Both the position numbers and the translations under genes were made by a program. Below are positions 1-59,511 of a stretch of DNA of 59,511 nucleotides, piece after piece (position 1 is the stretch's first letter; every line of letters begins with the position of its first letter). The notes below the pieces were generated by a model, which ran no database searches, had not been told where the DNA came from, and worked only from the letters and a program-made list of their open reading frames with translations. The stretch covers positions 1 to 59,511 of the forward strand of contig JADFAK010000142.1 of assembly GCA_015665315.1 (NCBI GenBank), given 5' to 3'. This stretch comes from Flavobacteriales bacterium. Lineage in GTDB: Bacteria > Bacteroidota > Bacteroidia > Flavobacteriales_D > Sanyastnellaceae.

Positions 1-2
1 AT

Positions 3-497
3 AGCGATGCCCAGCGGTTGTTGTATGACAAATTCGCGCCACACATGATGTCCGTGTGCTTGCGATATGCTGGGAATCCCGCCGACGCCCAGGATATGAT
101 GCAGGAAGGGTTCATCAAGGTCTTTGATAAATTGGGGAAATTTAGTGGAACTGGCAGTTTAGCCGGTTGGGTGAGGATGGTTGTGATCAACAGTGCGTTG
201 ATTCAATTGCGCCAGAATAAAAAGCACCTATACCACGATGATGTTGAAGAAGCACATGACTTGAGTAACAGTGATGTCGATGTAATTAGTCAGCTCTCAG
301 CAAAAGAGATCGTAAAACTTATTCAGGATATGCCCAATGGCTACCGAACAGTTTTCAATCTATTTGCGGTAGAGGGGTACAGTCACAAAGAGATTGCCGA
401 TATGATGGACATTTCGGAAAACACCAGCAAGACCCAATTTTTTAAAGCCAAAGCTTGGTTGCGAAAGCAGCTTGTTGCATTAGAAAGAACACAGTGA
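3..497 (+). CDS. ECF-type RNA polymerase sigma factor (5' end cut by window)
   Basis: This is the 3' part of a sigma-70 family factor of the extracytoplasmic type, which directs RNA polymerase to a dedicated promoter set. The reading frame is open to the window edge and reads SDAQRLLYDKFAP before the first possible internal start, so the true start lies outside. Region 2 is visible in the first 60 residues (DAQDMMQEGFIKVF, then GSLAGWVRMVVINSAL). Region 4 lies at the C-terminus with a helix-turn-helix around GYSHKEIADMMDISENTSKTQ. The stop codon overlaps the GTG start of the next gene (GTGA), so the two are translationally coupled, as expected for a sigma/anti-sigma pair. The target regulon cannot be read from the sequence. 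Confidence 0.92.
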   Translation, partial: SDAQRLLYDKFAPHMMSVCLRYAGNPADAQDMMQEGFIKVFDKLGKFSGTGSLAGWVRMVVINSALIQLRQNKKHLYHDDVEEAHDLSNSDVDVISQLSAKEIVKLIQDMPNGYRTVFNLFAVEGYSHKEIADMMDISENTSKTQFFKAKAWLRKQLVALERTQ

Positions 498-1573
498 AGT
501 TAACAGACGATCAAATACAAAAGCTTTTTGGTGAAAAGCTCGCGGATGCTCAGGCACCTGTAGACCCCGCCATTTGGAGCAGTGTGCAATCCTCAATAGG
601 AGGAGCGGCAGGTGCTACCGGATCTGGACTTTTTGGAAGTTTGGGATGGATAGCGGGAGCCGTAGCTGTAGTGGCTATTTCGGTTGTGGGCTACATAACC
701 TTGAAAGATGACAGCACCTCGACCAATCCGATTTCACCAATTACTCCAATAGAAAAAAATACGGTTGACATCATTGATCAAGATGAAGTCACAAAGGAAA
801 ATAGTGATGAGACCAACTCAGTTGAGCTAGCTTCTGAGTATAAATCACAGCAAGTCCAAACTGCACAACCAGAATCTGGAAGCAGCGAAAAAGAGCACGT
901 CTCCGTTTCGAACACTCCTATCACACCTATTGAAAAGAGCAAAAACACCGTCGTTTCATATGAGATTGCGCGTGGTGCTTCTCCAATTGTATCGGCCGAT
1001 CCACAAACATCAGATCCCGTGACTTTCGTGGTAGAAAAAGTGGCGCCTCAGCCATTGAGTGCTCAATTTTCGGCCGTTCGAGATTGGCAGGATGAGCTTA
1101 CATACCAATTGGTTGCCGATTATCAAGAAGACGCTGCTTTTGAGTGGTCAATTGATGGCGAAATAATCAATGGAAAGTCAATCGCCTACACATTCGATGA
1201 AGGCGAGCATTTGATTCAGCTTACCGTAACTGGAACAGACGGAAGCAACCAAACACACGAAACACCCCTCCTTGTATATAGAGAGCCCACGGTGCCAGAC
1301 GTGAATACGTTTACACCATTTGGGAGTCCAGGAATCAGTGATTTATTTGATTTACAGTCGGTTGCTGTGAACATTACGATTACCCGTGTTGTTATCAGAG
1401 ACAAGGCCAATCAGGTGGTTTACAACTCGGAGAACCGCATGGGGCCTTGGGATGGAACGGATAGATTTGGGGAGAGATGCAAAGTGACAACCTATACATA
1501 TGTGTACGAGGGAGTAGATGTATTCGGCACTCCTGTTTCGGGTGGAGGTCGTGTGACAATCAACAACAACTAA
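494..1573 (+). CDS. Membrane anti-sigma-like protein with PKD-like and CHU_C-like ectodomain
   Basis: I place the start at the GTG that overlaps the sigma factor stop by 4 nt, giving 359 residues. The frame is open 13 codons further upstream, but that would run inside the sigma gene. A short charged N-terminus of about 45 residues (LTDDQIQKLFGEKLADAQ) is followed by one membrane segment around residues 51-72 (LGWIAGAVAVVAISVVGYIT), then a Ser/Thr-rich linker, a PKD-like fold near residues 200-265, and a C-terminal domain resembling gliding-motility C-terminal modules (VPDVNTFTPFG, GPWDGTDRFG). The context suggests that the cytoplasmic end binds the sigma factor and the outside end senses envelope state. 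No zinc motif typical of ZAS anti-sigma factors is present, so the anti-sigma role is inferred from gene order. Confidence 0.7.
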   Translation: MKLTDDQIQKLFGEKLADAQAPVDPAIWSSVQSSIGGAAGATGSGLFGSLGWIAGAVAVVAISVVGYITLKDDSTSTNPISPITPIEKNTVDIIDQDEVTKENSDETNSVELASEYKSQQVQTAQPESGSSEKEHVSVSNTPITPIEKSKNTVVSYEIARGASPIVSADPQTSDPVTFVVEKVAPQPLSAQFSAVRDWQDELTYQLVADYQEDAAFEWSIDGEIINGKSIAYTFDEGEHLIQLTVTGTDGSNQTHETPLLVYREPTVPDVNTFTPFGSPGISDLFDLQSVAVNITITRVVIRDKANQVVYNSENRMGPWDGTDRFGERCKVTTYTYVYEGVDVFGTPVSGGGRVTINNN

Positions 1574-1590
1574 ATTGATTGAGAAAATAC

Positions 1591-1598
1591 TATATTTG
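1591..1598 (+). promoter_or_regulatory. Bacteroidota -7 promoter box
   Basis: TATATTTG matches the Bacteroidota -7 consensus TAnnTTTG exactly and lies about 85 nt upstream of the ATG at 1683. No good -33 TTTG was seen at the usual 19-nt spacing. It would give the large cargo gene a promoter separate from the sigma/anti-sigma pair. Confidence 0.5.
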
Positions 1599-1682
1599 AG
1601 CCCGTTTTTTAGGGTTAAAGCCTAAGGAATAAACCTTACTACTGAAATTTTCATCAACGGTCCACTCAGGTGGTAATAAAGA

Positions 1683-4600
1683 ATGACCATGAAACAACTA
1701 TTATTCGCATCGCTATTTCTGCTAATCTCTGCGTTTTCCTATGCTCAAGGTGTTGAGCTAGAGCAAGCGGAGAAAGTTTCTGCTCCAGAAGACTGGAAGG
1801 AACGCTTTTTTGAGCTTGACAGAGAAGAGCGATTTGCCGTGTTTGACGATGAAAATATCGACGTCAAAGAAATCTATGAGCTGATTGAGGAAAACCGTGC
1901 GAAGAACCAGTTTCGTAAGAGCGCGGCTGGATCGGATCTTTTTGGCTGCAAAATGTGGTATCCACATGATCCGCTAGAGCAGAACACATTAGATGGTACC
2001 AACTGGGAATTATTTGCCGGAGGTTGTGGTGCTGGACAAGGAGTTGATGTGTTCTGGGGACCGGTAGCCCTAGACTGGGATTTCTGTTTCTTCGGAACAA
2101 CCTACAATCACTTTTATATCAATGCCAAAGGAACACTGTCGTTTATTGATGCCATGTGTGACTGGACTCCTGAGACTTTTCCAGGCGCGAGTTACAACCA
2201 AATTGCAGGTTTCTGGGCCGATTTTGACTTTACGGCGACAGGACTTTGTTATTGGGAGTTGACCGACGGTGCAGCGATTGTGACCTTCGTGGATGTTGGT
2301 TACTGGCCAGGTGCTAACGGTTTGCGTAACACCATGCAAATGATCATTACCGACGGTGTGAGTGACATTCTTCCTGCTGGTTATAACGTAGGATTGATTT
2401 ACGACGACATGCAATGGGCTCACGGTGGTGTTGGTGGCGCCGCGGGATTCGACGGTCCTACGCCAGCGATGGTGGGTGCCGACAAGGGAAGTGGTACGGC
2501 TAATGTTACCATTGGTAGTTTTAACTTTCCTGGAACTGCCTACAACGGCCCTTATGGAGCTGCTGGTGGTGTAAGCTGGTTGGATGACAAGAGTTTCTTT
2601 ATGATGTTGTGTGATGAAAATGGCGATGCTGTTGCCAATCACCCACCCATCCCTACGTATAATAACGCAGCCTTGAACGGCGATTGGCCTTCGATTGCTT
2701 GTGATACATTAACAGTGTGTTTGAACGATACACTTCCTTTTAACGTGCAATACTTAGCTCCTGAAAGTGGACAGATTACCACAATCACTTATGACGATTC
2801 CGGCGCGACTAACTTCGTTCTGGGTGCAGTAAACAACGGCAACGTTGCCTCGATAACTGGTGGTTTTGTTGGAACATCTGATTTTATTGGAGTGCACACA
2901 TTAAGTGTTACTGCCACGGATAACGGAACTCCTTCGGCCTCGGTTACACAGACATTCGTTATTAAAGTACTTGATTTCGAAGCCCCACAAATTGATATCA
3001 TCGGTGATCCTGTCATCTGTCAAGGTCAATTTGCAGAATTGACTGTAGAGCCAGCAGATTTGGACTACTATGTTTGGAGCACAGGATGCCAAGGACCTCT
3101 TCCTGATTGTAATATCGGATACGGCGGTCTGCATTCAGTAACTGCCTACCAAGGTGAATGCTCGACAACAGAATTTGTTGAAGTGGATGTTATTTCTTTT
3201 CCACTTCCATGTCTGGAATATGATCCAGGACCCTTCGCTTGTGTCGGTGATTTAGTAGAAGTGTGCTTTTGTTATCCCGAAGACTATTCAAGCATGTCTT
3301 TTGAGTGCTACGACGAAGTCAACGAAGATTGTGATTTTGGCTCGACCGACCTGAATCAACCATGTGTTGAAGTTGGACCTGGAATTTATACGGCAATCGG
3401 ATTGGATGAAAACGGTTGTGAAGCACGTAATATCTTTAATATTTATAGCGCAGCAGCAGAAATTCCTTGTCCTGACAATCCTGTTTATTGCAACGGGCCA
3501 GAGGCTGTTGAATTTACTGGTGGATTTTCTAATCCAGGTGGAGGTAACCTTTTGATTTATATGTCGGATGCCGACTGTGAATTTGGAGAAGGTTCTTTTA
3601 TTCAAGTAACAATTTGGCCAGCAGGAGAGGATGACCCACTGCCTGTACAAAGTTTCTCCATGACGAACGCATGCTTTACAGCAAATGCCAACTCGCAACA
3701 AATCGAACTGAATTTCGGGGATTCTATCCAAGTTACCTATGTCTCTTCACCTGAAGACAACAATAACAATTCAGTACAGATCTTTAACTGTGCCGGTAAC
3801 AACATGGTTTTCAACGATATTGGATCTAGCGGTGTAATCTGGTCAGGAATGGCCGAGTGCTCTTCAGATCCTGCCACAGGTGTTTGGTCGCAGAATAGCT
3901 GTCCGCTTGACGGAACATTCTCGAATAGCAGTCTGTTCAACAACGTATTTACCCCTCCTACTGCTGGTGTGTACGAACTGTCGTTTACAGAGGACAACTG
4001 CAATATCCAATGTGACTTTACGCTGACCTTTACTGAACCGTTGACCAATGTGTTCCTCACGCCGGACGACGATCAGGTATTGTGTGCGGGAGAGCAGGTC
4101 GACTTGACAGTGAACTACAGCGCTCTTACGGAATGTGACATTGAGATCGATTGGAACAACGCAGTGGCAAGTGGTGATGGCACTACAGCGAGTTATGATC
4201 ATCAGGGAAGCTACGACATGGAAACTGTAAGTGTTACCGTTGAAAATGGTTGTGGATCTGAAACGGTATCTATCGACGTGGAATCACAAGAAATAGTGAA
4301 TGTGGACAACATGGTTGACCAAACTCTTTGTGACGGTCAAAATGCGACCATCGATCCTGTAATTACCGACACTCCTGACTTGCAATACGATTGGAGTGAT
4401 AACCAGTATGACGGTGACGATGAAGTAGTAACGAATCAGTCTGGAGTCTACTCTGTTGTTGTATCCAACGACTGTAGTTCAGATGAAGGCACTGCCAACA
4501 TTATAGTGGCCGCTCCCTACTTTACGAATTGGCCAGATACTATTCTAGAATGTGACGAAAGCTCAGTTCTACTTACCCTTTCTCCAGCCCTTCCTGCAGG

Positions 4601-5297
4601 TTACTCTGCTGTATGGAGCCCAGGAGGATCGATGGGAAATGAATTGGAAGTAAGCAACTCTGGAACTGTTTCTGTAACAGTAGCCGATGATGCTGGATGT
4701 GATACATACACTTCTTCGATAGAGGTCATTATCTCAACTACGCCAGTAATTACTGCTTTGCCTTCACCAGGAGATACGCTTATTCTTTGTCCAAACGAAG
4801 TTGAGGCATTGAGTTTATCGGTAACAGGCGTTGAGTTTTACGACTGGAACCTTCAATGCAACGGTGATATAGTCGACCTTCCTGGTCAAGAGACCTTGAA
4901 TTTAACATCGGCCATGATTCCTGTAGATTGCTTTGGTCAGTATTTGACATTGGAAGGGGTTGCCGACAATGAATGCGGCGCTGAGCGGGTTGAATGGAAA
5001 GTGAAAGCAGATCTCTGCTTTGTGAAATTCCCGAACATCTTTACACCTGACAATGATTCAAATGGTGCTAACAACCGATTGGTTTTTGAAGGATCAGAAG
5101 CATACGATCACGTTGAAGTATTCATTTACGATAGATGGGGTCGCCTAGTTTATGAAAGTGCCGACTATGGTAACAACTGGGACGCAGAAGGCGAAAAAGA
5201 TGGTACGTATTGGTACATCGCTCGTTTGATGGATTCAACCAATGAAGTTGTAACAGAACATACTAGTAACTTGATGATCAAGCGTCTGAAAGACTAA
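1683..5297 (+). CDS. Large T9SS cargo protein with nidogen-like domain and CHU_C sorting domain
   Basis: A 1204-residue secreted protein. It begins with MTMKQLLFASLFLLISAFSYAQ, a clear Sec signal peptide; ATG at 1689 is an equally possible start. Residues about 70-330 resemble a nidogen-like beta domain (WGPVALDWDFCFFGTTYNHFYINAKGTLSF, FWADFDF). The middle is a chain of cysteine-containing Ig/PKD-like modules. The last 90 residues are a type B T9SS C-terminal domain (FPNIFTPDNDSNGANN, VEVFIYDRWGRLVYES, GTYWYIARL), which directs passage through the outer membrane and surface attachment. The gene follows the sigma/anti-sigma pair in the same direction but has its own -7 box, and a rho-independent terminator follows. 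The ligand is unknown; adhesion is likely. Confidence 0.88.
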   Translation: MTMKQLLFASLFLLISAFSYAQGVELEQAEKVSAPEDWKERFFELDREERFAVFDDENIDVKEIYELIEENRAKNQFRKSAAGSDLFGCKMWYPHDPLEQNTLDGTNWELFAGGCGAGQGVDVFWGPVALDWDFCFFGTTYNHFYINAKGTLSFIDAMCDWTPETFPGASYNQIAGFWADFDFTATGLCYWELTDGAAIVTFVDVGYWPGANGLRNTMQMIITDGVSDILPAGYNVGLIYDDMQWAHGGVGGAAGFDGPTPAMVGADKGSGTANVTIGSFNFPGTAYNGPYGAAGGVSWLDDKSFFMMLCDENGDAVANHPPIPTYNNAALNGDWPSIACDTLTVCLNDTLPFNVQYLAPESGQITTITYDDSGATNFVLGAVNNGNVASITGGFVGTSDFIGVHTLSVTATDNGTPSASVTQTFVIKVLDFEAPQIDIIGDPVICQGQFAELTVEPADLDYYVWSTGCQGPLPDCNIGYGGLHSVTAYQGECSTTEFVEVDVISFPLPCLEYDPGPFACVGDLVEVCFCYPEDYSSMSFECYDEVNEDCDFGSTDLNQPCVEVGPGIYTAIGLDENGCEARNIFNIYSAAAEIPCPDNPVYCNGPEAVEFTGGFSNPGGGNLLIYMSDADCEFGEGSFIQVTIWPAGEDDPLPVQSFSMTNACFTANANSQQIELNFGDSIQVTYVSSPEDNNNNSVQIFNCAGNNMVFNDIGSSGVIWSGMAECSSDPATGVWSQNSCPLDGTFSNSSLFNNVFTPPTAGVYELSFTEDNCNIQCDFTLTFTEPLTNVFLTPDDDQVLCAGEQVDLTVNYSALTECDIEIDWNNAVASGDGTTASYDHQGSYDMETVSVTVENGCGSETVSIDVESQEIVNVDNMVDQTLCDGQNATIDPVITDTPDLQYDWSDNQYDGDDEVVTNQSGVYSVVVSNDCSSDEGTANIIVAAPYFTNWPDTILECDESSVLLTLSPALPAGYSAVWSPGGSMGNELEVSNSGTVSVTVADDAGCDTYTSSIEVIISTTPVITALPSPGDTLILCPNEVEALSLSVTGVEFYDWNLQCNGDIVDLPGQETLNLTSAMIPVDCFGQYLTLEGVADNECGAERVEWKVKADLCFVKFPNIFTPDNDSNGANNRLVFEGSEAYDHVEVFIYDRWGRLVYESADYGNNWDAEGEKDGTYWYIARLMDSTNEVVTEHTSNLMIKRLKD

Positions 5298-5315
5298 GTA
5301 GATTAAGACATAAAG

Positions 5316-5352
5316 AAGGCCGCCTCGTTGTTCAAACTTGGCGGCTTTTTTG
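5316..5352 (+). terminator. Rho-independent terminator after the 1204-residue cargo gene
   Basis: GCCGCC (5319-5324) pairs with GGCGGC (5340-5345) and is followed by six T residues. It lies 20 nt past the stop codon. Confidence 0.85.
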
Positions 5353-5449
5353 TACCCGAAATCCAATCTTCCGCTGTCAATTCTTCGCGAAAACAAAGCC
5401 CACACACTTTCAATAGGCACAGCTGTGAATTTTGTTCTAGATTCGCATT

Positions 5450-6805
5450 ATGGCCAAAGTGAAATCTGTTTTTTTCTGTCAAAATTGCGGCAATGAAGTC
5501 GCCCAATGGGTAGGCAAATGCCCCGCATGCCACGAGTGGAACACCTTGGTAGAAGAACGCACCACAGGAGCCAAAGCAGATGCGCGAACTTCTTCGGGCA
5601 TCAAAGCCAAGGCTATTCGGCTGGATCAAATTGAAACAGACAACCAACAACGTATTTCGATTCTGGACAAAGAGCTAAGTCGGGTACTCGGCGGAGGAAT
5701 GGTTCCTGGCAGTGTTATTCTCTTTGGAGGTGAACCTGGTATCGGCAAGTCGACCTTGATGTTGCAACTTGCACTTCGAGATCCTGCCCTTACTTGCTTG
5801 TATATCTCTGGTGAAGAAAGCACGCAACAAATTCGCATGCGCGCCGAGAGAATCGGTCTGCCCTTAGACCACTGCTTCCTGCTCACCGAGACCAACACAC
5901 ACAATATCCTAGCTCAAATCGAAGAGGTCAATCCTGGGTTTATCATCGTAGACTCAATCCAAACAATGCACTCACCTATGATCGAGTCATCGCCGGGAAG
6001 TGTTTCTCAAATTCGTGAGTGCACTTCAGACTTCATTCGCCTGGCCAAAGAATCGGCCATTCCGACATTTTTAATCGGTCATATTACGAAAGATGGTTCC
6101 CTTGCCGGACCAAAAGTACTTGAACACATGGTCGACACGGTTCTTCAATTCGAGGGAGATCGCAACCATGTGTACCGACTGCTACGAAGCGTCAAAAATC
6201 GATTTGGTTCTACAAACGAACTTGGGATCTACGAGATGCAAGGAACTGGCCTGAGAGAAGTCGAAAATCCCTCGGAGATCTTGATCAATACGAATGACGA
6301 CGAACTCAGTGGATCGGCCATTGCGGCGTCGATGGAAGGTTTACGGCCCATGCTTGTTGAAATTCAGGCACTCGTGAGCACGGCAGTCTACGGTACACCT
6401 CAACGATCGGCGACTGGATTTGATACGAAGCGCTTGAATATGCTCTTGGCCGTCATGGAAAAGCGGTGCGGATTTAAACTCGGCGTCAAAGACGTTTTCT
6501 TGAACGTGGCGGGCGGCGTGCGCGTGGATGATCCGGCGATTGACTTGGCTGTTATTGCCGCCATCCTGTCTTCTACTGCCGATATGTCGATTTCGAAAAA
6601 TGTGGCTTTCGCCGCGGAAGTGGGCCTCTCAGGGGAAATCAGACCGGTAAATCGCGTAGATCAGCGAATCTCTGAGGCTGAAAAATTGGGTTTTTCGCGC
6701 ATTTTCATTTCGAAGCACAACAAAGGACTCAACCCAAAGAATTACAAGATCGAGGTCGTGATGGCATCGAAAGTCGAGCACATTGTCCGTGATCTTTTCG
6801 CTTAA
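5450..6805 (+). CDS. radA: DNA repair protein RadA
   Basis: RadA (Sms) is a RecA-like ATPase that promotes branch migration of recombination intermediates. All family marks are present over the usual length of 451 residues: an N-terminal zinc finger with C10, C13, C24 and C27 (CQNCGN, CPACHEW), Walker A GGEPGIGKST at 93-102, the RadA-specific KNRFG motif at 249-253, and a C-terminal Lon-protease-like domain. The ATG at 5450 starts MAKVKSVFFCQNCG, the typical N-terminus. The gene is transcribed alone; its 3' end lies 8 nt from the end of the convergent rsmI with no hairpin between them. Confidence 0.97.
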   Translation: MAKVKSVFFCQNCGNEVAQWVGKCPACHEWNTLVEERTTGAKADARTSSGIKAKAIRLDQIETDNQQRISILDKELSRVLGGGMVPGSVILFGGEPGIGKSTLMLQLALRDPALTCLYISGEESTQQIRMRAERIGLPLDHCFLLTETNTHNILAQIEEVNPGFIIVDSIQTMHSPMIESSPGSVSQIRECTSDFIRLAKESAIPTFLIGHITKDGSLAGPKVLEHMVDTVLQFEGDRNHVYRLLRSVKNRFGSTNELGIYEMQGTGLREVENPSEILINTNDDELSGSAIAASMEGLRPMLVEIQALVSTAVYGTPQRSATGFDTKRLNMLLAVMEKRCGFKLGVKDVFLNVAGGVRVDDPAIDLAVIAAILSSTADMSISKNVAFAAEVGLSGEIRPVNRVDQRISEAEKLGFSRIFISKHNKGLNPKNYKIEVVMASKVEHIVRDLFA

Positions 6806-6813
6806 TTTCTAGG

Positions 6814-7485
6814 TTATTTTACGCCATGAAGGCAAATGACGAATTCTCCTCGAGGGGCATTTTTGGTGAAATGTGCAAGCGCCTCAGTGGTTGTTCCGCG
6901 CACAATCTCCTCGTACATCTTGGTAAGCTCTCTACTCACAGATATCTGTCGGTCCGGACCGCAAAATTCAACTAGCGAATTCAAGGTCTTGAGTAATCGA
7001 TGCGGCGACTCGTAGAAAACGATGGTACGCGGCTCAATCGCCATGGCTTCGAAGCGCGTTTGTCGGCCCTTTTTGTGTGGCAAGAATCCTTCGTAGACAA
7101 ACTTCTCACAAGGCATTCCAGAAGCGACCAAAGCCGTCACAAAAGCTGTTGCACCTGGCAGTACTTCAACGTCGATGTTTTCGTTTACGCATTCACGAAT
7201 CAACAAATAACCAGGATCCGATATGGCTGGTGTTCCGGCGTCGGTGATTAGGGCCATGACGGTTCCTAATTTCAGTTTTTCGACGACACGGTCCTTGATC
7301 TTATGTTCGTTGTTGAGGTGATAGGCTTTGAGTGGCTTGTCTATGTCGTAATGCTTCAACAACCGGCCACTGGTCCGCGTGTCTTCGCACAAAATCTCGT
7401 CTACTTCTTTGAGCGTTTCAAGCGCCCGAAGCGTAATATCTTTGAGGTTCCCGATGGGAGTGGGTATGACGTAGAGTTTGGACAT
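6814..7485 (-). CDS. rsmI: 16S rRNA (cytidine(1402)-2'-O)-methyltransferase
   Basis: RsmI methylates the 2'-O of C1402 in the ribosomal decoding centre using S-adenosylmethionine. The start is the ATG at 7485 (MSKLYVIPTPIGNLKD); the open frame runs 25 codons further but that extension overlaps the upstream gene. The protein is 223 residues. Diagnostic motifs are TPIGNLKDIT near the N-terminus, CEDTRTSGRLL, ALITDAGTPAISDPG for cofactor binding, and VFYESPHRLLKTL. It starts 5 nt after the stop of the acidic repeat protein, so the two are co-transcribed. Confidence 0.96.
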   Translation of the reverse strand: MSKLYVIPTPIGNLKDITLRALETLKEVDEILCEDTRTSGRLLKHYDIDKPLKAYHLNNEHKIKDRVVEKLKLGTVMALITDAGTPAISDPGYLLIRECVNENIDVEVLPGATAFVTALVASGMPCEKFVYEGFLPHKKGRQTRFEAMAIEPRTIVFYESPHRLLKTLNSLVEFCGPDRQISVSRELTKMYEEIVRGTTTEALAHFTKNAPRGEFVICLHGVK

Positions 7486-7490
7486 GGATG

Positions 7491-8615
7491 TTATTGCTCG
7501 AGGAATCTTCTCTCGATCAATTCGAGAAACTGTTCGACCGTTTGGTCCTCTAGATTCCAATCAGAAGCACCACAATTGAGCTCCAAATAATTCCACGCTT
7601 CGTCGTACGAATTAAACGTGTTGATCTCACTTATTGCCTCGTGGTAAACGGTGTCATTTTTGTCAAACAGCTCGTTGATGAATAGGAACTTCTGGTTCAG
7701 AGAAATAGCTTTTTTTAGATCGGCAATCGGAGTCATTCCTAGCTTGTCGGCCAAGGAAAGTTCCCTTCTTCCTGAACTCAATCGATCGTTAATAGATGTG
7801 TCTTTCGAACCCAAACCGATATCTACAGAGCCAACCGCCTTTTTTTCTTTCGCTACTTCTTCTATTTCTTCCTCTTGTTCAACCTCGGCTACTTTCTCGC
7901 TTTTCTTTCGTACGGCCGAAATCGATACACCAAACTCATGCGGCGCCGGTCGGTCCATTTCGTCCTCTACATCGGCTTCATCAGAAAGATCTTCTTGAAC
8001 TTCTTCCTCTTTTTCTTCCTCTACTTCAGACTCTTCTTCAACCTCAGCTATATCTTCCATTTTCCTACCTACAGCCGAAACTGAAATACCAAACTCATGC
8101 GGCGCTGGTCGGTCCATTTTATCCTCGGTGTCGACTTCTTCAGAATTGTCATCTTCAACCTCTTCAGCTTTTTCTTCTACTTCAGGCTCCTCTTCAGAAA
8201 TACCAGCAACGTCAAGATGCACGCCAAACAAGGTCTCTTGAATCGGCACGGTGGCCTCTTTGATGGCATCGATGAGGGAAGTTTGGTTCGGCGAAACAAG
8301 TTTGTCTGACAGCAAAGTAGACTCACTTTCAGCAGGCGCTTTCGGTGTCGAAACACCCACCTCATCCTCCATGGCCTTGAATCGCAAGACGACCAAGCGC
8401 TCGTACAATTCTCTAGCCTCTTCGCACAGTTCGTCCACACGCTCTAAATCCAGCGCTCCGTTCTCCAAATCTTGAAGAGCGTCATGTAGTCGGCCCGCAA
8501 TGGCCTTCATTGATTTATGTTCACCAGTTGACATATCCCAGCAAAAATAAGCATTCCTCGTGAGGTGAGAAGGATGTTCGGGCAGTTGGATTTGTGGATG
8601 AATTTGAAAGATCAT
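7491..8615 (-). CDS. Acidic repeat-containing hypothetical protein
   Basis: I do not recognise a characterised family for this 374-residue protein. The N-terminal 90 residues are helical and charged (MKAIAGRLHDALQDLENG, ELCEEARELYERLV). The middle is a low-complexity, Glu-rich linker carrying two near-identical short modules built on MDRPAPHEFG followed by S-SAV. The last 100 residues form a compact domain (LSLADKLGMTPIADLKKAIS, KFLFINELF, YDEAWNYLELNCG). There is no signal peptide or membrane segment, so it should be cytoplasmic. ATG at 8615 is used; ATG at 8534 or 8510 is possible. It is the first gene of an operon with rsmI. The C-terminal module looks conserved and the linker fast-evolving. 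Confidence 0.75.
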   Translation of the reverse strand: MIFQIHPQIQLPEHPSHLTRNAYFCWDMSTGEHKSMKAIAGRLHDALQDLENGALDLERVDELCEEARELYERLVVLRFKAMEDEVGVSTPKAPAESESTLLSDKLVSPNQTSLIDAIKEATVPIQETLFGVHLDVAGISEEEPEVEEKAEEVEDDNSEEVDTEDKMDRPAPHEFGISVSAVGRKMEDIAEVEEESEVEEEKEEEVQEDLSDEADVEDEMDRPAPHEFGVSISAVRKKSEKVAEVEQEEEIEEVAKEKKAVGSVDIGLGSKDTSINDRLSSGRRELSLADKLGMTPIADLKKAISLNQKFLFINELFDKNDTVYHEAISEINTFNSYDEAWNYLELNCGASDWNLEDQTVEQFLELIERRFLEQ

Positions 8616-8718
8616 TTTTATAGAATTAGGTACTTGGATAACGCTAGGAAATCGGGTTTTAATATTTAATGCAAGTGGTTCATGTCAGGAGATAGGAAGG
8701 GTTTTGTCGTTCTCGTGA

Positions 8719-8895
8719 CTCGCACTCGATACTGTAGCTAGTGTGCTTTGTAATCGGGAAACTGAAGGTCAGAACGAGTGCGAGAGCGAGTTTTGAGGGA
8801 GCTTGGAGTACAACTCTCTTGCTCGATACTCACGCTCAAGAATGTCCCTGGGGTTTGGGCGCACAGAGGAATTTGAAGGTCAGTGCGAGTGCGAG
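8719..8895. repeat. Inverted and direct repeat cluster in the 8616-9019 intergenic region
   Basis: CTCGCACTCG (8719-8728) is the exact reverse complement of CGAGTGCGAG (8775-8784). A 21-nt unit starting GAAGGTCAG and ending GAGTGCGAG occurs at 8764-8784 and again at 8875-8895 with two mismatches, 111 nt apart. A related motif, CTCGATACTCACGCTC, lies near 8822. Short open frames overlap this stretch but look like read-through of the repeats. Apart from this cluster I see nothing else in the 404-nt gap. Confidence 0.6.
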
Positions 8896-9019
8896 GGTCG
8901 AGCAAATGTATTTGGAGGAAGGGGATATTCTCGACATCTAATTATTTATATATCATTTGAAGTTTGTGTGGTTCAATTGAAATTGGTTCTTTTAAAGTCT
9001 AAACGAAAAACCAAATACT

Positions 9020-9757
9020 ATGAACTTAGGGAAAACCTTTGTCCAAAGCCTTGTTCGTGAAGTAGGACGAGGAGGTGGAAAAGTTGTCTCGAACAAAATA
9101 TACGGTTCGAAGCACTCAACGCCAATTCGAGTGGTTCAAGCAATTGAAGACCATACCAATGCTACATATTCTGGATCCAAAAAGAAATATAGACATGAAT
9201 TGGATAGAATTCTAAATGGCGATTTACCAGGTTCGAAAATCTCAGTTAAAAAAGCACTTGTAGGACTTGAAGAAGCGCTTAAAATGGTTTTTGATTCAAA
9301 TCCTACACCTGAAATACTATTAGCATGGCTCGAAAAGACTGATAAATTTGTTGAAAAGGTTAAAAAAATCGCGAGCGATGACTCTATTGAGCAACTAGCA
9401 ATTGAAGTGACTGACGATGTAGCTAGTTATCGCGGCGCGGTTGTAGAGGCGATTGAAAGATTAGAGATGCCCGATGAACCTCAAAAGACGAATGCATCAC
9501 TCGTACTGTTAATTTGTGGTATTGGAAGTGCGTTGTCGACTATGACCATTAGTATGTGGGCTGTTAATGACAAGGATAATAATAACATACCAGACAACTA
9601 TGAATTCGTGGTTGGATTAGTGTTTATTGTCGGTGTTTTTCTAATTCTTCAATCTAGTCGCTTGTCAACTAAATTTAAAAAAGAAAGCAACGGGTATAAC
9701 AACGTTAAATCGACTATTGAATCCTTGCAGGAATTGGCACGCAGCCTTAAAAACTAA
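9020..9757 (+). CDS. Hypothetical protein with two C-terminal membrane segments
   Basis: A 245-residue protein of unknown function. The N-terminus (MNLGKTFVQSLVREVGRGGGKVV, then NKIYGSKHSTPI) resembles orphan Bacteroidota proteins I have seen with this Gly-rich start, but no function is attached to them. Residues 40-150 are charged and helical. Two hydrophobic segments lie near residues 163-181 (LVLLICGIGSALSTMTISM) and 196-213 (VVGLVFIVGVFLILQSS), separated by a short Asn/Asp-rich loop, followed by a basic helical tail. The DNA is visibly more AT-rich than the neighbouring radA and SprF genes, and the gene sits beside a repeat cluster. I therefore read it as accessory content. Confidence 0.7.
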   Translation: MNLGKTFVQSLVREVGRGGGKVVSNKIYGSKHSTPIRVVQAIEDHTNATYSGSKKKYRHELDRILNGDLPGSKISVKKALVGLEEALKMVFDSNPTPEILLAWLEKTDKFVEKVKKIASDDSIEQLAIEVTDDVASYRGAVVEAIERLEMPDEPQKTNASLVLLICGIGSALSTMTISMWAVNDKDNNNIPDNYEFVVGLVFIVGVFLILQSSRLSTKFKKESNGYNNVKSTIESLQELARSLKN

Positions 9758-9860
9758 CAATGTAATCCATTGATAAACAAATATTTATATTCTCTGACAC
9801 AAAAATATCGAGCTGAAAATCATTTGCGCTTGTCGCTAATCTTTGGAAAAAGAACAACCA

Positions 9861-10211
9861 ATGAACATTGAGGAATTTCATGAACACTGCATGGAGAAAC
9901 CAGGCGTTACGGCTGAGTTTCCTTTTGGGAAAGAAACCCTCGTATTTAAAGTGTTCGGGAAGATGTTTGCGCTTACTGGCGTGGAGATGTTCCAGTCGAT
10001 GAATTTGAAGTGCGACCCGGAACGGGCTATTGAGCTACGCGAACGGTACGACGGAATCAAACCTGGGTACCACATGAACAAGACCCATTGGAATACGGTG
10101 AGTACCGACGGATCGGTAGACGATCGTTTGCTCGTAGAGCTAATAAACCATAGCTACGACCTTGTTTTCGCCTCCTTGCCGAAGAAGATTCGGGATGAAG
10201 CGACTAAATGA
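9861..10211 (+). CDS. MmcQ/YjbR family protein
   Basis: A 116-residue protein of the MmcQ/YjbR (double-wing DNA-binding-like fold) family. The start is the ATG at 9861 (MNIEEFHEHCMEKPGVTAEFPFG); a TTG 18 nt upstream is in frame but unnecessary. Family marks are the FPFGKETLVFKVFGKMFAL strand pair, the KCDPERAIELRERYDGIKPGYHMNKTHW core and the C-terminal VELINHSYDLVFASLPK helix. The biochemical role of the family is unsettled. The gene ends 6 nt from the end of the convergent SprF gene. A second, diverged member of the family lies at 26333-26683. Confidence 0.9.
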   Translation: MNIEEFHEHCMEKPGVTAEFPFGKETLVFKVFGKMFALTGVEMFQSMNLKCDPERAIELRERYDGIKPGYHMNKTHWNTVSTDGSVDDRLLVELINHSYDLVFASLPKKIRDEATK

Positions 10212-10217
10212 TACTTT

Positions 10218-11150
10218 CTACTGTCCGAACTTAAATCCTAGTCCGATTTCGTGTGTGCCGTCGCTGTAATTCTTCATGTTGGACGTCGTGAAATCGTACG
10301 AATAGCCTACGGAAAGCGACTTGTTCCACTCGTAGCCTATCATCGCTACTATGGCGTCGTTGTTTCTCCAAGAGGCTCCTAGATAGACCATTTCTCTCCA
10401 ATGAGCGCGGATTGTTGCGTCAATTTTAACCGGAGTAGGCTGGACGTATTTTACCAGTACCGAAGGCTCGATCATGAAGTCTTCGCTGACTTGAAATTTA
10501 TATCCTGCCAACAACATATAGTGATCTTCGAGTTTGTTCAAACCAGGGTTCTCTGATTCGTAGAGATCAATTTTATTCTGAAACAATTGAGGAAGCGTGA
10601 ATCCAACGTAGAACTTTTCGTGGTAAAGATATGCTCCGAACTTGCCGTCAACTACTAGCTGAGAGCTCAATTCGCTGTACAAAGCAGGATCGTCGGCTTC
10701 GGCGAGTTTGATACGTGATCCGTCGATGGTGAACTGGGTAAGTCCGACCGAAGCGGCTAAGCCCAGACGAAGATCTTCGGTTAAATTTACGTGGTACGAG
10801 TAGGATACTTGCGCTCCTGTTCGGCGAGTAGGTCCTACGTTGTCTACGAAGAGAAATCCACCGACTCCCATGTGGGGATTCTTCAATGGGGCCGACAGCG
10901 AGAGCGTGAATGTTCTCGGGGCATCGGTCACGCCCGACCACTGGTAGCGGTTGAGGGCTTTGACATCGAAGTAATCGTTGGATCCTGCTACTGCTGGATT
11001 GATCACGTATGTATTTGACGCATACTGACTAAACTGTGGCAGCTGCTGGGCAGAAGCTTGGAATGCACCAAGCAAACTGAGTATCATCAACACGGCTAGT
11101 AAAAACCATGGATTTTGATGAGGGCTGAGTATTAAATGAGTTCCTTTCAC
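10218..11150 (-). CDS. PorP/SprF family T9SS outer-membrane protein (downstream copy)
   Basis: A 310-residue outer-membrane beta-barrel of the PorP/SprF family, which works with the T9SS to export or anchor specific CHU_C-type cargo. The diagnostic N-terminus is QQLPQFSQYASNTYVINPAVAGSNDYFDVKALNRYQW, after a signal peptide ending in SAQ. The start is the GTG at 11150, 2 nt after the stop of the giant adhesin gene; ATG at 11087 is an alternative within the hydrophobic segment. The C-terminus (GTHEIGLGFKFGQ) is the usual last strand. Position directly after the adhesin mirrors sprB-sprF of Flavobacterium johnsoniae, so it is probably the dedicated partner of that adhesin. Confidence 0.92.
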   Translation of the reverse strand: MKGTHLILSPHQNPWFLLAVLMILSLLGAFQASAQQLPQFSQYASNTYVINPAVAGSNDYFDVKALNRYQWSGVTDAPRTFTLSLSAPLKNPHMGVGGFLFVDNVGPTRRTGAQVSYSYHVNLTEDLRLGLAASVGLTQFTIDGSRIKLAEADDPALYSELSSQLVVDGKFGAYLYHEKFYVGFTLPQLFQNKIDLYESENPGLNKLEDHYMLLAGYKFQVSEDFMIEPSVLVKYVQPTPVKIDATIRAHWREMVYLGASWRNNDAIVAMIGYEWNKSLSVGYSYDFTTSNMKNYSDGTHEIGLGFKFGQ

Positions 11151-11152
11151 GT

Positions 11153-14100
11153 CTATCTGAGTATGGTTACCGGGCCAGTCAATGGTTCCGGGAACTGAGG
11201 TTCGTTAATATTTATGACGTAGTAATATGTTCCTATCGGAAGGACATTGCCTTCGTACGTACCGTCCCAAGGTTCACCATAGCCAATCGATTCGAAGAGT
11301 TGATCTCCCCAACGATTGTACACCTCAACGGTCGCATTCTTGTAGAAATGGATATATCCAATGGCCCAATTGTCATTTGTTCCATCACCATTTGGCGAGA
11401 AGCCCGATGGGATATCTATTTCTGGTATTACAGTTATCAATGTTGTGTCGGAAGAAGTACATCCGTTGGCATCAACGACTGTCACCACGTACTCCGTTGT
11501 GAAGAGCATTTCTACCGTGCTTGGATTGTAGGCAGCGCTGTCGCCAACAAGGTTTGACGGACTCCACCACAATTCGTTGCCATCTTCTGTAGTAGGCTCA
11601 CCACCCAAGGTTGTTGTTTCCTGGAAGAAGATTTCTTGGTCCAGACCAGCATTTGCCGAAGGCGCATCAAAAATCGTAATCATGATCGTATCGGAATCCA
11701 TGCACAAACCATCGATGGCCGTATAAATGAACTCGTAAACACCTGGCTCTGGTTCGATCAAGAGTATGTCGGACGTCGAAAGAATATTTCCTTCTAAATC
11801 GGTCCACTGCTCGTCGACACCACCTTCGTTGCTACCTGTCGCCAACCACGGTCCGTCGCCTTCACAGCCTTCGATATCGGCAGCTGCATTGGCAATCACT
11901 TCTCCCAATACGATGATTGGAATACTGGCGATTTCGATAATACAACCCAACGAATCCTGGATGGCAACTGAATAAGTTCCAGCATCGAGGCCATCTACAT
12001 CTTCTGTCGCTTCGCTAAATCCGTCGGGGCCAGTCCACGCATAGGTGTACGGTTCCCAACCGCCTGAAACGGTAATATCAATGGCTCCATCGACCGATGT
12101 TGGGCATGAAGTGTTGCTCAGAGAAACAATGCTCACATCCATGGGGCTCGGTTCGTCGATTTGGAAAGTGGCTGTGTTCGAACAAAGGTTCAAATCAATC
12201 ACTGTCACTTCGTATGTTCCAGGTGCCAAATCTTCAATATTCTGTTGGTCCGATGTATAACTGTTCGGTCCGATCCATGACACATTGTATGGCATCGTTC
12301 CACCTTCGATCTCCAAGTTAATCGCGCCGTCTTCTGCTTCAAAACATACGACTGGAATGATGTCTCCCAGAATTAAAAGTGAGTCTGGTTCGTTCAACTG
12401 AATCGAATCGGTGATTATACATCCGAGTTCGTCTTGGACTAGGTAAGTATACCAGCCTGCAGACAAGTCACTAATGTTTTGATCGTTCGAGGTAAAACCA
12501 TCGGCAGTCCAGAGAATATCTAGTACGCCTGTTCCTCCGCTTATTTCGGCGGCGATCGTGCCATTTGAATTTCCTACGCAAAGCGGTAAAGTCATGGTGG
12601 TATTGATCAATATTTCTTCGCCTTGGGTTACAGTGAACATCGTGTCCATCGAGCAACCAGTTTGATCCGTAATCAATAGATCGTAAGTGCCTGCCGCGAT
12701 CGAGGTCAAATCCTCATCCATTGATGTAAAATCGTTCGGACCTACCCAGCTGTATTGGAAGAATGATGATCCTCCTTGGGCCGTGATGTTGATGGCGCCT
12801 GTCGTATCTCCGTAGCAATTTACAGGAGTGATTTCGGCCATTACCTCAATAAGTGATGGTTCTTCTATACACATTTGCGCTTGCGCGGTACAAAAATTAT
12901 CATCCGTAACTAAGAGGTCATAACATCCTGCGGCCAAATCTTGCAAATTCGATGTGCTCGCAGTGAAGCCATTCGGACCTACCCACGAGTTGATGTATTG
13001 TGGTGTTCCTCCAGAAATCGAAGTTAACACTGCTCCCGTCGTATCTCCCGCACAGCTTACATTGCCTGTGGTGAAAACGATCGTAATTGAATCGGGCTCG
13101 GCTACCTCGATGGCTTCGCTGAACATACATCCAAGTGCATCCGTGGCAGTAACAGTATATGTTCCCGCTTCTAGATCCATGATATCCTCGTCGACCGAAG
13201 TAAACAATGAAGGCCCATCCCAATCGAATGTATACGGCTCATTTCCTCCGGAAACTGTAATGTCAATTGTACCATTCATTTGGCCGTTGCAAAGCACGTC
13301 TTGCACGTTGGACTCGATCAAACCTTCTAGATCTGAAAGCGCGATATTGGTTGTCACGCTGCAACCCAGGTCGTCGAAAACCTCTAGGTAAAAGTCTCCT
13401 GCTGACAAGTCAAGAAGTGTTGCATCCGTTCCTACCAAGACACCTCCGTTGGACATGTCGTACCAGAAATAGAAATAATCATCGGCTACTGTTCCGCCGC
13501 TCACGTTGGCTGTGATGCTTCCGTTGGCTTGCAGACAATTCGGCTCAACCACTTCTAGGTCGAGTATAATTTCGTTGTTCTCTTGAATGGTAATCACCTG
13601 CTCAACAGCGCAACCTGCGTCGTCTGACACATTGATGGTGTAGTCACCGGCTCCGACATTCGTCAAATCTTCGTTGGTCGACGTAAAGTCATCTGGACCC
13701 GTCCACAAGAAGTCATAAGGAGCATCGCCACCAGAAACGGTGATATTGATATCGGCTGTTTCTTCGCCAAAGCACAAGAATTCAGTTGCATCGACGAGAA
13801 GATCAAGCTCGGTCGACTCTTCAACGAAAACCGTGAGCATCGCGTCGCAAAGATTGGCGTCGGTCACAAATACCGTGTAGTCGCCTTGCGGTAAGTCTTG
13901 AATATCTTCGGTAATAAACGAGCCTGCTGGACCTTGCCAGTCGAAAATATAATCTTCGGTTCCTCCAAAAACGGTCAGGTCGATAGCTCCATTGTTTTCA
14001 CCGTTGCAGGAAATATCCTGAACGACGGCATCGAGAAGAAGTTCGTCGGGCTCAGTAAGATCAAAAGTCTCTGTGATGATACAACCGTTGGCATCTACAA

Positions 14101-17100
14101 TTTCAAGGTTGTAGGTCCCTGCTTCGAGTCCAAAAACATCTTCATCTGTCGAGCTAAAAGCATTGGGGCCAGTCCATAAAAAATCAAAAGGATCAGAGCC
14201 ATTTGTCACGTTAATTTCAATGCTTCCATCCAGGTCTCCGTTACACGTTGGGCCTTCAACAATCGATTCGAGATCAGCTACATCGGCATCCGAAATATTC
14301 ACTTCCAATGATACTTGACATCCACCGGCGTCTTGAGCTCCTGCGTAATAAAGTCCAGCAGGCAAGTCGGCAATCGACGTCCCAGCACCAATAATATTGA
14401 AGTCGGCATCAAGCCATCCGATAAGAACAGGGTCTTGTCCGCCCGTAACAATAACAGACGCCGATCCATTGTCTTCACCACACGTTGAATTCGTGAGTTC
14501 GTCCAGCGTAATTTCCATTAATTCTCCTTCGACAACTGTGAAGTCGCCAGTCTCTTCGCAGAAATTCGCGTCGATAACGGTTACCGTATAGTCTCCCGGT
14601 TGGAGATCTGAAAGATCTTCGTCGGTCGAACTAAAAGCTCCTGGACCATCCCATAAATATTGGTAGTCTGGTGTTGCACCACTCACGGTAAGATCAATCG
14701 CTCCGTCCATAAGACCTGAGCATGATAGGTCGGTTACGACACCATCGATTTGCAATCCAGAGGTGTTTTCAATTTCGTACGACAGGTCAACAACACAACC
14801 TCCTTGGTCGGAAATAGTGACGTTGTAAGTCCCGGGATCGAGGTTAAAGATATCTTCAGAAGTAGAAGAGAAGGCAAACGGACCAGACCAAATAAAGTCG
14901 TAGCTCGGCACACCACCTGATACCTCTAGTTCGATAGAACCTGTGTTTTCGTTTTCACAAAGCGGATTGCTCAAGGTTGCAATGGCGTCGAGTAATTGCG
15001 GTTGCTCGATGGTATATGTCGCATCAAATGTGCAGCCATTCGCATCGCCAATTGTGAGCATGTAATCGCCTTCGGCTAGATCAGTAATCAGTTCGTCGGA
15101 ACTTGTAAAACTATCCGGACCGATCCAAAGAATATTGTAATCTTCAACACCTCCTGAGATGACGATTTCAATCGACCCGTTGTCATCACCGCTGCAGTCA
15201 AGGTTGACGACTGTTGCGTCGACGTCTAGCTCTGCTGGCTCCGATAGGTCAAATTCTAGTTCAATAAAACATCCGTTGTCATCGGTTACCACTACCGTGT
15301 AGATATTGGCCAGGAGATCTGAAATATCTTCTTGCACCGAGTTAAATCCGGGAGCTGTCCATACTATGTCAATTGGCTCGGTTCCGCCAACAATTGTCAA
15401 ATCGATGGCTCCAAGTTCGCCGAAACAGGTAATTTCAGTTACGTCGCCAGTCACTTCAATTGTTTCTGGTGCAAGGATCTCGATTGAAGCCATTGCTGTA
15501 CATCCTGAATCATCTGTTACCAAGAGGTCATACGTTCCTTCGGCCAGGTCGGTCAGGTCTTCTTGATCCGATGTAAAGCTATCTGGTCCGGTCCAAGCTA
15601 CTGTGTAATCTGGCGTACCTCCTGAGATTGTGATATCAACCGCTCCAGTATCCTCGCTTCCACAAAGTGGGTTGGTAACGTCTGATACAATCGTAATTTC
15701 ATCTGGCTCGACGAGCATGATTCCGTTGATATCAACCGAACAACCCGCGTCGTCAGAAACATTGACATCGTAGGATCCTGCTGGAAGATCAGTTCGAATC
15801 AAGTCCGACTCACCCGTTCCCCAAAGGATCGTGTACGGTTCAACACCACCAGTAATGATCAATTCAATGCTTCCGTCGTCATCTCCAAAACAAGAGGGAT
15901 CAACGGTGATCACTTCCACGTCGATGGCTTCAGGCTCCGTCAATTCCACTTGGGCATCGGCCGAGCAACCGTTCGAATCAGAGACGTTTACGTCGTAGAT
16001 TCCTGGTCCTAAGTCTGACTGATCTTCATCGCCAACAACTACACCTGGGCCTGACCAAACAATCGTGAACGGACCTTGTCCGCCAGTAATCGTAAGATCA
16101 ATAGCGCCATCGTTGGCATTGTTGCATGTGATAGGGGTAACATCTGCGGACAATTCAAGCTCTTGTGGCTGGAATACTTCGATGTCGGCCATTTGCTGAC
16201 AACCAGCAATGTCGGTGACAGTCACAGAATAAACTCCTGCTTCTAAATCACTAATATCTTCATCGATAGAATTGAAGGCATTGGGTCCAGTCCAAACGAA
16301 AGAATAGTCGGGTGTTCCACCGAGAATACTTAGGTCGATTGCACCATCCGAATCACCGCCGCAACTTACATCGGTTACGTTGGAGAGGATTGAAATATCC
16401 AATGGCTCGATAAGCACGATGTCATTTTCTACGAAACAACCACTAGCATCGGTAATCACAACAAAATATTGTCCTGGCTCAAGGTCGATTAGATCTTCAT
16501 CAATTGAGACAAAACCATTCGGTCCAGTCCACGCGAAGGTGAAGTCTGGTGTTCCGCCAGTTACTGTCAGATCGATTTGACCGTCGTCGGCACCGGCACA
16601 AGTAATTTGTGTCACGTCGACTTCAACATCGATGAGTGGCGTAGGATCAATGGCGACAGTCGTAGTAAACACACAACCGTTGTCATCGGTAATGGTAAGA
16701 TCGTAATCTCCCACTTCCAATCCACTAATGTCTTCGTCGGTAGAAGAAAAAGCTGCTGGTCCAGTCCAACTCACATTGTAATTCGGTGTTCCGCCTGAAA
16801 TATCGATGTCAATCGCAGCATCTCCTGCTCCGTTGCATGAAATTGGTGTCACGGTAATATCGACCAAAATCTCTTCTGGTTCATCAATGGTAATGTCTCC
16901 TTCTAGGATACAATCGTTGGCATCGGTAATCACAAAATGATAGTCTCCCGCCTCGATATCGAAAATGTCTTCGTCGGTAGATCCAAATGCATTCGGGCCG
17001 GTCCAAATTACGTCGTAGTTTGGCGCTCCACCAGAAATATTCAATACAATCGACCCGTCGCTGTCACCTGGACATGAGACATGAACAACATCTGGCAAAA

Positions 17101-18808
17101 TCTCAATCAACGGTGGTTCATCTACTTCTACAGAAATTATCTGGGTACAACCGTTTTGATCGGTCAATTCCAAATCGTAGTCGCCAGCAAATAAGTTGGT
17201 GAGGTCTTCATCTGTCGAAGAATAGGCATTTGGGCCTGTCCATGCAAAATCATAAGGAGCCAAACCACCAGTTACTGTAATGCTAATCGTTCCATCATTC
17301 AAGCCACCGCAACTTACATCTTGAACATCGTCGATGACAATGTCAATAGCTGGTTCTTCGATGATTTGAAACGTGGTGTCGACCGAACATCCGAGTGGAT
17401 CGGTAACAGTAAGGTCATAAGATCCCGCAAGCTGACCGTTAATACTATTTCCTGTATCTCCAGTCGACCAATCAAAATCGTAGGAGCCACCATTCCCCCC
17501 TGTTGGATTGGAAATTGCAGATCCTGTTGCTGCTCCATTGCATTGTATATCGGTAATATCCACATTTGCGTATAGCGGAATAAGCTGCATAACAAAGGTA
17601 GAATCGAAAAGGCAACCGTTTTGATCTGTTACAGTAAGCGTATTACCGCCTTCGCATAACATGGTAGAAGTCTGACTAGTTTCCCCTGTCGACCATACAA
17701 AATCGTATCCCGGAACACCACCAATTACAATCGGCGTACCTGTTCCATTGCACAATCCCGCACAAGAAGGCGGAGTTGAGATGAAGCTAAATACGGTAAG
17801 TTGAGAAGGTTCAGCAAGTTGAACGTTGTCCACGCATGTAATTCCCTGTCCCAAGTCGGTCACTAGGATGGTGTAAGTTCCTGCACCGAGGTTCGCATAC
17901 GTTTGGGCGAAGCCTGGAGAATCGCCACCAATCCATTGAAAAATGAAGGGTCCTACTCCGCCAGAGACATTCACAAAAGTTTCTCCATCGTTGGCACCAT
18001 TGCAGCTAATATCCTCGCCATTGTAATTTGTCAAAACGACAGCTTCGATGGTGAAAGGCGTTTCTCCGGCACCGGTACCACAATTGGCGGTTCGATTGGC
18101 TGCAAATTCCAGTTCGAGTTCTCCAGAAGAGATAATCGTACCGTTGGCAACTGCATGGGAATTGTTCTGATTGATGTGAATTTGGTCACCTATGAGGACA
18201 TCTTCTCTGAAAAACAAGCTTGTTTCGCTCGCATTCCAGTTGGCTGGTCCGCTTGGATTGAACTCAAAATTTCCAGCGACAAGCGCAAATCCATTTTGGT
18301 CAAACGACGGAACATTAAGATGAACATCACTTGAAGTAAGTAGGTGGGCTGACAAGTCGACGGTGCCAGATCCTTGGACGTCCAAGGGATGTTTGAGCAC
18401 GTTTTTGCCAAAGTTCAGCTCGACTGCCTCGGTGGCAGTTACGACGATAGGTCCCTTGAAATCGAGGACACAATTGTCGGTAAAGCGAACGTCGCCGTTT
18501 ACTTGAATAGCTTCTTCCGTTTGAGATTCAAACAGTAGGGGTTGCGACGATAAGACTATCAAATCTCCGCAAGTTAAACCTTGTGCGATGTGAATTTCAC
18601 CACTAGACGTAAAGCTGTTGTCGTCAAAAACAACATCAGATTGGGCATTTGGGATCGAGGCTCCACCTTCACCACCAGACGTTTCCGACCAGTGTGAGGT
18701 ATTATGCCACTCTCCTGAATTTCCAATCCAGAATCGCGTCTGCGCTTTAGATACTAGGGTGGATCCAAGAAGCAGTGCACAGGTAACTATGTGACTTATT
18801 TTAACCAA
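11153..18808 (-). CDS. Giant SprB-like surface adhesin with CHU_C sorting domain
   Basis: A 2551-residue secreted protein. The signal peptide is MVKISHIVTCALLLGSTLVSKAQ, read from a TTG at 18808. There is no in-frame ATG or GTG before it down to the upstream stop, so the unusual start seems forced. Residues about 23-255 form an N-terminal domain (RFWIGNSGEWHNTSHWSE). Then come 26 SprB-type repeats of about 78 residues. After a Cys-containing spacer, the last 90 residues are a type B T9SS domain (IPSGFSPNGDGTNDNWAIGY, EVYNRWGDQLFES, GTYYYVININ). SprB-like proteins are mobile cell-surface filaments used in gliding. The gene sits between two PorP/SprF genes. The protein is strongly acidic, consistent with Ca-binding repeats in a marine organism. 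Confidence 0.93.
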   Translation of the reverse strand: MVKISHIVTCALLLGSTLVSKAQTRFWIGNSGEWHNTSHWSETSGGEGGASIPNAQSDVVFDDNSFTSSGEIHIAQGLTCGDLIVLSSQPLLFESQTEEAIQVNGDVRFTDNCVLDFKGPIVVTATEAVELNFGKNVLKHPLDVQGSGTVDLSAHLLTSSDVHLNVPSFDQNGFALVAGNFEFNPSGPANWNASETSLFFREDVLIGDQIHINQNNSHAVANGTIISSGELELEFAANRTANCGTGAGETPFTIEAVVLTNYNGEDISCNGANDGETFVNVSGGVGPFIFQWIGGDSPGFAQTYANLGAGTYTILVTDLGQGITCVDNVQLAEPSQLTVFSFISTPPSCAGLCNGTGTPIVIGGVPGYDFVWSTGETSQTSTMLCEGGNTLTVTDQNGCLFDSTFVMQLIPLYANVDITDIQCNGAATGSAISNPTGGNGGSYDFDWSTGDTGNSINGQLAGSYDLTVTDPLGCSVDTTFQIIEEPAIDIVIDDVQDVSCGGLNDGTISITVTGGLAPYDFAWTGPNAYSSTDEDLTNLFAGDYDLELTDQNGCTQIISVEVDEPPLIEILPDVVHVSCPGDSDGSIVLNISGGAPNYDVIWTGPNAFGSTDEDIFDIEAGDYHFVITDANDCILEGDITIDEPEEILVDITVTPISCNGAGDAAIDIDISGGTPNYNVSWTGPAAFSSTDEDISGLEVGDYDLTITDDNGCVFTTTVAIDPTPLIDVEVDVTQITCAGADDGQIDLTVTGGTPDFTFAWTGPNGFVSIDEDLIDLEPGQYFVVITDASGCFVENDIVLIEPLDISILSNVTDVSCGGDSDGAIDLSILGGTPDYSFVWTGPNAFNSIDEDISDLEAGVYSVTVTDIAGCQQMADIEVFQPQELELSADVTPITCNNANDGAIDLTITGGQGPFTIVWSGPGVVVGDEDQSDLGPGIYDVNVSDSNGCSADAQVELTEPEAIDVEVITVDPSCFGDDDGSIELIITGGVEPYTILWGTGESDLIRTDLPAGSYDVNVSDDAGCSVDINGIMLVEPDEITIVSDVTNPLCGSEDTGAVDITISGGTPDYTVAWTGPDSFTSDQEDLTDLAEGTYDLLVTDDSGCTAMASIEILAPETIEVTGDVTEITCFGELGAIDLTIVGGTEPIDIVWTAPGFNSVQEDISDLLANIYTVVVTDDNGCFIELEFDLSEPAELDVDATVVNLDCSGDDNGSIEIVISGGVEDYNILWIGPDSFTSSDELITDLAEGDYMLTIGDANGCTFDATYTIEQPQLLDAIATLSNPLCENENTGSIELEVSGGVPSYDFIWSGPFAFSSTSEDIFNLDPGTYNVTISDQGGCVVDLSYEIENTSGLQIDGVVTDLSCSGLMDGAIDLTVSGATPDYQYLWDGPGAFSSTDEDLSDLQPGDYTVTVIDANFCEETGDFTVVEGELMEITLDELTNSTCGEDNGSASVIVTGGQDPVLIGWLDADFNIIGAGTSIADLPAGLYYAGAQDAGGCQVSLEVNISDADVADLESIVEGPTCNGDLDGSIEINVTNGSDPFDFLWTGPNAFSSTDEDVFGLEAGTYNLEIVDANGCIITETFDLTEPDELLLDAVVQDISCNGENNGAIDLTVFGGTEDYIFDWQGPAGSFITEDIQDLPQGDYTVFVTDANLCDAMLTVFVEESTELDLLVDATEFLCFGEETADINITVSGGDAPYDFLWTGPDDFTSTNEDLTNVGAGDYTINVSDDAGCAVEQVITIQENNEIILDLEVVEPNCLQANGSITANVSGGTVADDYFYFWYDMSNGGVLVGTDATLLDLSAGDFYLEVFDDLGCSVTTNIALSDLEGLIESNVQDVLCNGQMNGTIDITVSGGNEPYTFDWDGPSLFTSVDEDIMDLEAGTYTVTATDALGCMFSEAIEVAEPDSITIVFTTGNVSCAGDTTGAVLTSISGGTPQYINSWVGPNGFTASTSNLQDLAAGCYDLLVTDDNFCTAQAQMCIEEPSLIEVMAEITPVNCYGDTTGAINITAQGGSSFFQYSWVGPNDFTSMDEDLTSIAAGTYDLLITDQTGCSMDTMFTVTQGEEILINTTMTLPLCVGNSNGTIAAEISGGTGVLDILWTADGFTSNDQNISDLSAGWYTYLVQDELGCIITDSIQLNEPDSLLILGDIIPVVCFEAEDGAINLEIEGGTMPYNVSWIGPNSYTSDQQNIEDLAPGTYEVTVIDLNLCSNTATFQIDEPSPMDVSIVSLSNTSCPTSVDGAIDITVSGGWEPYTYAWTGPDGFSEATEDVDGLDAGTYSVAIQDSLGCIIEIASIPIIVLGEVIANAAADIEGCEGDGPWLATGSNEGGVDEQWTDLEGNILSTSDILLIEPEPGVYEFIYTAIDGLCMDSDTIMITIFDAPSANAGLDQEIFFQETTTLGGEPTTEDGNELWWSPSNLVGDSAAYNPSTVEMLFTTEYVVTVVDANGCTSSDTTLITVIPEIDIPSGFSPNGDGTNDNWAIGYIHFYKNATVEVYNRWGDQLFESIGYGEPWDGTYEGNVLPIGTYYYVININEPQFPEPLTGPVTILR
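11930..18020 (-). repeat. 26 tandem SprB repeats within the giant adhesin gene
   Basis: Boundaries are approximate. Each unit of about 78 residues has a Cys-Asn/Gly-x-x-Asp-Gly-x-Ile start, a GG-x-PY-x-W-GP-FSS-DEDI-LEAG-Y core and a D-x-GC end. I counted 26 starts, from ISCNGANDGE to TSCPTSVDGA. Units 1-3, 16 and 20 are the most divergent. At DNA level the copies have drifted and are not identical. Confidence 0.88.
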
Positions 18809-18876
18809 TGTGCTTGGTGTTGTGTATAGGGTTGGTTCCCGATACGCAAGCTTGGTTAATTAGGTTACAGAACTGT

Positions 18877-19815
18877 TTAGTTATAGGCGGCACAAGGGAT
18901 TTGTCGCGAGTCTCCATCAGGGCAAGCGGTGATCCCAAGTATAATTTCGTGAGAATGTGTTCCTCCGAATCTCATTTTAGAGAGTGTGAGGTCGTAGGCA
19001 TAGGCCAAGGTGACATACCTGAACATATCAATCTGCATCAATCCCGATATTCCATTTCCCGATCTAAAGCCAACTCCAATCTGGAATTTCTGTTTGAAAT
19101 CGATCATGGCTTGAATGTCCAAAGCCATCTTGGAAGCTCTTACATATTTGACTTGCGCCGCTGGTTTGAAGCTGAATTCATCGTTCAGCTCAATAATCTT
19201 ACCCACGGTTAACTCGAAATGGGTATTGGTTTTACTGTCGTCACCCAGTCCGTCAATTTGATTGGCAATAAGGTTGCGCATCGAGAAGCCCATATAGCGA
19301 TCCTTGCCATAGAGCCAAAAGCCCAAATTTATTTGTGGATAGATAAATTGTTGCGCCATAGCTCCAATAAGCGCGTCATCACTACCTACATTATCAACCA
19401 CAGCAAGCTCGGCAAAATCAAATCGATATTGATACAGACCAGCAGCCAATCCTGCACTCAACATGTACTTCGATGAAATCCGCATGTGATAAGCATAGGC
19501 CAAATGCGCGGCCGTATAACTCAGTCGGCCCACATCATCCGTTTCAACCATACCACCTAATCCGTGGAAATTGTATTTTCTCTTCTTCTTCCCAAAATTG
19601 CCGTGGATATTGGCAAAAGCGGTTGAAGGAGATCCTGGCATACCAACCCATTGCTTGCGGTATCCAATTTTCAGGTCCAGACAAGCGGCACTTCCAGCTA
19701 CAGCCGGATTGTACATAAAGTAATTGGTAATAAAATGCGAATACTGGGGCAGCTGCTGGCTCTTCGCGACAAGCGCAAATGTTGAAATACAGGCAACTAG
19801 AATCAATCTCCTCAT
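18877..19815 (-). CDS. PorP/SprF family T9SS outer-membrane protein (upstream copy)
   Basis: A 312-residue PorP/SprF-type barrel. The signal peptide MRRLILVACISTFALVAKSQ is followed by QLPQYSHFITNYFMYNPAVAGSAACLDLKIGYRKQW, the family signature. It differs clearly from the copy at 10218-11150 in length of loops and in its Cys-containing C-terminus (GITACPDGDSRQIPCAAYN), an uncommon ending for this family. ATG at 19815 lies 1 nt after the TGA of the preceding CHU_C gene. The 68-nt gap to the giant adhesin holds no hairpin. By gene order it pairs with the small CHU_C protein at 19817-20860, or it may jointly serve the giant adhesin. Confidence 0.9.
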   Translation of the reverse strand: MRRLILVACISTFALVAKSQQLPQYSHFITNYFMYNPAVAGSAACLDLKIGYRKQWVGMPGSPSTAFANIHGNFGKKKRKYNFHGLGGMVETDDVGRLSYTAAHLAYAYHMRISSKYMLSAGLAAGLYQYRFDFAELAVVDNVGSDDALIGAMAQQFIYPQINLGFWLYGKDRYMGFSMRNLIANQIDGLGDDSKTNTHFELTVGKIIELNDEFSFKPAAQVKYVRASKMALDIQAMIDFKQKFQIGVGFRSGNGISGLMQIDMFRYVTLAYAYDLTLSKMRFGGTHSHEIILGITACPDGDSRQIPCAAYN

Positions 19816-19816
19816 G

Positions 19817-20860
19817 TCAGTTTATCAAGGTTATAAAACCTATTACCGGCTTGGTACTTACATCCAAAGAGTTCAACTCAATGGTGTAGTAGTAAGTTCC
19901 TGTGGGGAGGAACTTGCCTTTATTATTCTTTGTGCCATTCCACGGCTCCGTATAGCCAATCGACTTAAACACCAATTGTCCCCACCGGTCATATACATTG
20001 ACCTGGGCTTGCTCAAATCGTGTAATTCCTCCTATCTCCCAAAAATCGTTGGCTCCATCGCCATTTGGGGTAAATGTGTCGTAGATATCCAGTGGCGGAC
20101 CAACAAAAATGGTCACCAAATCGGTCACTTCACAACCACCCACATAACCTGTGACCGTGTACGTAATGGTCTCCTCTGGGTAGCTCGTCGGGTCTGGTAT
20201 CGAAATATCATCTAGAAATGAGGGCGGATCCCATGAATACCCCAAAAAAGAATCTCCTCCAATGGTGCTAAAGGTGTAGGATTCACCCAATGCGATTTGA
20301 TCATCGCAACAGGCGTTTATATCTACTGCGGGTCCTTCAATACTCAAGTCGTATCCGCAATCGACTTGTCCGATTGGTTGATTGTTGCCAACCAATACCA
20401 TGTACGTTGTATTCGGATCTAAGTCTCCGAGTTCAATCTGCATAGAAGCCGTATCACTCACACAACTAATTCCATTTCCATCGGGCGTCGAAAAACTATT
20501 GAAGACATCCGCACAATTCCCAATAATCTGTTGGGTATTCGAATCCCACAAACTTTGGTCGAAGGCCACAACCATAGCATACAAAGTGTCCGAGGCCGTC
20601 TGCCCTGGGCAATCGATGTTTTGAATATCAACGATAGCATTCCCGGTATTGCCCGCATTGTTGTTGGTGGTGAAAAAGTAGACACTTGTGTTTTGTGTGT
20701 CCAGACAATTCGACGTCACTTGATTGCCTGTTGTGGGCTCTTCGCCAGTCAGCGTGGCTTCGGCGCATAGCTGGGTAGGATTGCAGTTTTGTGCAATGGC
20801 CTCGCGAGTGGTACACATCAAAGTGACCACCATGCCCAAAAATAGTACGATAAATCTCAT
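19817..20860 (-). CDS. Small T9SS cargo protein with CHU_C sorting domain
   Basis: A 347-residue exported protein. The ATG at 20860 (MRFIVLFLGMVVTLMCTTREAIAQ) gives a good signal peptide and is preceded by GGAAGAG; a TTG at 20872 is in frame but less likely. Residues about 25-180 form a Cys-rich beta domain of unknown type (CNPTQLCAEATL, YFFTTNNN, MVLVGNNQPIG). A PKD-like module follows near residues 190-250 (GESYTFSTIGGDSFLGYSWDPP), then a type B T9SS domain (IYDTFTPNGDGANDFWEIGG, VNVYDRWGQLVFKS). It is the first gene of the four-gene minus-strand adhesin cluster. No exact TAnnTTTG box was found upstream in the 198-nt divergent region. Confidence 0.88.
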   Translation of the reverse strand: MRFIVLFLGMVVTLMCTTREAIAQNCNPTQLCAEATLTGEEPTTGNQVTSNCLDTQNTSVYFFTTNNNAGNTGNAIVDIQNIDCPGQTASDTLYAMVVAFDQSLWDSNTQQIIGNCADVFNSFSTPDGNGISCVSDTASMQIELGDLDPNTTYMVLVGNNQPIGQVDCGYDLSIEGPAVDINACCDDQIALGESYTFSTIGGDSFLGYSWDPPSFLDDISIPDPTSYPEETITYTVTGYVGGCEVTDLVTIFVGPPLDIYDTFTPNGDGANDFWEIGGITRFEQAQVNVYDRWGQLVFKSIGYTEPWNGTKNNKGKFLPTGTYYYTIELNSLDVSTKPVIGFITLIN

Positions 20861-21046
20861 CTTCTCTTCCAAAAAAGCCTCCCTATGATTGAACCAATAA
20901 AGTTAGTTCATCCCTAGTGATAGCAGTGGTAAAAAGCTATTCTTTTTCACACATATGTGTGCATAAGCAACGTCTTTAGCTCCACTTTTAGTGCGCCCGT
21001 CAAAGTTGGACACCAAAGCAAGTCTATTTCTCGATGGCATTTGCAT

Positions 21047-21054
21047 TATATTTG
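21047..21054 (+). promoter_or_regulatory. Bacteroidota -7 box almost touching a start codon
   Basis: TATATTTG matches TAnnTTTG exactly and ends only 4 nt before the ATG at 21059. Transcription from it would begin at or next to the start codon, giving a leaderless or near-leaderless mRNA for the biotin carrier gene. No clear -33 TTTG is seen. Confidence 0.5.
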
Positions 21055-21058
21055 CGCC

Positions 21059-21559
21059 ATGTACAAGGCAAAAGTTAACGGCGAACGTGATTTTGAGGTA
21101 ACGCTAGACGCAGGTGGTACCAAGGGAACTCTCAATGGAGCACCCTTCGAAATAGACTGTATTCAAACAGGTGAAGGCAGCTATCACATTATCAAGGACC
21201 ACAAGTCCTTCGTGGTAGAATTGCTTCCTGTTGAAGATAAGAATCACCTTATCGTGATCAATGGCATTGAGTACAAAATAGAGTTGCGTGACAAATACGA
21301 CGAGCTTCTCAAAAGCTTGGGTATGGAAGGTTTGGGCGCCTTGGCACATAAAGACTTAAAAGCGCCTATGCCTGGTTTGGTACTTGAAATCATGGTAAAT
21401 CCTGGCCAAGAAGTAGCCAAAGGAGATCCATTATTCATTCTCGAAGCCATGAAAATGGAGAACGTGATCAAAGCTGCTGGCGATGGAGTGGTTAAATCAA
21501 TCGGCGTAAAAACCGGTCAGGCAGTAGAAAAAAGCGAAGTCCTCATCGAATTCGAGTAA
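21059..21559 (+). CDS. Biotin/lipoyl carrier protein (acyl-CoA carboxylase BCCP-type subunit)
   Basis: A 166-residue protein that carries covalently bound biotin for an acetyl- or propionyl-CoA carboxylase. The C-terminal half (about 100-166) is a biotinyl domain: LKAPMPGLVLEIMVNPGQEV, then EAMKMEN with the biotinylated lysine at K132. The N-terminal half (MYKAKVNGERDFEVTLDAGG, FVVELL, HLIVINGIEYKIEL) resembles the small domain of propionyl-CoA carboxylase alpha chains. ATG at 21059 is chosen; the frame is open 34 codons upstream but that part has no protein character and a -7 box lies inside it. No carboxylase or transcarboxylase gene is next to it, so the substrate is not settled. Confidence 0.88.
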   Translation: MYKAKVNGERDFEVTLDAGGTKGTLNGAPFEIDCIQTGEGSYHIIKDHKSFVVELLPVEDKNHLIVINGIEYKIELRDKYDELLKSLGMEGLGALAHKDLKAPMPGLVLEIMVNPGQEVAKGDPLFILEAMKMENVIKAAGDGVVKSIGVKTGQAVEKSEVLIEFE

Positions 21560-21661
21560 AATACTCCCTCCCCAAAAACCCTTTTCGCTGCCCCACTATC
21601 CCTTTTATATTCGCGCTGTTGCCGTTTATAAAACCGTTTCCTTTTCGCTTCTCGGAATGTT

Positions 21662-21669
21662 TACTTTTG
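21662..21669 (+). promoter_or_regulatory. Bacteroidota -7 box upstream of the M1 aminopeptidase
   Basis: TACTTTTG matches TAnnTTTG and lies 16 nt upstream of the ATG at 21686, a normal spacing for a short leader. It would drive the aminopeptidase-hemW-cyclase operon. Confidence 0.5.
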
Positions 21670-21685
21670 TCGCAAATTCTGCAAC

Positions 21686-24337
21686 ATGAAGTATTCTGGA
21701 TATCTAGCCTTAGCTCTCTGCGCATTCCTTAGTGCCTGCTCGTCTACCCAAACATTAAACGATGAATTGGGACTGGACGACGACGTAGTGATCATGGAGC
21801 CGCTTGTTATCGAAGCACCCAAAAAGGTATACAATGCCTCGGAAAGAAAGGTCAACGACCTGATTCACACGCGCTTGGATATTACCCTCGATTGGGAAAA
21901 ACAGCAACTCAATGGTCAGGCTACCTTGGAGCTTAAGCCCTACTTCTATGCGACCGACCGACTCCTTCTTGATGCCAAAGGCTTCGACATCCATAAAGTG
22001 GCGCTTGTCACCGATTCGGGCTATGTCGACCTCGAATACTCTTACGACAACTGGATTTTAGATATTACCCTCAATAAGAAGTACAGTCGCATTGAAAAGT
22101 ATACGCTTTTCATTGACTATACGGCCAAGCCGAATGATTTGCCGATAGGCGGAAGCGATGCTATCCTCTCCGATAAAGGGCTCTATTTCATCAATCCCGA
22201 CAGCACCGAGTTTAATAAACCAACCCAACTTTGGACCCAAGGAGAAACGGAGTCGAGTTCATGCTGGTTTCCGACGATTGACTCTCCCAATGAGCGAATG
22301 ACGCAGGAGATTTTTATCACAGTAGACAAGGATTTCGTAACGCTATCCAATGGCGAGCACGTGTATAGCAACTACAACGCCAACGATACCCGAACTGATT
22401 ATTGGAAAATGGATCAGTCGCATGCGCCTTATTTAGTCATGCTGGCCGTAGGAGATTTTGTGGTAGCCCATGACAAATGGACCAAGAGCACGGGTGAGGA
22501 GATTCCGGTAAACTACTATATGGAACGCGATTATGCCGACTACGCCTACAAGATTTTTGGGAACACGCCTGAAATGCTCGAGTTCTATTCCAACATCCTG
22601 AACTTCGATTATCCATGGAGCAAGTACAGTCAAATTATCGTGCGCGATTACGTTTCGGGCGCCATGGAAAACACAACCGCTGTTATTCATGGAGATTTCC
22701 TCAACACTACCGATCGCCAACTCCTCGATTACGACAACGAAGATGTTATTGCACACGAACTTTTTCACCACTGGTTTGGCGACTTGGTTACTTGCGAAAG
22801 TTGGGCCAATTTGCCGCTCAATGAGTCCTTTGCAACCTATGGCGAATACTTGTGGATAGAGCATAAATACGGAAAGGATGCCGCCGACTGGCACGCCTTC
22901 GAGTCGATGCTCGGTTACTTTAGCGAGTCGACGTATAAGTCGGTCGACCTGATTCGATTCGACTATTCAGACAAAGAGGATATGTTTGACTCGCACAGCT
23001 ACAACAAAGGAGGAGCAATCCTTCACATGTTGCGGAATGTGGTGGGCGATGAGGCTTTTTTCCAAGGCATGAATACCTACCTCATCGACAACCAATTCAA
23101 GGATGCTGAGGTGCATAATTTGCGCTTGGCCTACGAGAAAGTGACTGGTATGGACCTCAATTGGTTCTTCAATCAGTGGTTCTTGAAAAGCGGACATCCT
23201 GTGGTGAATATCGACTACTACTGGGATGAGCTGAATGGGAATATGGAAGTTTCCTTCGAACAAATTCAAGACCTCGAGTCAAGCGGATTGTTTCAAGTAC
23301 CTCTTTTCATCGATGTTTATTCCAATGGCAAAGCGGAGCGACATGAGGTTGTACTGAACGAACTACAAAACAAGTTTACACTAGCCTGCGCACAAAAACC
23401 TGATTGGGTCAACGTCGATGGCGACAAGTCGGTATTGTGGCAAAAGAACGACAACAAGCCCGAGTCGTGGTACGCCTTGCAGTACAAACAAGGAACTACC
23501 CTCATGGATCGATACGAGGCACTAAAACACTTGACCGAAGAACCTGGTGCGCAGTCCTTGGATATTGTCACACTTGCTTTGGACGATCCGTTTTGGCGCA
23601 TGAGACGGAAAGCCTTGGACAATGTACTAGATCTCGATCCTGATATGTCGGCAACACATGCCAAAGTCGTCGCTCTCACTAAAGACGAAAAATCACTTGT
23701 CCGCGCCGATGCCATTTCTACCTTGAGCTACGGACCATATGCCAATGATCACCTCGATGTGTACGAGGGAGCAATCAAAGATCAGTCGTACTCGGTAATT
23801 ACTTCGGGCTTGATCGGTTTGATCAATGTTGATCGTGAGCGCGGACTAGCAGAGGCAAAAAAATTGGAGTCTGCCGGAGACAAGAACCTCATCCTACCAA
23901 TTGCTCAATTGTACGCTACAAGTGGCTCCAAAAGTGAACACAAGTTCTTCAAAAAACACATGAGTAGTTTGACCGAGGGCGAACTGTACGAATACGTCGG
24001 TCTTTACGGGGAATTCCTCGCACGCCAGGACGATGCCACGATCAACGAAGGATTGGTCGATCTCGAAAAAGTCACGCGGCACGGTCAGCCATGGTGGGTG
24101 AAATTCTCGGGCTACCAGGCTATGGGCGGATTGGTTGCTGTGTACAATCAGCGTATCCAAGACCTCAAACAACAAGTCCTCAACGCCGAAGAAATCAATG
24201 CAGAAACCGCCACGTTAGAAAGTCTGAAACAAGATTTGGCGAATGCCGAGGCCCAAAAAGATAAGATCGTCAACTTGTATGATGTGATCCGAAAAGGTGA
24301 AAAGGATCCTCGTATCACGAGCGCTTTCGAAGACTAG
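21686..24337 (+). CDS. M1 family zinc aminopeptidase lipoprotein
   Basis: An 883-residue gluzincin aminopeptidase that removes N-terminal residues from peptides. It carries a lipoprotein signal peptide (MKYSGYLALALCAFLSAC, lipid-anchored Cys18), so it acts in the periplasm or at the outer membrane. Active-site elements are intact: the substrate-binding GAMEN at 325-329, the zinc motif HELFH at 357-361 and the third ligand E380 in LPLNESFATYGE. The order is N-terminal beta saddle (about 60-260), catalytic domain (260-520), then a helical HEAT-like region. It heads an operon: its TAG is followed without gap by the GTG of hemW. Confidence 0.93.
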   Translation: MKYSGYLALALCAFLSACSSTQTLNDELGLDDDVVIMEPLVIEAPKKVYNASERKVNDLIHTRLDITLDWEKQQLNGQATLELKPYFYATDRLLLDAKGFDIHKVALVTDSGYVDLEYSYDNWILDITLNKKYSRIEKYTLFIDYTAKPNDLPIGGSDAILSDKGLYFINPDSTEFNKPTQLWTQGETESSSCWFPTIDSPNERMTQEIFITVDKDFVTLSNGEHVYSNYNANDTRTDYWKMDQSHAPYLVMLAVGDFVVAHDKWTKSTGEEIPVNYYMERDYADYAYKIFGNTPEMLEFYSNILNFDYPWSKYSQIIVRDYVSGAMENTTAVIHGDFLNTTDRQLLDYDNEDVIAHELFHHWFGDLVTCESWANLPLNESFATYGEYLWIEHKYGKDAADWHAFESMLGYFSESTYKSVDLIRFDYSDKEDMFDSHSYNKGGAILHMLRNVVGDEAFFQGMNTYLIDNQFKDAEVHNLRLAYEKVTGMDLNWFFNQWFLKSGHPVVNIDYYWDELNGNMEVSFEQIQDLESSGLFQVPLFIDVYSNGKAERHEVVLNELQNKFTLACAQKPDWVNVDGDKSVLWQKNDNKPESWYALQYKQGTTLMDRYEALKHLTEEPGAQSLDIVTLALDDPFWRMRRKALDNVLDLDPDMSATHAKVVALTKDEKSLVRADAISTLSYGPYANDHLDVYEGAIKDQSYSVITSGLIGLINVDRERGLAEAKKLESAGDKNLILPIAQLYATSGSKSEHKFFKKHMSSLTEGELYEYVGLYGEFLARQDDATINEGLVDLEKVTRHGQPWWVKFSGYQAMGGLVAVYNQRIQDLKQQVLNAEEINAETATLESLKQDLANAEAQKDKIVNLYDVIRKGEKDPRITSAFED

Positions 24338-25471
24338 GTGGCCGGAATTTACATCCATATCCCGTTTTGTAGACAGGCTTGTCACTACTGCGATTTTCAC
24401 TTTTCGACTTCGATGAAGACGAAGGATCCGGTGTTGAAGGCCATGGTTCTGGAGTTTCAAAAGCAGCGCGATTACCTCAACAAGGAGCGCATAGAAACCA
24501 TTTATTTCGGCGGCGGAACTCCCAGTCTGCTTGAAGAACACGAAATCCAACTCCTACTAGATGCCGCGCGAGAAAACTTCGAGGTAAGTCCCACGGCCGA
24601 GGTCACCATGGAATGCAATCCCGACGATTTGAATCCCACGAAACTGGAGGAACTAAAACGTCTAGGAATAAACCGATTAAGCATTGGAATTCAATCGTTT
24701 AGAGACGAGGATTTGAAATTAATGAATCGTGCGCACAAGGCAAATGAAGCGACTCGTTGCGTTCGAGAGGCGCAGTCGGCCGGATTTGACAACATCACCA
24801 TCGACCTCATCTATGCCATTCCGAATTTGAGTCAAGAAGCGTGGATCAAGAACGTCGATCAAGCGATTGCATTGGGCGTTCAGCATGTGAGTAGTTATTG
24901 CTTGACTTTTGAGGATGGCACCGCCTTCGGCAAATGGGTAAACGCCGGCAGCATGCATCAAGTGGAAGACGACGAAGCTTCGGAACAATTTCTTACGCTC
25001 GTGGAACGCTTGCACGATGCGGGAATCGAGCAGTACGAGGTGAGTAATTTTGCGCGCAAAGGCTATGAATCGAAGCACAACAGCGCGTATTGGAACAACA
25101 CGACCTATCTGGGCATTGGCCCCTCGGCACACTCGTTCAACGGGAACTCTCGCCAATGGAACGTGGCTCATAATGTTAGGTACAGCAAGGCATTTGCCGA
25201 AGGCTTAAACTGGTACGAAAAGGAAATATTGACACCTGCAGCACAATTCAACGAGTATATCATGACCGGATTGCGCACAGTAAAAGGGATTGATTTAGGA
25301 AGAATTCGGGACGATTTCAACATTGATTTAGCTAGCGCAAATGTGGAGCTCATTCAAGGAATGCACGATCGTAAAGAAGTGATTTTCGCTGGTGATCAGA
25401 TGAGTCTGACCAAAAAAGGATTACTTCGAGCTGACGCTATTGCCTCGGATTTCTTTATTATTGAGTCATGA
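24338..25471 (+). CDS. hemW: Radical SAM heme chaperone HemW
   Basis: HemW binds heme and a 4Fe-4S cluster and is thought to hand heme to target proteins; it was long misnamed oxygen-independent coproporphyrinogen oxidase. The radical SAM cysteines are C11, C15 and C18 in CRQACHYCDF, the HemW pattern. Other marks are YFGGGTPSLL, MECNPDDL, NRLSIGIQSF and the C-terminal GLRTVKGIDL. The length of 377 residues is typical. Translation starts at the GTG directly after the aminopeptidase stop. Its last codons overlap the ATG of the cyclase gene (ATGA), so the three genes form one tightly coupled operon. Confidence 0.94.
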   Translation: MAGIYIHIPFCRQACHYCDFHFSTSMKTKDPVLKAMVLEFQKQRDYLNKERIETIYFGGGTPSLLEEHEIQLLLDAARENFEVSPTAEVTMECNPDDLNPTKLEELKRLGINRLSIGIQSFRDEDLKLMNRAHKANEATRCVREAQSAGFDNITIDLIYAIPNLSQEAWIKNVDQAIALGVQHVSSYCLTFEDGTAFGKWVNAGSMHQVEDDEASEQFLTLVERLHDAGIEQYEVSNFARKGYESKHNSAYWNNTTYLGIGPSAHSFNGNSRQWNVAHNVRYSKAFAEGLNWYEKEILTPAAQFNEYIMTGLRTVKGIDLGRIRDDFNIDLASANVELIQGMHDRKEVIFAGDQMSLTKKGLLRADAIASDFFIIES

Positions 25472-26247
25472 TAGCTACTGTATGCCATAAAATGGAGATT
25501 CTACAAGTGGATTTCTCCAAGCCCATCGATCTTTCCATTCCGCTTATGGCTGGCGAAGGCCGGTTGTCGGCATGGTACGTACCTCCTATTTCGATTGAGC
25601 CCGTGCGTGGCGATGGATTTGTGGGAAGCGTGGCAGAAGGCGGTTCAGTCAATTTTAGGGATATTCAGTTCAATCCGCACGGTCACGGCACGCATACCGA
25701 GTGTGTAGGTCATATCTCCAAGGAATTCTACTCGGTCAACAATGCAGTTAATCGCTACATGTGCATGGCGGAGGTTGTGAGCATTGAGCCTAGCCGGTCC
25801 GAACGGGATCTCGAATGGGAAAAAGCAGGCGACCTGGTCATCACCGCTGAACAGTTAAAGAAAGTCGTCCTCAATGGATTTCCTGAAGCACTGGTCATCC
25901 GGACCTTGCCCAACGGCATGGACAAAAAAGTACGCAAGTACTCGAATACCAATCCGCCCTACCTCACCGAAGAGGCAGCCAAGTTGCTTCATGATGAAGG
26001 CGTGCAACACCTGCTCATCGATACCCCTTCTGTAGACCGGGAATCTGATGCAGGATTACTCAAAGCGCACCATGCCTTTTGGGCCTACCCACAGGACACC
26101 AAAACCGATCGCACGATTACAGAATTGGTGTATGTCCCTGACAGTGTGATCGATGGGATGTATTTGTTGAATTTGCAATTTGCTCCTTTCGAAAACGATG
26201 CGAGTCCGTCTAGGCCCGTGTTGTTTGAGACGAAGTTGAAGAAGTGA
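25468..26247 (+). CDS. Cyclase family protein (kynurenine formamidase-like fold)
   Basis: A 259-residue member of the metal-dependent cyclase/formamidase family. The metal-binding stretch is HGHGTHTE at residues 71-78 followed by CVGH, a variant of the usual HTGTHxDxPxH, typical of a diverged branch. Further marks are ALVIRTLPNG, NPPYLTEEAAKLLHDEGV and LLIDTPSVDRESDAG, matching the family's substrate-binding region. There is no signal peptide. ATG at 25468 overlaps the hemW stop by 4 nt; ATG at 25492 (MEILQVDFSKPIDLS) also fits. The substrate is unknown; no tryptophan-degradation genes are nearby, so I would not call it kynurenine formamidase. The stop codon lies inside an inverted repeat. 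Confidence 0.85.
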   Translation: MIATVCHKMEILQVDFSKPIDLSIPLMAGEGRLSAWYVPPISIEPVRGDGFVGSVAEGGSVNFRDIQFNPHGHGTHTECVGHISKEFYSVNNAVNRYMCMAEVVSIEPSRSERDLEWEKAGDLVITAEQLKKVVLNGFPEALVIRTLPNGMDKKVRKYSNTNPPYLTEEAAKLLHDEGVQHLLIDTPSVDRESDAGLLKAHHAFWAYPQDTKTDRTITELVYVPDSVIDGMYLLNLQFAPFENDASPSRPVLFETKLKK

Positions 26248-26290
26248 TTTCGAAAAGAGTTGAATGAGGGAGTAACTATAAAATCACTTC
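26241..26290. terminator. Bidirectional terminator-like hairpin, repeat copy A
   Basis: GAAGTGATTT (26241-26250) and AAATCACTTC (26281-26290) form a perfect 10-nt inverted repeat with a 30-nt loop containing GAGTTGAATGA. The left arm includes the cyclase stop codon. It lies between two convergent genes. GTCGAG follows the right arm. A related copy is at 28019-28062. Confidence 0.55.
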
Positions 26291-26332
26291 GTCGAGGTGC
26301 CAGTGCGTATTTCAACAGACTCTTATAACTTT

Positions 26333-26683
26333 CTAGTCAACGTCAGTCGGCCTTAACAACTCCCCAAGTTTTTTAGGAGCTACTTCACAATATGCGGTCG
26401 TGAGAGCGTCGATAAATAAATCCTGATGCACTTCATTTGCATCTATCAATGTCCACCCTTGTTTGCCCCATTTATTATCAACTGGAAAGATGATTTTCCT
26501 GTTCGTTGAAGTAAATGCATCCTGATCAATTTCCGAGAGCTTGATACACAATCGGTTGTCTTTTTCGTCATAGGTCGCAAAGATTTTCTTCTTTACTCTG
26601 AAAGACGTTTTGTCGAAATGGGCCTCTTCTGTCGCTTCTGGAAACGACAGAGCAATTTCTCTTAACATATCAAGCGTTATCAT
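26333..26683 (-). CDS. MmcQ/YjbR family protein (second copy)
   Basis: A 116-residue YjbR-type protein. Family features are the N-terminal helix MITLDMLREIALSFPEATEEAHFDKTSFRV, the strands KKIFATYDEKDNRLCIKLSE and the WTLIDANEVHQDLFIDALTTAYCEVAPKKL core. It is only distantly similar to the copy at 9861-10211, so it is not a recent duplicate. The ATG at 26683 is the natural start. The gene is convergent with the cyclase and separated from it by hairpin copy A. The molecular role of the family is uncertain. Confidence 0.88.
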   Translation of the reverse strand: MITLDMLREIALSFPEATEEAHFDKTSFRVKKKIFATYDEKDNRLCIKLSEIDQDAFTSTNRKIIFPVDNKWGKQGWTLIDANEVHQDLFIDALTTAYCEVAPKKLGELLRPTDVD

Positions 26684-26768
26684 ACGAGCAAATTACAATT
26701 TTCTTGTCTTGAGTTACTCTTTGGTCTAGCCGCATTTGGCCGCATGGCCCCAAACCATGCTTCCTATT

Positions 26769-27500
26769 CTAGCACGTACACATAGTGATCACTACAACTC
26801 TCAATCCGCCGAACTTGCCCACTATTTCAGATACCTTCTCGTCAATTTCCTCTTCCAATTGCTCCAATTTGGCTTCAGCCCGGTAGTAATGCTCTCCATC
26901 GGCGTATTTCATTTCTTGTTCGAGCTCTTTGATTTCTGCTTCGAAGTCGGCGGTTAGAATTTGAAGTTCTTGGATGATGTTGTCTGTTTGCGCGCTCTTT
27001 TCATGAATGAAGATCTCATGCGAACAAAATATTCCACCAAAAGCGAATTGCTCCATTGGCTTGATGTCCATCCACAATCTGTCTTCGTACACATGGAAGG
27101 ACGAAACGCCGATAGCATAAGATTGTTCTGTCAAACAAATTATGTTCAGCGCTTTGACTTTGTCCTTATCAATACCTTTTTTATCGGTCAGGGTATAAAT
27201 GAAGTTGCTGGTGCCACCATACTCGGTGAATTCATACCGAATCCGATTCTGATAATAGGTGAGTTCGCCCAAGTCGTCATAGAACTGGTTTCCCAATACA
27301 AGCTCGTAGTTCATTTCTAGAAACTGCTCGTAGCTGATTGAATCGTCGCGTTGATAGACATCCGCCAAGAAATTGTATCCGTGGATATCCTGGCCGTCTT
27401 TCAGTTCGATAGTGAATTCGATTTGATGGCCGTTGTATTCTGCCAATCCGAATACGGGCAGAAGAATCATGAAAAGCGATAGGATGTTTTGGGGATGCAT
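26769..27500 (-). CDS. Exported hypothetical protein with C-terminal coiled coil
   Basis: A 243-residue protein I cannot assign to a family. The ATG at 27500 gives a clear signal peptide (MHPQNILSLFMILLPVFGLA); the frame is open 33 codons upstream but that part lacks protein character. The central part has beta character with many Tyr and Asp residues (HQIEFTIELKDGQDIHGYNF, LTYYQNRIRYEFTEYGG, SYAIGVSSFHVYEDRLW). Residues about 185-230 are a Glu-rich coiled coil (FEAEIKELEQEMKYADGEHY, KLEQLEEEIDEKVSEIVG). The tail VVVITMCTC ends in two Cys. The gene stands alone among hairpin repeats and is AT-rich, so it is probably accessory. Confidence 0.7.
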   Translation of the reverse strand: MHPQNILSLFMILLPVFGLAEYNGHQIEFTIELKDGQDIHGYNFLADVYQRDDSISYEQFLEMNYELVLGNQFYDDLGELTYYQNRIRYEFTEYGGTSNFIYTLTDKKGIDKDKVKALNIICLTEQSYAIGVSSFHVYEDRLWMDIKPMEQFAFGGIFCSHEIFIHEKSAQTDNIIQELQILTADFEAEIKELEQEMKYADGEHYYRAEAKLEQLEEEIDEKVSEIVGKFGGLRVVVITMCTC

Positions 27501-27608
27501 GATTTTCGATAAATGGCTAGATCGTGGCAAACAAGATTTACTTACTTCTGAAATGCTTGTTTTTGGGAGAAAAAAATGCCCTTGGGGTCGTACCCTCAAG
27601 CCCTACTG

Positions 27609-27616
27609 CAAAGATA
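27609..27616 (-). promoter_or_regulatory. Minus-strand Bacteroidota -7 box
   Basis: CAAAGATA on the plus strand reads TATCTTTG on the minus strand, an exact TAnnTTTG. It faces the gene starting at 27500 and would leave a leader of about 100 nt. A 14-nt palindrome lies just upstream at 27647-27660 and could be an operator. Confidence 0.4.
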
Positions 27617-28018
27617 TTCAGTCTGCCGACATAACCCGTTGATTATACGTTTATAAACGTTTAATACGCCTACAAATTTCATGACTATCCGCCAGTTGTC
27701 ACTGGGAACTATGTCCGCGAGAATTTTGCTTATTTCAAAAGATATTCGAAGCTAAGGTTATTTTGGCCTCACGGGGAATAGAGCTATGAAATTGTACAAC
27801 ATTGTGTCACTTTAAAAAGAAACAATCTATCCAGAAACGCGAGTAGATCCTGTCTCGTAGGGACTAAAAATCGGTAGAAATTTGTCTGCCCAACAGTTTT
27901 TCCGTGCCTTGAATGCGGTGTTCCCTTGGCTAACTATCAAGAAATCCATCCATACATCGGGGCAGCGGTTAAAACTATGGTGCTACTTTGAGGATAGTCA
28001 TTACAAATTTTCACGAGC

Positions 28019-28062
28019 GTGATTTTGCCAGGAGTTGAATGAACAAGAAAAAGCAAAATCAC
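28019..28062. repeat. Hairpin repeat, copy B
   Basis: GTGATTTTGC (28019-28028) and GCAAAATCAC (28053-28062) form a perfect 10-nt inverted repeat. The loop carries GAGTTGAATGA, the same 11 nt as in copy A, and GTCGAG follows the right arm as in copy A. It lies about 60 nt beyond the 3' end of the sensor kinase gene. Confidence 0.6.
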
Positions 28063-28082
28063 GTGGTCGAGACGAGTTCATC

Positions 28083-28147
28083 GGGCAAAGTGATTTCGGG
28101 TTTCTCTGATAAGCGAATTATTATGTTATCACGTCATCGAGATGCCC
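28083..28147 (-). terminator. Imperfect hairpin at the 3' end of the kinase gene, copy C
   Basis: GGGCA (28083-28087) can pair with TGCCC (28143-28147), and GTGAT (28090-28094) with ATCAC (28128-28132), with internal loops. The hairpin covers the kinase stop codon. The flank ATCACGTCATCGAG resembles the right side of copies A and B. A transcript-end role is inferred. Confidence 0.35.
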
Positions 28148-29614
28148 TTCGCACAAAGGCAAGGACACAAAGAAAGTAGTCCCTCTGCCGACGATCGTTT
28201 TGAACCAAATATCTCCTTCGGCTTGTTCAACGATGTTTTTTACCATAGCTAAGCCTAATCCGGTTCCAGTAGATTTTGTCGTGAAGTTAGGGACAAAGAT
28301 TTTTTCCTCTTGTTCTTTGGGGATGCCTGTACCGTTGTCTTCCACTTCGATAAGGGCCATTCCACGATAGTCTTTAACCCGCACCCGCACCTTGCCTTCT
28401 TCATCTTGCGGAATTGCTTGGATGGAGTTTTTAATTAGGTTGTTAAGCACGCGAATGAGTTGATCCTTATCGGCATTCACGCATACAGAATCGGTGGTTT
28501 GATCTTCAAATTTCACTTGAACACCTTCATTGTTTTCGAACAACTCAACAGCGGCCCTTGTAAGTTCAACAAGGTTTAATGGGGTTCGCTTCGCCTTGGG
28601 CATTTTGGCAAAATTCGAAAACTCATTTGCGATGTTTGTAAGCGTATCGATTTGATCGATGAGGCTCTTTATCGTTTCCTTCAGTTTGGCGTCAAAATCA
28701 GGCACCTTATCGTCCCAGGAGCGCCCCAAGTGTTGAACTCTTAGCTTCATTGGCGTTAATGGGTTCTTTATCTCGTGAGCGACTTGTTTGGCCATTTCGC
28801 GCCAGGCACTTTCTCGCTCGCTTCGGGCAAGTTTAGCAGCATTGTCTTCCACTTTTTTCAACATGTGGTTGTACTCCTCGACCAAGGCGCCAATTTCATC
28901 CTTACTTTCCCATTCCAAGGGATCATTGCGTTCACCTAATCTGACATTGGACATTCTTTTTCCTATGCGTTGCAAGGATTTTGTGATGTAGTTTGAAATA
29001 AAGAAGGCGAGCAGACTAGCCCCAAAAAATAACCCTAGGTACACGTATGTGAGCTCCAGCAAGAATTCGTTGAGTTCATGGGTATTGGCCTCGGTTTTAT
29101 CGTAACGAACATTGGTGATGAAAATAGGCTTGCCCGAATAGTCATTGAAATACCAATAAGCCAGAATGTAGGTATGGTCTTCATTTTCGCGAATGACTTC
29201 GGCCCGCTCATATCCGGTTGAAAGCTGTTTGAAAATTGAATATTCAATATTGGGTTCTGAAGACGTCGTTTCTATTGTGTCGGCTGGAGCAGAAGACAGG
29301 AGTAATTCACCCCTTAAATCAAACAGGCTAATGCTCATATTGTGTACATCGGCGAGCTCACAAATTTTGTCGGAAAAGACGATGGTAATCGAATCTTGTG
29401 GGATATAGCCTCCACGGCTGTTGACGAAATACTCCATCGACTCTTGAACGGCGGTTTCCTTTCTTTTGAACCGACTTTCGTGGTAGCTAGCGTCTTGAAC
29501 TTTGTAGTTAATGTACGCCGTTATGCCTGTGACTGCGAATGAAATTATCAGCAGAGCAAGCATGGAGAAGTAGATTCTCGATCGTAGGGTTAATTTAAAT
29601 CGGTTCTTGGGCAT
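28121..29614 (-). CDS. NtrY-like membrane sensor histidine kinase
   Basis: A 497-residue kinase. TM1 is at about 13-35 and TM2 at about 187-208, flanking a periplasmic sensor region of 150 residues. A HAMP domain (about 205-260) leads to the dimerisation/phosphoacceptor domain with H280 in VAHEIKNPLTPMK; the NPLTPMKLR sequence is typical of NtrY/PrrB-type kinases. The ATPase domain has the N box (LNNLIKNSIQAI), the G1 box (VEDNGTGIP) and the G2 region (TKSTGTGLGLAMVKNIVE). It stands alone; no response regulator is next to it, so the partner is elsewhere. A weak promoter candidate (TATATTCG on the minus strand) lies just upstream. Confidence 0.92.
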   Translation of the reverse strand: MPKNRFKLTLRSRIYFSMLALLIISFAVTGITAYINYKVQDASYHESRFKRKETAVQESMEYFVNSRGGYIPQDSITIVFSDKICELADVHNMSISLFDLRGELLLSSAPADTIETTSSEPNIEYSIFKQLSTGYERAEVIRENEDHTYILAYWYFNDYSGKPIFITNVRYDKTEANTHELNEFLLELTYVYLGLFFGASLLAFFISNYITKSLQRIGKRMSNVRLGERNDPLEWESKDEIGALVEEYNHMLKKVEDNAAKLARSERESAWREMAKQVAHEIKNPLTPMKLRVQHLGRSWDDKVPDFDAKLKETIKSLIDQIDTLTNIANEFSNFAKMPKAKRTPLNLVELTRAAVELFENNEGVQVKFEDQTTDSVCVNADKDQLIRVLNNLIKNSIQAIPQDEEGKVRVRVKDYRGMALIEVEDNGTGIPKEQEEKIFVPNFTTKSTGTGLGLAMVKNIVEQAEGDIWFKTIVGRGTTFFVSLPLCEGHLDDVIT

Positions 29615-29693
29615 CGTAGGCTACGAATATAGGGATTCAGTCTATCAAGAATCAAACCGCATTTGCGCTAGCTAATAAAAAAGAGAGGTACAA

Positions 29694-29724
29694 AAAAACC
29701 CCAACTTATGCAGCTGGGGTTTTT
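29694..29724 (-). terminator. Rho-independent terminator of the ATP synthase operon
   Basis: AAAAACCCCA (29694-29703) pairs with TGGGGTTTTT (29715-29724). On the minus strand the stem ends in a run of seven T. It lies 23 nt beyond the atpG stop. Confidence 0.88.
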
Positions 29725-29746
29725 GAATTTCTATAGATGTAAGTGC

Positions 29747-30616
29747 TTATCCATTCAAAGCCTCGGCACCACCGACAATCTCCAAGATCTCTCCAGTAAT
29801 TGCAGCTTGACGTGCTTTGTTGTAGTGGATTTTCAAATCTTTTACAAGATCTGACGCATTATCTGTCGCTTTATGCATGGCAGTCATACGAGCACCATGT
29901 TCCGAAGCTCTTGAATCTAACAAGGCCTTGTACAACTGAACCTTCAATGATTTAGGAATCATTTCTTGCACGATGAACGCTTTGTTTGGCTCAAAGATAT
30001 ACTCCAAAGATGAATTGTTCTCTTCGTTAGATTCAGATACAACTGGCAAGAAGGGCTCAGTAATTACCTCCTGAACAGCAGCATTCTTGAATTTGTTGTA
30101 AACAACCACAACCTTGTCCCATTTGCCTTCCCTGTATTGCTTCATGATGGTATTGGCCACTTCAGAAACATTATTAAAAGTCAAATCATCCCAGATTTCA
30201 AATGGACGGTCTCCAAATCCTTCCTTTGTGTACATTTTGGTTTTCGCATACGCATCATTGGCCTTCTTACCGAGCGAAAGTACACTTACATTGGCAGTGC
30301 TCTTTTCGATATCGAGACGAATGGCTTTGATCACGTTGTTGTTAAAACCTCCACATAGTCCGCGATTAGAAGTAATGGCTACATAGAGCACATTCTTCAC
30401 TTCGCGTTCTTGGCTATACACACCTTCCGAAGAGTCCAAGCTACCGCTGACATTGGCCAGAATTTCTTGAAGTTTCTCTGCGTAAGGACGCATTTGAACA
30501 ATCGCATCTTGAGCTCGCTTCAACTTAGCTGCAGAAACCATCTTCATAGCAGAAGTAATCTGCATCGTCGATTGAACCGACGTTATTCTGGTACGTATTT
30601 CTTTCAGGTTAGCCAT
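29747..30616 (-). CDS. atpG: F1F0 ATP synthase gamma subunit
   Basis: The central rotor shaft of F1, which turns inside the alpha/beta ring and couples proton flow to ATP synthesis. The protein has 289 residues. The N-terminal coiled coil (MANLKEIRTRITSVQSTMQITSAMKMVSAAKL) and the C-terminal helix (SEHGARMTAMHKATDNASDL, NKARQAAITGEILEIVGGAEAL) are the conserved family ends, with TSNRGLCGGFNNNV in between. It is the last gene of the operon, 12 nt after atpA and before a strong terminator. The usual next genes atpD and atpC are absent. Confidence 0.97.
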   Translation of the reverse strand: MANLKEIRTRITSVQSTMQITSAMKMVSAAKLKRAQDAIVQMRPYAEKLQEILANVSGSLDSSEGVYSQEREVKNVLYVAITSNRGLCGGFNNNVIKAIRLDIEKSTANVSVLSLGKKANDAYAKTKMYTKEGFGDRPFEIWDDLTFNNVSEVANTIMKQYREGKWDKVVVVYNKFKNAAVQEVITEPFLPVVSESNEENNSSLEYIFEPNKAFIVQEMIPKSLKVQLYKALLDSRASEHGARMTAMHKATDNASDLVKDLKIHYNKARQAAITGEILEIVGGAEALNG

Positions 30617-30628
30617 GAGCTCGAACTA

Positions 30629-32203
30629 TTAGTATTTGGCAGTAAGATCGGCAGCAACTTTTTCCAAAGTTCCAGTAATCTCAGGAGTCAATTTACCTGC
30701 ACGCAAATCATCCAAAAGCGGACGTTGATTGGCTTGCATATACTCGATAAATTCCATTTCGAATTCCTTCACTTTGTTCACAGGAACTTTGTGAAGCAAT
30801 CCTTTAGTACCTAGGTAGATGATTGCTACTTGGTGCTCAACAGACATTGGAGAGTTAAGACCCTGCTTAAGGATTTCCACGTTACGCATACCCTTGTTGA
30901 GTACGGCCATTGTGGCTTCATCCAAATCAGAACCAAACTTCGAGAAAGCCTCGAGCTCACGGTACTGAGCTTGGTCAAGCTTCAAGGTACCTGCAACTTT
31001 CTTCATCGACTTAATCTGCGCGTTTCCACCAACACGTGATACCGAGATACCTACGTTAATCGCTGGTCGTACACCTGCTAAGAACAAGTTAGACTCTAGG
31101 AAGATCTGTCCATCAGTAATTGAAATCACGTTTGTAGGAATATACGCCGAAACGTCACCTGCTTGTGTTTCAATAATTGGAAGAGCTGTAAGAGAACCAC
31201 CACCTTTTACTTTGTCTTTCAAAGATTCAGGTAGGTCATTCATCTCGCTAGCAATTTTATCATCGTTGATGACTTTCGCAGCACGCTCAAGAAGTCTTGA
31301 GTGAAGGAAGAAAACATCACCTGGATATGCCTCACGACCTGGAGGACGACGAAGCAATAGAGATACCTCACGGTATGCCACCGCCTGCTTAGACAAATCA
31401 TCATAAACGATCAAAGCTGGACGACCAGTATCACGGAAATACTCACCGATTGCAGCACCTGCAAATGGAGCGTAGAATTGAAGAGGAGCTGGATCAGCTG
31501 CGTTGGCGGCAACAACTACCGTGTAGTCCATTGCACCGTTCTCTTCAAGCGTGTTAACTATACCTGCTACAGTTGATCCTTTTTGACCAATAGCCACATA
31601 GATACAGAAAACAGGCTCTCCGCGATCGTAAAATTCTTTTTGGTTGATGATTGTGTCAATAGCAACAGAAGTCTTTCCTGTCTGACGGTCACCAATAATA
31701 AGCTCACGCTGTCCACGTCCAACTGGGATCATGGCGTCAATCGCCTTGATACCTGTTTGTAGAGGTTCACTTACCGGCTGACGGTAAATTACACCCGGCG
31801 CTTTACGCTCGATAGGCATTTCGTATAGGTCGCCAGTAAGAGGTCCTTTACCATCGATGGTTTCACCGAGGGTATTCACAACTCTACCTAGCATTCCTTC
31901 ACCAACTTTGATAGAAGCAATACGACGGGTACGTTTTACTGAAGCACCTTCACGTAGATTTCCTGAAGGCTCGAGCAATACGGCACCTACGTTATCTTCC
32001 TCAAGGTTAAGTACGATACCACGTACACCATTGTCAAACTCGATAAGCTCTCCCGACTCAACGTTCGAAAGACCATAAATATGAGCAATTCCGTCACCCA
32101 CTTGGAGTACGGTACCAACTTCCTCAAGTTCAGCTTCAGACTTAAAGCCTGCCAACTGTTCTCTAAGGATAGCGGAAACTTCTGCTGGTTTTACTGCAGC
32201 CAT
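30629..32203 (-). CDS. atpA: F1F0 ATP synthase alpha subunit
   Basis: The regulatory nucleotide-binding subunit of F1, 524 residues. Present are the beta-barrel N-domain ([22 protein letters not shown]), the Walker A motif GDRQTGKTS, the strand [20 protein letters not shown] and the conserved [13 protein letters not shown] near the catalytic interface. The C-terminal helical domain ends in [11 protein letters not shown]. It follows atpH by 27 nt and precedes atpG by 12 nt. Codon use looks smooth and conservative compared with the surface protein genes in the window. Confidence 0.98.
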
Positions 32204-32230
32204 TGTATTCTCTTTTTACGGCTTACGCCA

Positions 32231-32788
32231 TTAAAATTCTGCTTCGTACGGATTCTCTGTAAACTCTCTTCTGAGAGCTTGCAAGTGAGTAGAAATTGAC
32301 GAGTCAATCATCTTGTCACCTACTTTAAGAATGAATCCACCGATTAGATCCTTGTTAATTTTCTCTTCAAGCTCAATTGACCCAGGCTGAATGCGCTGAA
32401 CAATTTCTCGAATCTTAGCTCGTGATGCATCCGACAAAGGAGCCGGTGTTGTAACCGAAGCAGCAAAGATGTCGTTTTTCTCTTTTGCCATTATAACAAA
32501 AGCGTTGGCAATTGGTTCCAACAACGATTCACGCCCTTTTTGGGTAATGATCGTTACAAACTTCATCGACACCTCGCCAATCGATCCACCAAAAACTGAG
32601 TTCAGAATATTCAACTTCTTATCAGCATGAATAATTGGGCTCCGCAACATCAAAGACAAGTCATGGCATTCACCAATGGTACTTGCCAACAACTCCATAT
32701 CCTCCTGAGCACCGGCAAGCGCGTCGCGCTCCTTGGCCAATTCGAATAAAGATTTTGCGTATCGATATGCTACTTTAGAATGCTTCAT
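32231..32788 (-). CDS. atpH: F1F0 ATP synthase delta subunit
   Basis: The 185-residue stator subunit (OSCP family) that joins the top of F1 to the b subunits. The N-terminal helical bundle starts VAYRYAKSLFELAKERDAL; the C-terminal region has the family signature GGFILKVGDKMIDSSISTHLQALRREF. It begins 8 nt after atpF and precedes atpA in the standard F-H-A-G order. Confidence 0.96.
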   Translation of the reverse strand: MKHSKVAYRYAKSLFELAKERDALAGAQEDMELLASTIGECHDLSLMLRSPIIHADKKLNILNSVFGGSIGEVSMKFVTIITQKGRESLLEPIANAFVIMAKEKNDIFAASVTTPAPLSDASRAKIREIVQRIQPGSIELEEKINKDLIGGFILKVGDKMIDSSISTHLQALRREFTENPYEAEF

Positions 32789-32796
32789 GCTGAAGA

Positions 32797-33294
32797 TCAG
32801 TTAAGCTTTACATCGTTCAACATACCTTCAACAAGCTGTTGTTGTTGTGAATCATCAGACAATTTCTGACGGATTACCTTTTCAGCAATGTCTAAAGACA
32901 AAGATGCAACCTGAGCTTTCATGTCGGCAATTGCCGCATTTTTCTCATTTTCGATTGCTTCGCGGGCAGACTCAATCATCTTGTCCGCTTCTCCTTGAGC
33001 TTTATTCTTTGCCTCGGCAATCATTGAATCACGCATTTCGCGAGCCTCTTTGAGGATATGATCACGTTCGATGCGAGCCTCTTTCAAGAATTTCTCATTG
33101 TCCGACTGTAGGTTGGCCATTTCAGCCCGTGCCTTTTCAGCCTCGCTCAAAGCATTCTCGATCGATTCCTCGCGATCTTTTAGCGCTTGAAGAATCGGCT
33201 TCCAAGCCATTTTCTTTAACAAGATCAATACGATCAAGAAAGAAATTGAGGCCCAAAAAACGGTTCCTAAGCTTACAGATAATAAACCTTCCAT
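32797..33294 (-). CDS. atpF: F1F0 ATP synthase b subunit
   Basis: The 165-residue peripheral stalk subunit. A single N-terminal membrane segment (LGTVFWASISFLIVLILLKKMAW) is followed by a long charged coiled coil (ALKDREESIENALSEAEKARAEMANLQ onward) that runs up the outside of F1. WKPILQALKDREE just after the membrane is the family signature. Only one b-type gene is present, so the stalk is a homodimer. Confidence 0.96.
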   Translation of the reverse strand: MEGLLSVSLGTVFWASISFLIVLILLKKMAWKPILQALKDREESIENALSEAEKARAEMANLQSDNEKFLKEARIERDHILKEAREMRDSMIAEAKNKAQGEADKMIESAREAIENEKNAAIADMKAQVASLSLDIAEKVIRQKLSDDSQQQQLVEGMLNDVKLN

Positions 33295-33328
33295 AGTATC
33301 CTATGATTAAAGGTGGGTTGGGTTAAAT

Positions 33329-33598
<270 letters not shown>

Positions 33599-33617
33599 TT
33601 ATTTCTAATTATTCTCT

Positions 33618-34757
33618 CTAATGGTGTGCTTCTTGGGTTGCGTCTCCGAAGTAGAGAGCTGCCAACAGGGTAAATACATACGCCTGGAGGAATGCTACCA
33701 ACAACTCAATGAAGAACATAAACACCATGAAAAGCACTGCTCCAACTCCTACACCAAATCCTGCACCTACTGCAGCTCCTTGCTCTCCGAAAAGGATAAC
33801 AAGACTGACAAAAGCCAAGATAATAATGTGCCCTGCTGTGATATTCGCTGTTAAACGAACCATCAATACTGCTGGCTTAATAAGAATAGAAGCTGCTTCA
33901 ATCGGTACTAAGATCAATTTGATCACAAAAGGCACTCCCGGAGGCCAAAAAATATGTCCCCAGTAATGTTTGTTACCGCTTATAGTTGTAATAATGAACA
34001 CGATTGCCGCAAGGACAAGTGTCACACTCATCGTTCCTGTGATGTTGAAGCCGCCCAAAAATGGAACCAATCCCAACATGTTACACATCCAGATGAAGAA
34101 GAATATTGTCAATAGGAAAGGTAGGTAGCGATCAGCTTTCTTTTCTCCCAATGAAGGAAGGGCAACCTCATCACGAATAAAGATGATAAGTGGCTCAAAG
34201 AAATTCTGAATACCCTTTGGAGCTGCTCCTTCACGTTTCTTGTATCCTTTAGCTACAGCACGGAAAACCAAGATCATGATGAAGATGATCAAGAACATTC
34301 CAAAAACCGACTTGGTAATTGAAAAATCCATGGGTCCCATTTTGTGCATCTCTTCAACATTGGTCTTCTTATTCAAGACCATTTCTGTTTGAATAGCACC
34401 TTGAGCATCACCATAATAAATGTGCTCGTGAGAATTAACGTAGGTAAGACCTGTCTTTGGACTTGTATAAGGAACCAAGTGAGGTTCATGTCCGAAGTTA
34501 GACGATGAGAATATGTCCAATCCCTTTTCTGTGTACAGTATTACTGGAAGAGGAATAGAAAGGGGACCGATATGAATAGAGTGAGCATCCGTAATGTGAT
34601 GAATGATCATATCACCAGCATTGAATGGCTTTTTTTCTTCGCCGTGCGAATCAGAAGCCAAAACTGTTCCAGTAGATAAAACTAACAGGAATACAACGAT
34701 TAGCTTGGTCAATTGACCGAAGCTCTTGGTAAATGATATTGTTCTTTTATTCTCCAT
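33618..34757 (-). CDS. atpB: F1F0 ATP synthase a subunit with long N-terminal extension
   Basis: The proton-channel stator subunit, 379 residues, much longer than the 230-270 usual outside Bacteroidota. Residues 1-36 look like a signal sequence (TKLIVVFLLVLSTGTVLASD), followed by a His-rich extramembrane region of about 110 residues (DMIIHHITDAHSIHIGP, NSHEHIYYGDAQG). Then come the family membrane helices with the essential arginine in VLMVRLTANITAGH and the last helix LLVAFLQAYVFTLLAALYFGDA. The extension is known in Bacteroidota AtpB. A -7 box at 34786-34793 gives the structural operon its own promoter. Confidence 0.96.
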   Translation of the reverse strand: MENKRTISFTKSFGQLTKLIVVFLLVLSTGTVLASDSHGEEKKPFNAGDMIIHHITDAHSIHIGPLSIPLPVILYTEKGLDIFSSSNFGHEPHLVPYTSPKTGLTYVNSHEHIYYGDAQGAIQTEMVLNKKTNVEEMHKMGPMDFSITKSVFGMFLIIFIMILVFRAVAKGYKKREGAAPKGIQNFFEPLIIFIRDEVALPSLGEKKADRYLPFLLTIFFFIWMCNMLGLVPFLGGFNITGTMSVTLVLAAIVFIITTISGNKHYWGHIFWPPGVPFVIKLILVPIEAASILIKPAVLMVRLTANITAGHIIILAFVSLVILFGEQGAAVGAGFGVGVGAVLFMVFMFFIELLVAFLQAYVFTLLAALYFGDATQEAHH

Positions 34758-34785
34758 TGACTTCTAGTGCCCTTAAAAATCGGTG

Positions 34786-34814
34786 CAAAAGTAGTCATTT
34801 GTTGAATTATACAA
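34786..34814 (-). promoter_or_regulatory. Promoter of the atpBEFHAG operon
   Basis: On the minus strand TACTTTTG (34786-34793, exact TAnnTTTG) is preceded by TTG (34812-34814) at 18-nt spacing. The -7 box lies 28 nt upstream of the atpB ATG, in the 156-nt gap after the small membrane protein gene. Confidence 0.6.
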
Positions 34815-34913
34815 GCTACTTCGGCCATATTTTTCAACAGTTGTTGAAAGAAGCTCGTTTGACAGGAAAAAATTGGGTCCTATAAGAAATGGATGAGGTG
34901 TTGGGATGGCCTG

Positions 34914-35279
34914 CTAGTCGCGCACCTCATTAATTATCGTGCTACTCAAGAGAATGGTGTAGCTGATGTAAATCACAAATACCGACATGGCCATTTCGAC
35001 TCGGTTTTCTTCGTTGATGTATAGGTATGCGGCCAAAAAGAACAAGGTTGCCAGCATTTTTATAGCTACGGCTCCCATAAATGAAGTTACAAACCGTGCT
35101 GGAGATTTGGCATGTGCTTTTACCATACTTTGAAAAAGGAAGATCGTGAGACCAAAATATCCTAGGATAACTAAATACAAGGTCTCCGGAATTACCAGTT
35201 TGGTAAATTGCATTACAGCCATCACTAGTGCGCCAAGTATGGCCGTTAATATGACTCCTTTGGTAAGAAACTTAGACAT
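34914..35279 (-). CDS. Four-helix membrane protein of the ATP synthase cluster
   Basis: A 121-residue membrane protein with four hydrophobic segments (about 8-29, 34-54, 63-87 and 97-115) and short loops. It sits where AtpI-type proteins are found in many operons, between an atpZ-like gene and atpB, and is probably an assembly or auxiliary factor for F0, but I see no diagnostic motif for AtpI itself. The ATG at 35279 (MSKFLTKGVILTAILGALVM) lies 24 nt after the atpZ-like stop. The mini-operon M23-sprE-bactofilin-atpZ-this gene precedes the atpB promoter. Confidence 0.75.
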   Translation of the reverse strand: MSKFLTKGVILTAILGALVMAVMQFTKLVIPETLYLVILGYFGLTIFLFQSMVKAHAKSPARFVTSFMGAVAIKMLATLFFLAAYLYINEENRVEMAMSVFVIYISYTILLSSTIINEVRD

Positions 35280-35303
35280 AGTGAGTGAGTTTAGAGAACA
35301 AAT

Positions 35304-35525
35304 CTACCGAATCAAATCTTTGATTACCTGATAAACCGCGAATACAGTTCCTACAAGGGCCAGTCCAACAGTCCATAACTTCCCGCCATCACTAAAATTT
35401 TCGTCTAACTTGATGCCTGAATAGACACTTACTCCAATAATCACGGCCATTTTGGTCGCCATTCCAGAGTAGCGCAGAACCTCGTTAGGCTGTTTTTTCT
35501 TCGAGGACTTTTTCTCTTCTGTCAT
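35304..35525 (-). CDS. AtpZ/AtpI family protein
   Basis: A 73-residue protein with two membrane helices (MATKMAVIIGVSVYSGIKLDE and LWTVGLALVGTVFAVYQVIKD) after a basic N-terminus (EEKKSSKKKQPNEVLRYSG). The GIKLDE spacing before the second helix is typical of AtpZ, which is associated with F0 in several bacteria. Its ATG lies inside the 3' end of the bactofilin gene, overlapping by 41 nt in another frame, so translation is probably coupled. Confidence 0.85.
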   Translation of the reverse strand: MTEEKKSSKKKQPNEVLRYSGMATKMAVIIGVSVYSGIKLDENFSDGGKLWTVGLALVGTVFAVYQVIKDLIR

Positions 35526-35913
35526 CCGTCGAATTCAAATCTTTAATCTTAGCACCCATATTACACGACCCTTGGAACGCAGCTCCAGGCTCAATAGATA
35601 GCTTGTCTGTGTAAATCTCTCCATCCAACTTGGCAGTCGCTCGTAAAGATAAAAGCTGATTCACTTGAATCTTTCCCTTCACCTGACCTTCAATCTCACA
35701 ATCTGTGCATTTTACCGAACCATCAACAAAACCTGTTGGACCAACAACCAACCGTCCTTTGGTGACAATATTGCCGGCAAACTTACCGTCAATCCGGATG
35801 TTGCTTTCCGAAGTAATATCTCCTTGAACGCTTGTTCCTTCAACAATTCTATTGATTGCTATTTCGGGTACATTGTCAAAATTTCGTGCCATTGCTTTGC
35901 CTTTTTTAAACAT
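35485..35913 (-). CDS. Bactofilin (polymer-forming cytoskeletal protein)
   Basis: A 142-residue bactofilin. These proteins polymerise without nucleotide into filaments that organise cell-wall or envelope machinery. The beta-helix core spans about residues 20-118 (INRIVEGTSVQGDITSESNIRIDGKFAGN, GRLVVGPTGFVDG, IEGQVKGKIQVNQLLSLRATAKLDGEIYTDKLSIEPGAAFQG), with a charged tail. The neighbour two genes upstream is an M23 peptidase, a pairing seen in other bacteria where bactofilin scaffolds such peptidases. It starts 20 nt after sprE and overlaps the atpZ-like gene by 41 nt. Confidence 0.93.
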   Translation of the reverse strand: MFKKGKAMARNFDNVPEIAINRIVEGTSVQGDITSESNIRIDGKFAGNIVTKGRLVVGPTGFVDGSVKCTDCEIEGQVKGKIQVNQLLSLRATAKLDGEIYTDKLSIEPGAAFQGSCNMGAKIKDLNSTDDRREKVLEEKTA

Positions 35914-35933
35914 GGTTTTGCTCTTCGCCAGGT

Positions 35934-38615
35934 TTATTGGTTGTAATTGTTGTTGAAGAATTGCATGTAAGATTCTACATCCCTATTCTTGAATAATTCT
36001 AAGTAATTGTCTTTCGACACCAAGAATACGTCATATCCCGAGTCGTTCAATTCCTTTAATTCTTTCGAATTATTCACGAAGGCTTTGTAATAATCCTCCC
36101 CTTCATTGAACTTCTTGAAGGACTTCACCAATACTATCTGCTTTTCCTTACCCAATAAGTTGGATGTAGTTCTCAAAGCAGATGACTTGAAATACTTGGT
36201 GTTGAAATCAGCTATTGTCGCCTTTATGCGATTCGCATCTCCTCCGTCTAACGGATAAACCAATGCGAAATAGTGCATCTTCGTCTCGTCATACTTAAAG
36301 ACGGTTTCTAAAATTTCCTCTTCCTTTTTCTCCTCGATGATTTCCTCCACCGGTGCCGAGATCTCTCCATTTAGGCAACTCAGAACTTTTGTAGCAAACT
36401 CCGCCTCCTCTGATCCCGGACACTCACTGACTATCTCGGTCAAGGCTTGAACGTAGTTTTCTTGCTGACCAGTAATTGCGTCCATGTTACCGATACTTTG
36501 TGCCTTGAGCATACGGTATTTGCACAACAAGTGGTTTTCTGGTTCGGCCGCTATTACCTCGCCTGCTGTTTGGATGACTGTAATGTATTGTCTGTAATGG
36601 TACTCTTGATAAAGTTGCTCATAGGCCGCCCTCTCTTCTGCTTCTTTGATCTCTTTGAAATCTTTGTATTCTGGGTTGAGCACAAGCTTTTCCCATTCAG
36701 ATCCTGGATATTTATTCGAAATCTCCTTTCCCCAGTAAACACTGCTACATGTTGGACAGTCCAGATTTCTATATCCGTCGTTCTCTTTCGCCAAATAGGT
36801 ACGATACAACTGATAATAGGCTGTGGGGTGAAAAGCGCTTTGGTCATACTCGGTAACCAATACCTCCCACTGCTCTAAAGCATTCGACTCATCATCCAGT
36901 CGCTCCTTATAAACAAGTCCTGCATTGTACCTAGCCTCCGCAATAGCAGCGTTACTCGCATCCATTTTCACATTGTCACAAGGTAGGTCGGCCATTAATT
37001 GGTCAAGTGTTGGTACTTCATCTTCAGACGAAACTTGATTTTCTACAACAATTTCACCTTCAACTTCTTCTTCTGGATCATCTCCAGAATCAAATGCTTC
37101 AGAAAGCTTGTTCTTACGTCGCCAATTATCTTCAAGCGGTCGGTCTCCCCAATAATCCTTGAAATAAGCATATCCACTCGAACGAAGAGTATTGTTGTAC
37201 ACCCAGAACATTCCATCTCCCGATCCTGCAGGTAAGCCCTCTTGAATTTGCTGCTGAAGTAGTTCTTCCTCTCGCCGCTTTCGCTCCTCAATTTCATCGG
37301 CAATTTGCTTTTGCACTTTCTTCAGTCTCTTTTCTAGCTCGCTTTCGGATAAATCACAAAAACTTTGCAGACTGTCTTGGCGGTCGATAATTTCAAGGTT
37401 GGTGACTAGCTCAGTCAGACTTTGAGCCAAGTTTTCAATCTCTTCAAAACGTGGGTGGAGTTCATCAATGTTCTGGTAGGTACTGTCGTAATAGGCTTGG
37501 GCATCTTCATACACTCTATCTTCAAGCTGGATATCTGCTAAGCGCAAATATGTTTTCGCCCGTTGTTTCTTATTGTCGGTGTTCGCTTCCAAGGATAACT
37601 GCAAGTAATAAAGAGCGTCGCTTTTTTCCCTTTCTTCCAAGGACATATCCGCTAAGGCATAGTAAATCTGATCTCGATATTCTATGTTCTTGTCGTCTTT
37701 GAGCATTTTGAATAGCTTCTCCTTGATCTCGGCTGGGTTCCCTCCTCGTCGGCTATACGCCAAGGCCTGATTGATGGTAGCATAGAACTCCATCTCATAT
37801 TCCGGACGTAGCTTGGTAACTCTTACATAAGCGTCAATCGCGTCTTGTGACTTGTTCAACTCCTGGTATAGCTGAGCCAAAATGAAGGTCGGACGAGCAC
37901 GATTCTTTTTTCTTTTGATAAGAGGAATGGCTTTCTCAAGTTTTTCAACAGCCTCTTTATACTGACCTTGTCGGATGAAGTAGTCGGTGTAAACCAAAAG
38001 TACTTCGGCTTTGACTTCATCGTCTATGTCCTTCTTCATTGAGCTGGCCTTGATCAAATTGTTGTTGGCCTTGATCCAGTTCTCCTTTTCAATATATACC
38101 CGACTCATCCACGAATGGGCTAGAGCAAGGATGTTTTCATCTTCGTACTTCCTAGCCACAAAACGGAAAATTTCTTCTGCTTTGAAATAATTGCGCTTGT
38201 AGAAATACGATTGACCGAGAAGCATCCAGTTGTTATCGATCCATTTGTTCAGCTCTGGACGCTTCATTTTCTTCTTCCCTCTTTTTGGAGGGTTCATGTC
38301 ATGCTTTTCGATAACACGACTTGTCTTTTCAATGATACGTTCCATCTGAGGGTAGATGGCTTGAGCAACTTCTTCATTTCCATAGACAAAGACCGGTAAA
38401 ACAACATCGTAATCATCTTGGTGCTCCTCGTGAAGAATCTCCTTGGCCTCCCGCATGCTTTCGCCAGCATAGAAATAACCGTTATACCTAGCTGTAGTAT
38501 TATGGAATGCACGATAAGTCAGACCATCCTTTTCGGTGGAACATGAAGTCCACATAAAAAGTGCTGTTAACAGGAAAGGGAGCAGTAGGCGAGAATGTGC
38601 AAATGTTGTTTTCAA
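35934..38615 (-). CDS. sprE: T9SS/gliding lipoprotein SprE (PorW)
   Basis: An 893-residue TPR lipoprotein of the SprE/PorW family, a periplasmic component needed for type IX secretion and gliding. The lipobox ends at C25 (LFMWTSC). The family start GLTYRAFHNTTARYNGYFYAGESMREA follows directly. Several tetratricopeptide repeats lie between residues 130 and 400, then a coiled coil near 430-465, the segment MFWVYNNTLRSSGYAYFKDYWGDRPLEDNWRR typical of SprE, and a C-terminal globular domain. The start codon is TTG at 38615; no in-frame ATG or GTG precedes it. A -7 box lies about 40 nt upstream. Confidence 0.9.
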   Translation of the reverse strand: MKTTFAHSRLLLPFLLTALFMWTSCSTEKDGLTYRAFHNTTARYNGYFYAGESMREAKEILHEEHQDDYDVVLPVFVYGNEEVAQAIYPQMERIIEKTSRVIEKHDMNPPKRGKKKMKRPELNKWIDNNWMLLGQSYFYKRNYFKAEEIFRFVARKYEDENILALAHSWMSRVYIEKENWIKANNNLIKASSMKKDIDDEVKAEVLLVYTDYFIRQGQYKEAVEKLEKAIPLIKRKKNRARPTFILAQLYQELNKSQDAIDAYVRVTKLRPEYEMEFYATINQALAYSRRGGNPAEIKEKLFKMLKDDKNIEYRDQIYYALADMSLEEREKSDALYYLQLSLEANTDNKKQRAKTYLRLADIQLEDRVYEDAQAYYDSTYQNIDELHPRFEEIENLAQSLTELVTNLEIIDRQDSLQSFCDLSESELEKRLKKVQKQIADEIEERKRREEELLQQQIQEGLPAGSGDGMFWVYNNTLRSSGYAYFKDYWGDRPLEDNWRRKNKLSEAFDSGDDPEEEVEGEIVVENQVSSEDEVPTLDQLMADLPCDNVKMDASNAAIAEARYNAGLVYKERLDDESNALEQWEVLVTEYDQSAFHPTAYYQLYRTYLAKENDGYRNLDCPTCSSVYWGKEISNKYPGSEWEKLVLNPEYKDFKEIKEAEERAAYEQLYQEYHYRQYITVIQTAGEVIAAEPENHLLCKYRMLKAQSIGNMDAITGQQENYVQALTEIVSECPGSEEAEFATKVLSCLNGEISAPVEEIIEEKKEEEILETVFKYDETKMHYFALVYPLDGGDANRIKATIADFNTKYFKSSALRTTSNLLGKEKQIVLVKSFKKFNEGEDYYKAFVNNSKELKELNDSGYDVFLVSKDNYLELFKNRDVESYMQFFNNNYNQ

Positions 38616-38653
38616 TAGATACGGTCGTTGGCGCTTAACTAACTGGATATCGG

Positions 38654-38661
38654 CAAAAATA
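38654..38661 (-). promoter_or_regulatory. Bacteroidota -7 box upstream of sprE
   Basis: CAAAAATA on the plus strand reads TATTTTTG on the minus strand, an exact TAnnTTTG, 38 nt from the sprE start. It lies in the 146-nt gap after the M23 peptidase gene, so sprE and the genes after it may be transcribed independently of the peptidase. Confidence 0.45.
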
Positions 38662-38761
38662 TTTCATTTTCAACAATATTCCTTACTTACGGGCATGATC
38701 TTACTTAGAATAGGGGCGGGAAGATCGGGATTTTATTTATTAAACCTACGGTCAAATGTCT

Positions 38762-39634
38762 CTACTCCTCGTAGGCAAAGTACTCCAATGGGTCTACCGG
38801 AACCCCATTTAGCCATAACTCGAAATGGAGGTGCGGACCGTCGCTATGATCTCCCGTATTGCCTATAACAGCAATGGATTCGCCCGCTTTTACTCTCTCT
38901 CCTGCTTCATGAAAAAGCGCCGAATTGTGTTTGTAGACACTGATTAAATTATGTCCGTGCTGGACTTGAATTACGTTGCCACCGTCGCTCGTGTAGGTGG
39001 CCAAAATTACTGTGCCTTCCAGTACACTTTTTACGACTTCATTGGAAGGTGCCACAACATCAATCCCGTAATGGCCTATATCGGCATCAAATACGCCACT
39101 CAATGTACCATTCAGAGGCTTGAATAAATACAGGTTGGCAATGGAAGAGCTTGTCCCAGATTCATCGTCAATCAAATTGTACCTGTCTTCTTTCGTTATT
39201 TGAGCGCGTAGAATCGAATCCTCTGGTGAGAGTTTAAACTGCAAGTCGGTATCCGATATCGCCACAGTACTCGAATCAAGCAAGCCCTCTGATGGAACCC
39301 CCCCTGATAAAACCACACGGATATTTTCGATGTACTGATCTTGGGTTGCTATCACACCGTTCAATGAATCGACCATGTACCTGCTGTAGCTAGCGTCCTC
39401 GCGATACGTGTAATCTGTAAAATCAGGAACCAAGTACTGCTTCAGGGGTGTAAGAGCAACAACTACATATATTAGCACTCCTCCCAGAATAAAAATAGCT
39501 AGCAACATGGCTATAACACGCGCGGGGGTCAGTTTAAACGTATAGCGAACCTCATACGAGTCCTCGTTTAGAATCGTAAGTCGATATCGATTGAATAAAC
39601 GCTCCCTGATTTTCTTTTTTCCTTCTTCTGCCAC
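38762..39634 (-). CDS. M23 family metallopeptidase (membrane-anchored)
   Basis: A 290-residue LytM-type peptidase that cuts peptidoglycan cross-links. A cytoplasmic N-terminus of about 35 residues is followed by one membrane helix (VIAMLLAIFILGGVLIYVVVAL, about 36-57), a linker, and the catalytic domain at about 175-285. The zinc motifs are intact: HYGID (HxxxD) and HLHFELW (HxH), so it should be an active enzyme rather than a degenerate activator. The start is a GTG at 39634. It is the first gene of the cluster with sprE and bactofilin. Confidence 0.92.
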   Translation of the reverse strand: MAEEGKKKIRERLFNRYRLTILNEDSYEVRYTFKLTPARVIAMLLAIFILGGVLIYVVVALTPLKQYLVPDFTDYTYREDASYSRYMVDSLNGVIATQDQYIENIRVVLSGGVPSEGLLDSSTVAISDTDLQFKLSPEDSILRAQITKEDRYNLIDDESGTSSSIANLYLFKPLNGTLSGVFDADIGHYGIDVVAPSNEVVKSVLEGTVILATYTSDGGNVIQVQHGHNLISVYKHNSALFHEAGERVKAGESIAVIGNTGDHSDGPHLHFELWLNGVPVDPLEYFAYEE

Positions 39635-39890
39635 AGCACAAATATCGATTTTACTCCATAGCTCGCCAACTATTCTTGTATAAATGAGTCATCGACTAGC
39701 ATTCATCATTCTTAGATTTTAGTAGCTCTCGAAAAGATTCTTCGGTTTTTTTTCATGTTGACCCAAGGTTTTTGATTTCACTTCCGTGTGTGCTATTGAC
39801 AGATGCCTGAATTCCGCGAATGTTTCGGAAATTATTCATTCAACTAAGACTACGTCTGTCTCCTGTTCCACGAAACAGAAATTCTAAAAC

Positions 39891-39937
39891 AAAACTGTGT
39901 CGTTTGGTCCCTCCAAAATGCCAAATGACACAGTTTT
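39891..39937. other. Long stable hairpin upstream of the cysteine-rich protein gene
   Basis: AAAACTGTGTCGTTTGG (39891-39907) and CCAAATGACACAGTTTT (39921-39937) pair over 17 positions with one G-T mismatch and a 13-nt loop. T-rich sequence follows on both strands, so it could terminate in either direction. The rest of the 359-nt gap from 39635 shows no gene or box I can support. Confidence 0.6.
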
Positions 39938-39993
39938 CCATTTTCACGCAGTTTAAGTTGTATTTTGATCTTTTAAAGGCAAATACGCTTCAG

Positions 39994-40626
39994 TTGAAAA
40001 TCCTTTTTTCTTCATTTCTACTAGTGATGTTCATTTCTACTGTTTGCAGCGGTCAGGAAGAAATTGCAGGTTGCACCTATTGTATCGCATGCAACTACAA
40101 TCCTCTAGCCACTATTCACGATGGAAATTGTGATTTCACCTCCTGCGCTGGATGCACATACGAATACGCCGATAACTATGACCCGAATGCCCTCTTCAAT
40201 GATGGTTCTTGCATGTTCACACTAGGAGGATTTTGTCCATATGATTTAGATGATTCTGGAGTTGTTGACAGCGTCGATCTTTTGTTCTTTCTGTCCATCC
40301 TCTATGAGCCTTGTGAACAACAGGTTGCAATCGTCACCGAATCTTGTGCGCCAGAATCACCCGTTGGTGGCTGCAATATTCCTATGGCTTGCAATTACAC
40401 GTCAGATGCCACATTCGATGATGGATCTTGTTGGTTTAGTTGCCATATGGGATGCACCTACACGGGTGGGAACGGAGAAGCCGCGAACTATGACCCCGCG
40501 GCCCAAATAGATGATGGTTCCTGCATTTTTCCAAACCCCAACTGCCCTTGGGATTGTAATGCCGACAATGAAACTGACGTTGTCGATTTGTTGTGTTTCC
40601 TATCGGCTTTTGGAACAAGTTGTTGA
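39994..40626 (+). CDS. Small secreted cysteine-rich protein with dockerin-like loops
   Basis: The TTG at 39994 gives a compact signal peptide (MKILFSSFLLVMFISTVCSGQ) and a 210-residue protein. ATG at 39925 or 39820 is in frame, but these would place a long extension, and a stable hairpin, inside the coding region. Four copies of a motif GCTY-ACNYNP-AT-DDGSC (AGCTYCIACNYNPLATIHDG, AGCTYEYADNYDPNALFNDG, GGCNIPMACNYTSDATFDDG, MGCTYTGGNGEAANYDPAAQ) alternate with two Asp-rich calcium-loop segments (DLDDSGVVDSVDLLFFLS, DCNADNETDVVDLLCFLSAF) that resemble dockerin/EF-hand loops. The motif is common in marine Bacteroidota surface proteins. No T9SS C-terminal domain is present. Confidence 0.65.
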   Translation: MKILFSSFLLVMFISTVCSGQEEIAGCTYCIACNYNPLATIHDGNCDFTSCAGCTYEYADNYDPNALFNDGSCMFTLGGFCPYDLDDSGVVDSVDLLFFLSILYEPCEQQVAIVTESCAPESPVGGCNIPMACNYTSDATFDDGSCWFSCHMGCTYTGGNGEAANYDPAAQIDDGSCIFPNPNCPWDCNADNETDVVDLLCFLSAFGTSC

Positions 40627-40703
40627 GGAATCACGTGAATTTCTGGTAAAATATTTGACCCCTGATGGCCAAGTTCAGATCAGTCAGCAAAATTTTATCC
40701 CAC

Positions 40704-40734
40704 AAAAAAAGCCCATTCCTAACGAAATGGGCTT
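40704..40734 (-). terminator. Rho-independent terminator after tRNA-Asn
   Basis: AAGCCCATT (40709-40717) pairs with AATGGGCTT (40726-40734). On the minus strand the stem is followed by a run of seven T. It lies 4 nt downstream of the tRNA 3' end. Confidence 0.88.
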
Positions 40735-40738
40735 CGAG

Positions 40739-40812
40739 CTCCTCAGGTAGGACTTGAACCTACGACCTACGGATTAACAGTCCGCCGCTCTAACCAACTG
40801 AGCTACTGAGGA
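40739..40812 (-). tRNA. tRNA-Asn (anticodon GTT)
   Basis: 74 nt fold as a normal cloverleaf on the minus strand. The acceptor stem TCCTCAG/CTGAGGA ends with discriminator G. The D-arm is AGCTCAGTTGGTTAGAGC. The anticodon loop CTGTTAA, closed by GCGGA/TCCGT, holds GTT. The T-loop is GGTTCAAGTCC. CCA is not encoded. A terminator follows directly. Confidence 0.95.
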
Positions 40813-40905
40813 ATTTATACCTTCGCCTTTTGAAGAATTGAAGCCTACTTTTAGACCTCCCAAAAAACGGAGTGCAATATTACGCTAAACATCAATTCCA
40901 AACAA

Positions 40906-40913
40906 TACCTTTG
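40906..40913 (+). promoter_or_regulatory. Bacteroidota -7 box upstream of the PfkB kinase
   Basis: TACCTTTG matches TAnnTTTG exactly and lies 18 nt upstream of the ATG at 40932. No clear -33 box. Confidence 0.5.
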
Positions 40914-40931
40914 CAAAAAAAATTTTAGAGC

Positions 40932-41858
40932 ATGAATTTAGTAGAAGTTGGTACAGTCGCTTTCGACTCCATTGAAACTCCATTTGGAAAACGTGATAAG
41001 GTTGTTGGTGGCGCCGCAACATATATTTCTCTCGCCGCATCTTTCTTTGTTAAAGAGTCTGGATTGATCTCTGTTATCGGTGATGATTTTCCTAAAGACA
41101 TGCTTTCAAACATGGAAAACAAGGGTATTGATCTGCAAGGATTGCAAATAAAAGAGGGCGAAAAGTCCTTTTTCTGGTCGGGCAAATACCACTACGACAT
41201 GAATTCCAGAGATACGCTCATTACCGACCTCAACGTTTTGGCCGATTTTGATCCTGTCGTCCCTACTGATTATCACAATTGTGAGTTTCTGATGCTCGGT
41301 AATTTGGCCCCTTCTGTTCAGATGTCGGTAATAGACCAACTTCCTACTCGTCCAAAATTAGTCGTGCTCGATACCATGAATTTCTGGATGGACATTGCCC
41401 TGGACGAACTCCATGCTGTGTTGAAGAAAATTGACGTGCTCACTATCAACGACGAAGAGGCTAGACAGCTTTCTGGCGAACATTCTTTGGTAAAAGCCGC
41501 TCGTAAAATTTGTGACATGGGTCCTCGCATTCTCATTGTGAAGAAAGGAGAGCATGGTGCCTTACTTTTCCATGGTGATCGCGTTTTCTTCTCACCGGCC
41601 TTGCCGCTTGAGGAAGTTGTTGATCCTACGGGAGCAGGTGACACATTTGCCGGAGGCTTCATAGGATACCTTGCCAGCACGAAAGACATTAGTTTCGACA
41701 ACATGAAACGTGCAATAATCGTCGGATCCGCAATGGCTTCCTTTGCATGCGAAAAGTTTGGTCCAGAGCGTTTGCTAGAGCTCACGAAGGACGAAATCGA
41801 CACACGTGTGCGAGAATTCATCAATCTTACTGAAGTGGACATTGAATTGGTGAGCTAA
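40932..41858 (+). CDS. PfkB family carbohydrate/nucleoside kinase
   Basis: A 308-residue ribokinase-like kinase that phosphorylates a sugar or nucleoside hydroxyl. The N-terminal VGGAATYISLAASFF supplies the Gly-rich substrate site. The C-terminal signature VDPTGAGDTFAGGFIGYLA (from about residue 230) holds the anion hole and catalytic base D237. NDEEARQLSG and ILIVKKGEHGALLF are further family marks. The absence of residues typical of fructokinase or 2-keto-3-deoxygluconate kinase leaves the substrate open. Its stop codon abuts the stop codon of the convergent three-domain gene with no intervening nucleotide. Confidence 0.9.
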   Translation: MNLVEVGTVAFDSIETPFGKRDKVVGGAATYISLAASFFVKESGLISVIGDDFPKDMLSNMENKGIDLQGLQIKEGEKSFFWSGKYHYDMNSRDTLITDLNVLADFDPVVPTDYHNCEFLMLGNLAPSVQMSVIDQLPTRPKLVVLDTMNFWMDIALDELHAVLKKIDVLTINDEEARQLSGEHSLVKAARKICDMGPRILIVKKGEHGALLFHGDRVFFSPALPLEEVVDPTGAGDTFAGGFIGYLASTKDISFDNMKRAIIVGSAMASFACEKFGPERLLELTKDEIDTRVREFINLTEVDIELVS

Positions 41859-44516
41859 CTACCCACCAATTTTTCGCCATAATTTCCAGTCGATTCTCAT
41901 ACAGATAAGGGATGCCAATTCGGGACATTCCTGTCGGCATATTGACTCCAATTCCGAAGGCTTGATCTTATCGGTTCTGAGCAGACTCAAAGGAATTTTC
42001 ATGCCTACAAGTTCTCGCTCTACATCGGTGTTTTTGACGCCAAATGTGCGAATTGTTAGTTCTTCTATTCCGCCTGCTCTCTTGCTATCTAGGATGTACG
42101 AAAATGCACCCAAACTTTCCTCGTGATTTACAGGATTGATGTGTTTTGTCTCCAAAATGCGCTCGTGAATGCTCTCCTTGAAATCACGTTGCGCAGCTCC
42201 CAATATGATGGGCATAATAAAACCTCCACTTACAGCCAGCTCCTTGGTCGCATAACGAGCATTGTTGATATGCAAAGGATGGGTGTTTTTGAATAAATTA
42301 GAATAGGCCACACTCGTACTCAATCCTACAGGTCGTACGAGACTGTGTAAAATCAATTCGTTTTGTTCAAAACGCTGTAAATCAAACTGCTGGTTTCGGT
42401 TTATTGACTGCGCGCTTTGAATGAGTTTTTTACCTAATCTCTGCTTAGCCCTCGACTCGAAATATTCCGAAAATTCATGGGTATAATTCTCTGGGGTATT
42501 TGTTGTCTTCAGCGTTGGAAACAAGGATTTTCTCTTCATCGCGAGCACCCGTTCATCTCGTTGGTTGACCATAACAACGCGAGTTTCAACAACGGAAGAA
42601 AGTCCTTTGCTTGTTTCTCGAACATCGTCAATAATGAGGATTGTACGAAGGGTGTCTCCAGCATAAACAGCTTTATCATAAATAACATCTTCAACACTCA
42701 AATGATAAATACACGACTCTGAATAGCATTCAACCAGCATGCAGAGCGCCAAATTGATCAATAAGTGATACGGTACGAGTTGCTCCTCAAGACCTAGTTG
42801 TCTGGCATACGGTTTACTTGTCTCCAACGGATTTAAAGTCGGCACCAAGGAGTGCCAAGAAGAAGTCCACGATTCATCCAATGTGATCTCCATGGCGCTA
42901 CAAATGATCTTTCCTATAAAGACATTGTTGTGGTCAAACCCATAAGACAAGGTTCGTCCCGTAACTCCATCGTTTCGGGCCGACTTAGAGACGTATACTG
43001 GTCTATTTAGTTCGCGCTTCATTCTAGTCACAATAGGCGCTCCTAAAAATTGACCGTCTACAATCTGACATCCGCCTTCAAAAGCATCGACGATTTTTTT
43101 ATAGCGATCGCGTGTTGTTTTCGAAATGCCAAAAATTCGGTTAATTGGGTCAATTTGATCGAAATGCAATGCGATTTTCCCGTCAATTCCTATGTCTCTT
43201 GCACTGCGGCAATCTTCTAATAATCCAGGATAGTCTTTGGTATTCTCGTAGGGTGTGTCGAACAGTTTAATCCCGGCCGTTCTGGCGGCCGATAATACTT
43301 GAAATCTAGCCCAATGTAAATTCTGCTGCGTTCGCTCAGAGAATAGCTCGCTGAACAAATCGGCATGACCCAAAATGAGTGCGATATTCCGATCGGACGC
43401 TTTGGCGATAGCTCCAGCGTTCAAGATTCCCTCTGCAGTCTCGATCAAAGGAATAAATTTGAATGTATGGCTCGGTAAGCCCAACTCCAATTCTACCCGC
43501 ACTATAAGCCGTTCGTAGGCATCCACATCCTCAGCCGATCGCAACATGGGGAGAATGAAAGCCGTAATTCGCTCGGTGAATTTGATCTTTAAATCCTTGA
43601 CCAATTCTTTCATATTGTCCAGCTCATTCAAGCGTACGGCGACGTGTTTTCCTTCGAAAAGTCGGGTTTGAATATTGAACTGAATCAATGTTCGAGCATT
43701 CTCCTTTTGTGGCTGCGGACAACCATCTTCCAAATCCAATATCAACCAATCGGGATGGTGGAGGTCCTTTACTTTTTGGTATGTCTTTTCCGAAAATGTC
43801 CGCAAAAACAGGGCCGACCGAAACTGCATTTCACCACGTTGGCGGCTGCGAATGACCATTTCATTTGGATGAATGAAACCCAAGCTGGCGGTCACTTCTA
43901 AAAGATTCTTTTCAAACGCGCCTGGGCGGACGAACCGGTGATTTATCAGATCGATCATTGTGGTCGTGATGTTCTCAAACTCACCACGTTGCTCTTTATA
44001 AAGCGAGGTCCCTCCATCTATTTTGTAATCGACGGCTTCCAATATCTCTGGATGAATATCTCGAAGCTTATAGCAATTGCCCGTTCCTGCTTTGTTTGCA
44101 CTTGTCACAATAACCAACCGGTCTCGTTCAAACGCATATCTAGCCAAACCAGCCATGAATTCATCCAAATTTAAAAACAAAGCAAGCGCATCGCCATGCC
44201 TTCCCAATGCTGGCAAGGACTTTATAGCCACAGCTTCCTCGTTGAGTTTTTCAATCAATCCAAGTGGGAGGACGACTGTTCGTATTTCCTCCTGGTATTT
44301 TGAACGCGTAACAGCATCAAATATCTCCGGGGTCGCCAAAACACCACTAGGTTTATCTTTGGGCCGTTCCTTTAAGTCATACATTTTGTCTACACCTGCT
44401 TCGGTCATAGAAAGCAAGGCATAACCCACATGTGTAGGTAGGATAATTACGCCGTCATTGAGTAGAATGTCAAAGGTGCTAGAGACATCCAATATCTGGC
44501 CTATTTGGAGATTCAT
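41859..44516 (-). CDS. YrdC/Sua5 - CitE-like lyase - double-hotdog MaoC hydratase fusion
   Basis: One 885-residue chain with three enzyme-type regions. Residues 1-205 resemble YrdC/Sua5: ILPTHVGYALLSM for the PTxTxYGL strand, LKERPKDKPSG for the KxRP motif and TSANKAG at 138-144. Residues 232-503 are an HpcH/HpaI aldolase of the CitE/malyl-CoA lyase type: LDLEDG 260-265, VRLN 294-297, IETAEG 358-363, GHADL 383-387 and the C-terminal GIDGKIALHFDQIDPINRIF. Residues 515-850 are two MaoC-like hotdogs resembling mesaconyl-CoA hydratase: VYAGDTLR 617-624, NTHPLHI 744-750 and VSGGFIMPIILG. ATG at 44516 is chosen; a TTG 36 nt upstream is in frame. Lyase and hydratase would catalyse consecutive steps on malyl-, methylmalyl- or citramalyl-CoA. 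The role of the first domain is unknown. Confidence 0.82.
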   Translation of the reverse strand: MNLQIGQILDVSSTFDILLNDGVIILPTHVGYALLSMTEAGVDKMYDLKERPKDKPSGVLATPEIFDAVTRSKYQEEIRTVVLPLGLIEKLNEEAVAIKSLPALGRHGDALALFLNLDEFMAGLARYAFERDRLVIVTSANKAGTGNCYKLRDIHPEILEAVDYKIDGGTSLYKEQRGEFENITTTMIDLINHRFVRPGAFEKNLLEVTASLGFIHPNEMVIRSRQRGEMQFRSALFLRTFSEKTYQKVKDLHHPDWLILDLEDGCPQPQKENARTLIQFNIQTRLFEGKHVAVRLNELDNMKELVKDLKIKFTERITAFILPMLRSAEDVDAYERLIVRVELELGLPSHTFKFIPLIETAEGILNAGAIAKASDRNIALILGHADLFSELFSERTQQNLHWARFQVLSAARTAGIKLFDTPYENTKDYPGLLEDCRSARDIGIDGKIALHFDQIDPINRIFGISKTTRDRYKKIVDAFEGGCQIVDGQFLGAPIVTRMKRELNRPVYVSKSARNDGVTGRTLSYGFDHNNVFIGKIICSAMEITLDESWTSSWHSLVPTLNPLETSKPYARQLGLEEQLVPYHLLINLALCMLVECYSESCIYHLSVEDVIYDKAVYAGDTLRTILIIDDVRETSKGLSSVVETRVVMVNQRDERVLAMKRKSLFPTLKTTNTPENYTHEFSEYFESRAKQRLGKKLIQSAQSINRNQQFDLQRFEQNELILHSLVRPVGLSTSVAYSNLFKNTHPLHINNARYATKELAVSGGFIMPIILGAAQRDFKESIHERILETKHINPVNHEESLGAFSYILDSKRAGGIEELTIRTFGVKNTDVERELVGMKIPLSLLRTDKIKPSELESICRQECPELASLICMRIDWKLWRKIGG

Positions 44517-44817
44517 CGTTAAGTATTTTCGTAGGTGTATACCAAATTCCAAGGCGCAAAAATTTACACATCAGTCGGTTAAGACATGACGAGATCATCA
44601 TTCCTTGAAATGTTCTTGTGGTTGAAAAACACCTGGCCAGGTAGCCGGTAGTCTCTTACTTATGAAGTTGCTTATTCGTAGACCCTTTGGTTAGAAGAAT
44701 CCTGCATATTCAGAGGCCTGGCTTGAAGATTGCAATTTGCCCTACCCTGAAATGTAGCGGCCAATATACATTAAAATCCGACTTATCAACATGTGGATTG
44801 TGGAAAAGTGCAGTTTA
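44517..44817. other. Intergenic region upstream of the three-domain fusion gene
   Basis: About 300 nt without a convincing reading frame. CAAAAATT near 44555 is one mismatch from a minus-strand -7 box for the fusion gene. I see no repeats or RNA structure beyond the hairpin at its right edge. Confidence 0.4.
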
Positions 44818-44848
44818 TTTTGTAGATGAAAAACACGCATCTACAAAA
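44818..44848 (-). terminator. Hairpin at the 3' end of the quinone oxidoreductase gene
   Basis: TTTTGTAGATG (44818-44828) and CATCTACAAAA (44838-44848) are a perfect 11-nt inverted repeat with a 9-nt loop, starting 2 nt after the stop codon. There is no clean T-run beyond the stem, so it may stabilise the 3' end rather than terminate by itself. Confidence 0.55.
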
Positions 44849-44850
44849 CG

Positions 44851-45831
44851 CTAATCGACCAGCAACACCGATATTTTTCCCGATGCGCGACGCTCTGCCA
44901 CATCTTTTAAGGCCTGTTTAGCTTCTTTAAACGTGTAAGTCTTGGAAATGTATGGCCGCAAATCGTGCGTTTCAAAGTAACCGAGAAGTTCTTCAATATT
45001 CCTCCTGTTCTGCTCGGGCTCGCGGCGGGTGAACGTGCTCCAAAATACGCCAATGATAGAACAGCCCTTTAATAGCGGCAAGTTCAATGGCATTTGCGCA
45101 ATTGCGCCAGAAGTAAAACCCAAAACCATAAACCTACCTTTCCAAGCTGTAGACCGAAGTGCGATTTCCGAAAATTTACCACCCACGGGATCACACATCA
45201 CATCGACGCCCTTTCCTCCTGTAAGTTCTTTGAGCTTGACTTTTAAATCTACTTCAGAATAATTGACCAATTCATCGGCACCCAACTGAGCACAAGTTGC
45301 CAATTTCTCCTTGGTTGACGCACAAGCAATAACTCGAGCACCCAGAATCTTCGCAACTTGAATAAGCGCACTTCCAACTCCCCCTGAGGCGCCCAAAATA
45401 GCAACCGTCTCACCTGCTCTAAGCTGGGCCCTGTCTTTCAAACAGTGAATTGCCGTTCCATACGCACAAATAAAAACCGATGCCGTCGTAAAATCCATTG
45501 CTTCCGGAATGCGAAAAGTGTTGTGGGCCGACGTGACCGCAACTTCACGAAAACCACCCCAAACAGAGCCCGATAAAACACGATCGCCTAGGGAAAAACC
45601 AGTAACACCTTCACCAATGGCCTCGATAGTTCCAGCATATTCCCCTCCAGGTGAAAAGGGTAATTGCGGCTTATATTGATCCAATCCCTTAATCGTTATC
45701 GTGTCAGGAAAATTCACCCCACACGCATGCACGCGTATACTCACTTGACCAGGACCGGGAGCAGCAGCCTCGATTTCATCAAATTCCAAGCTGTCAATAG
45801 GTCCATATTTCTTGCACAACAAAGCTCTCAT
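44851..45831 (-). CDS. NADPH:quinone oxidoreductase (zinc-free MDR family)
   Basis: A 326-residue medium-chain reductase of the quinone oxidoreductase branch. ATG at 45831 (MRALLCKKYGPIDSLEFDE) is the natural start; the upstream frame is Lys/Phe-rich non-coding-like sequence. Marks are GVNFPDTITIKG with no catalytic zinc cysteines at the usual sites, PFSPGGEYAGTIEAIGEGV, the nucleotide-binding GASGGVGSALIQVAKILGARVIA and the C-terminal YTFKEAKQALKDVAERRASGKISVLL. Activity on a quinone or an enoyl substrate cannot be told apart from sequence alone. It is divergent from the TonB-dependent receptor gene, with a shared 133-nt upstream region. Confidence 0.92.
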   Translation of the reverse strand: MRALLCKKYGPIDSLEFDEIEAAAPGPGQVSIRVHACGVNFPDTITIKGLDQYKPQLPFSPGGEYAGTIEAIGEGVTGFSLGDRVLSGSVWGGFREVAVTSAHNTFRIPEAMDFTTASVFICAYGTAIHCLKDRAQLRAGETVAILGASGGVGSALIQVAKILGARVIACASTKEKLATCAQLGADELVNYSEVDLKVKLKELTGGKGVDVMCDPVGGKFSEIALRSTAWKGRFMVLGFTSGAIAQMPLNLPLLKGCSIIGVFWSTFTRREPEQNRRNIEELLGYFETHDLRPYISKTYTFKEAKQALKDVAERRASGKISVLLVD

Positions 45832-45964
45832 AGCCTCGAAAGATAGAATTTTCTTCTTTTTATTCTTTAGCCTAAAGGCAAATGCGAACAGACACCCTTT
45901 CACTCCGTTTCAAGATGTAATAGGTCAACTTTCCGTTTATTATCTTTCCAAAAACTTTGACTCA

Positions 45965-48412
45965 ATGATAAATCTCTTTTCACGCCTGTCGCCTTGGCGA
46001 TTGCTTCTGATTTTTGCCATTTCATTGCTCGCTACCTCCGCAACAGCCCAATTCACTCAAACCATTCGCGGAACCGTCGTTGACTCGGAGTCTAAATTTC
46101 CCTTACCTGGTGTGACCGTGCAATTATTGTCGGATACAACGAAGCTCACGGCCACATCCACGGATGTTCAGGGAAAATTTGAGTTGAAAAATATTAGCGT
46201 TGGCCGACATACGATCAAGTTCTCTTTCATTAGCTACGAAAGCCGTCAGCTCGACAATGTCATCGTCAATTCAGGAAAAGAGACTGTTATCTCGATTACC
46301 TTAGAAGAGTCGATACAGCAAATGGAAGCTGCCGAAATCACTGTATCCAGAGATGGTGAAGCTTTGAACGAAATGGCAACTGTATCTGCCAGACAATTCG
46401 ATGTGTCGGAAACAGATAGATACGCAGGAAGTCGTGGTGACCCTGCACGAATGGCTAGTAATTTTGCCGGCGTTCAAGGAGCCGATGATTCGAGAAACGA
46501 TATCGTGATCCGTGGCAATAGTCCGCAAGGAGTTTTGTGGCGCATCGAGAACATTGACATCCCCAATCCGAATCACTTTTCCATTCCTGGCACTGGGGGC
46601 GGACCGGTAGCTATTCTCAACAACAAGATTTTGTCTAATTCAGACTTCTATACAGGTGCATTTCCTGCGGAATACGGCAACTCAATTGCCGGTGTATTCG
46701 ACGTAAATATGCGCAACGGCAATGCTTCCAAACATCAATTTAGCGGTCAGTTTGGATTCTTGGGTACCGAAGTGTTGGCCGAAGGTCCGCTAAACCGTAA
46801 AAAGTCCAGCAGTTATCTCTTAAGCTATCGGTATTCCACAGCTTCAATATTCAAGCTTTTGGGCATTGATATTGGTACCTCAGCCGTACCAAAATACCAA
46901 GATGGAGCTTTGCGTATCACCCTCCCTCAAAAGAAAGGTGGAGTCATTGCATTGTGGGGAATTGCTGGGGCTAGCTCAGTTGACATCCTTATTTCCGACC
47001 AAAAAGAACCTGAACGTAATATATTTGGCAGTAATGATAGAGACCAATACTTCAAGTCTAGAATGGGTATTGGTGGATTGTCCTGGTCCAAACCAGTGAA
47101 TGAAAAGACTTTTATCAAAGTAGTGCTTGCTGGATCACATGACCGGCAGATTTCAGACCACAAGTCGGTGTACCGCCACCTCACCAATGACAACAAGTAC
47201 CAAGTCGATTCCCTACCCGATCTTATGGGCTATAATTTTGTGCAAAACAAGGTGTCGAATGCCATTTTCGTAAATAGTAAGCTCTCGAAAAAACATACGA
47301 TTAAAGCCGGAATAAACACCGATGTATTCTTCTGGAATTACGCCGACAGTATTCGGGTATTGGATACAACAGCCATCAACTATTACGGTTTTCATCATCG
47401 CTGGGGCTCGACAGACCAGGGTGTGCTTGTTCAGCCATTTATTCAGTGGAAGTGGAAGTTAAACGACGCTTGGACGGTCAATGCAGGCATCCACAATCAG
47501 TATTTCACACTCAATAACAGTCAGTCCTGGTTAGAACCTAGACTTGGCGTTAAGTACGTGACGAAAAAAGGGCATTCATTGAGTTTGGGTGTTGGTCGGC
47601 ACAGCCAATTGCAGCCTACCTATTTGTATTTTTACCAACCTTACTCCGACGAAAATGGCAGCCCGGCTCAGATCAACAGAGATATGGGGTTCACACAGAG
47701 TGATCATTTGATCTTGGCTTATGACAAGATAATTGGCAAAGTATTAAGACTCAAAGTTGAGACCTACTACCAACAACTTAGCAACATCCCAGTCACTGAA
47801 AATGCAACGTCCTTTTCGCTTGTAAATACGGGAGCAGGCTTCTCTAGATTTTTTCCCGATTCTCTGACCAATTCGGGAACAGGCCGAAACTACGGCGTTG
47901 AAGTTACCCTTGAGAAGTTTTTCTCAAAAGGATACTTTTTCCTCATCAGCGCCTCACTTTTTGAGTCATTCTACACAGGAAGTGATGGAGTAGAGCGCGA
48001 TACAGACTTTAACGGAAATTATGCTTGGAATGTACTAGTGGGAAAAGAATGGGGATTCACTGAAAACTTGAGTCTGGTTACTGGCGCCAAAGTCACTATG
48101 GCTGGCGGCCGGCGATACGGACCTGCAGATATTGATGCGAGCAATGCAGCCCGAGAAATCGTTTATGTTGATAATCTGAGGAATACGCTGCAATTCGAAG
48201 ACTACTTCCGTGCCGATTTGAAGTTAAACCTCAAATGGAACAGGCGAAAAGTAACCCACGAATTAGGTGTGGATTTGGTCAATATTACGGGTCAGAAAAA
48301 TGTTTTAAGCCTTACCTACGCACCTGATGAATCGAACGATCCCAATGCAAGTATTCGTAAGGACTACCAACTAGGGTTTTTACCAATCTTCTTTTATCGC
48401 ATCGACTTCTAG
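45965..48412 (+). CDS. TonB-dependent outer-membrane receptor with carboxypeptidase-like N-domain
   Basis: An 815-residue receptor that imports a ligand across the outer membrane with energy from TonB. The ATG at 45965 gives a signal peptide (LSPWRLLLIFAISLLATSATAQ). Residues about 34-115 are a CarboxypepD_reg-like domain (IRGTVVDSESKFPLPGVTVQLL, TDVQGKFELKNISVGRHTIKF). The plug follows (MASNFAGVQGADDSRNDIVIRGNSPQGVLWRIENIDIPNPNHF, GAFPAEYGNSIAGVFDV), then the barrel ending in the aromatic terminus FFYRIDF. No SusD-like partner is adjacent, so glycan import is not implied. It is convergent with the LytTR gene. Confidence 0.92.
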   Translation: MINLFSRLSPWRLLLIFAISLLATSATAQFTQTIRGTVVDSESKFPLPGVTVQLLSDTTKLTATSTDVQGKFELKNISVGRHTIKFSFISYESRQLDNVIVNSGKETVISITLEESIQQMEAAEITVSRDGEALNEMATVSARQFDVSETDRYAGSRGDPARMASNFAGVQGADDSRNDIVIRGNSPQGVLWRIENIDIPNPNHFSIPGTGGGPVAILNNKILSNSDFYTGAFPAEYGNSIAGVFDVNMRNGNASKHQFSGQFGFLGTEVLAEGPLNRKKSSSYLLSYRYSTASIFKLLGIDIGTSAVPKYQDGALRITLPQKKGGVIALWGIAGASSVDILISDQKEPERNIFGSNDRDQYFKSRMGIGGLSWSKPVNEKTFIKVVLAGSHDRQISDHKSVYRHLTNDNKYQVDSLPDLMGYNFVQNKVSNAIFVNSKLSKKHTIKAGINTDVFFWNYADSIRVLDTTAINYYGFHHRWGSTDQGVLVQPFIQWKWKLNDAWTVNAGIHNQYFTLNNSQSWLEPRLGVKYVTKKGHSLSLGVGRHSQLQPTYLYFYQPYSDENGSPAQINRDMGFTQSDHLILAYDKIIGKVLRLKVETYYQQLSNIPVTENATSFSLVNTGAGFSRFFPDSLTNSGTGRNYGVEVTLEKFFSKGYFFLISASLFESFYTGSDGVERDTDFNGNYAWNVLVGKEWGFTENLSLVTGAKVTMAGGRRYGPADIDASNAAREIVYVDNLRNTLQFEDYFRADLKLNLKWNRRKVTHELGVDLVNITGQKNVLSLTYAPDESNDPNASIRKDYQLGFLPIFFYRIDF

Positions 48413-48423
48413 GTCGTACGCGC

Positions 48424-49173
48424 CTACAAGACGTTGATTCTATCAGAAATAGATTCGCGGTAAGAGCCACCAATCGGCACGTCCTTGTCGTAGCCTGTTA
48501 GGATTAGATTGGCCGCCTGAATAGCCTCCACTTTGTCCATATTGACAATAAACGATCGATGAACGCGCTGGAACACATGATCCGGCAGTTTTCGTTCGAT
48601 ATCCTTCATTGTGCTGTGAATCGTATACTTATCCTCCAATGTGTTGATAACGACGTAATCTTTTAATGCTTCAACAACTATCACTTCACTCGTGTTGAGT
48701 TTTACAAGGCGAGATTTGTTCTTGACAAACAGATAATCAGCATCATTTTTGTGTCTCGTCAGCGATCGCAACAACTCGTTTTCAACTTTGAGTTCGCTCT
48801 CCTTCTTATGCTTGTGGATGGCTATTTCAATCGACGTTTGGATATCGATCTCTTTGAAGGGTTTTAGAATATACCCATGCGGCTCAGTAATTTTGGCCTT
48901 GGCCAAGGTCTTCTCATCTGCGTAGGCAGTCAAGAATATGATCGGAATATCAATATTGCGCTTGATCTTGTCAGCAGCCTCAATACCAGTCATAGTGCCC
49001 TTGAGCATTATATCCATGAGGGCTAAATCTGGCTTCAAAGAGGAAGCTAATTCAATCGCTTTTTCACCAGTATCTGCAGTGCCTACAACGTTGTAGCCAA
49101 GTTTCTGGAGAGTCTTTTCAATATCTTTTCTGACGATGCTTTCGTCTTCGGTTACGAGTATATTCACGGCCAT
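48424..49173 (-). CDS. LytTR-family response regulator
   Basis: A 249-residue regulator. The receiver domain (1-120) has acidic residues D10 and E11, the phosphoacceptor D54 in LALMDIML, the conserved Thr in FLTAYADE and the Lys in GYILKPF. A LytTR DNA-binding domain occupies about 145-245 (LFVKNKSRLVKLNTSEVIVVEALKDYVVI, FQRVHRSFIVNMDKVEAIQ, VPIGGSYRESI). It is the third gene of the operon, 14 nt after the PAS kinase, and is the obvious target of that kinase. In the receiver, the GTMTGIEAADKI segment is typical of regulators paired with HisKA_2-type kinases. Confidence 0.94.
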   Translation of the reverse strand: MAVNILVTEDESIVRKDIEKTLQKLGYNVVGTADTGEKAIELASSLKPDLALMDIMLKGTMTGIEAADKIKRNIDIPIIFLTAYADEKTLAKAKITEPHGYILKPFKEIDIQTSIEIAIHKHKKESELKVENELLRSLTRHKNDADYLFVKNKSRLVKLNTSEVIVVEALKDYVVINTLEDKYTIHSTMKDIERKLPDHVFQRVHRSFIVNMDKVEAIQAANLILTGYDKDVPIGGSYRESISDRINVL

Positions 49174-49187
49174 AGGGGGAGTCTTGG

Positions 49188-52100
49188 TTAAGGCATGTCA
49201 AAGCTAATAAAAAACCTAGTCCCTGCTGTGGAATCTACTTCAATCTCTGCATCTAGTTGTTCTACAAGAGTATAGACCAATTGAATACCCAAGGAATCGG
49301 CTTCTTGGTATTTAAAATCTGCAGGTAATCCTACGCCATTATCGGCAACTAGAATAGAAACCTTGTTTCCTTTTTTCTTCAGCTCTACCCATAATTTGGG
49401 ATTCTTGCATTTGCCGAAGGCGTATTTCATAGCATTGGATACGAGCTCGTTGATAATCAATCCACACGGAATACTCTGGTCAAGCGAGAGGGCAACTTCA
49501 TCGTAACTAGGAATGACTTGAACATTTCCTTGCGTAATGCTGTATGAATGTACCAAATTACGGACTAGCGTGTCTAAATAGTCAGGAAAATCCACGGCCG
49601 AAAAATCTGCAGTTTGGTACAGGGATTCATGGATATAGCTCATGGACTTTATTCTATTCTGACTTTCCGAAAGAATTTCAAGTGTCTTCTCATCCGTCAC
49701 AAACGAGGACTGTAAATTCAAGATGCTTGATATGACCTGTAGATTGTTTTTCACACGGTGGTGAACCTCTTGAAGTAATACCTCCTTCTCTTTCAGGGAG
49801 TCCCTGATTTTCCGGTCAATCTCTATCCTGTCTGTAATATCGTAGGTCAAACATGAGATTTCCTCCAATTTACCGTCCAAGATTACTGGATTCAAAAATG
49901 CCTGAAGCCAAATCGGTCGGCCCTCCGAATTCATTAACGGAAGCTCAAACTCTTGTGGTTTTCCTTTAAAAGCTAGATCAAATGCCACCAATTGGTTTTG
50001 ATACAAGTCCTTATTGACATGCTTCTTAATTCGATTCAAAAACTCGGCGCCAATTTTCATCTCTTCGCCGTGGCCTTCTTTCATGTATTGAATAAAGTTC
50101 TCGTTGCACGTCGTTACACGATAATCCTCATCCAAGGTCCACATCATCACATTTCGCGTAGAATCAAAGATAGATTCCAATTTCGCCTTTTGTTCAAGAG
50201 CCTCGCGTTCCTTTTGCCGTGCCTGTGTGACATCCCTGAAAATTCCCCTTATTGAGTGATTTTTTTCCTTTTTCAACCGCGTGCTGGCCGACCCTTCAGT
50301 GATTATGACGGATCCATTCTTCGCCACAAAAAGTACTTTTAATCTCTCACCAACAAAATTTTCGAACAGACTACCATCTTTGTTGATAGTAGATGTACTC
50401 ACCACGTCATATATGGTCTTCTTCTTCAGTTCTTTTTCAGAGTAACCAAGTGTATTTTTAAAGGCGTCGTTGGCGTAAATAAATTTACCTTCATGATCCA
50501 AACTGAGGATAAAATCTGAGGCATTTTCAAACAGATCGCGGTATCGATCTTCGCTCTCCTTCAATTCCTTTTCGGCTTTCTTAACCTCGGTAATATCCCT
50601 CGAAACACCCATTGATCCTTGCACCTCACCTGCTTCATTGCGAATGAGTGAAGCAGATAGGAGGGACACAAATCGCTGTCCGTCTTTGGTAACATTGGTT
50701 ATCTCACCTGAGAAAACTCCGTTCTCTTCTAAAGCATCAATAACCTCCTGGAAATCTTTCTCTTTGGCATACAACTGTTTAGCTCTAAGTCCGGCCAAGT
50801 CCTTTTGTGTATACCCAAACTGCTTGAGAGCAGCGCTGTTGATTTCCGTAATGTTGAATTCATCATCAATAGCGATGATCATATCAATCGAACTCTCAAT
50901 GATATTCCGCGTAAAATTCTGGGCCTCAATCAGCTTGAGTTGCGTGTTCTTATGCTCCTCTATTTCACGCTTCAGGATCTCATTAATTTCCTCTGCTAGT
51001 TGGGCTCTCACTTGCTCTTGAATGAGAAGCATGCGAGTAGATAAATTGTTAACTGTTACTTGGATCGACGGGTTGTTCTCATATACAGTCAGATTGGCTT
51101 TTATGCCTACATCAATTTCTTTTCCTGACTTGTCTCTAATCTTCGTCTCGGCATAATCTACTTCTTCACCCTCGCGCACCAACTCCATTATTCGTTGAAT
51201 ACTGGCTTGGTTCGATGGAGAAAAAAAGGAAGAAAACTCACAATCGAAAATATCATCTTCTTCTTGATACCCAAACAATACGATACCACTCTGGTTGGTG
51301 TACCGAATCTTGTAATCTGTTAGAATAAAAATACCGTTGGGTGAATTCTCAACTAAGTTTTTAAAACGATCGATACTTTGACCTAAAGCCTGTTCCGCTC
51401 GTTTTCTTGCTGTTATATCGTAGAAAAGATAAACTTCGGCTTGCGCCTCTTGGTAGTTGATAAAACTACCTGAAGCTTCGAGAAATAAAAAGTTCTGGAA
51501 CCTGTCTTGAGCGCGAATTTCATATTTGTTATTTCCCTTCAATTCAAGGGTTTTACGCACTCTCTCGAGGTCAGAAACATTGATGAATTCTTCTAACCTC
51601 TTTCCATTAACTGCAGCGTTGGAAGCAAATCCCAACAGCTTTCCGAACTGATCGTTGCAGCCGACAATCTGACCATTTCTGACGTAAACTACGCTTTCAA
51701 TAGCCACATCGCTCAACATTTTGAACCGCTCCTCACTTTCGCGTATAGCTTCTTCAAAAACTACGTGATCTGTAACATCTCTAACAATGGCTTGAAGGTA
51801 TTTTTTGTCGTCTATTTCGAAGGACGAAATATTCCATTGCGCGTGAAAAACAGAATTATCTCCGCGTTTGCAGATAAGCGACAACCGCTGACTATCGCCA
51901 TTACCCGCCATTTTAAATTTGTGCTCAACTAGATCAAGATCATTGATATCACCTGGAATAAATCCATCATCCTCGCGGTAAGGACATACTCCCAATATAT
52001 CTTCTTTATCTATTCCAAAAATTACCTGAGTTTGCGGATTGCAATCAACCACTTTACAGTCTTGTATCAAGAGGATAGAATCAGTCGATTTATCAAAAAG

Positions 52101-52781
52101 TTGTTGAAATTTATCGGTGGCTTGTTTTACTTCGGAAATATCTATCAGTGTTCCATTGATGACTGCTCCGCTAATTTTATTCTCTACAAATGTATTTTCC
52201 AAGCACCAAGCACGAGACCCATCTTTCTTGCGCAGTAGAATTTCGTAGTTACTCAGCGTATTGGTTTTGGTCAACTCACCAAGATATTCAATTCGGTCGG
52301 CCGGTTTGAAATAGATCTTTTTTACATCTTCTCCAATAAGTTCATCCGATGAATCATACCCAAGCAAGGAGGCAAAAGCAGGATTGCAATCCAGAATTTT
52401 ACCCGTGAAGTCAATCTTGTAAATTCCGGCAACATTTTGTGTGAAAAACTGCTGATAGGTATCTATTTTCTCCGTCCGTATGAACAAACAAACATAGGAT
52501 CTATCCTCATCCTTAAACAACTGAGCTGTAACTACAAAACCGTCGATCAATTCTGCGTCAATCCATAATAAGTGATTATCCAATCGACTTTTTAAAAGAT
52601 CGATAGTAGGCTGTGACTTTTTAGTAAGATCAGCAAGCGATTTTCCAACGATCTCTTCCTCCGTCAGTCCTAGAAAAGTGATCGCTAGAGCGTTGACTTT
52701 TAAAACGGTAAAATCTGCACCATTCAAAATCAATACTGGATCAATTGTTCGTTCGAATAACGTAGAAAGCTGCTCGTTCAT
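49188..52781 (-). CDS. Cytoplasmic sensor histidine kinase with about eight PAS domains
   Basis: A 1197-residue soluble kinase; no membrane segment is seen. I count eight PAS units beginning near residues 1, 110, 226, 350, 470, 625, 750 and 868. Most end in the PAC-type strand seen as GVSRDITEVKK, GIFRDVTQARQ or YLFYDITARKR. A coiled coil fills residues 590-625. The C-terminal 200 residues are a HisKA_2/HWE-like kinase core with the phosphoacceptor in VHHRVKNNLQVISSILNLQ, the N box INELVSNAMKYAF and the G box VADNGVGLP. Its ATG directly abuts the TAA of the MORN gene. Ligands of the PAS units are unknown; none shows a clear heme or flavin motif to my eye. Confidence 0.92.
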   Translation of the reverse strand: MNEQLSTLFERTIDPVLILNGADFTVLKVNALAITFLGLTEEEIVGKSLADLTKKSQPTIDLLKSRLDNHLLWIDAELIDGFVVTAQLFKDEDRSYVCLFIRTEKIDTYQQFFTQNVAGIYKIDFTGKILDCNPAFASLLGYDSSDELIGEDVKKIYFKPADRIEYLGELTKTNTLSNYEILLRKKDGSRAWCLENTFVENKISGAVINGTLIDISEVKQATDKFQQLFDKSTDSILLIQDCKVVDCNPQTQVIFGIDKEDILGVCPYREDDGFIPGDINDLDLVEHKFKMAGNGDSQRLSLICKRGDNSVFHAQWNISSFEIDDKKYLQAIVRDVTDHVVFEEAIRESEERFKMLSDVAIESVVYVRNGQIVGCNDQFGKLLGFASNAAVNGKRLEEFINVSDLERVRKTLELKGNNKYEIRAQDRFQNFLFLEASGSFINYQEAQAEVYLFYDITARKRAEQALGQSIDRFKNLVENSPNGIFILTDYKIRYTNQSGIVLFGYQEEDDIFDCEFSSFFSPSNQASIQRIMELVREGEEVDYAETKIRDKSGKEIDVGIKANLTVYENNPSIQVTVNNLSTRMLLIQEQVRAQLAEEINEILKREIEEHKNTQLKLIEAQNFTRNIIESSIDMIIAIDDEFNITEINSAALKQFGYTQKDLAGLRAKQLYAKEKDFQEVIDALEENGVFSGEITNVTKDGQRFVSLLSASLIRNEAGEVQGSMGVSRDITEVKKAEKELKESEDRYRDLFENASDFILSLDHEGKFIYANDAFKNTLGYSEKELKKKTIYDVVSTSTINKDGSLFENFVGERLKVLFVAKNGSVIITEGSASTRLKKEKNHSIRGIFRDVTQARQKEREALEQKAKLESIFDSTRNVMMWTLDEDYRVTTCNENFIQYMKEGHGEEMKIGAEFLNRIKKHVNKDLYQNQLVAFDLAFKGKPQEFELPLMNSEGRPIWLQAFLNPVILDGKLEEISCLTYDITDRIEIDRKIRDSLKEKEVLLQEVHHRVKNNLQVISSILNLQSSFVTDEKTLEILSESQNRIKSMSYIHESLYQTADFSAVDFPDYLDTLVRNLVHSYSITQGNVQVIPSYDEVALSLDQSIPCGLIINELVSNAMKYAFGKCKNPKLWVELKKKGNKVSILVADNGVGLPADFKYQEADSLGIQLVYTLVEQLDAEIEVDSTAGTRFFISFDMP

Positions 52782-54383
52782 TTAGTTCACTTCGTCTTCT
52801 GAGTTTGTGCCCTCAGGAATTTTCGCACCATCAATTTTTACTTCTACGCCAAACTTGTATTTGACTTTGTAGGATTCTAATCCGGATTCATTTTCAAATA
52901 CCCAATTGCCGTGGCGTTCACCGCTCTCGTATTTTCCCTCCTGTTTTAAAGAACCGCTGCGGTAGTACCATGAATGTTTGCCGACAGGTACACCATTAAC
53001 AAATTCACCCTTGTAGTTCACTTTGCCATTGTCGTAAACGAACTCCCATTCGCCGTGTTTTTCACCGTCCAAATAATCTCCTTTCTCCGTGTGGTCGTTT
53101 ACTGTATACAGCCACGGACCCGTTTTTAAACCATCGATGAACTCACCTCGAATGATTTCATTTCCATCCTCACTGTATTCAACCATCAATCCATCTTCCT
53201 TACCCTTCCTGTATCTTTCATCACGCAACACAGCTCCACTTTCATAATACCACTTCCATGGACCAGTGGCCAACCCATCTTTGTAGTTTCCTACTTGTTC
53301 TACCACGTTTGAGGGGTAGTAATATTTCCATTCTCCTGATTTTAAACCGCTGACGTATTGCCCTTCAGCTCTCAACTCGCCCGTTGGATAAAACAGCTTC
53401 CAACTGCCTTGTTTATCTCCCGATGGATCAACAATCCCCTCACCAGATTTGACATTTCCCTCGTAAATATGTGAATTGATAATGTTCCCATCCTGGTCAT
53501 ACTCACGGAAAACTCCTTGCTTCGAACCATTTTTATAACTGCCAACCAATTTGAGTTTTCCATTTTCATAGTATTCCTTTCGGATATCCATCATGAACAC
53601 TTCGTCGGCATCTTCCACAAGCTCACCCCCACGATAAACTTCAATGCGATCCAAATCGCTGTTCTTTTTGAAAAACTTGAATACGCCATTACGAACACCA
53701 TTGGACCAAATTCCTTCTTCTTTTACATTTCCATTCGGCCAATATTCTACCCAATACCCTTTTTTATTTCCTTCCTTGTTCAGCCGGTTTACTTTTTCAA
53801 TGCTCCGAACAAATCCATTTTCATAGTTCAAAAATGTTATGACCCTTCCGTCTTTGGCATACTCATATCCCTTTCCTGATTCCTTGTTGTCGACAAATTC
53901 AATCTGCCGGTAAAGTTCGCCTGATTCGTAGTAATAGCTTGCAATTCCTTGCTTGACGTTATCAACATTGTTGTACTCTTCAATCAAATTCCCTGATTTT
54001 GAAAACACGTATTCCAAGCCATTCTTGTTGTTTTCAACATAGCTGATCTTGGTTTCAAGCATGCCATCCTCACGGTAAAATGTCCAAACGCTATCAAGTA
54101 AAAAATTCTTCCTTCCCCCTTCACTCTTGATATTCCCGCTTTCATAATAGGTTTTCCAATATCCATTTGGCTTACCATCTTCCAAAATACCTTCGCTCGA
54201 TTTAACGCCGTTGGGATAGTAAAAAACATTGTAGCCATTGCTTTCTATTTCTGGTTGAGCCAAAACTTCAGATCCAGAATTCAGGAAAAAAATCAAAATA
54301 GCACAGCCAAATACTCTTTTAACAAGCTTATTTAATATTATATTTCTTTTAAAAGAATAGTAGTAATACATAGGGGTGTTCAT
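52782..54383 (-). CDS. Exported MORN-repeat protein
   Basis: A 533-residue protein made almost entirely of MORN_2-type repeats, at least a dozen (for example YYESGNIKSEGG, YWPNGNVKEEGIW, YYPSNVVEQVGNYKDGLATG, YYRSGSLKQEGKYESGERHG). The same repeats occur in proteins annotated as YwqK-family antitoxins, but here there is no toxin gene and I reject that label. The N-terminus has a hydrophobic export segment (LVKRVFGCAILIFFLNSGSEVLA, about residues 20-42) after a Tyr-rich start. It is the first gene of the operon with the PAS kinase and the LytTR regulator and may be the envelope-side part of that signalling unit, which is inference. Confidence 0.85.
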   Translation of the reverse strand: MNTPMYYYYSFKRNIILNKLVKRVFGCAILIFFLNSGSEVLAQPEIESNGYNVFYYPNGVKSSEGILEDGKPNGYWKTYYESGNIKSEGGRKNFLLDSVWTFYREDGMLETKISYVENNKNGLEYVFSKSGNLIEEYNNVDNVKQGIASYYYESGELYRQIEFVDNKESGKGYEYAKDGRVITFLNYENGFVRSIEKVNRLNKEGNKKGYWVEYWPNGNVKEEGIWSNGVRNGVFKFFKKNSDLDRIEVYRGGELVEDADEVFMMDIRKEYYENGKLKLVGSYKNGSKQGVFREYDQDGNIINSHIYEGNVKSGEGIVDPSGDKQGSWKLFYPTGELRAEGQYVSGLKSGEWKYYYPSNVVEQVGNYKDGLATGPWKWYYESGAVLRDERYRKGKEDGLMVEYSEDGNEIIRGEFIDGLKTGPWLYTVNDHTEKGDYLDGEKHGEWEFVYDNGKVNYKGEFVNGVPVGKHSWYYRSGSLKQEGKYESGERHGNWVFENESGLESYKVKYKFGVEVKIDGAKIPEGTNSEDEVN

Positions 54384-54870
54384 TCTGTTTGTAATCAGGC
54401 CGTTTTTATTTGGTGAATGTGAAATTTACACATTTTGGTGGTAGATATGAACGAGTTATCAGACCTAATTTTTGATGATGTTCAACGTTTTGACTTTCTT
54501 CTTAACACAATGTGTATAACGTGAAAATTTAAAACTATTTCGTTTGGGACGGTTAATAAAGTTGCAATATGTTGTTGGTGCTTTACCCATAATTCCATCT
54601 TGGAAAATTAGCTAAGTCCGTTTTTCCGTCTAATGATCTATTTTCCGATCAACACCAAATTTTCTTATGAGTTGCTTTCCAACACGCTTTTGAGCGTTTA
54701 CGGTATAACTTGTTCAAAACATCGCAAGCTATGAGAGTGTTGTTGTAATGTATTGAATATCAATTAGATAAATTTGTTTATTGTGTGTTACAGCTTCTTC
54801 TTTTCTGGATTTATAGTTTCTACCACTTACACGTGTCTTTTCCCTACCATACAATTGGACGATCATAAAC
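54384..54870. other. Intergenic region between the divergent MORN operon and rpiB
   Basis: About 490 nt without a coding-like frame. AATGTG (54416-54421) and CACATT (54429-54434) form a 6-nt inverted repeat with a 7-nt loop 33 nt from the MORN start, a possible operator for that operon. No exact minus-strand TAnnTTTG was found. The sequence is AT-rich and otherwise featureless to me. Confidence 0.45.
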
Positions 54871-54901
54871 TTTGTATTCATGCTATATTTGCCACACATT
54901 C
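54871..54901 (+). promoter_or_regulatory. Complete Bacteroidota promoter (-33 and -7) of rpiB
   Basis: TTTG (54871-54874), a 19-nt spacer and TATATTTG (54894-54901) match the Bacteroidota consensus TTTG-N19-TAnnTTTG at both boxes and spacing. The rpiB ATG is 13 nt further on. This is the best promoter in the window. Confidence 0.75.
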
Positions 54902-54914
54902 TTAAAAAGGAAAG

Positions 54915-55346
54915 ATGAAACTGGCAATTGGATCTGATCATGCGGGCTACGCTCTCAAAGAAGTGATCAAAGAGTATTTAGCACAAAGAAAAGACGAAGT
55001 AAAGGATTTTGGCACGTATTCAGAAGAAAGTACCGATTATCCTGATTATGCTCATCCTGTGGCCAACGCTGTAGAATCAGGAGAGTGTGAGCTGGGTATC
55101 TTAATCTGCGGTTCAGCCAACGGTGTCTGTATGACGGCCAACAAACATGAAGGAATTCGTGCAGGTCTTTCGTGGACACCAGAAATTGCAGAATTGGCTA
55201 GACTCCACAATGATGCCAACGTGGTATGTATACCGGCACGCTATGTAACCAATCAAGTTGGAATAGATATTGTTTCCACGTTTATTACAGCTTCATTCGA
55301 GGGTGGCAGACATCAAAAGAGAGTTGATAAAATTGCTTGTTCCTAA
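54915..55346 (+). CDS. rpiB: Ribose-5-phosphate isomerase B
   Basis: A 143-residue RpiB/LacAB family isomerase that interconverts ribose 5-phosphate and ribulose 5-phosphate in the pentose phosphate pathway. Marks are the N-terminal MKLAIGSDHAGYALKE, DYPDYAHPVA, the active-site cysteine region LGILICGSANGVCMTANKHEGIRA and the catalytic-site histidine in LARLHNDANVVCIPARY. AGGAAAG lies before the ATG. It is followed 27 nt later by the M28 peptidase gene in the same direction, probably on one transcript. Confidence 0.95.
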   Translation: MKLAIGSDHAGYALKEVIKEYLAQRKDEVKDFGTYSEESTDYPDYAHPVANAVESGECELGILICGSANGVCMTANKHEGIRAGLSWTPEIAELARLHNDANVVCIPARYVTNQVGIDIVSTFITASFEGGRHQKRVDKIACS

Positions 55347-55373
55347 CAGTACAGAATCCGAAAATACATTTCC

Positions 55374-56963
55374 ATGAAAATTAGATTAGTTCTTTTGATG
55401 TTGGGTCTTTCCGTTGCATCGTTTGCACAACAAGATTCCATCGCCCTAAAATATGCTGCCTCAATCACAGCGGCTGATTTGAAAGCACATTTAGAAATTT
55501 TAGCGAGTGATGAATATGAAGGTAGGGAAACAGGTTTTCCGGGTCAAAAAAAAGCCGCTGCCTACATCAGTGATTACTTCAAGTCATTGGGAATTGAACC
55601 CTGCAACGAAGGTTCGTACTTTCAAGAGTTTCCTCTAAAACAAGTGAATGGGCTTAGCTCAACTGCAACGATAAATGGAACAGAATGGAAGTTCATGGAT
55701 GATTTTTTCTTTTTTCCAGGATTTCAAAATTCAGTAGTAAAAGGAAGTAAGCTTGTGTTTGCCGGTTATGGAATTGAAAGCGACACATTTTCTGATTATT
55801 CTAGCCTATCGGCAAATGACTGTAAGGGTAATATTGTTCTTGTCATGGAAGGAGAACCAACAGATAGTAAAGGAATATCTCATATTTCGGGGTCAGAAAA
55901 CATGTCGGATTGGGCAGAAGATTGGAGGTTAAAAAGAAAGGTTGCTCAAGATCGAGGTGCTAGCGCCATTGTTGTGGTTAAAAGTGACTTTGAATCCTAT
56001 GTGAAGCGAGTAAAATATTTCCTCGAAAACCCAGGGATGAGACTCGACTATGACAAGAAACGTGGAGACGATGTAATTCCTACATTCTTTGTCAGCGAGG
56101 AAATGGCAAATACCATGTTGCTTTCAGGAAAGTGTTCAGTAGATAAAGCAAAGAAGAAGATCAATAAGAAGAACAAACCTTTGAGTGAGGTTCATGATTG
56201 CAGTGTCGTCTTCCATATAACAAGGGATCAGCAAAACTTCACCGCAGAGAATGTGTTGGCGTTTATTCCTGGTTCCGACTCTATCTTACGCGATGAGCTT
56301 GTAGTGATCACAGCGCACTACGATCACGTGGGTATGAAAGATGGTGTTGTGTATAATGGTGCAGATGACGATGGTTCTGGAACTGTAACTGCTTTGGAGC
56401 TAGCCCAAGCATTTAAATTGGCTGCTGACGAAGGAAATGGTCCTAGACGAAGTATTTTGGTAATGACTGTTTCTGGAGAGGAAAAAGGATTATTAGGTTC
56501 GGAATGGTATTCAGAGTATCCTATTTTCCCTTTGGAGAATACGGTGTGTGATTTGAATATTGACATGATTGGTAGAATGGATAAAGAGCATGAAGGAAAT
56601 GATCGGTACGTTTACTTGATTGGTTCTGACAAACTCAGTACGGAGCTTCATTCAATTTCAGAAAAGTGCAATAATACATACACAAATTTAGCCCTAGACT
56701 ATACGTACAACAGTCCGGATGATCCCAACAGATTCTATTATCGATCGGATCATTACAACTTTGCGAAGCATGGAATTCCAGTTATCTTTTATTTCAGTGG
56801 TGTCCATGATGATTACCACCAACCGGGGGACGACGTAGAAAAGATTCTTTTTGATAAAACAGCAGAGATTGGTAAGCTGGTTTTCTATACCGCCTGGGAA
56901 GTTGCGAATAGGGATGCGAAGTTAGTTGTAGACGTAGAGAATGAATTCAAGTCTGTAGATTGA
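55374..56963 (+). CDS. M28 family zinc peptidase with PA domain
   Basis: A 529-residue exported aminopeptidase-type enzyme. The signal peptide MKIRLVLLMLGLSVASFAQ is cut before QDSIAL. A PA-type insert lies at about 110-250. The catalytic domain shows all five metal ligands of the family: AHYDHVGM near residue 313, ADDDGSGTVTALELAQAF, SGEEKGLLGSEWYSEYP, NIDMIGRMD and VHDDYHQPGDD. It is probably periplasmic or secreted and active on N-terminal peptides. The stop codon is 4 nt from the stop of the convergent lipoprotein gene. Confidence 0.94.
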   Translation: MKIRLVLLMLGLSVASFAQQDSIALKYAASITAADLKAHLEILASDEYEGRETGFPGQKKAAAYISDYFKSLGIEPCNEGSYFQEFPLKQVNGLSSTATINGTEWKFMDDFFFFPGFQNSVVKGSKLVFAGYGIESDTFSDYSSLSANDCKGNIVLVMEGEPTDSKGISHISGSENMSDWAEDWRLKRKVAQDRGASAIVVVKSDFESYVKRVKYFLENPGMRLDYDKKRGDDVIPTFFVSEEMANTMLLSGKCSVDKAKKKINKKNKPLSEVHDCSVVFHITRDQQNFTAENVLAFIPGSDSILRDELVVITAHYDHVGMKDGVVYNGADDDGSGTVTALELAQAFKLAADEGNGPRRSILVMTVSGEEKGLLGSEWYSEYPIFPLENTVCDLNIDMIGRMDKEHEGNDRYVYLIGSDKLSTELHSISEKCNNTYTNLALDYTYNSPDDPNRFYYRSDHYNFAKHGIPVIFYFSGVHDDYHQPGDDVEKILFDKTAEIGKLVFYTAWEVANRDAKLVVDVENEFKSVD

Positions 56964-56967
56964 GGAT

Positions 56968-58191
56968 TTACTCATCCAATAATTGTTCTAAGAAGATTCG
57001 CGTTTCGCGGGTATAGCTTTCGTAATAGACGCCAGTGCCCGGACCATAAAATCCAGTGTGAATTTTTCTCACTTTACCCTTTTTATCTAGGTAGATACTG
57101 GTGGGAAATGATATAATTTTATTCAACATCGGAAATTTTTCTGAGGCCACTGTTTTACTCGCCTTTCCTCCGATGTAGGCCGGATACTGAATCCCGATTT
57201 CTTCAAATTGATTTTGAACTGCTGCTACGTTTTTAGCAAAGTCATTCGTGCGCTCAAATGCGATTGGAATAATATTTAGTCCTCGATCGTGATAGTCTGC
57301 ATAAAGCTCTTTGTAAAAAAGATGCTCGTCGTAACAATTCGGACACCATGATCCAAAAATCTGAATGATGGTAACTTGATTCTCTAGTTGCTCTGCGTCT
57401 AGAGTGCTAATTTCTCCATTGAAGTCGACCAGCTCAGTGGTAATCGTGCTATATCCGGGTAAGAGATAGGTCAGTGAATCAGGATCTGCTAATTCAAACG
57501 TGTCGTTTTTTACGCCTATCCATGGCTCACTCCAATGTTTGCCCGATAAGAAGACCCCATTCACTATACTGTCATTTTTAAATTCACCGGTAAATCCAAA
57601 CAAATGGGACCCATCAAAACAAGTAAGATTGAATGAGGAAGGTGTTGCTACGCCTTGTAGATAGCGATAGTCTCCTGTTTCCGTTAAAAATGTACCATGA
57701 ATTTCACCGTCGATCACGTGAAACAATCCCAAAGCCTTGTATTCATCGTCGGTGTTAGGGCTGAACCAAACTTCGTATTTCAACTCATCGCCATTTGGCT
57801 GTTGTATTGGAGTAGCTTTACCAATAAATGATGCGTCAAATGGAATAGAATAGTCTTCTCGAAGATAATTGTACCAATGACCAGTAATGTTCGTGGGTGA
57901 GTTGATCAGACCAATAAATTCACTATCGAATCGAGGCATTTTTATACGAATGCTATCCCCTTCTATTCGTACATCTTTTACCTCAATTTGCTCTTCGCTA
58001 TTGATAATTGTGAGGGTAAGAGTACTATCAATATTAAACCGAAGAGGAATAAAAGTGTCGTTGGTGGTCATTGTCATACGCCAAGATCCAGTTGATAATG
58101 GTAATGACTTACTTTCTTTTTCTACGATGTCGCTGGTGCAGGACGCAAATGAAAGGGCAATGATCAATAAAGGGATAGTCAGTCTAAGCAT
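56968..58191 (-). CDS. TlpA-like thioredoxin-fold lipoprotein
   Basis: A 407-residue periplasmic lipoprotein. The signal peptide MLRLTIPLLIIALSFASC ends with the lipid-anchored C18. The first 240 residues are a beta-rich domain without a clear family. A TlpA/AhpC-type thioredoxin domain covers about 255-400 with the redox motif in FGSWCPNCYDEH near residues 280-290 and the cis-Pro region in FPTSIYLDKKGKV. Such proteins keep cysteines reduced in the periplasm, for example for cytochrome assembly, but no such genes are adjacent. The CPNC motif differs from the commonest CPPC and resembles other TlpA-like proteins of Bacteroidota. Confidence 0.88.
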   Translation of the reverse strand: MLRLTIPLLIIALSFASCTSDIVEKESKSLPLSTGSWRMTMTTNDTFIPLRFNIDSTLTLTIINSEEQIEVKDVRIEGDSIRIKMPRFDSEFIGLINSPTNITGHWYNYLREDYSIPFDASFIGKATPIQQPNGDELKYEVWFSPNTDDEYKALGLFHVIDGEIHGTFLTETGDYRYLQGVATPSSFNLTCFDGSHLFGFTGEFKNDSIVNGVFLSGKHWSEPWIGVKNDTFELADPDSLTYLLPGYSTITTELVDFNGEISTLDAEQLENQVTIIQIFGSWCPNCYDEHLFYKELYADYHDRGLNIIPIAFERTNDFAKNVAAVQNQFEEIGIQYPAYIGGKASKTVASEKFPMLNKIISFPTSIYLDKKGKVRKIHTGFYGPGTGVYYESYTRETRIFLEQLLDE

Positions 58192-58280
58192 TAAAGGTCT
58201 TTAGTTAAGAGCACTGCAAGATGGTAGAAATGTTTAGACGCATTGAGCTAACAATGACATATTGTTGTAATGCAAAACAA

Positions 58281-58307
58281 AAAAGGGCACGAATTTCGTG
58301 CCCTTTT
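58281..58307 (-). terminator. Rho-independent terminator after the aldehyde dehydrogenase gene
   Basis: AAAAGGGCACGAA (58281-58293) and TTCGTGCCCTTTT (58295-58307) form a long stem around GAATTTC, with six T following on the minus strand. It is symmetric and could also act on the plus strand. Confidence 0.88.
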
Positions 58308-58327
58308 GAAGTTTGTCAATCCGTGGT

Positions 58328-59511
58328 TTACAAATCGAACTTAATACCCTGTGCAAGAGGTAAAGTATCGCTGTAATTCAAGGTGTTTGTTTGGCGTCGC
58401 ATATACGCTTTCCACGCGTCAGATCCAGACTCTCGTCCACCACCGGTTTCTTTTTCACCACCGAAAGCACCGCCAATTTCAGCACCGCTTGTTCCAATGT
58501 TCACATTGGCAATTCCACAATCGCTTCCAGAACAGCTGAGGAACTTTTCTGCTTCTCGCATATTGGTTGTCATAATGGCCGAAGATAAACCTTGCTTAAC
58601 GCCATTTTGCATTTCGATTGCTTCATCCAGATCGGTGTACTTGATCAAATAGAGTATGGGAGCAAATGTTTCACTCTGAACGATTTCGTAGGTGTTTTTA
58701 ACCTCAGCGATGCATGGTTTAACATAGCAGCCGCTTTCGTATCCTTCGCCGTTTAGCACTCCTCCTTCAACGATGAAGTTTCCTCCTTCAGCTTTCACTG
58801 AATCAATAGCTTCTAAGTAGGTGTTAACCGAGTCTTTGTCGATAAGCGGTCCCACGTGGTTCTGTTGGTCCAGAGGATTTCCAATGCGAATTTGGCTATA
58901 AGCGGTAACCAATTGTTCTTTCAATTGATCGTAAACACTTTCATGTACGATTAATCTTCGGGTTGATGTGCAACGTTGACCGGCTGTTCCAACAGCTCCG
59001 AAAACAGCTCCTATGATCGTCATTTTCAAATCGGCGTTTGGTGTAACTATGATTGCATTGTTACCGCCTAATTCAAGAAGTGATTTACCAAATCTTTCTG
59101 CTACAGTGGCACCTACAATTCGTCCCATTCGCGTAGATCCTGTTGCCGAGATTAGGGCGACATCATGGTCCTTGGTCATATACTCTCCTACTTGGTAGTC
59201 ACCGTTAATGATGCATGAAATACCTTCTGGGAGATTGTTTTCAGCGAGGACAGACTGAAATATATTTTGGCAAGCTACCGAACATAGGGGGGCTTTTTCT
59301 GAAGCCTTCCAAATACATACGTTTCCACTTACCCATGCAAGTGCAGTGTTCCAGCACCAAACGGCTACTGGAAAGTTGAAAGCGGAGATAATACCAACTA
59401 CCCCAAGAGGATGCCATTGCTCATACATCCTGTGTCCTGGACGTTCGCTGTGCATGGTCAGACCGTACAATTGACGACTAAGCCCAACTGCGAAATCACA
59501 GATATCAATCA
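58328..59511 (-). CDS. Aldehyde dehydrogenase, ALDH7 (antiquitin/AmaB) type, 5' end cut by window
   Basis: The C-terminal 394 residues of an NAD-dependent aldehyde dehydrogenase. The frame stays open to the window edge, so the start lies outside. The sequence RQLYGLTMHSERPGHRM, followed by EQWHPLGVVGIISAFNFPVAVWCWN, is the ALDH7 signature; these enzymes oxidise alpha-aminoadipic semialdehyde in lysine catabolism or related aldehydes. The catalytic glutamate is in LLELGGNNAII and the nucleophilic cysteine in GTAGQRCTSTRRL. The C-terminus (GGGRESGSDAWKAYMRRQTNTLNYS) is complete. Assignment to lysine breakdown is from the family, not from neighbours. Confidence 0.93.
   Translation of the reverse strand, partial: IDICDFAVGLSRQLYGLTMHSERPGHRMYEQWHPLGVVGIISAFNFPVAVWCWNTALAWVSGNVCIWKASEKAPLCSVACQNIFQSVLAENNLPEGISCIINGDYQVGEYMTKDHDVALISATGSTRMGRIVGATVAERFGKSLLELGGNNAIIVTPNADLKMTIIGAVFGAVGTAGQRCTSTRRLIVHESVYDQLKEQLVTAYSQIRIGNPLDQQNHVGPLIDKDSVNTYLEAIDSVKAEGGNFIVEGGVLNGEGYESGCYVKPCIAEVKNTYEIVQSETFAPILYLIKYTDLDEAIEMQNGVKQGLSSAIMTTNMREAEKFLSCSGSDCGIANVNIGTSGAEIGGAFGGEKETGGGRESGSDAWKAYMRRQTNTLNYSDTLPLAQGIKFDL

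Follow-up and report, generated by a model that had tools for sequence, protein, structure and literature searches.

A single gene joining three domains

The window, a stretch of 59,511 nucleotides, carries on its minus strand an open frame that runs from 44516 to 41862 as 885 codons with zero internal stops; over the same interval (41859-44516), the plus strand has stops throughout. The initial annotation had given these coordinates and a single 885-codon frame, both of which held, the strand being minus, and the motifs it had quoted (LDLEDG, VRLN, IETAEG and GHADL) all occur in the translated protein. Its three fused domains were likewise recovered, by Pfam matches to YrdC, HpcH_HpaI and FAS1_DH_region and by a profile of relatives for the second hotdog. 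The features of the locus are as follows.

41859..44516, minus strand: whole gene, with ATG at 44516, 885 codons and a stop at 41859-41861
43902..44516, minus strand: YrdC-like domain, residues 1-205 (Pfam PF01300, above cut-off)
43005..43823, minus strand: CitE-like (HpcH/HpaI) barrel and lid, residues 232-504 (Pfam PF03328; relatives 3qll, 4l9y and 9nzb)
42447..42923, minus strand: first hotdog, about residues 532-690, boundaries estimated (FAS1_DH_region; 4e3e/8hgn profile match; S599, H605 and R662 in the predicted substrate pocket)
41967..42374, minus strand: second, putatively catalytic hotdog, about residues 715-850, boundaries estimated (4e3e/8hgn profile match; N744, H749 and G764)
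41862..41966, minus strand: C-terminal tail, residues 851-885 (80% identity between two species; also in core-only relatives)
44851..45903, minus strand: upstream gene, NAD(P)H quinone oxidoreductase-like (PIG3-like, under that model's cut-off)

By eye, a similar oxidoreductase gene lies at the same place in a second genome of the genus, and the gap between it and the fusion gene exceeds 300 bases in both genomes. AlphaFold2 predictions from two-row alignments gave pLDDT values of 29.9 for the whole chain and 31.9 for the YrdC domain.

Conservation of the fusion within the genus

The same three-domain frame is present in the second genome, with 67% identity over residues 1-883 and with the two ATG codons aligned. 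YrdC, CitE and MaoC therefore stand in one frame in 2/2 genomes of the genus (the second counts as one genome, since the contig of L013 is apparently that of G001). Comparison of the two genomes shows purifying selection on each of the three parts (pN 0.206-0.278, with pS saturated at 0.793-0.870). Because the same frame recurs in a second genome and purifying selection acts on every part, an assembly artefact or a chance frame is ruled out, and the three-domain join is real and evolutionarily maintained. The initial annotation knew of no described protein with this architecture. That remains so for the triple fusion in the literature searched, where we found no paper that brings YrdC together with HpcH or with both citrate lyase and MaoC, but not for the CitE-MaoC core, whose fusion is not unique to the window protein.

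An additional YrdC domain of non-canonical type

The N-terminal domain matches Pfam Sua5_yciO_yrdC over residues 17-173 (39.8 bits versus a cut-off of 25.1, E 4.4e-10). It retains K49, R51, T138, S139 and N141, with the signature SAN-xx-GTG, and its KxR/SxN tetrad is complete, K49, R51, S139 and N141 being invariant in YrdC alignment A4. Together with PF01300, the tetrad and the Thr preceding SxN are shared with TsaC, Sua5 and YciO, and an extract of PMC10321239 describes these residues as those of a nucleotide-using family. The suggestion that the domain had been reused for a CoA-like ligand was not upheld: nothing was found pointing to CoA binding, and the retained residues are those of the nucleotide users.

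The window domain nevertheless departs from TsaC, Sua5 and YciO in carrying PTHVGY where PT[DE]T is expected, in the GTG that follows SAN, in having no SUA5 domain detectable by Pfam search of the window protein, and in being the third YrdC of its genome. PT[DE]T, a motif close to the N-terminus whose pattern was derived from the other alignment rows and not from a paper, is present in 24 of the 25 other YrdC loci that gave a result (the N-terminal motif of the 25th, L108, was a false pattern hit), 4/29 non-window loci having given none. The window protein also scores far under the cut-off of NCBIfam TIGR00057 (29.7 versus 123.2). Its closest solved relative by sequence, and the sole solved match to the domain at E 0.01 or better, is Smu.1377c (3l7v, E 8.5e-7), which shares PTxVGY and SAN-xx-GxGN; unlike the window domain, it is a stand-alone protein, listed as a putative uncharacterized protein and YrdC-like by this match. 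In the YrdC tree, the window domain groups loosely with odd stand-alone YrdCs adjoining carboxylate-metabolism genes, on long branches (L002, Pantoea and the window pair) that were possibly joined falsely.

The check for a stand-alone Sua5 gene elsewhere in the genome, proposed by the initial annotation, returned two further YrdC genes, both scoring above the window domain. One (L001, contig C2) has KxR, SxN and PTDT, the full set of TsaC-type motifs; in the other (L002, contig C64), the alignment shows neither KxR nor SxN, and PT[DE]T is missing too; judged by these motifs, it is not a good TsaC candidate. Since L001 carries KxR, SxN and PTDT, replacement of the housekeeping TsaC by the fused domain is ruled out, and the fused YrdC is an extra paralogue. 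Ten relatives with a core fusion that lacks YrdC likewise have two YrdC genes apiece.

A CitE-like barrel without the lid aspartate

The central domain matches Pfam HpcH_HpaI (PF03328) over residues 233-451 with 109.6 bits against a cut-off of 25 (E 1.8e-31) and retains D261, E263, D264, R295, E359 and D386. The initial annotation had named loss of the metal and CoA-binding residues in most homologues as a finding that would count against its reading; the Mg ligands (equivalents of E359 and D386) are kept in 15/15 fused sequences, as is the active Arg (equivalent of R295). D261 and D264 are also kept in all 15, with Glu or Gln at position 263, although these sequences are only about 30% identical. 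Barrel, ExD, Arg and the Glu and Asp Mg ligands are thus common to the window protein and the CitE-like superfamily (malyl-CoA lyase 4l9y, citrate lyase beta, RipC and acyl-CoA lyase 9nzb); the NCBIfam RipC equivalog threshold is not reached (123.8 versus 375).

The difference lies in the lid. Position G492 and its equivalents are Gly in 15/15 fused sequences (14/14 on realignment, with G269 omitted); the correspondence of G492 to Asp299 was inferred through the Asp residues that 3qll and 9nzb align there and through the common pattern, since the 4l9y alignment as printed ends before this position. According to an extract of PMC3832036, the lid Asp (Asp299/Asp318 of malyl-CoA lyases) is conserved throughout the superfamily except in a Glu-bearing thioesterase group. 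In the CitE tree, the window sequence is placed outside a clade of seven lid-Asp and four reference rows (support 100/98), and one reference row in that clade, from Streptomyces, likewise has Gly. Among 33 stand-alone CitE loci examined, 24 have the lid Asp and nine have Gly.

Because the lid Asp is absent from 15/15 fused sequences, ordinary malyl-CoA lyase activity of the barrel cannot be assumed and, on sequence grounds, appears doubtful. The HpcH/HpaI lyase assignment is hence sound as regards the barrel, its Mg ligands and its Arg, and unsafe as regards plain lyase chemistry. With the lid Asp in 0/15 fused sequences, the barrel might be regarded as a scaffold that is catalytically dead or serves for binding alone, keeping the thioester in place for the hotdog enzyme. 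We consider this improbable, since retention of the Mg ligands, of the Arg and of D261/D264 with Glu/Gln 263 at about 30% identity argues against a dead scaffold, which would not need them.

A double hotdog resembling mesaconyl-CoA hydratase

The assignment of the C-terminal region to a mesaconyl-CoA-hydratase-like MaoC was borne out by profile comparison. Pfam FAS1_DH_region covers residues 555-658 (24.2 versus a cut-off of 22, E 4e-5), Pfam MC_hydratase (PF19315, residues 532-674) stays below its cut-off (17.0 versus 26.5), and the second hotdog (about 715-850) has no Pfam match of its own. Neither NCBIfam NF041625 (15.2 versus 560) nor the RipB equivalog threshold (16.2 versus 340) is reached. 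A profile of ten relatives (A3, 353 positions) spanning both hotdogs matches the MaoC dehydratase 4e3e (E 5e-18, 6-294) and the mesaconyl-CoA hydratase / beta-methylmalyl-CoA dehydratase 8hgn (E 6e-9, 10-297).

The window protein shares with these enzymes both hotdogs, the putative catalytic Asn and His, and the pocket Ser, Arg and Gly: Ser79, Arg142, Asn226, His231 and Gly249 of MeMeaC, taken from an extract of PMC10164722, map to S599, R662, N744, H749 and G764. It differs in falling under the Pfam cut-off, in replacing Phe71, Asn85 and Tyr248 by L591, H605 and S763, in its position behind a CitE barrel and in its extra C-terminal tail. Of the six malate-binding residues of MeMeaC besides Asn226 and His231, three (Ser79, Arg142 and Gly249) are thus matched and three (Phe71, Asn85 and Tyr248) differ, a mixed outcome. 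The putative catalytic His is present in all 15 fused sequences and the Asn in 13, having been lost in G170 and G269.

The CitE-MaoC core in Flavobacteriales

Searching 399 genomes of the order with residues 221-885 at a threshold of 1e-20 yielded matches in 20, the own genome included. CitE and MaoC lie in a single frame in 17 of these 20 (one of the 17 shortened), and YrdC is attached in two of the 17. The core-only proteins of other Flavobacteriales are about 660-720 aa long, and in two genomes of another, related genus (G170 and G269) a cyclic-nucleotide-binding domain precedes the core (cNMP_binding E 2.4e-17 in G170; the G269 protein is 98% identical to that of G170). The counts over 15 rows given above leave out G277, which matched as two overlapping pieces, and the shortened G339. 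The frame of G124 (L041) has a long extension at its N-terminus, which was rejected as a further domain, having no Pfam match and looking like reading upstream of the gene, and 338 residues were trimmed from this row before alignment.

In the CitE tree, from which the near-identical G269 was omitted, the window protein and its sister form a group with core-only sequences of two other families (support 99/96). This nesting indicates that YrdC was added to a pre-existing core, so that on sequence evidence the three-domain form is a late elaboration of the CitE-MaoC core.

The neighbours of the core fusions vary by genus (his genes; TauD with a ferredoxin-reductase-type gene; DnaG/RsmA; a SulP-type transporter), and no pathway neighbours common to several genera were seen around the loci examined; with such variation, genomic context allowed no conclusion about a pathway. 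A 508-aa neighbour common to four loci of one genus, suspected of being a carboxylase, is a SulP-type transporter.

These distributions bear on the idea that YrdC is itself catalytic, using ATP to activate an amino acid or small carboxylate (compare TsaC and threonylcarbamoyl-AMP) and passing it to the CoA part of a three-step enzyme. The complete KxR/SxN tetrad would fit, as would the surroundings of two relatives: one in Variovorax lies beside an acyl-CoA ligase, an enzyme of the PEP mutase/isocitrate lyase family and isopropylmalate dehydratase subunits, and one in Pantoea beside a PEP-utilizers_C barrel. These are, however, just two loci interpreted after the fact; the Variovorax gene has no further plasmid relative at 1e-8 and none in phages, and the Pantoea gene is close to ordinary YrdCs as well. 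PT[DE]T is moreover lost, and other genera have the core without YrdC, so that a YrdC step is not required there. Taken together, we regard such a three-step enzyme as improbable.

CitE and MaoC as separate neighbours elsewhere

Outside the fusions, the two halves recur as adjacent genes: a RipC-like gene adjoins RipB, and MaoC adjoins the lid-Gly CitE in 9/9 loci. Bacteroidota polysaccharide loci share with the fusion a lid-Gly CitE and a hotdog hydratase gene, often with a lid-Glu CitE in addition; they differ in that the genes are separate and stand next to sugar-nucleotide and acyltransferase genes, and in that the hydratase has one hotdog only, about 155 aa long. The fused-gene neighbourhoods examined are of other kinds. 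The O-antigen acyl group of Flavobacterium psychrophilum was considered as a lead for the lid-Gly sets and dropped, because an extract of PMC6519341 attributes it to an acyl-carrier-protein/ketoacyl-synthase route.

This adjacency, and the match of both halves to the right families, would suit a channelling bifunctional enzyme in which a malyl-/methylmalyl-CoA lyase and a mesaconyl-CoA hydratase act in sequence, with YrdC as a passenger or binder of a CoA-like ligand. In its favour, too, the own genome has no detected malate synthase barrel and has one family III CoA transferase; such a transferase occurs in 9/10 genomes tested, however, and is therefore not specific. Against channelling also stand the loss of an otherwise conserved lid Asp and the fact that no pathway genes were seen beside the fusion gene in the two genomes of the genus. 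We consider it somewhat unlikely.

Proposed function and significance

The reading we prefer, at slightly less than even confidence, is a dicarboxylyl-CoA hydratase/dehydratase of mesaconyl-CoA-hydratase type, permanently joined to a modified CitE barrel, to which a non-canonical YrdC has been added in this genus as a nucleotide-binding accessory. Through N744 and H749, the double hotdog would add or remove water between a carboxylate-bearing, mesaconyl-CoA-like enoyl-CoA and a malyl-type 3-hydroxyacyl-CoA; judging from the conserved residues, this step is probable. The CitE barrel would use Mg (E359 and D386) and R295 to bind that malyl-type thioester as well, and would then cleave or form a C-C bond or serve another reaction on it. 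That the barrel is a C-C lyase is possible, though we lean towards a different reaction or mere binding; lacking the lid Asp, which serves the enolate, the barrel may have been turned to other chemistry. Malyl-CoA lyases are dimers of trimers (extract of PMC3832036) and MeMeaC is a trimer (extract of PMC10164722), which gives the two halves matching symmetry.

The YrdC domain may bind ATP or a related nucleotide and tune the enzyme, a tentative role suggested by its occupying the slot of the cNMP-binding domain in the two related-genus genomes. A point against the regulatory reading is that it draws an analogy between two different domains. On a broader and unlikely view, a non-canonical YrdC type (SAN-xx-GTG, without PT[DE]T) left tRNA modification and now ATP-activates or carbamoylates a substrate in carboxylate/CoA-thioester metabolism for PEP/pyruvate-type barrel partners; the window protein would be its fused form, with a CitE barrel working without the lid Asp.

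Collectively, a fold known for threonylcarbamoyl-AMP synthesis is tied to CoA-thioester chemistry in two species under purifying selection, which makes available a natural protein in which a link between YrdC and CoA thioesters can be tested. Likewise, CitE-like enzymes without the supposedly conserved lid Asp, fused here and encoded in polysaccharide loci elsewhere, offer a test of the accepted lyase mechanism.

The fusion gene and its neighborhood

Frame analysis placed the fusion on the minus strand, where 885 residues run without an internal stop; the plus strand across 41859-44516 is closed, with no open frame. The three domains in one uninterrupted 885-codon frame described by the initial annotation stand, although it did not state the strand. 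Profile searches recovered all three parts over their Pfam cut-offs, as Sua5_yciO_yrdC (residues 17-173), HpcH_HpaI (233-451) and FAS1_DH_region (555-658), and an MC_hydratase match (532-674) fell under its model's cut-off. The locus comprises:

44516-41862, minus strand: fusion gene
40932-41858, convergent, directly abutting the fusion gene: PfkB-type kinase gene (NCBIfam match below the model's cut-off)
Upstream of the fusion gene, same strand: quinone-oxidoreductase-like gene (NCBIfam match below the model's cut-off)

Gene order, judged by eye, is similar in the genus's second genome (G001), and more than 300 bases separate the upstream gene from the fusion gene in both, a spacing that lends no support to a shared operon. 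The G+C contents of the YrdC (0.44), CitE (0.45) and MaoC (0.43) parts differ little from the window's 0.44. Elsewhere in the window (11153-18808), the minus strand has a highly repetitive frame of 2551 aa, flanked by two frames whose products resemble PorP/SprF-type membrane proteins.

A genus-level variant on a fused core

At the level of the genus, the three-domain architecture represents a new variant. It builds on a fused CitE-hydratase core, which among the sampled genomes is in turn limited to part of the order. Residues 221-885 matched 20 of 399 order genomes at E ≤1e-20, own genome included; three (G172, G208, G263) carry the CitE part only, and 17 hold CitE and MaoC in one frame. These 17 divide into two with YrdC (the genus itself), two with a longer N-terminus (G170, G269), one shortened (G339) and 12 with the core, the N-terminus of G277 being judged from its 710-codon frame alone. 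The architecture search thus recovered the triple fusion in both collection genomes of the genus (2/2) and other order fusions without YrdC; a Flavobacteriales MAG record with the same match position as G001 was counted as the same genome.

The extra N-terminal part of the G170 fusion is a cNMP_binding domain (Pfam, E 2.4e-17), and the G269 fusion is 98% identical to it. In these two genomes, from another genus of the family, the core lies behind cyclic-nucleotide-binding domain(s) in 970 aa (L042:6149-9061, L043:2556-5468). The G339 fusion (L044:733-2223) ends after the first hotdog, inside its contig, and may be a truncated gene or carry a frameshift; a retron-type reverse transcriptase gene (L046:7713-8828) adjoins the G112 core fusion gene.

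Across the phylum, the whole protein matched 41 of 345 genomes at 1e-12 (own and 40 others); among the matches listed, none from another genome extended past residue 539, so that the double hotdog is not represented in any of them. A MaoC-part profile at 1e-10 found the own genome alone among 296 phylum genomes, and no plasmid record covered 80% of the core.

In the CitE tree, the window protein and its sister cluster with sequences from two other families that have the core only (99/96), which argues that the core existed first and gained YrdC late; the tree did not support one common origin for all fused CitE parts (19/48). The two species' fusion proteins share 67% identity over residues 1-883, with pN of 0.278 (YrdC), 0.206 (CitE) and 0.214 (MaoC) and saturated pS of 0.793, 0.870 and 0.842, respectively.

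A lid glycine in the CitE half

Fifteen fused sequences (G277 and G339 left out) were compared at key positions. R295, E359 and D386 are kept in 15/15, and the E263 position is Gln in five. In the excerpted text of PMC3832036, a lid Asp (Asp299/Asp318) and an Arg are conserved throughout the CitE-like superfamily and malate synthases, the sole exception given there being a malyl-CoA-thioesterase group with Glu. In contrast, all 15 fused barrels have Gly at the lid (G492, in GxxxGxP). We infer that G492 occupies the Asp299 position, because 3qll and 9nzb have an Asp aligned there and because reference CitE, RipC-like and haloarchaeal sequences show the pattern GxM[IV]D. The lyase proposed initially thus keeps its Arg and Mg residues throughout, E359 and D386 showing no loss among the 15 fused sequences, but lacks the lid Asp.

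The lid residue was also read in 33 stand-alone CitE loci that these searches yielded: it is Asp in 24 and Gly in nine. A MaoC gene lay beside CitE in 9/9 lid-Gly and 0/24 lid-Asp loci (fetched stretches <4 kb), and seven of the nine also held a second CitE gene. With L091 added, the first CitE has Gly in 10/10 loci and the second Glu in 6/7 and Thr in 1/7. There are exceptions to this association: a RipC-like gene that has Asp adjoins RipB, and a Streptomyces CoA ester lyase with Gly adjoins a MaoC gene yet clusters with lid-Asp rows.

Lid-Gly CitE and MaoC genes, often with a lid-Glu CitE, lie side by side in Bacteroidota polysaccharide-type loci (L083-L092; e.g. L085:5563-11424). Ten neighbor genes from five of these ten loci were tested for identity; neighbors there include nucleotidyl transferase, dehydratase/epimerase, DegT aminotransferase, glycosyl transferase, asparagine synthase and hexapeptide or Antibiotic_NAT acyltransferase genes. 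Such sets may supply an acyl-CoA that is used to N-acylate an amino sugar.

The hydratase half

A ten-sequence MaoC profile matched both hotdogs to 4e3e (MaoC domain dehydratase, E 5e-18) and to 8hgn (beta-methylmalyl-CoA dehydratase, E 6e-9). The excerpt of PMC10164722 gives the malate site of mesaconyl-CoA hydratase as Phe71, Ser79, Asn85, Arg142, Asn226, His231, Tyr248 and Gly249, with Asn226/His231 as putative catalytic pair. Ser79, Arg142, Asn226, His231 and Gly249 correspond to identical window residues (S599, R662, N744, H749, G764), whereas Phe71, Asn85 and Tyr248 are replaced (L591, H605, S763). The catalytic-type His is present in 15/15 fused sequences and the Asn in 13/15, being lost in G170 and G269.

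The YrdC part and its stand-alone relatives

Two further YrdC genes were found in the own genome, each scoring 154 bits versus 43.7 for the fused one. L001 (contig C2) has KxR, SxN and PTDT; L002 (contig C64) lacks KxR and SxN in alignment despite its score and is therefore probably not a second TsaC. Three YrdC genes also occur in the genus's other species, compared with two in each of ten relatives whose fusions are core-only or of the cNMP type.

The fused YrdC keeps the KxR/SxN tetrad (K49, R51, S139, N141) and T138, which corresponds to a Thr described for TsaC in the excerpt of PMC10321239. PT[DE]T is missing from it and its SAN is followed by GTG, an arrangement seen in none of the 25 non-window loci that gave a motif-scan result (29 examined). 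A two-row profile matched the genus alone among 299 order genomes (1e-12) and the own genome alone among 247 phylum genomes (1e-9); a wider five-row profile matched 65/326 phylum genomes at 1e-12. The only solved match at 0.01 was Smu.1377c (3l7v), which shares PTxVGY and the SAN-xx-GxGN stretch.

Two of 72,556 plasmid records matched the fused domain at 1e-3. The Variovorax plasmid (L097:6217-7711) carries two odd YrdC genes in tandem, with PEP mutase/isocitrate lyase, AMP-binding CoA ligase and isopropylmalate dehydratase genes as neighbors; phage records gave no match to the Variovorax gene. The Pantoea plasmid (L098:6956-7663) has a single such gene, next to an unknown gene and to one for a PEP-utilizers_C barrel. 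The PEP mutase/isocitrate lyase and PEP-utilizers_C barrels and CitE presumably belong to one PEP/pyruvate-type superfamily. This association of odd YrdC with carboxylate metabolism was noticed after the fact, in two loci and the fusion.

A split with support of 98/95 sets the five odd-type sequences apart from the other 35 YrdC sequences in the tree, although long branches may distort it. The Pantoea gene reaches 88 bits against Pfam YrdC and 73 bits against TIGR00057, is 27-30% identical to plasmid genes named threonylcarbamoyladenylate synthase and shares 25% identity with the window YrdC, which argues against a tight odd-YrdC family.

Proposed working

The presence of the three parts is observed, as are their residues and how far these are conserved; in the working we propose, the hotdog half would hydrate or dehydrate a carboxylated enoyl-/3-hydroxyacyl-CoA pair, the CitE half would act on the same thioester with Mg, through cleavage or a changed reaction, and YrdC might bind a nucleotide and tune the enzyme. 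The interpretation first put forward is partly right. By analogy, a common threefold assembly of the CitE and hotdog halves is possible, since the excerpts describe malyl-CoA lyases as dimers of trimers (PMC3832036) and mesaconyl-CoA hydratase as a trimer (PMC10164722). Structure predictions were of low confidence, with a mean pLDDT of 29.9 for the whole chain and 31.9 for YrdC only. In the literature covered, with most subscription journals outside its scope, YrdC was not found together with citrate lyase and MaoC, nor with HpcH; a broader query matched 135 papers, and YrdC is absent from the 15 of them that were listed. The own genome yielded no malate synthase barrel and has a single family III CoA transferase, a type found in 9/10 genomes tested; this combination is consistent with, though no proof of, a function in glyoxylate or mesaconate metabolism.
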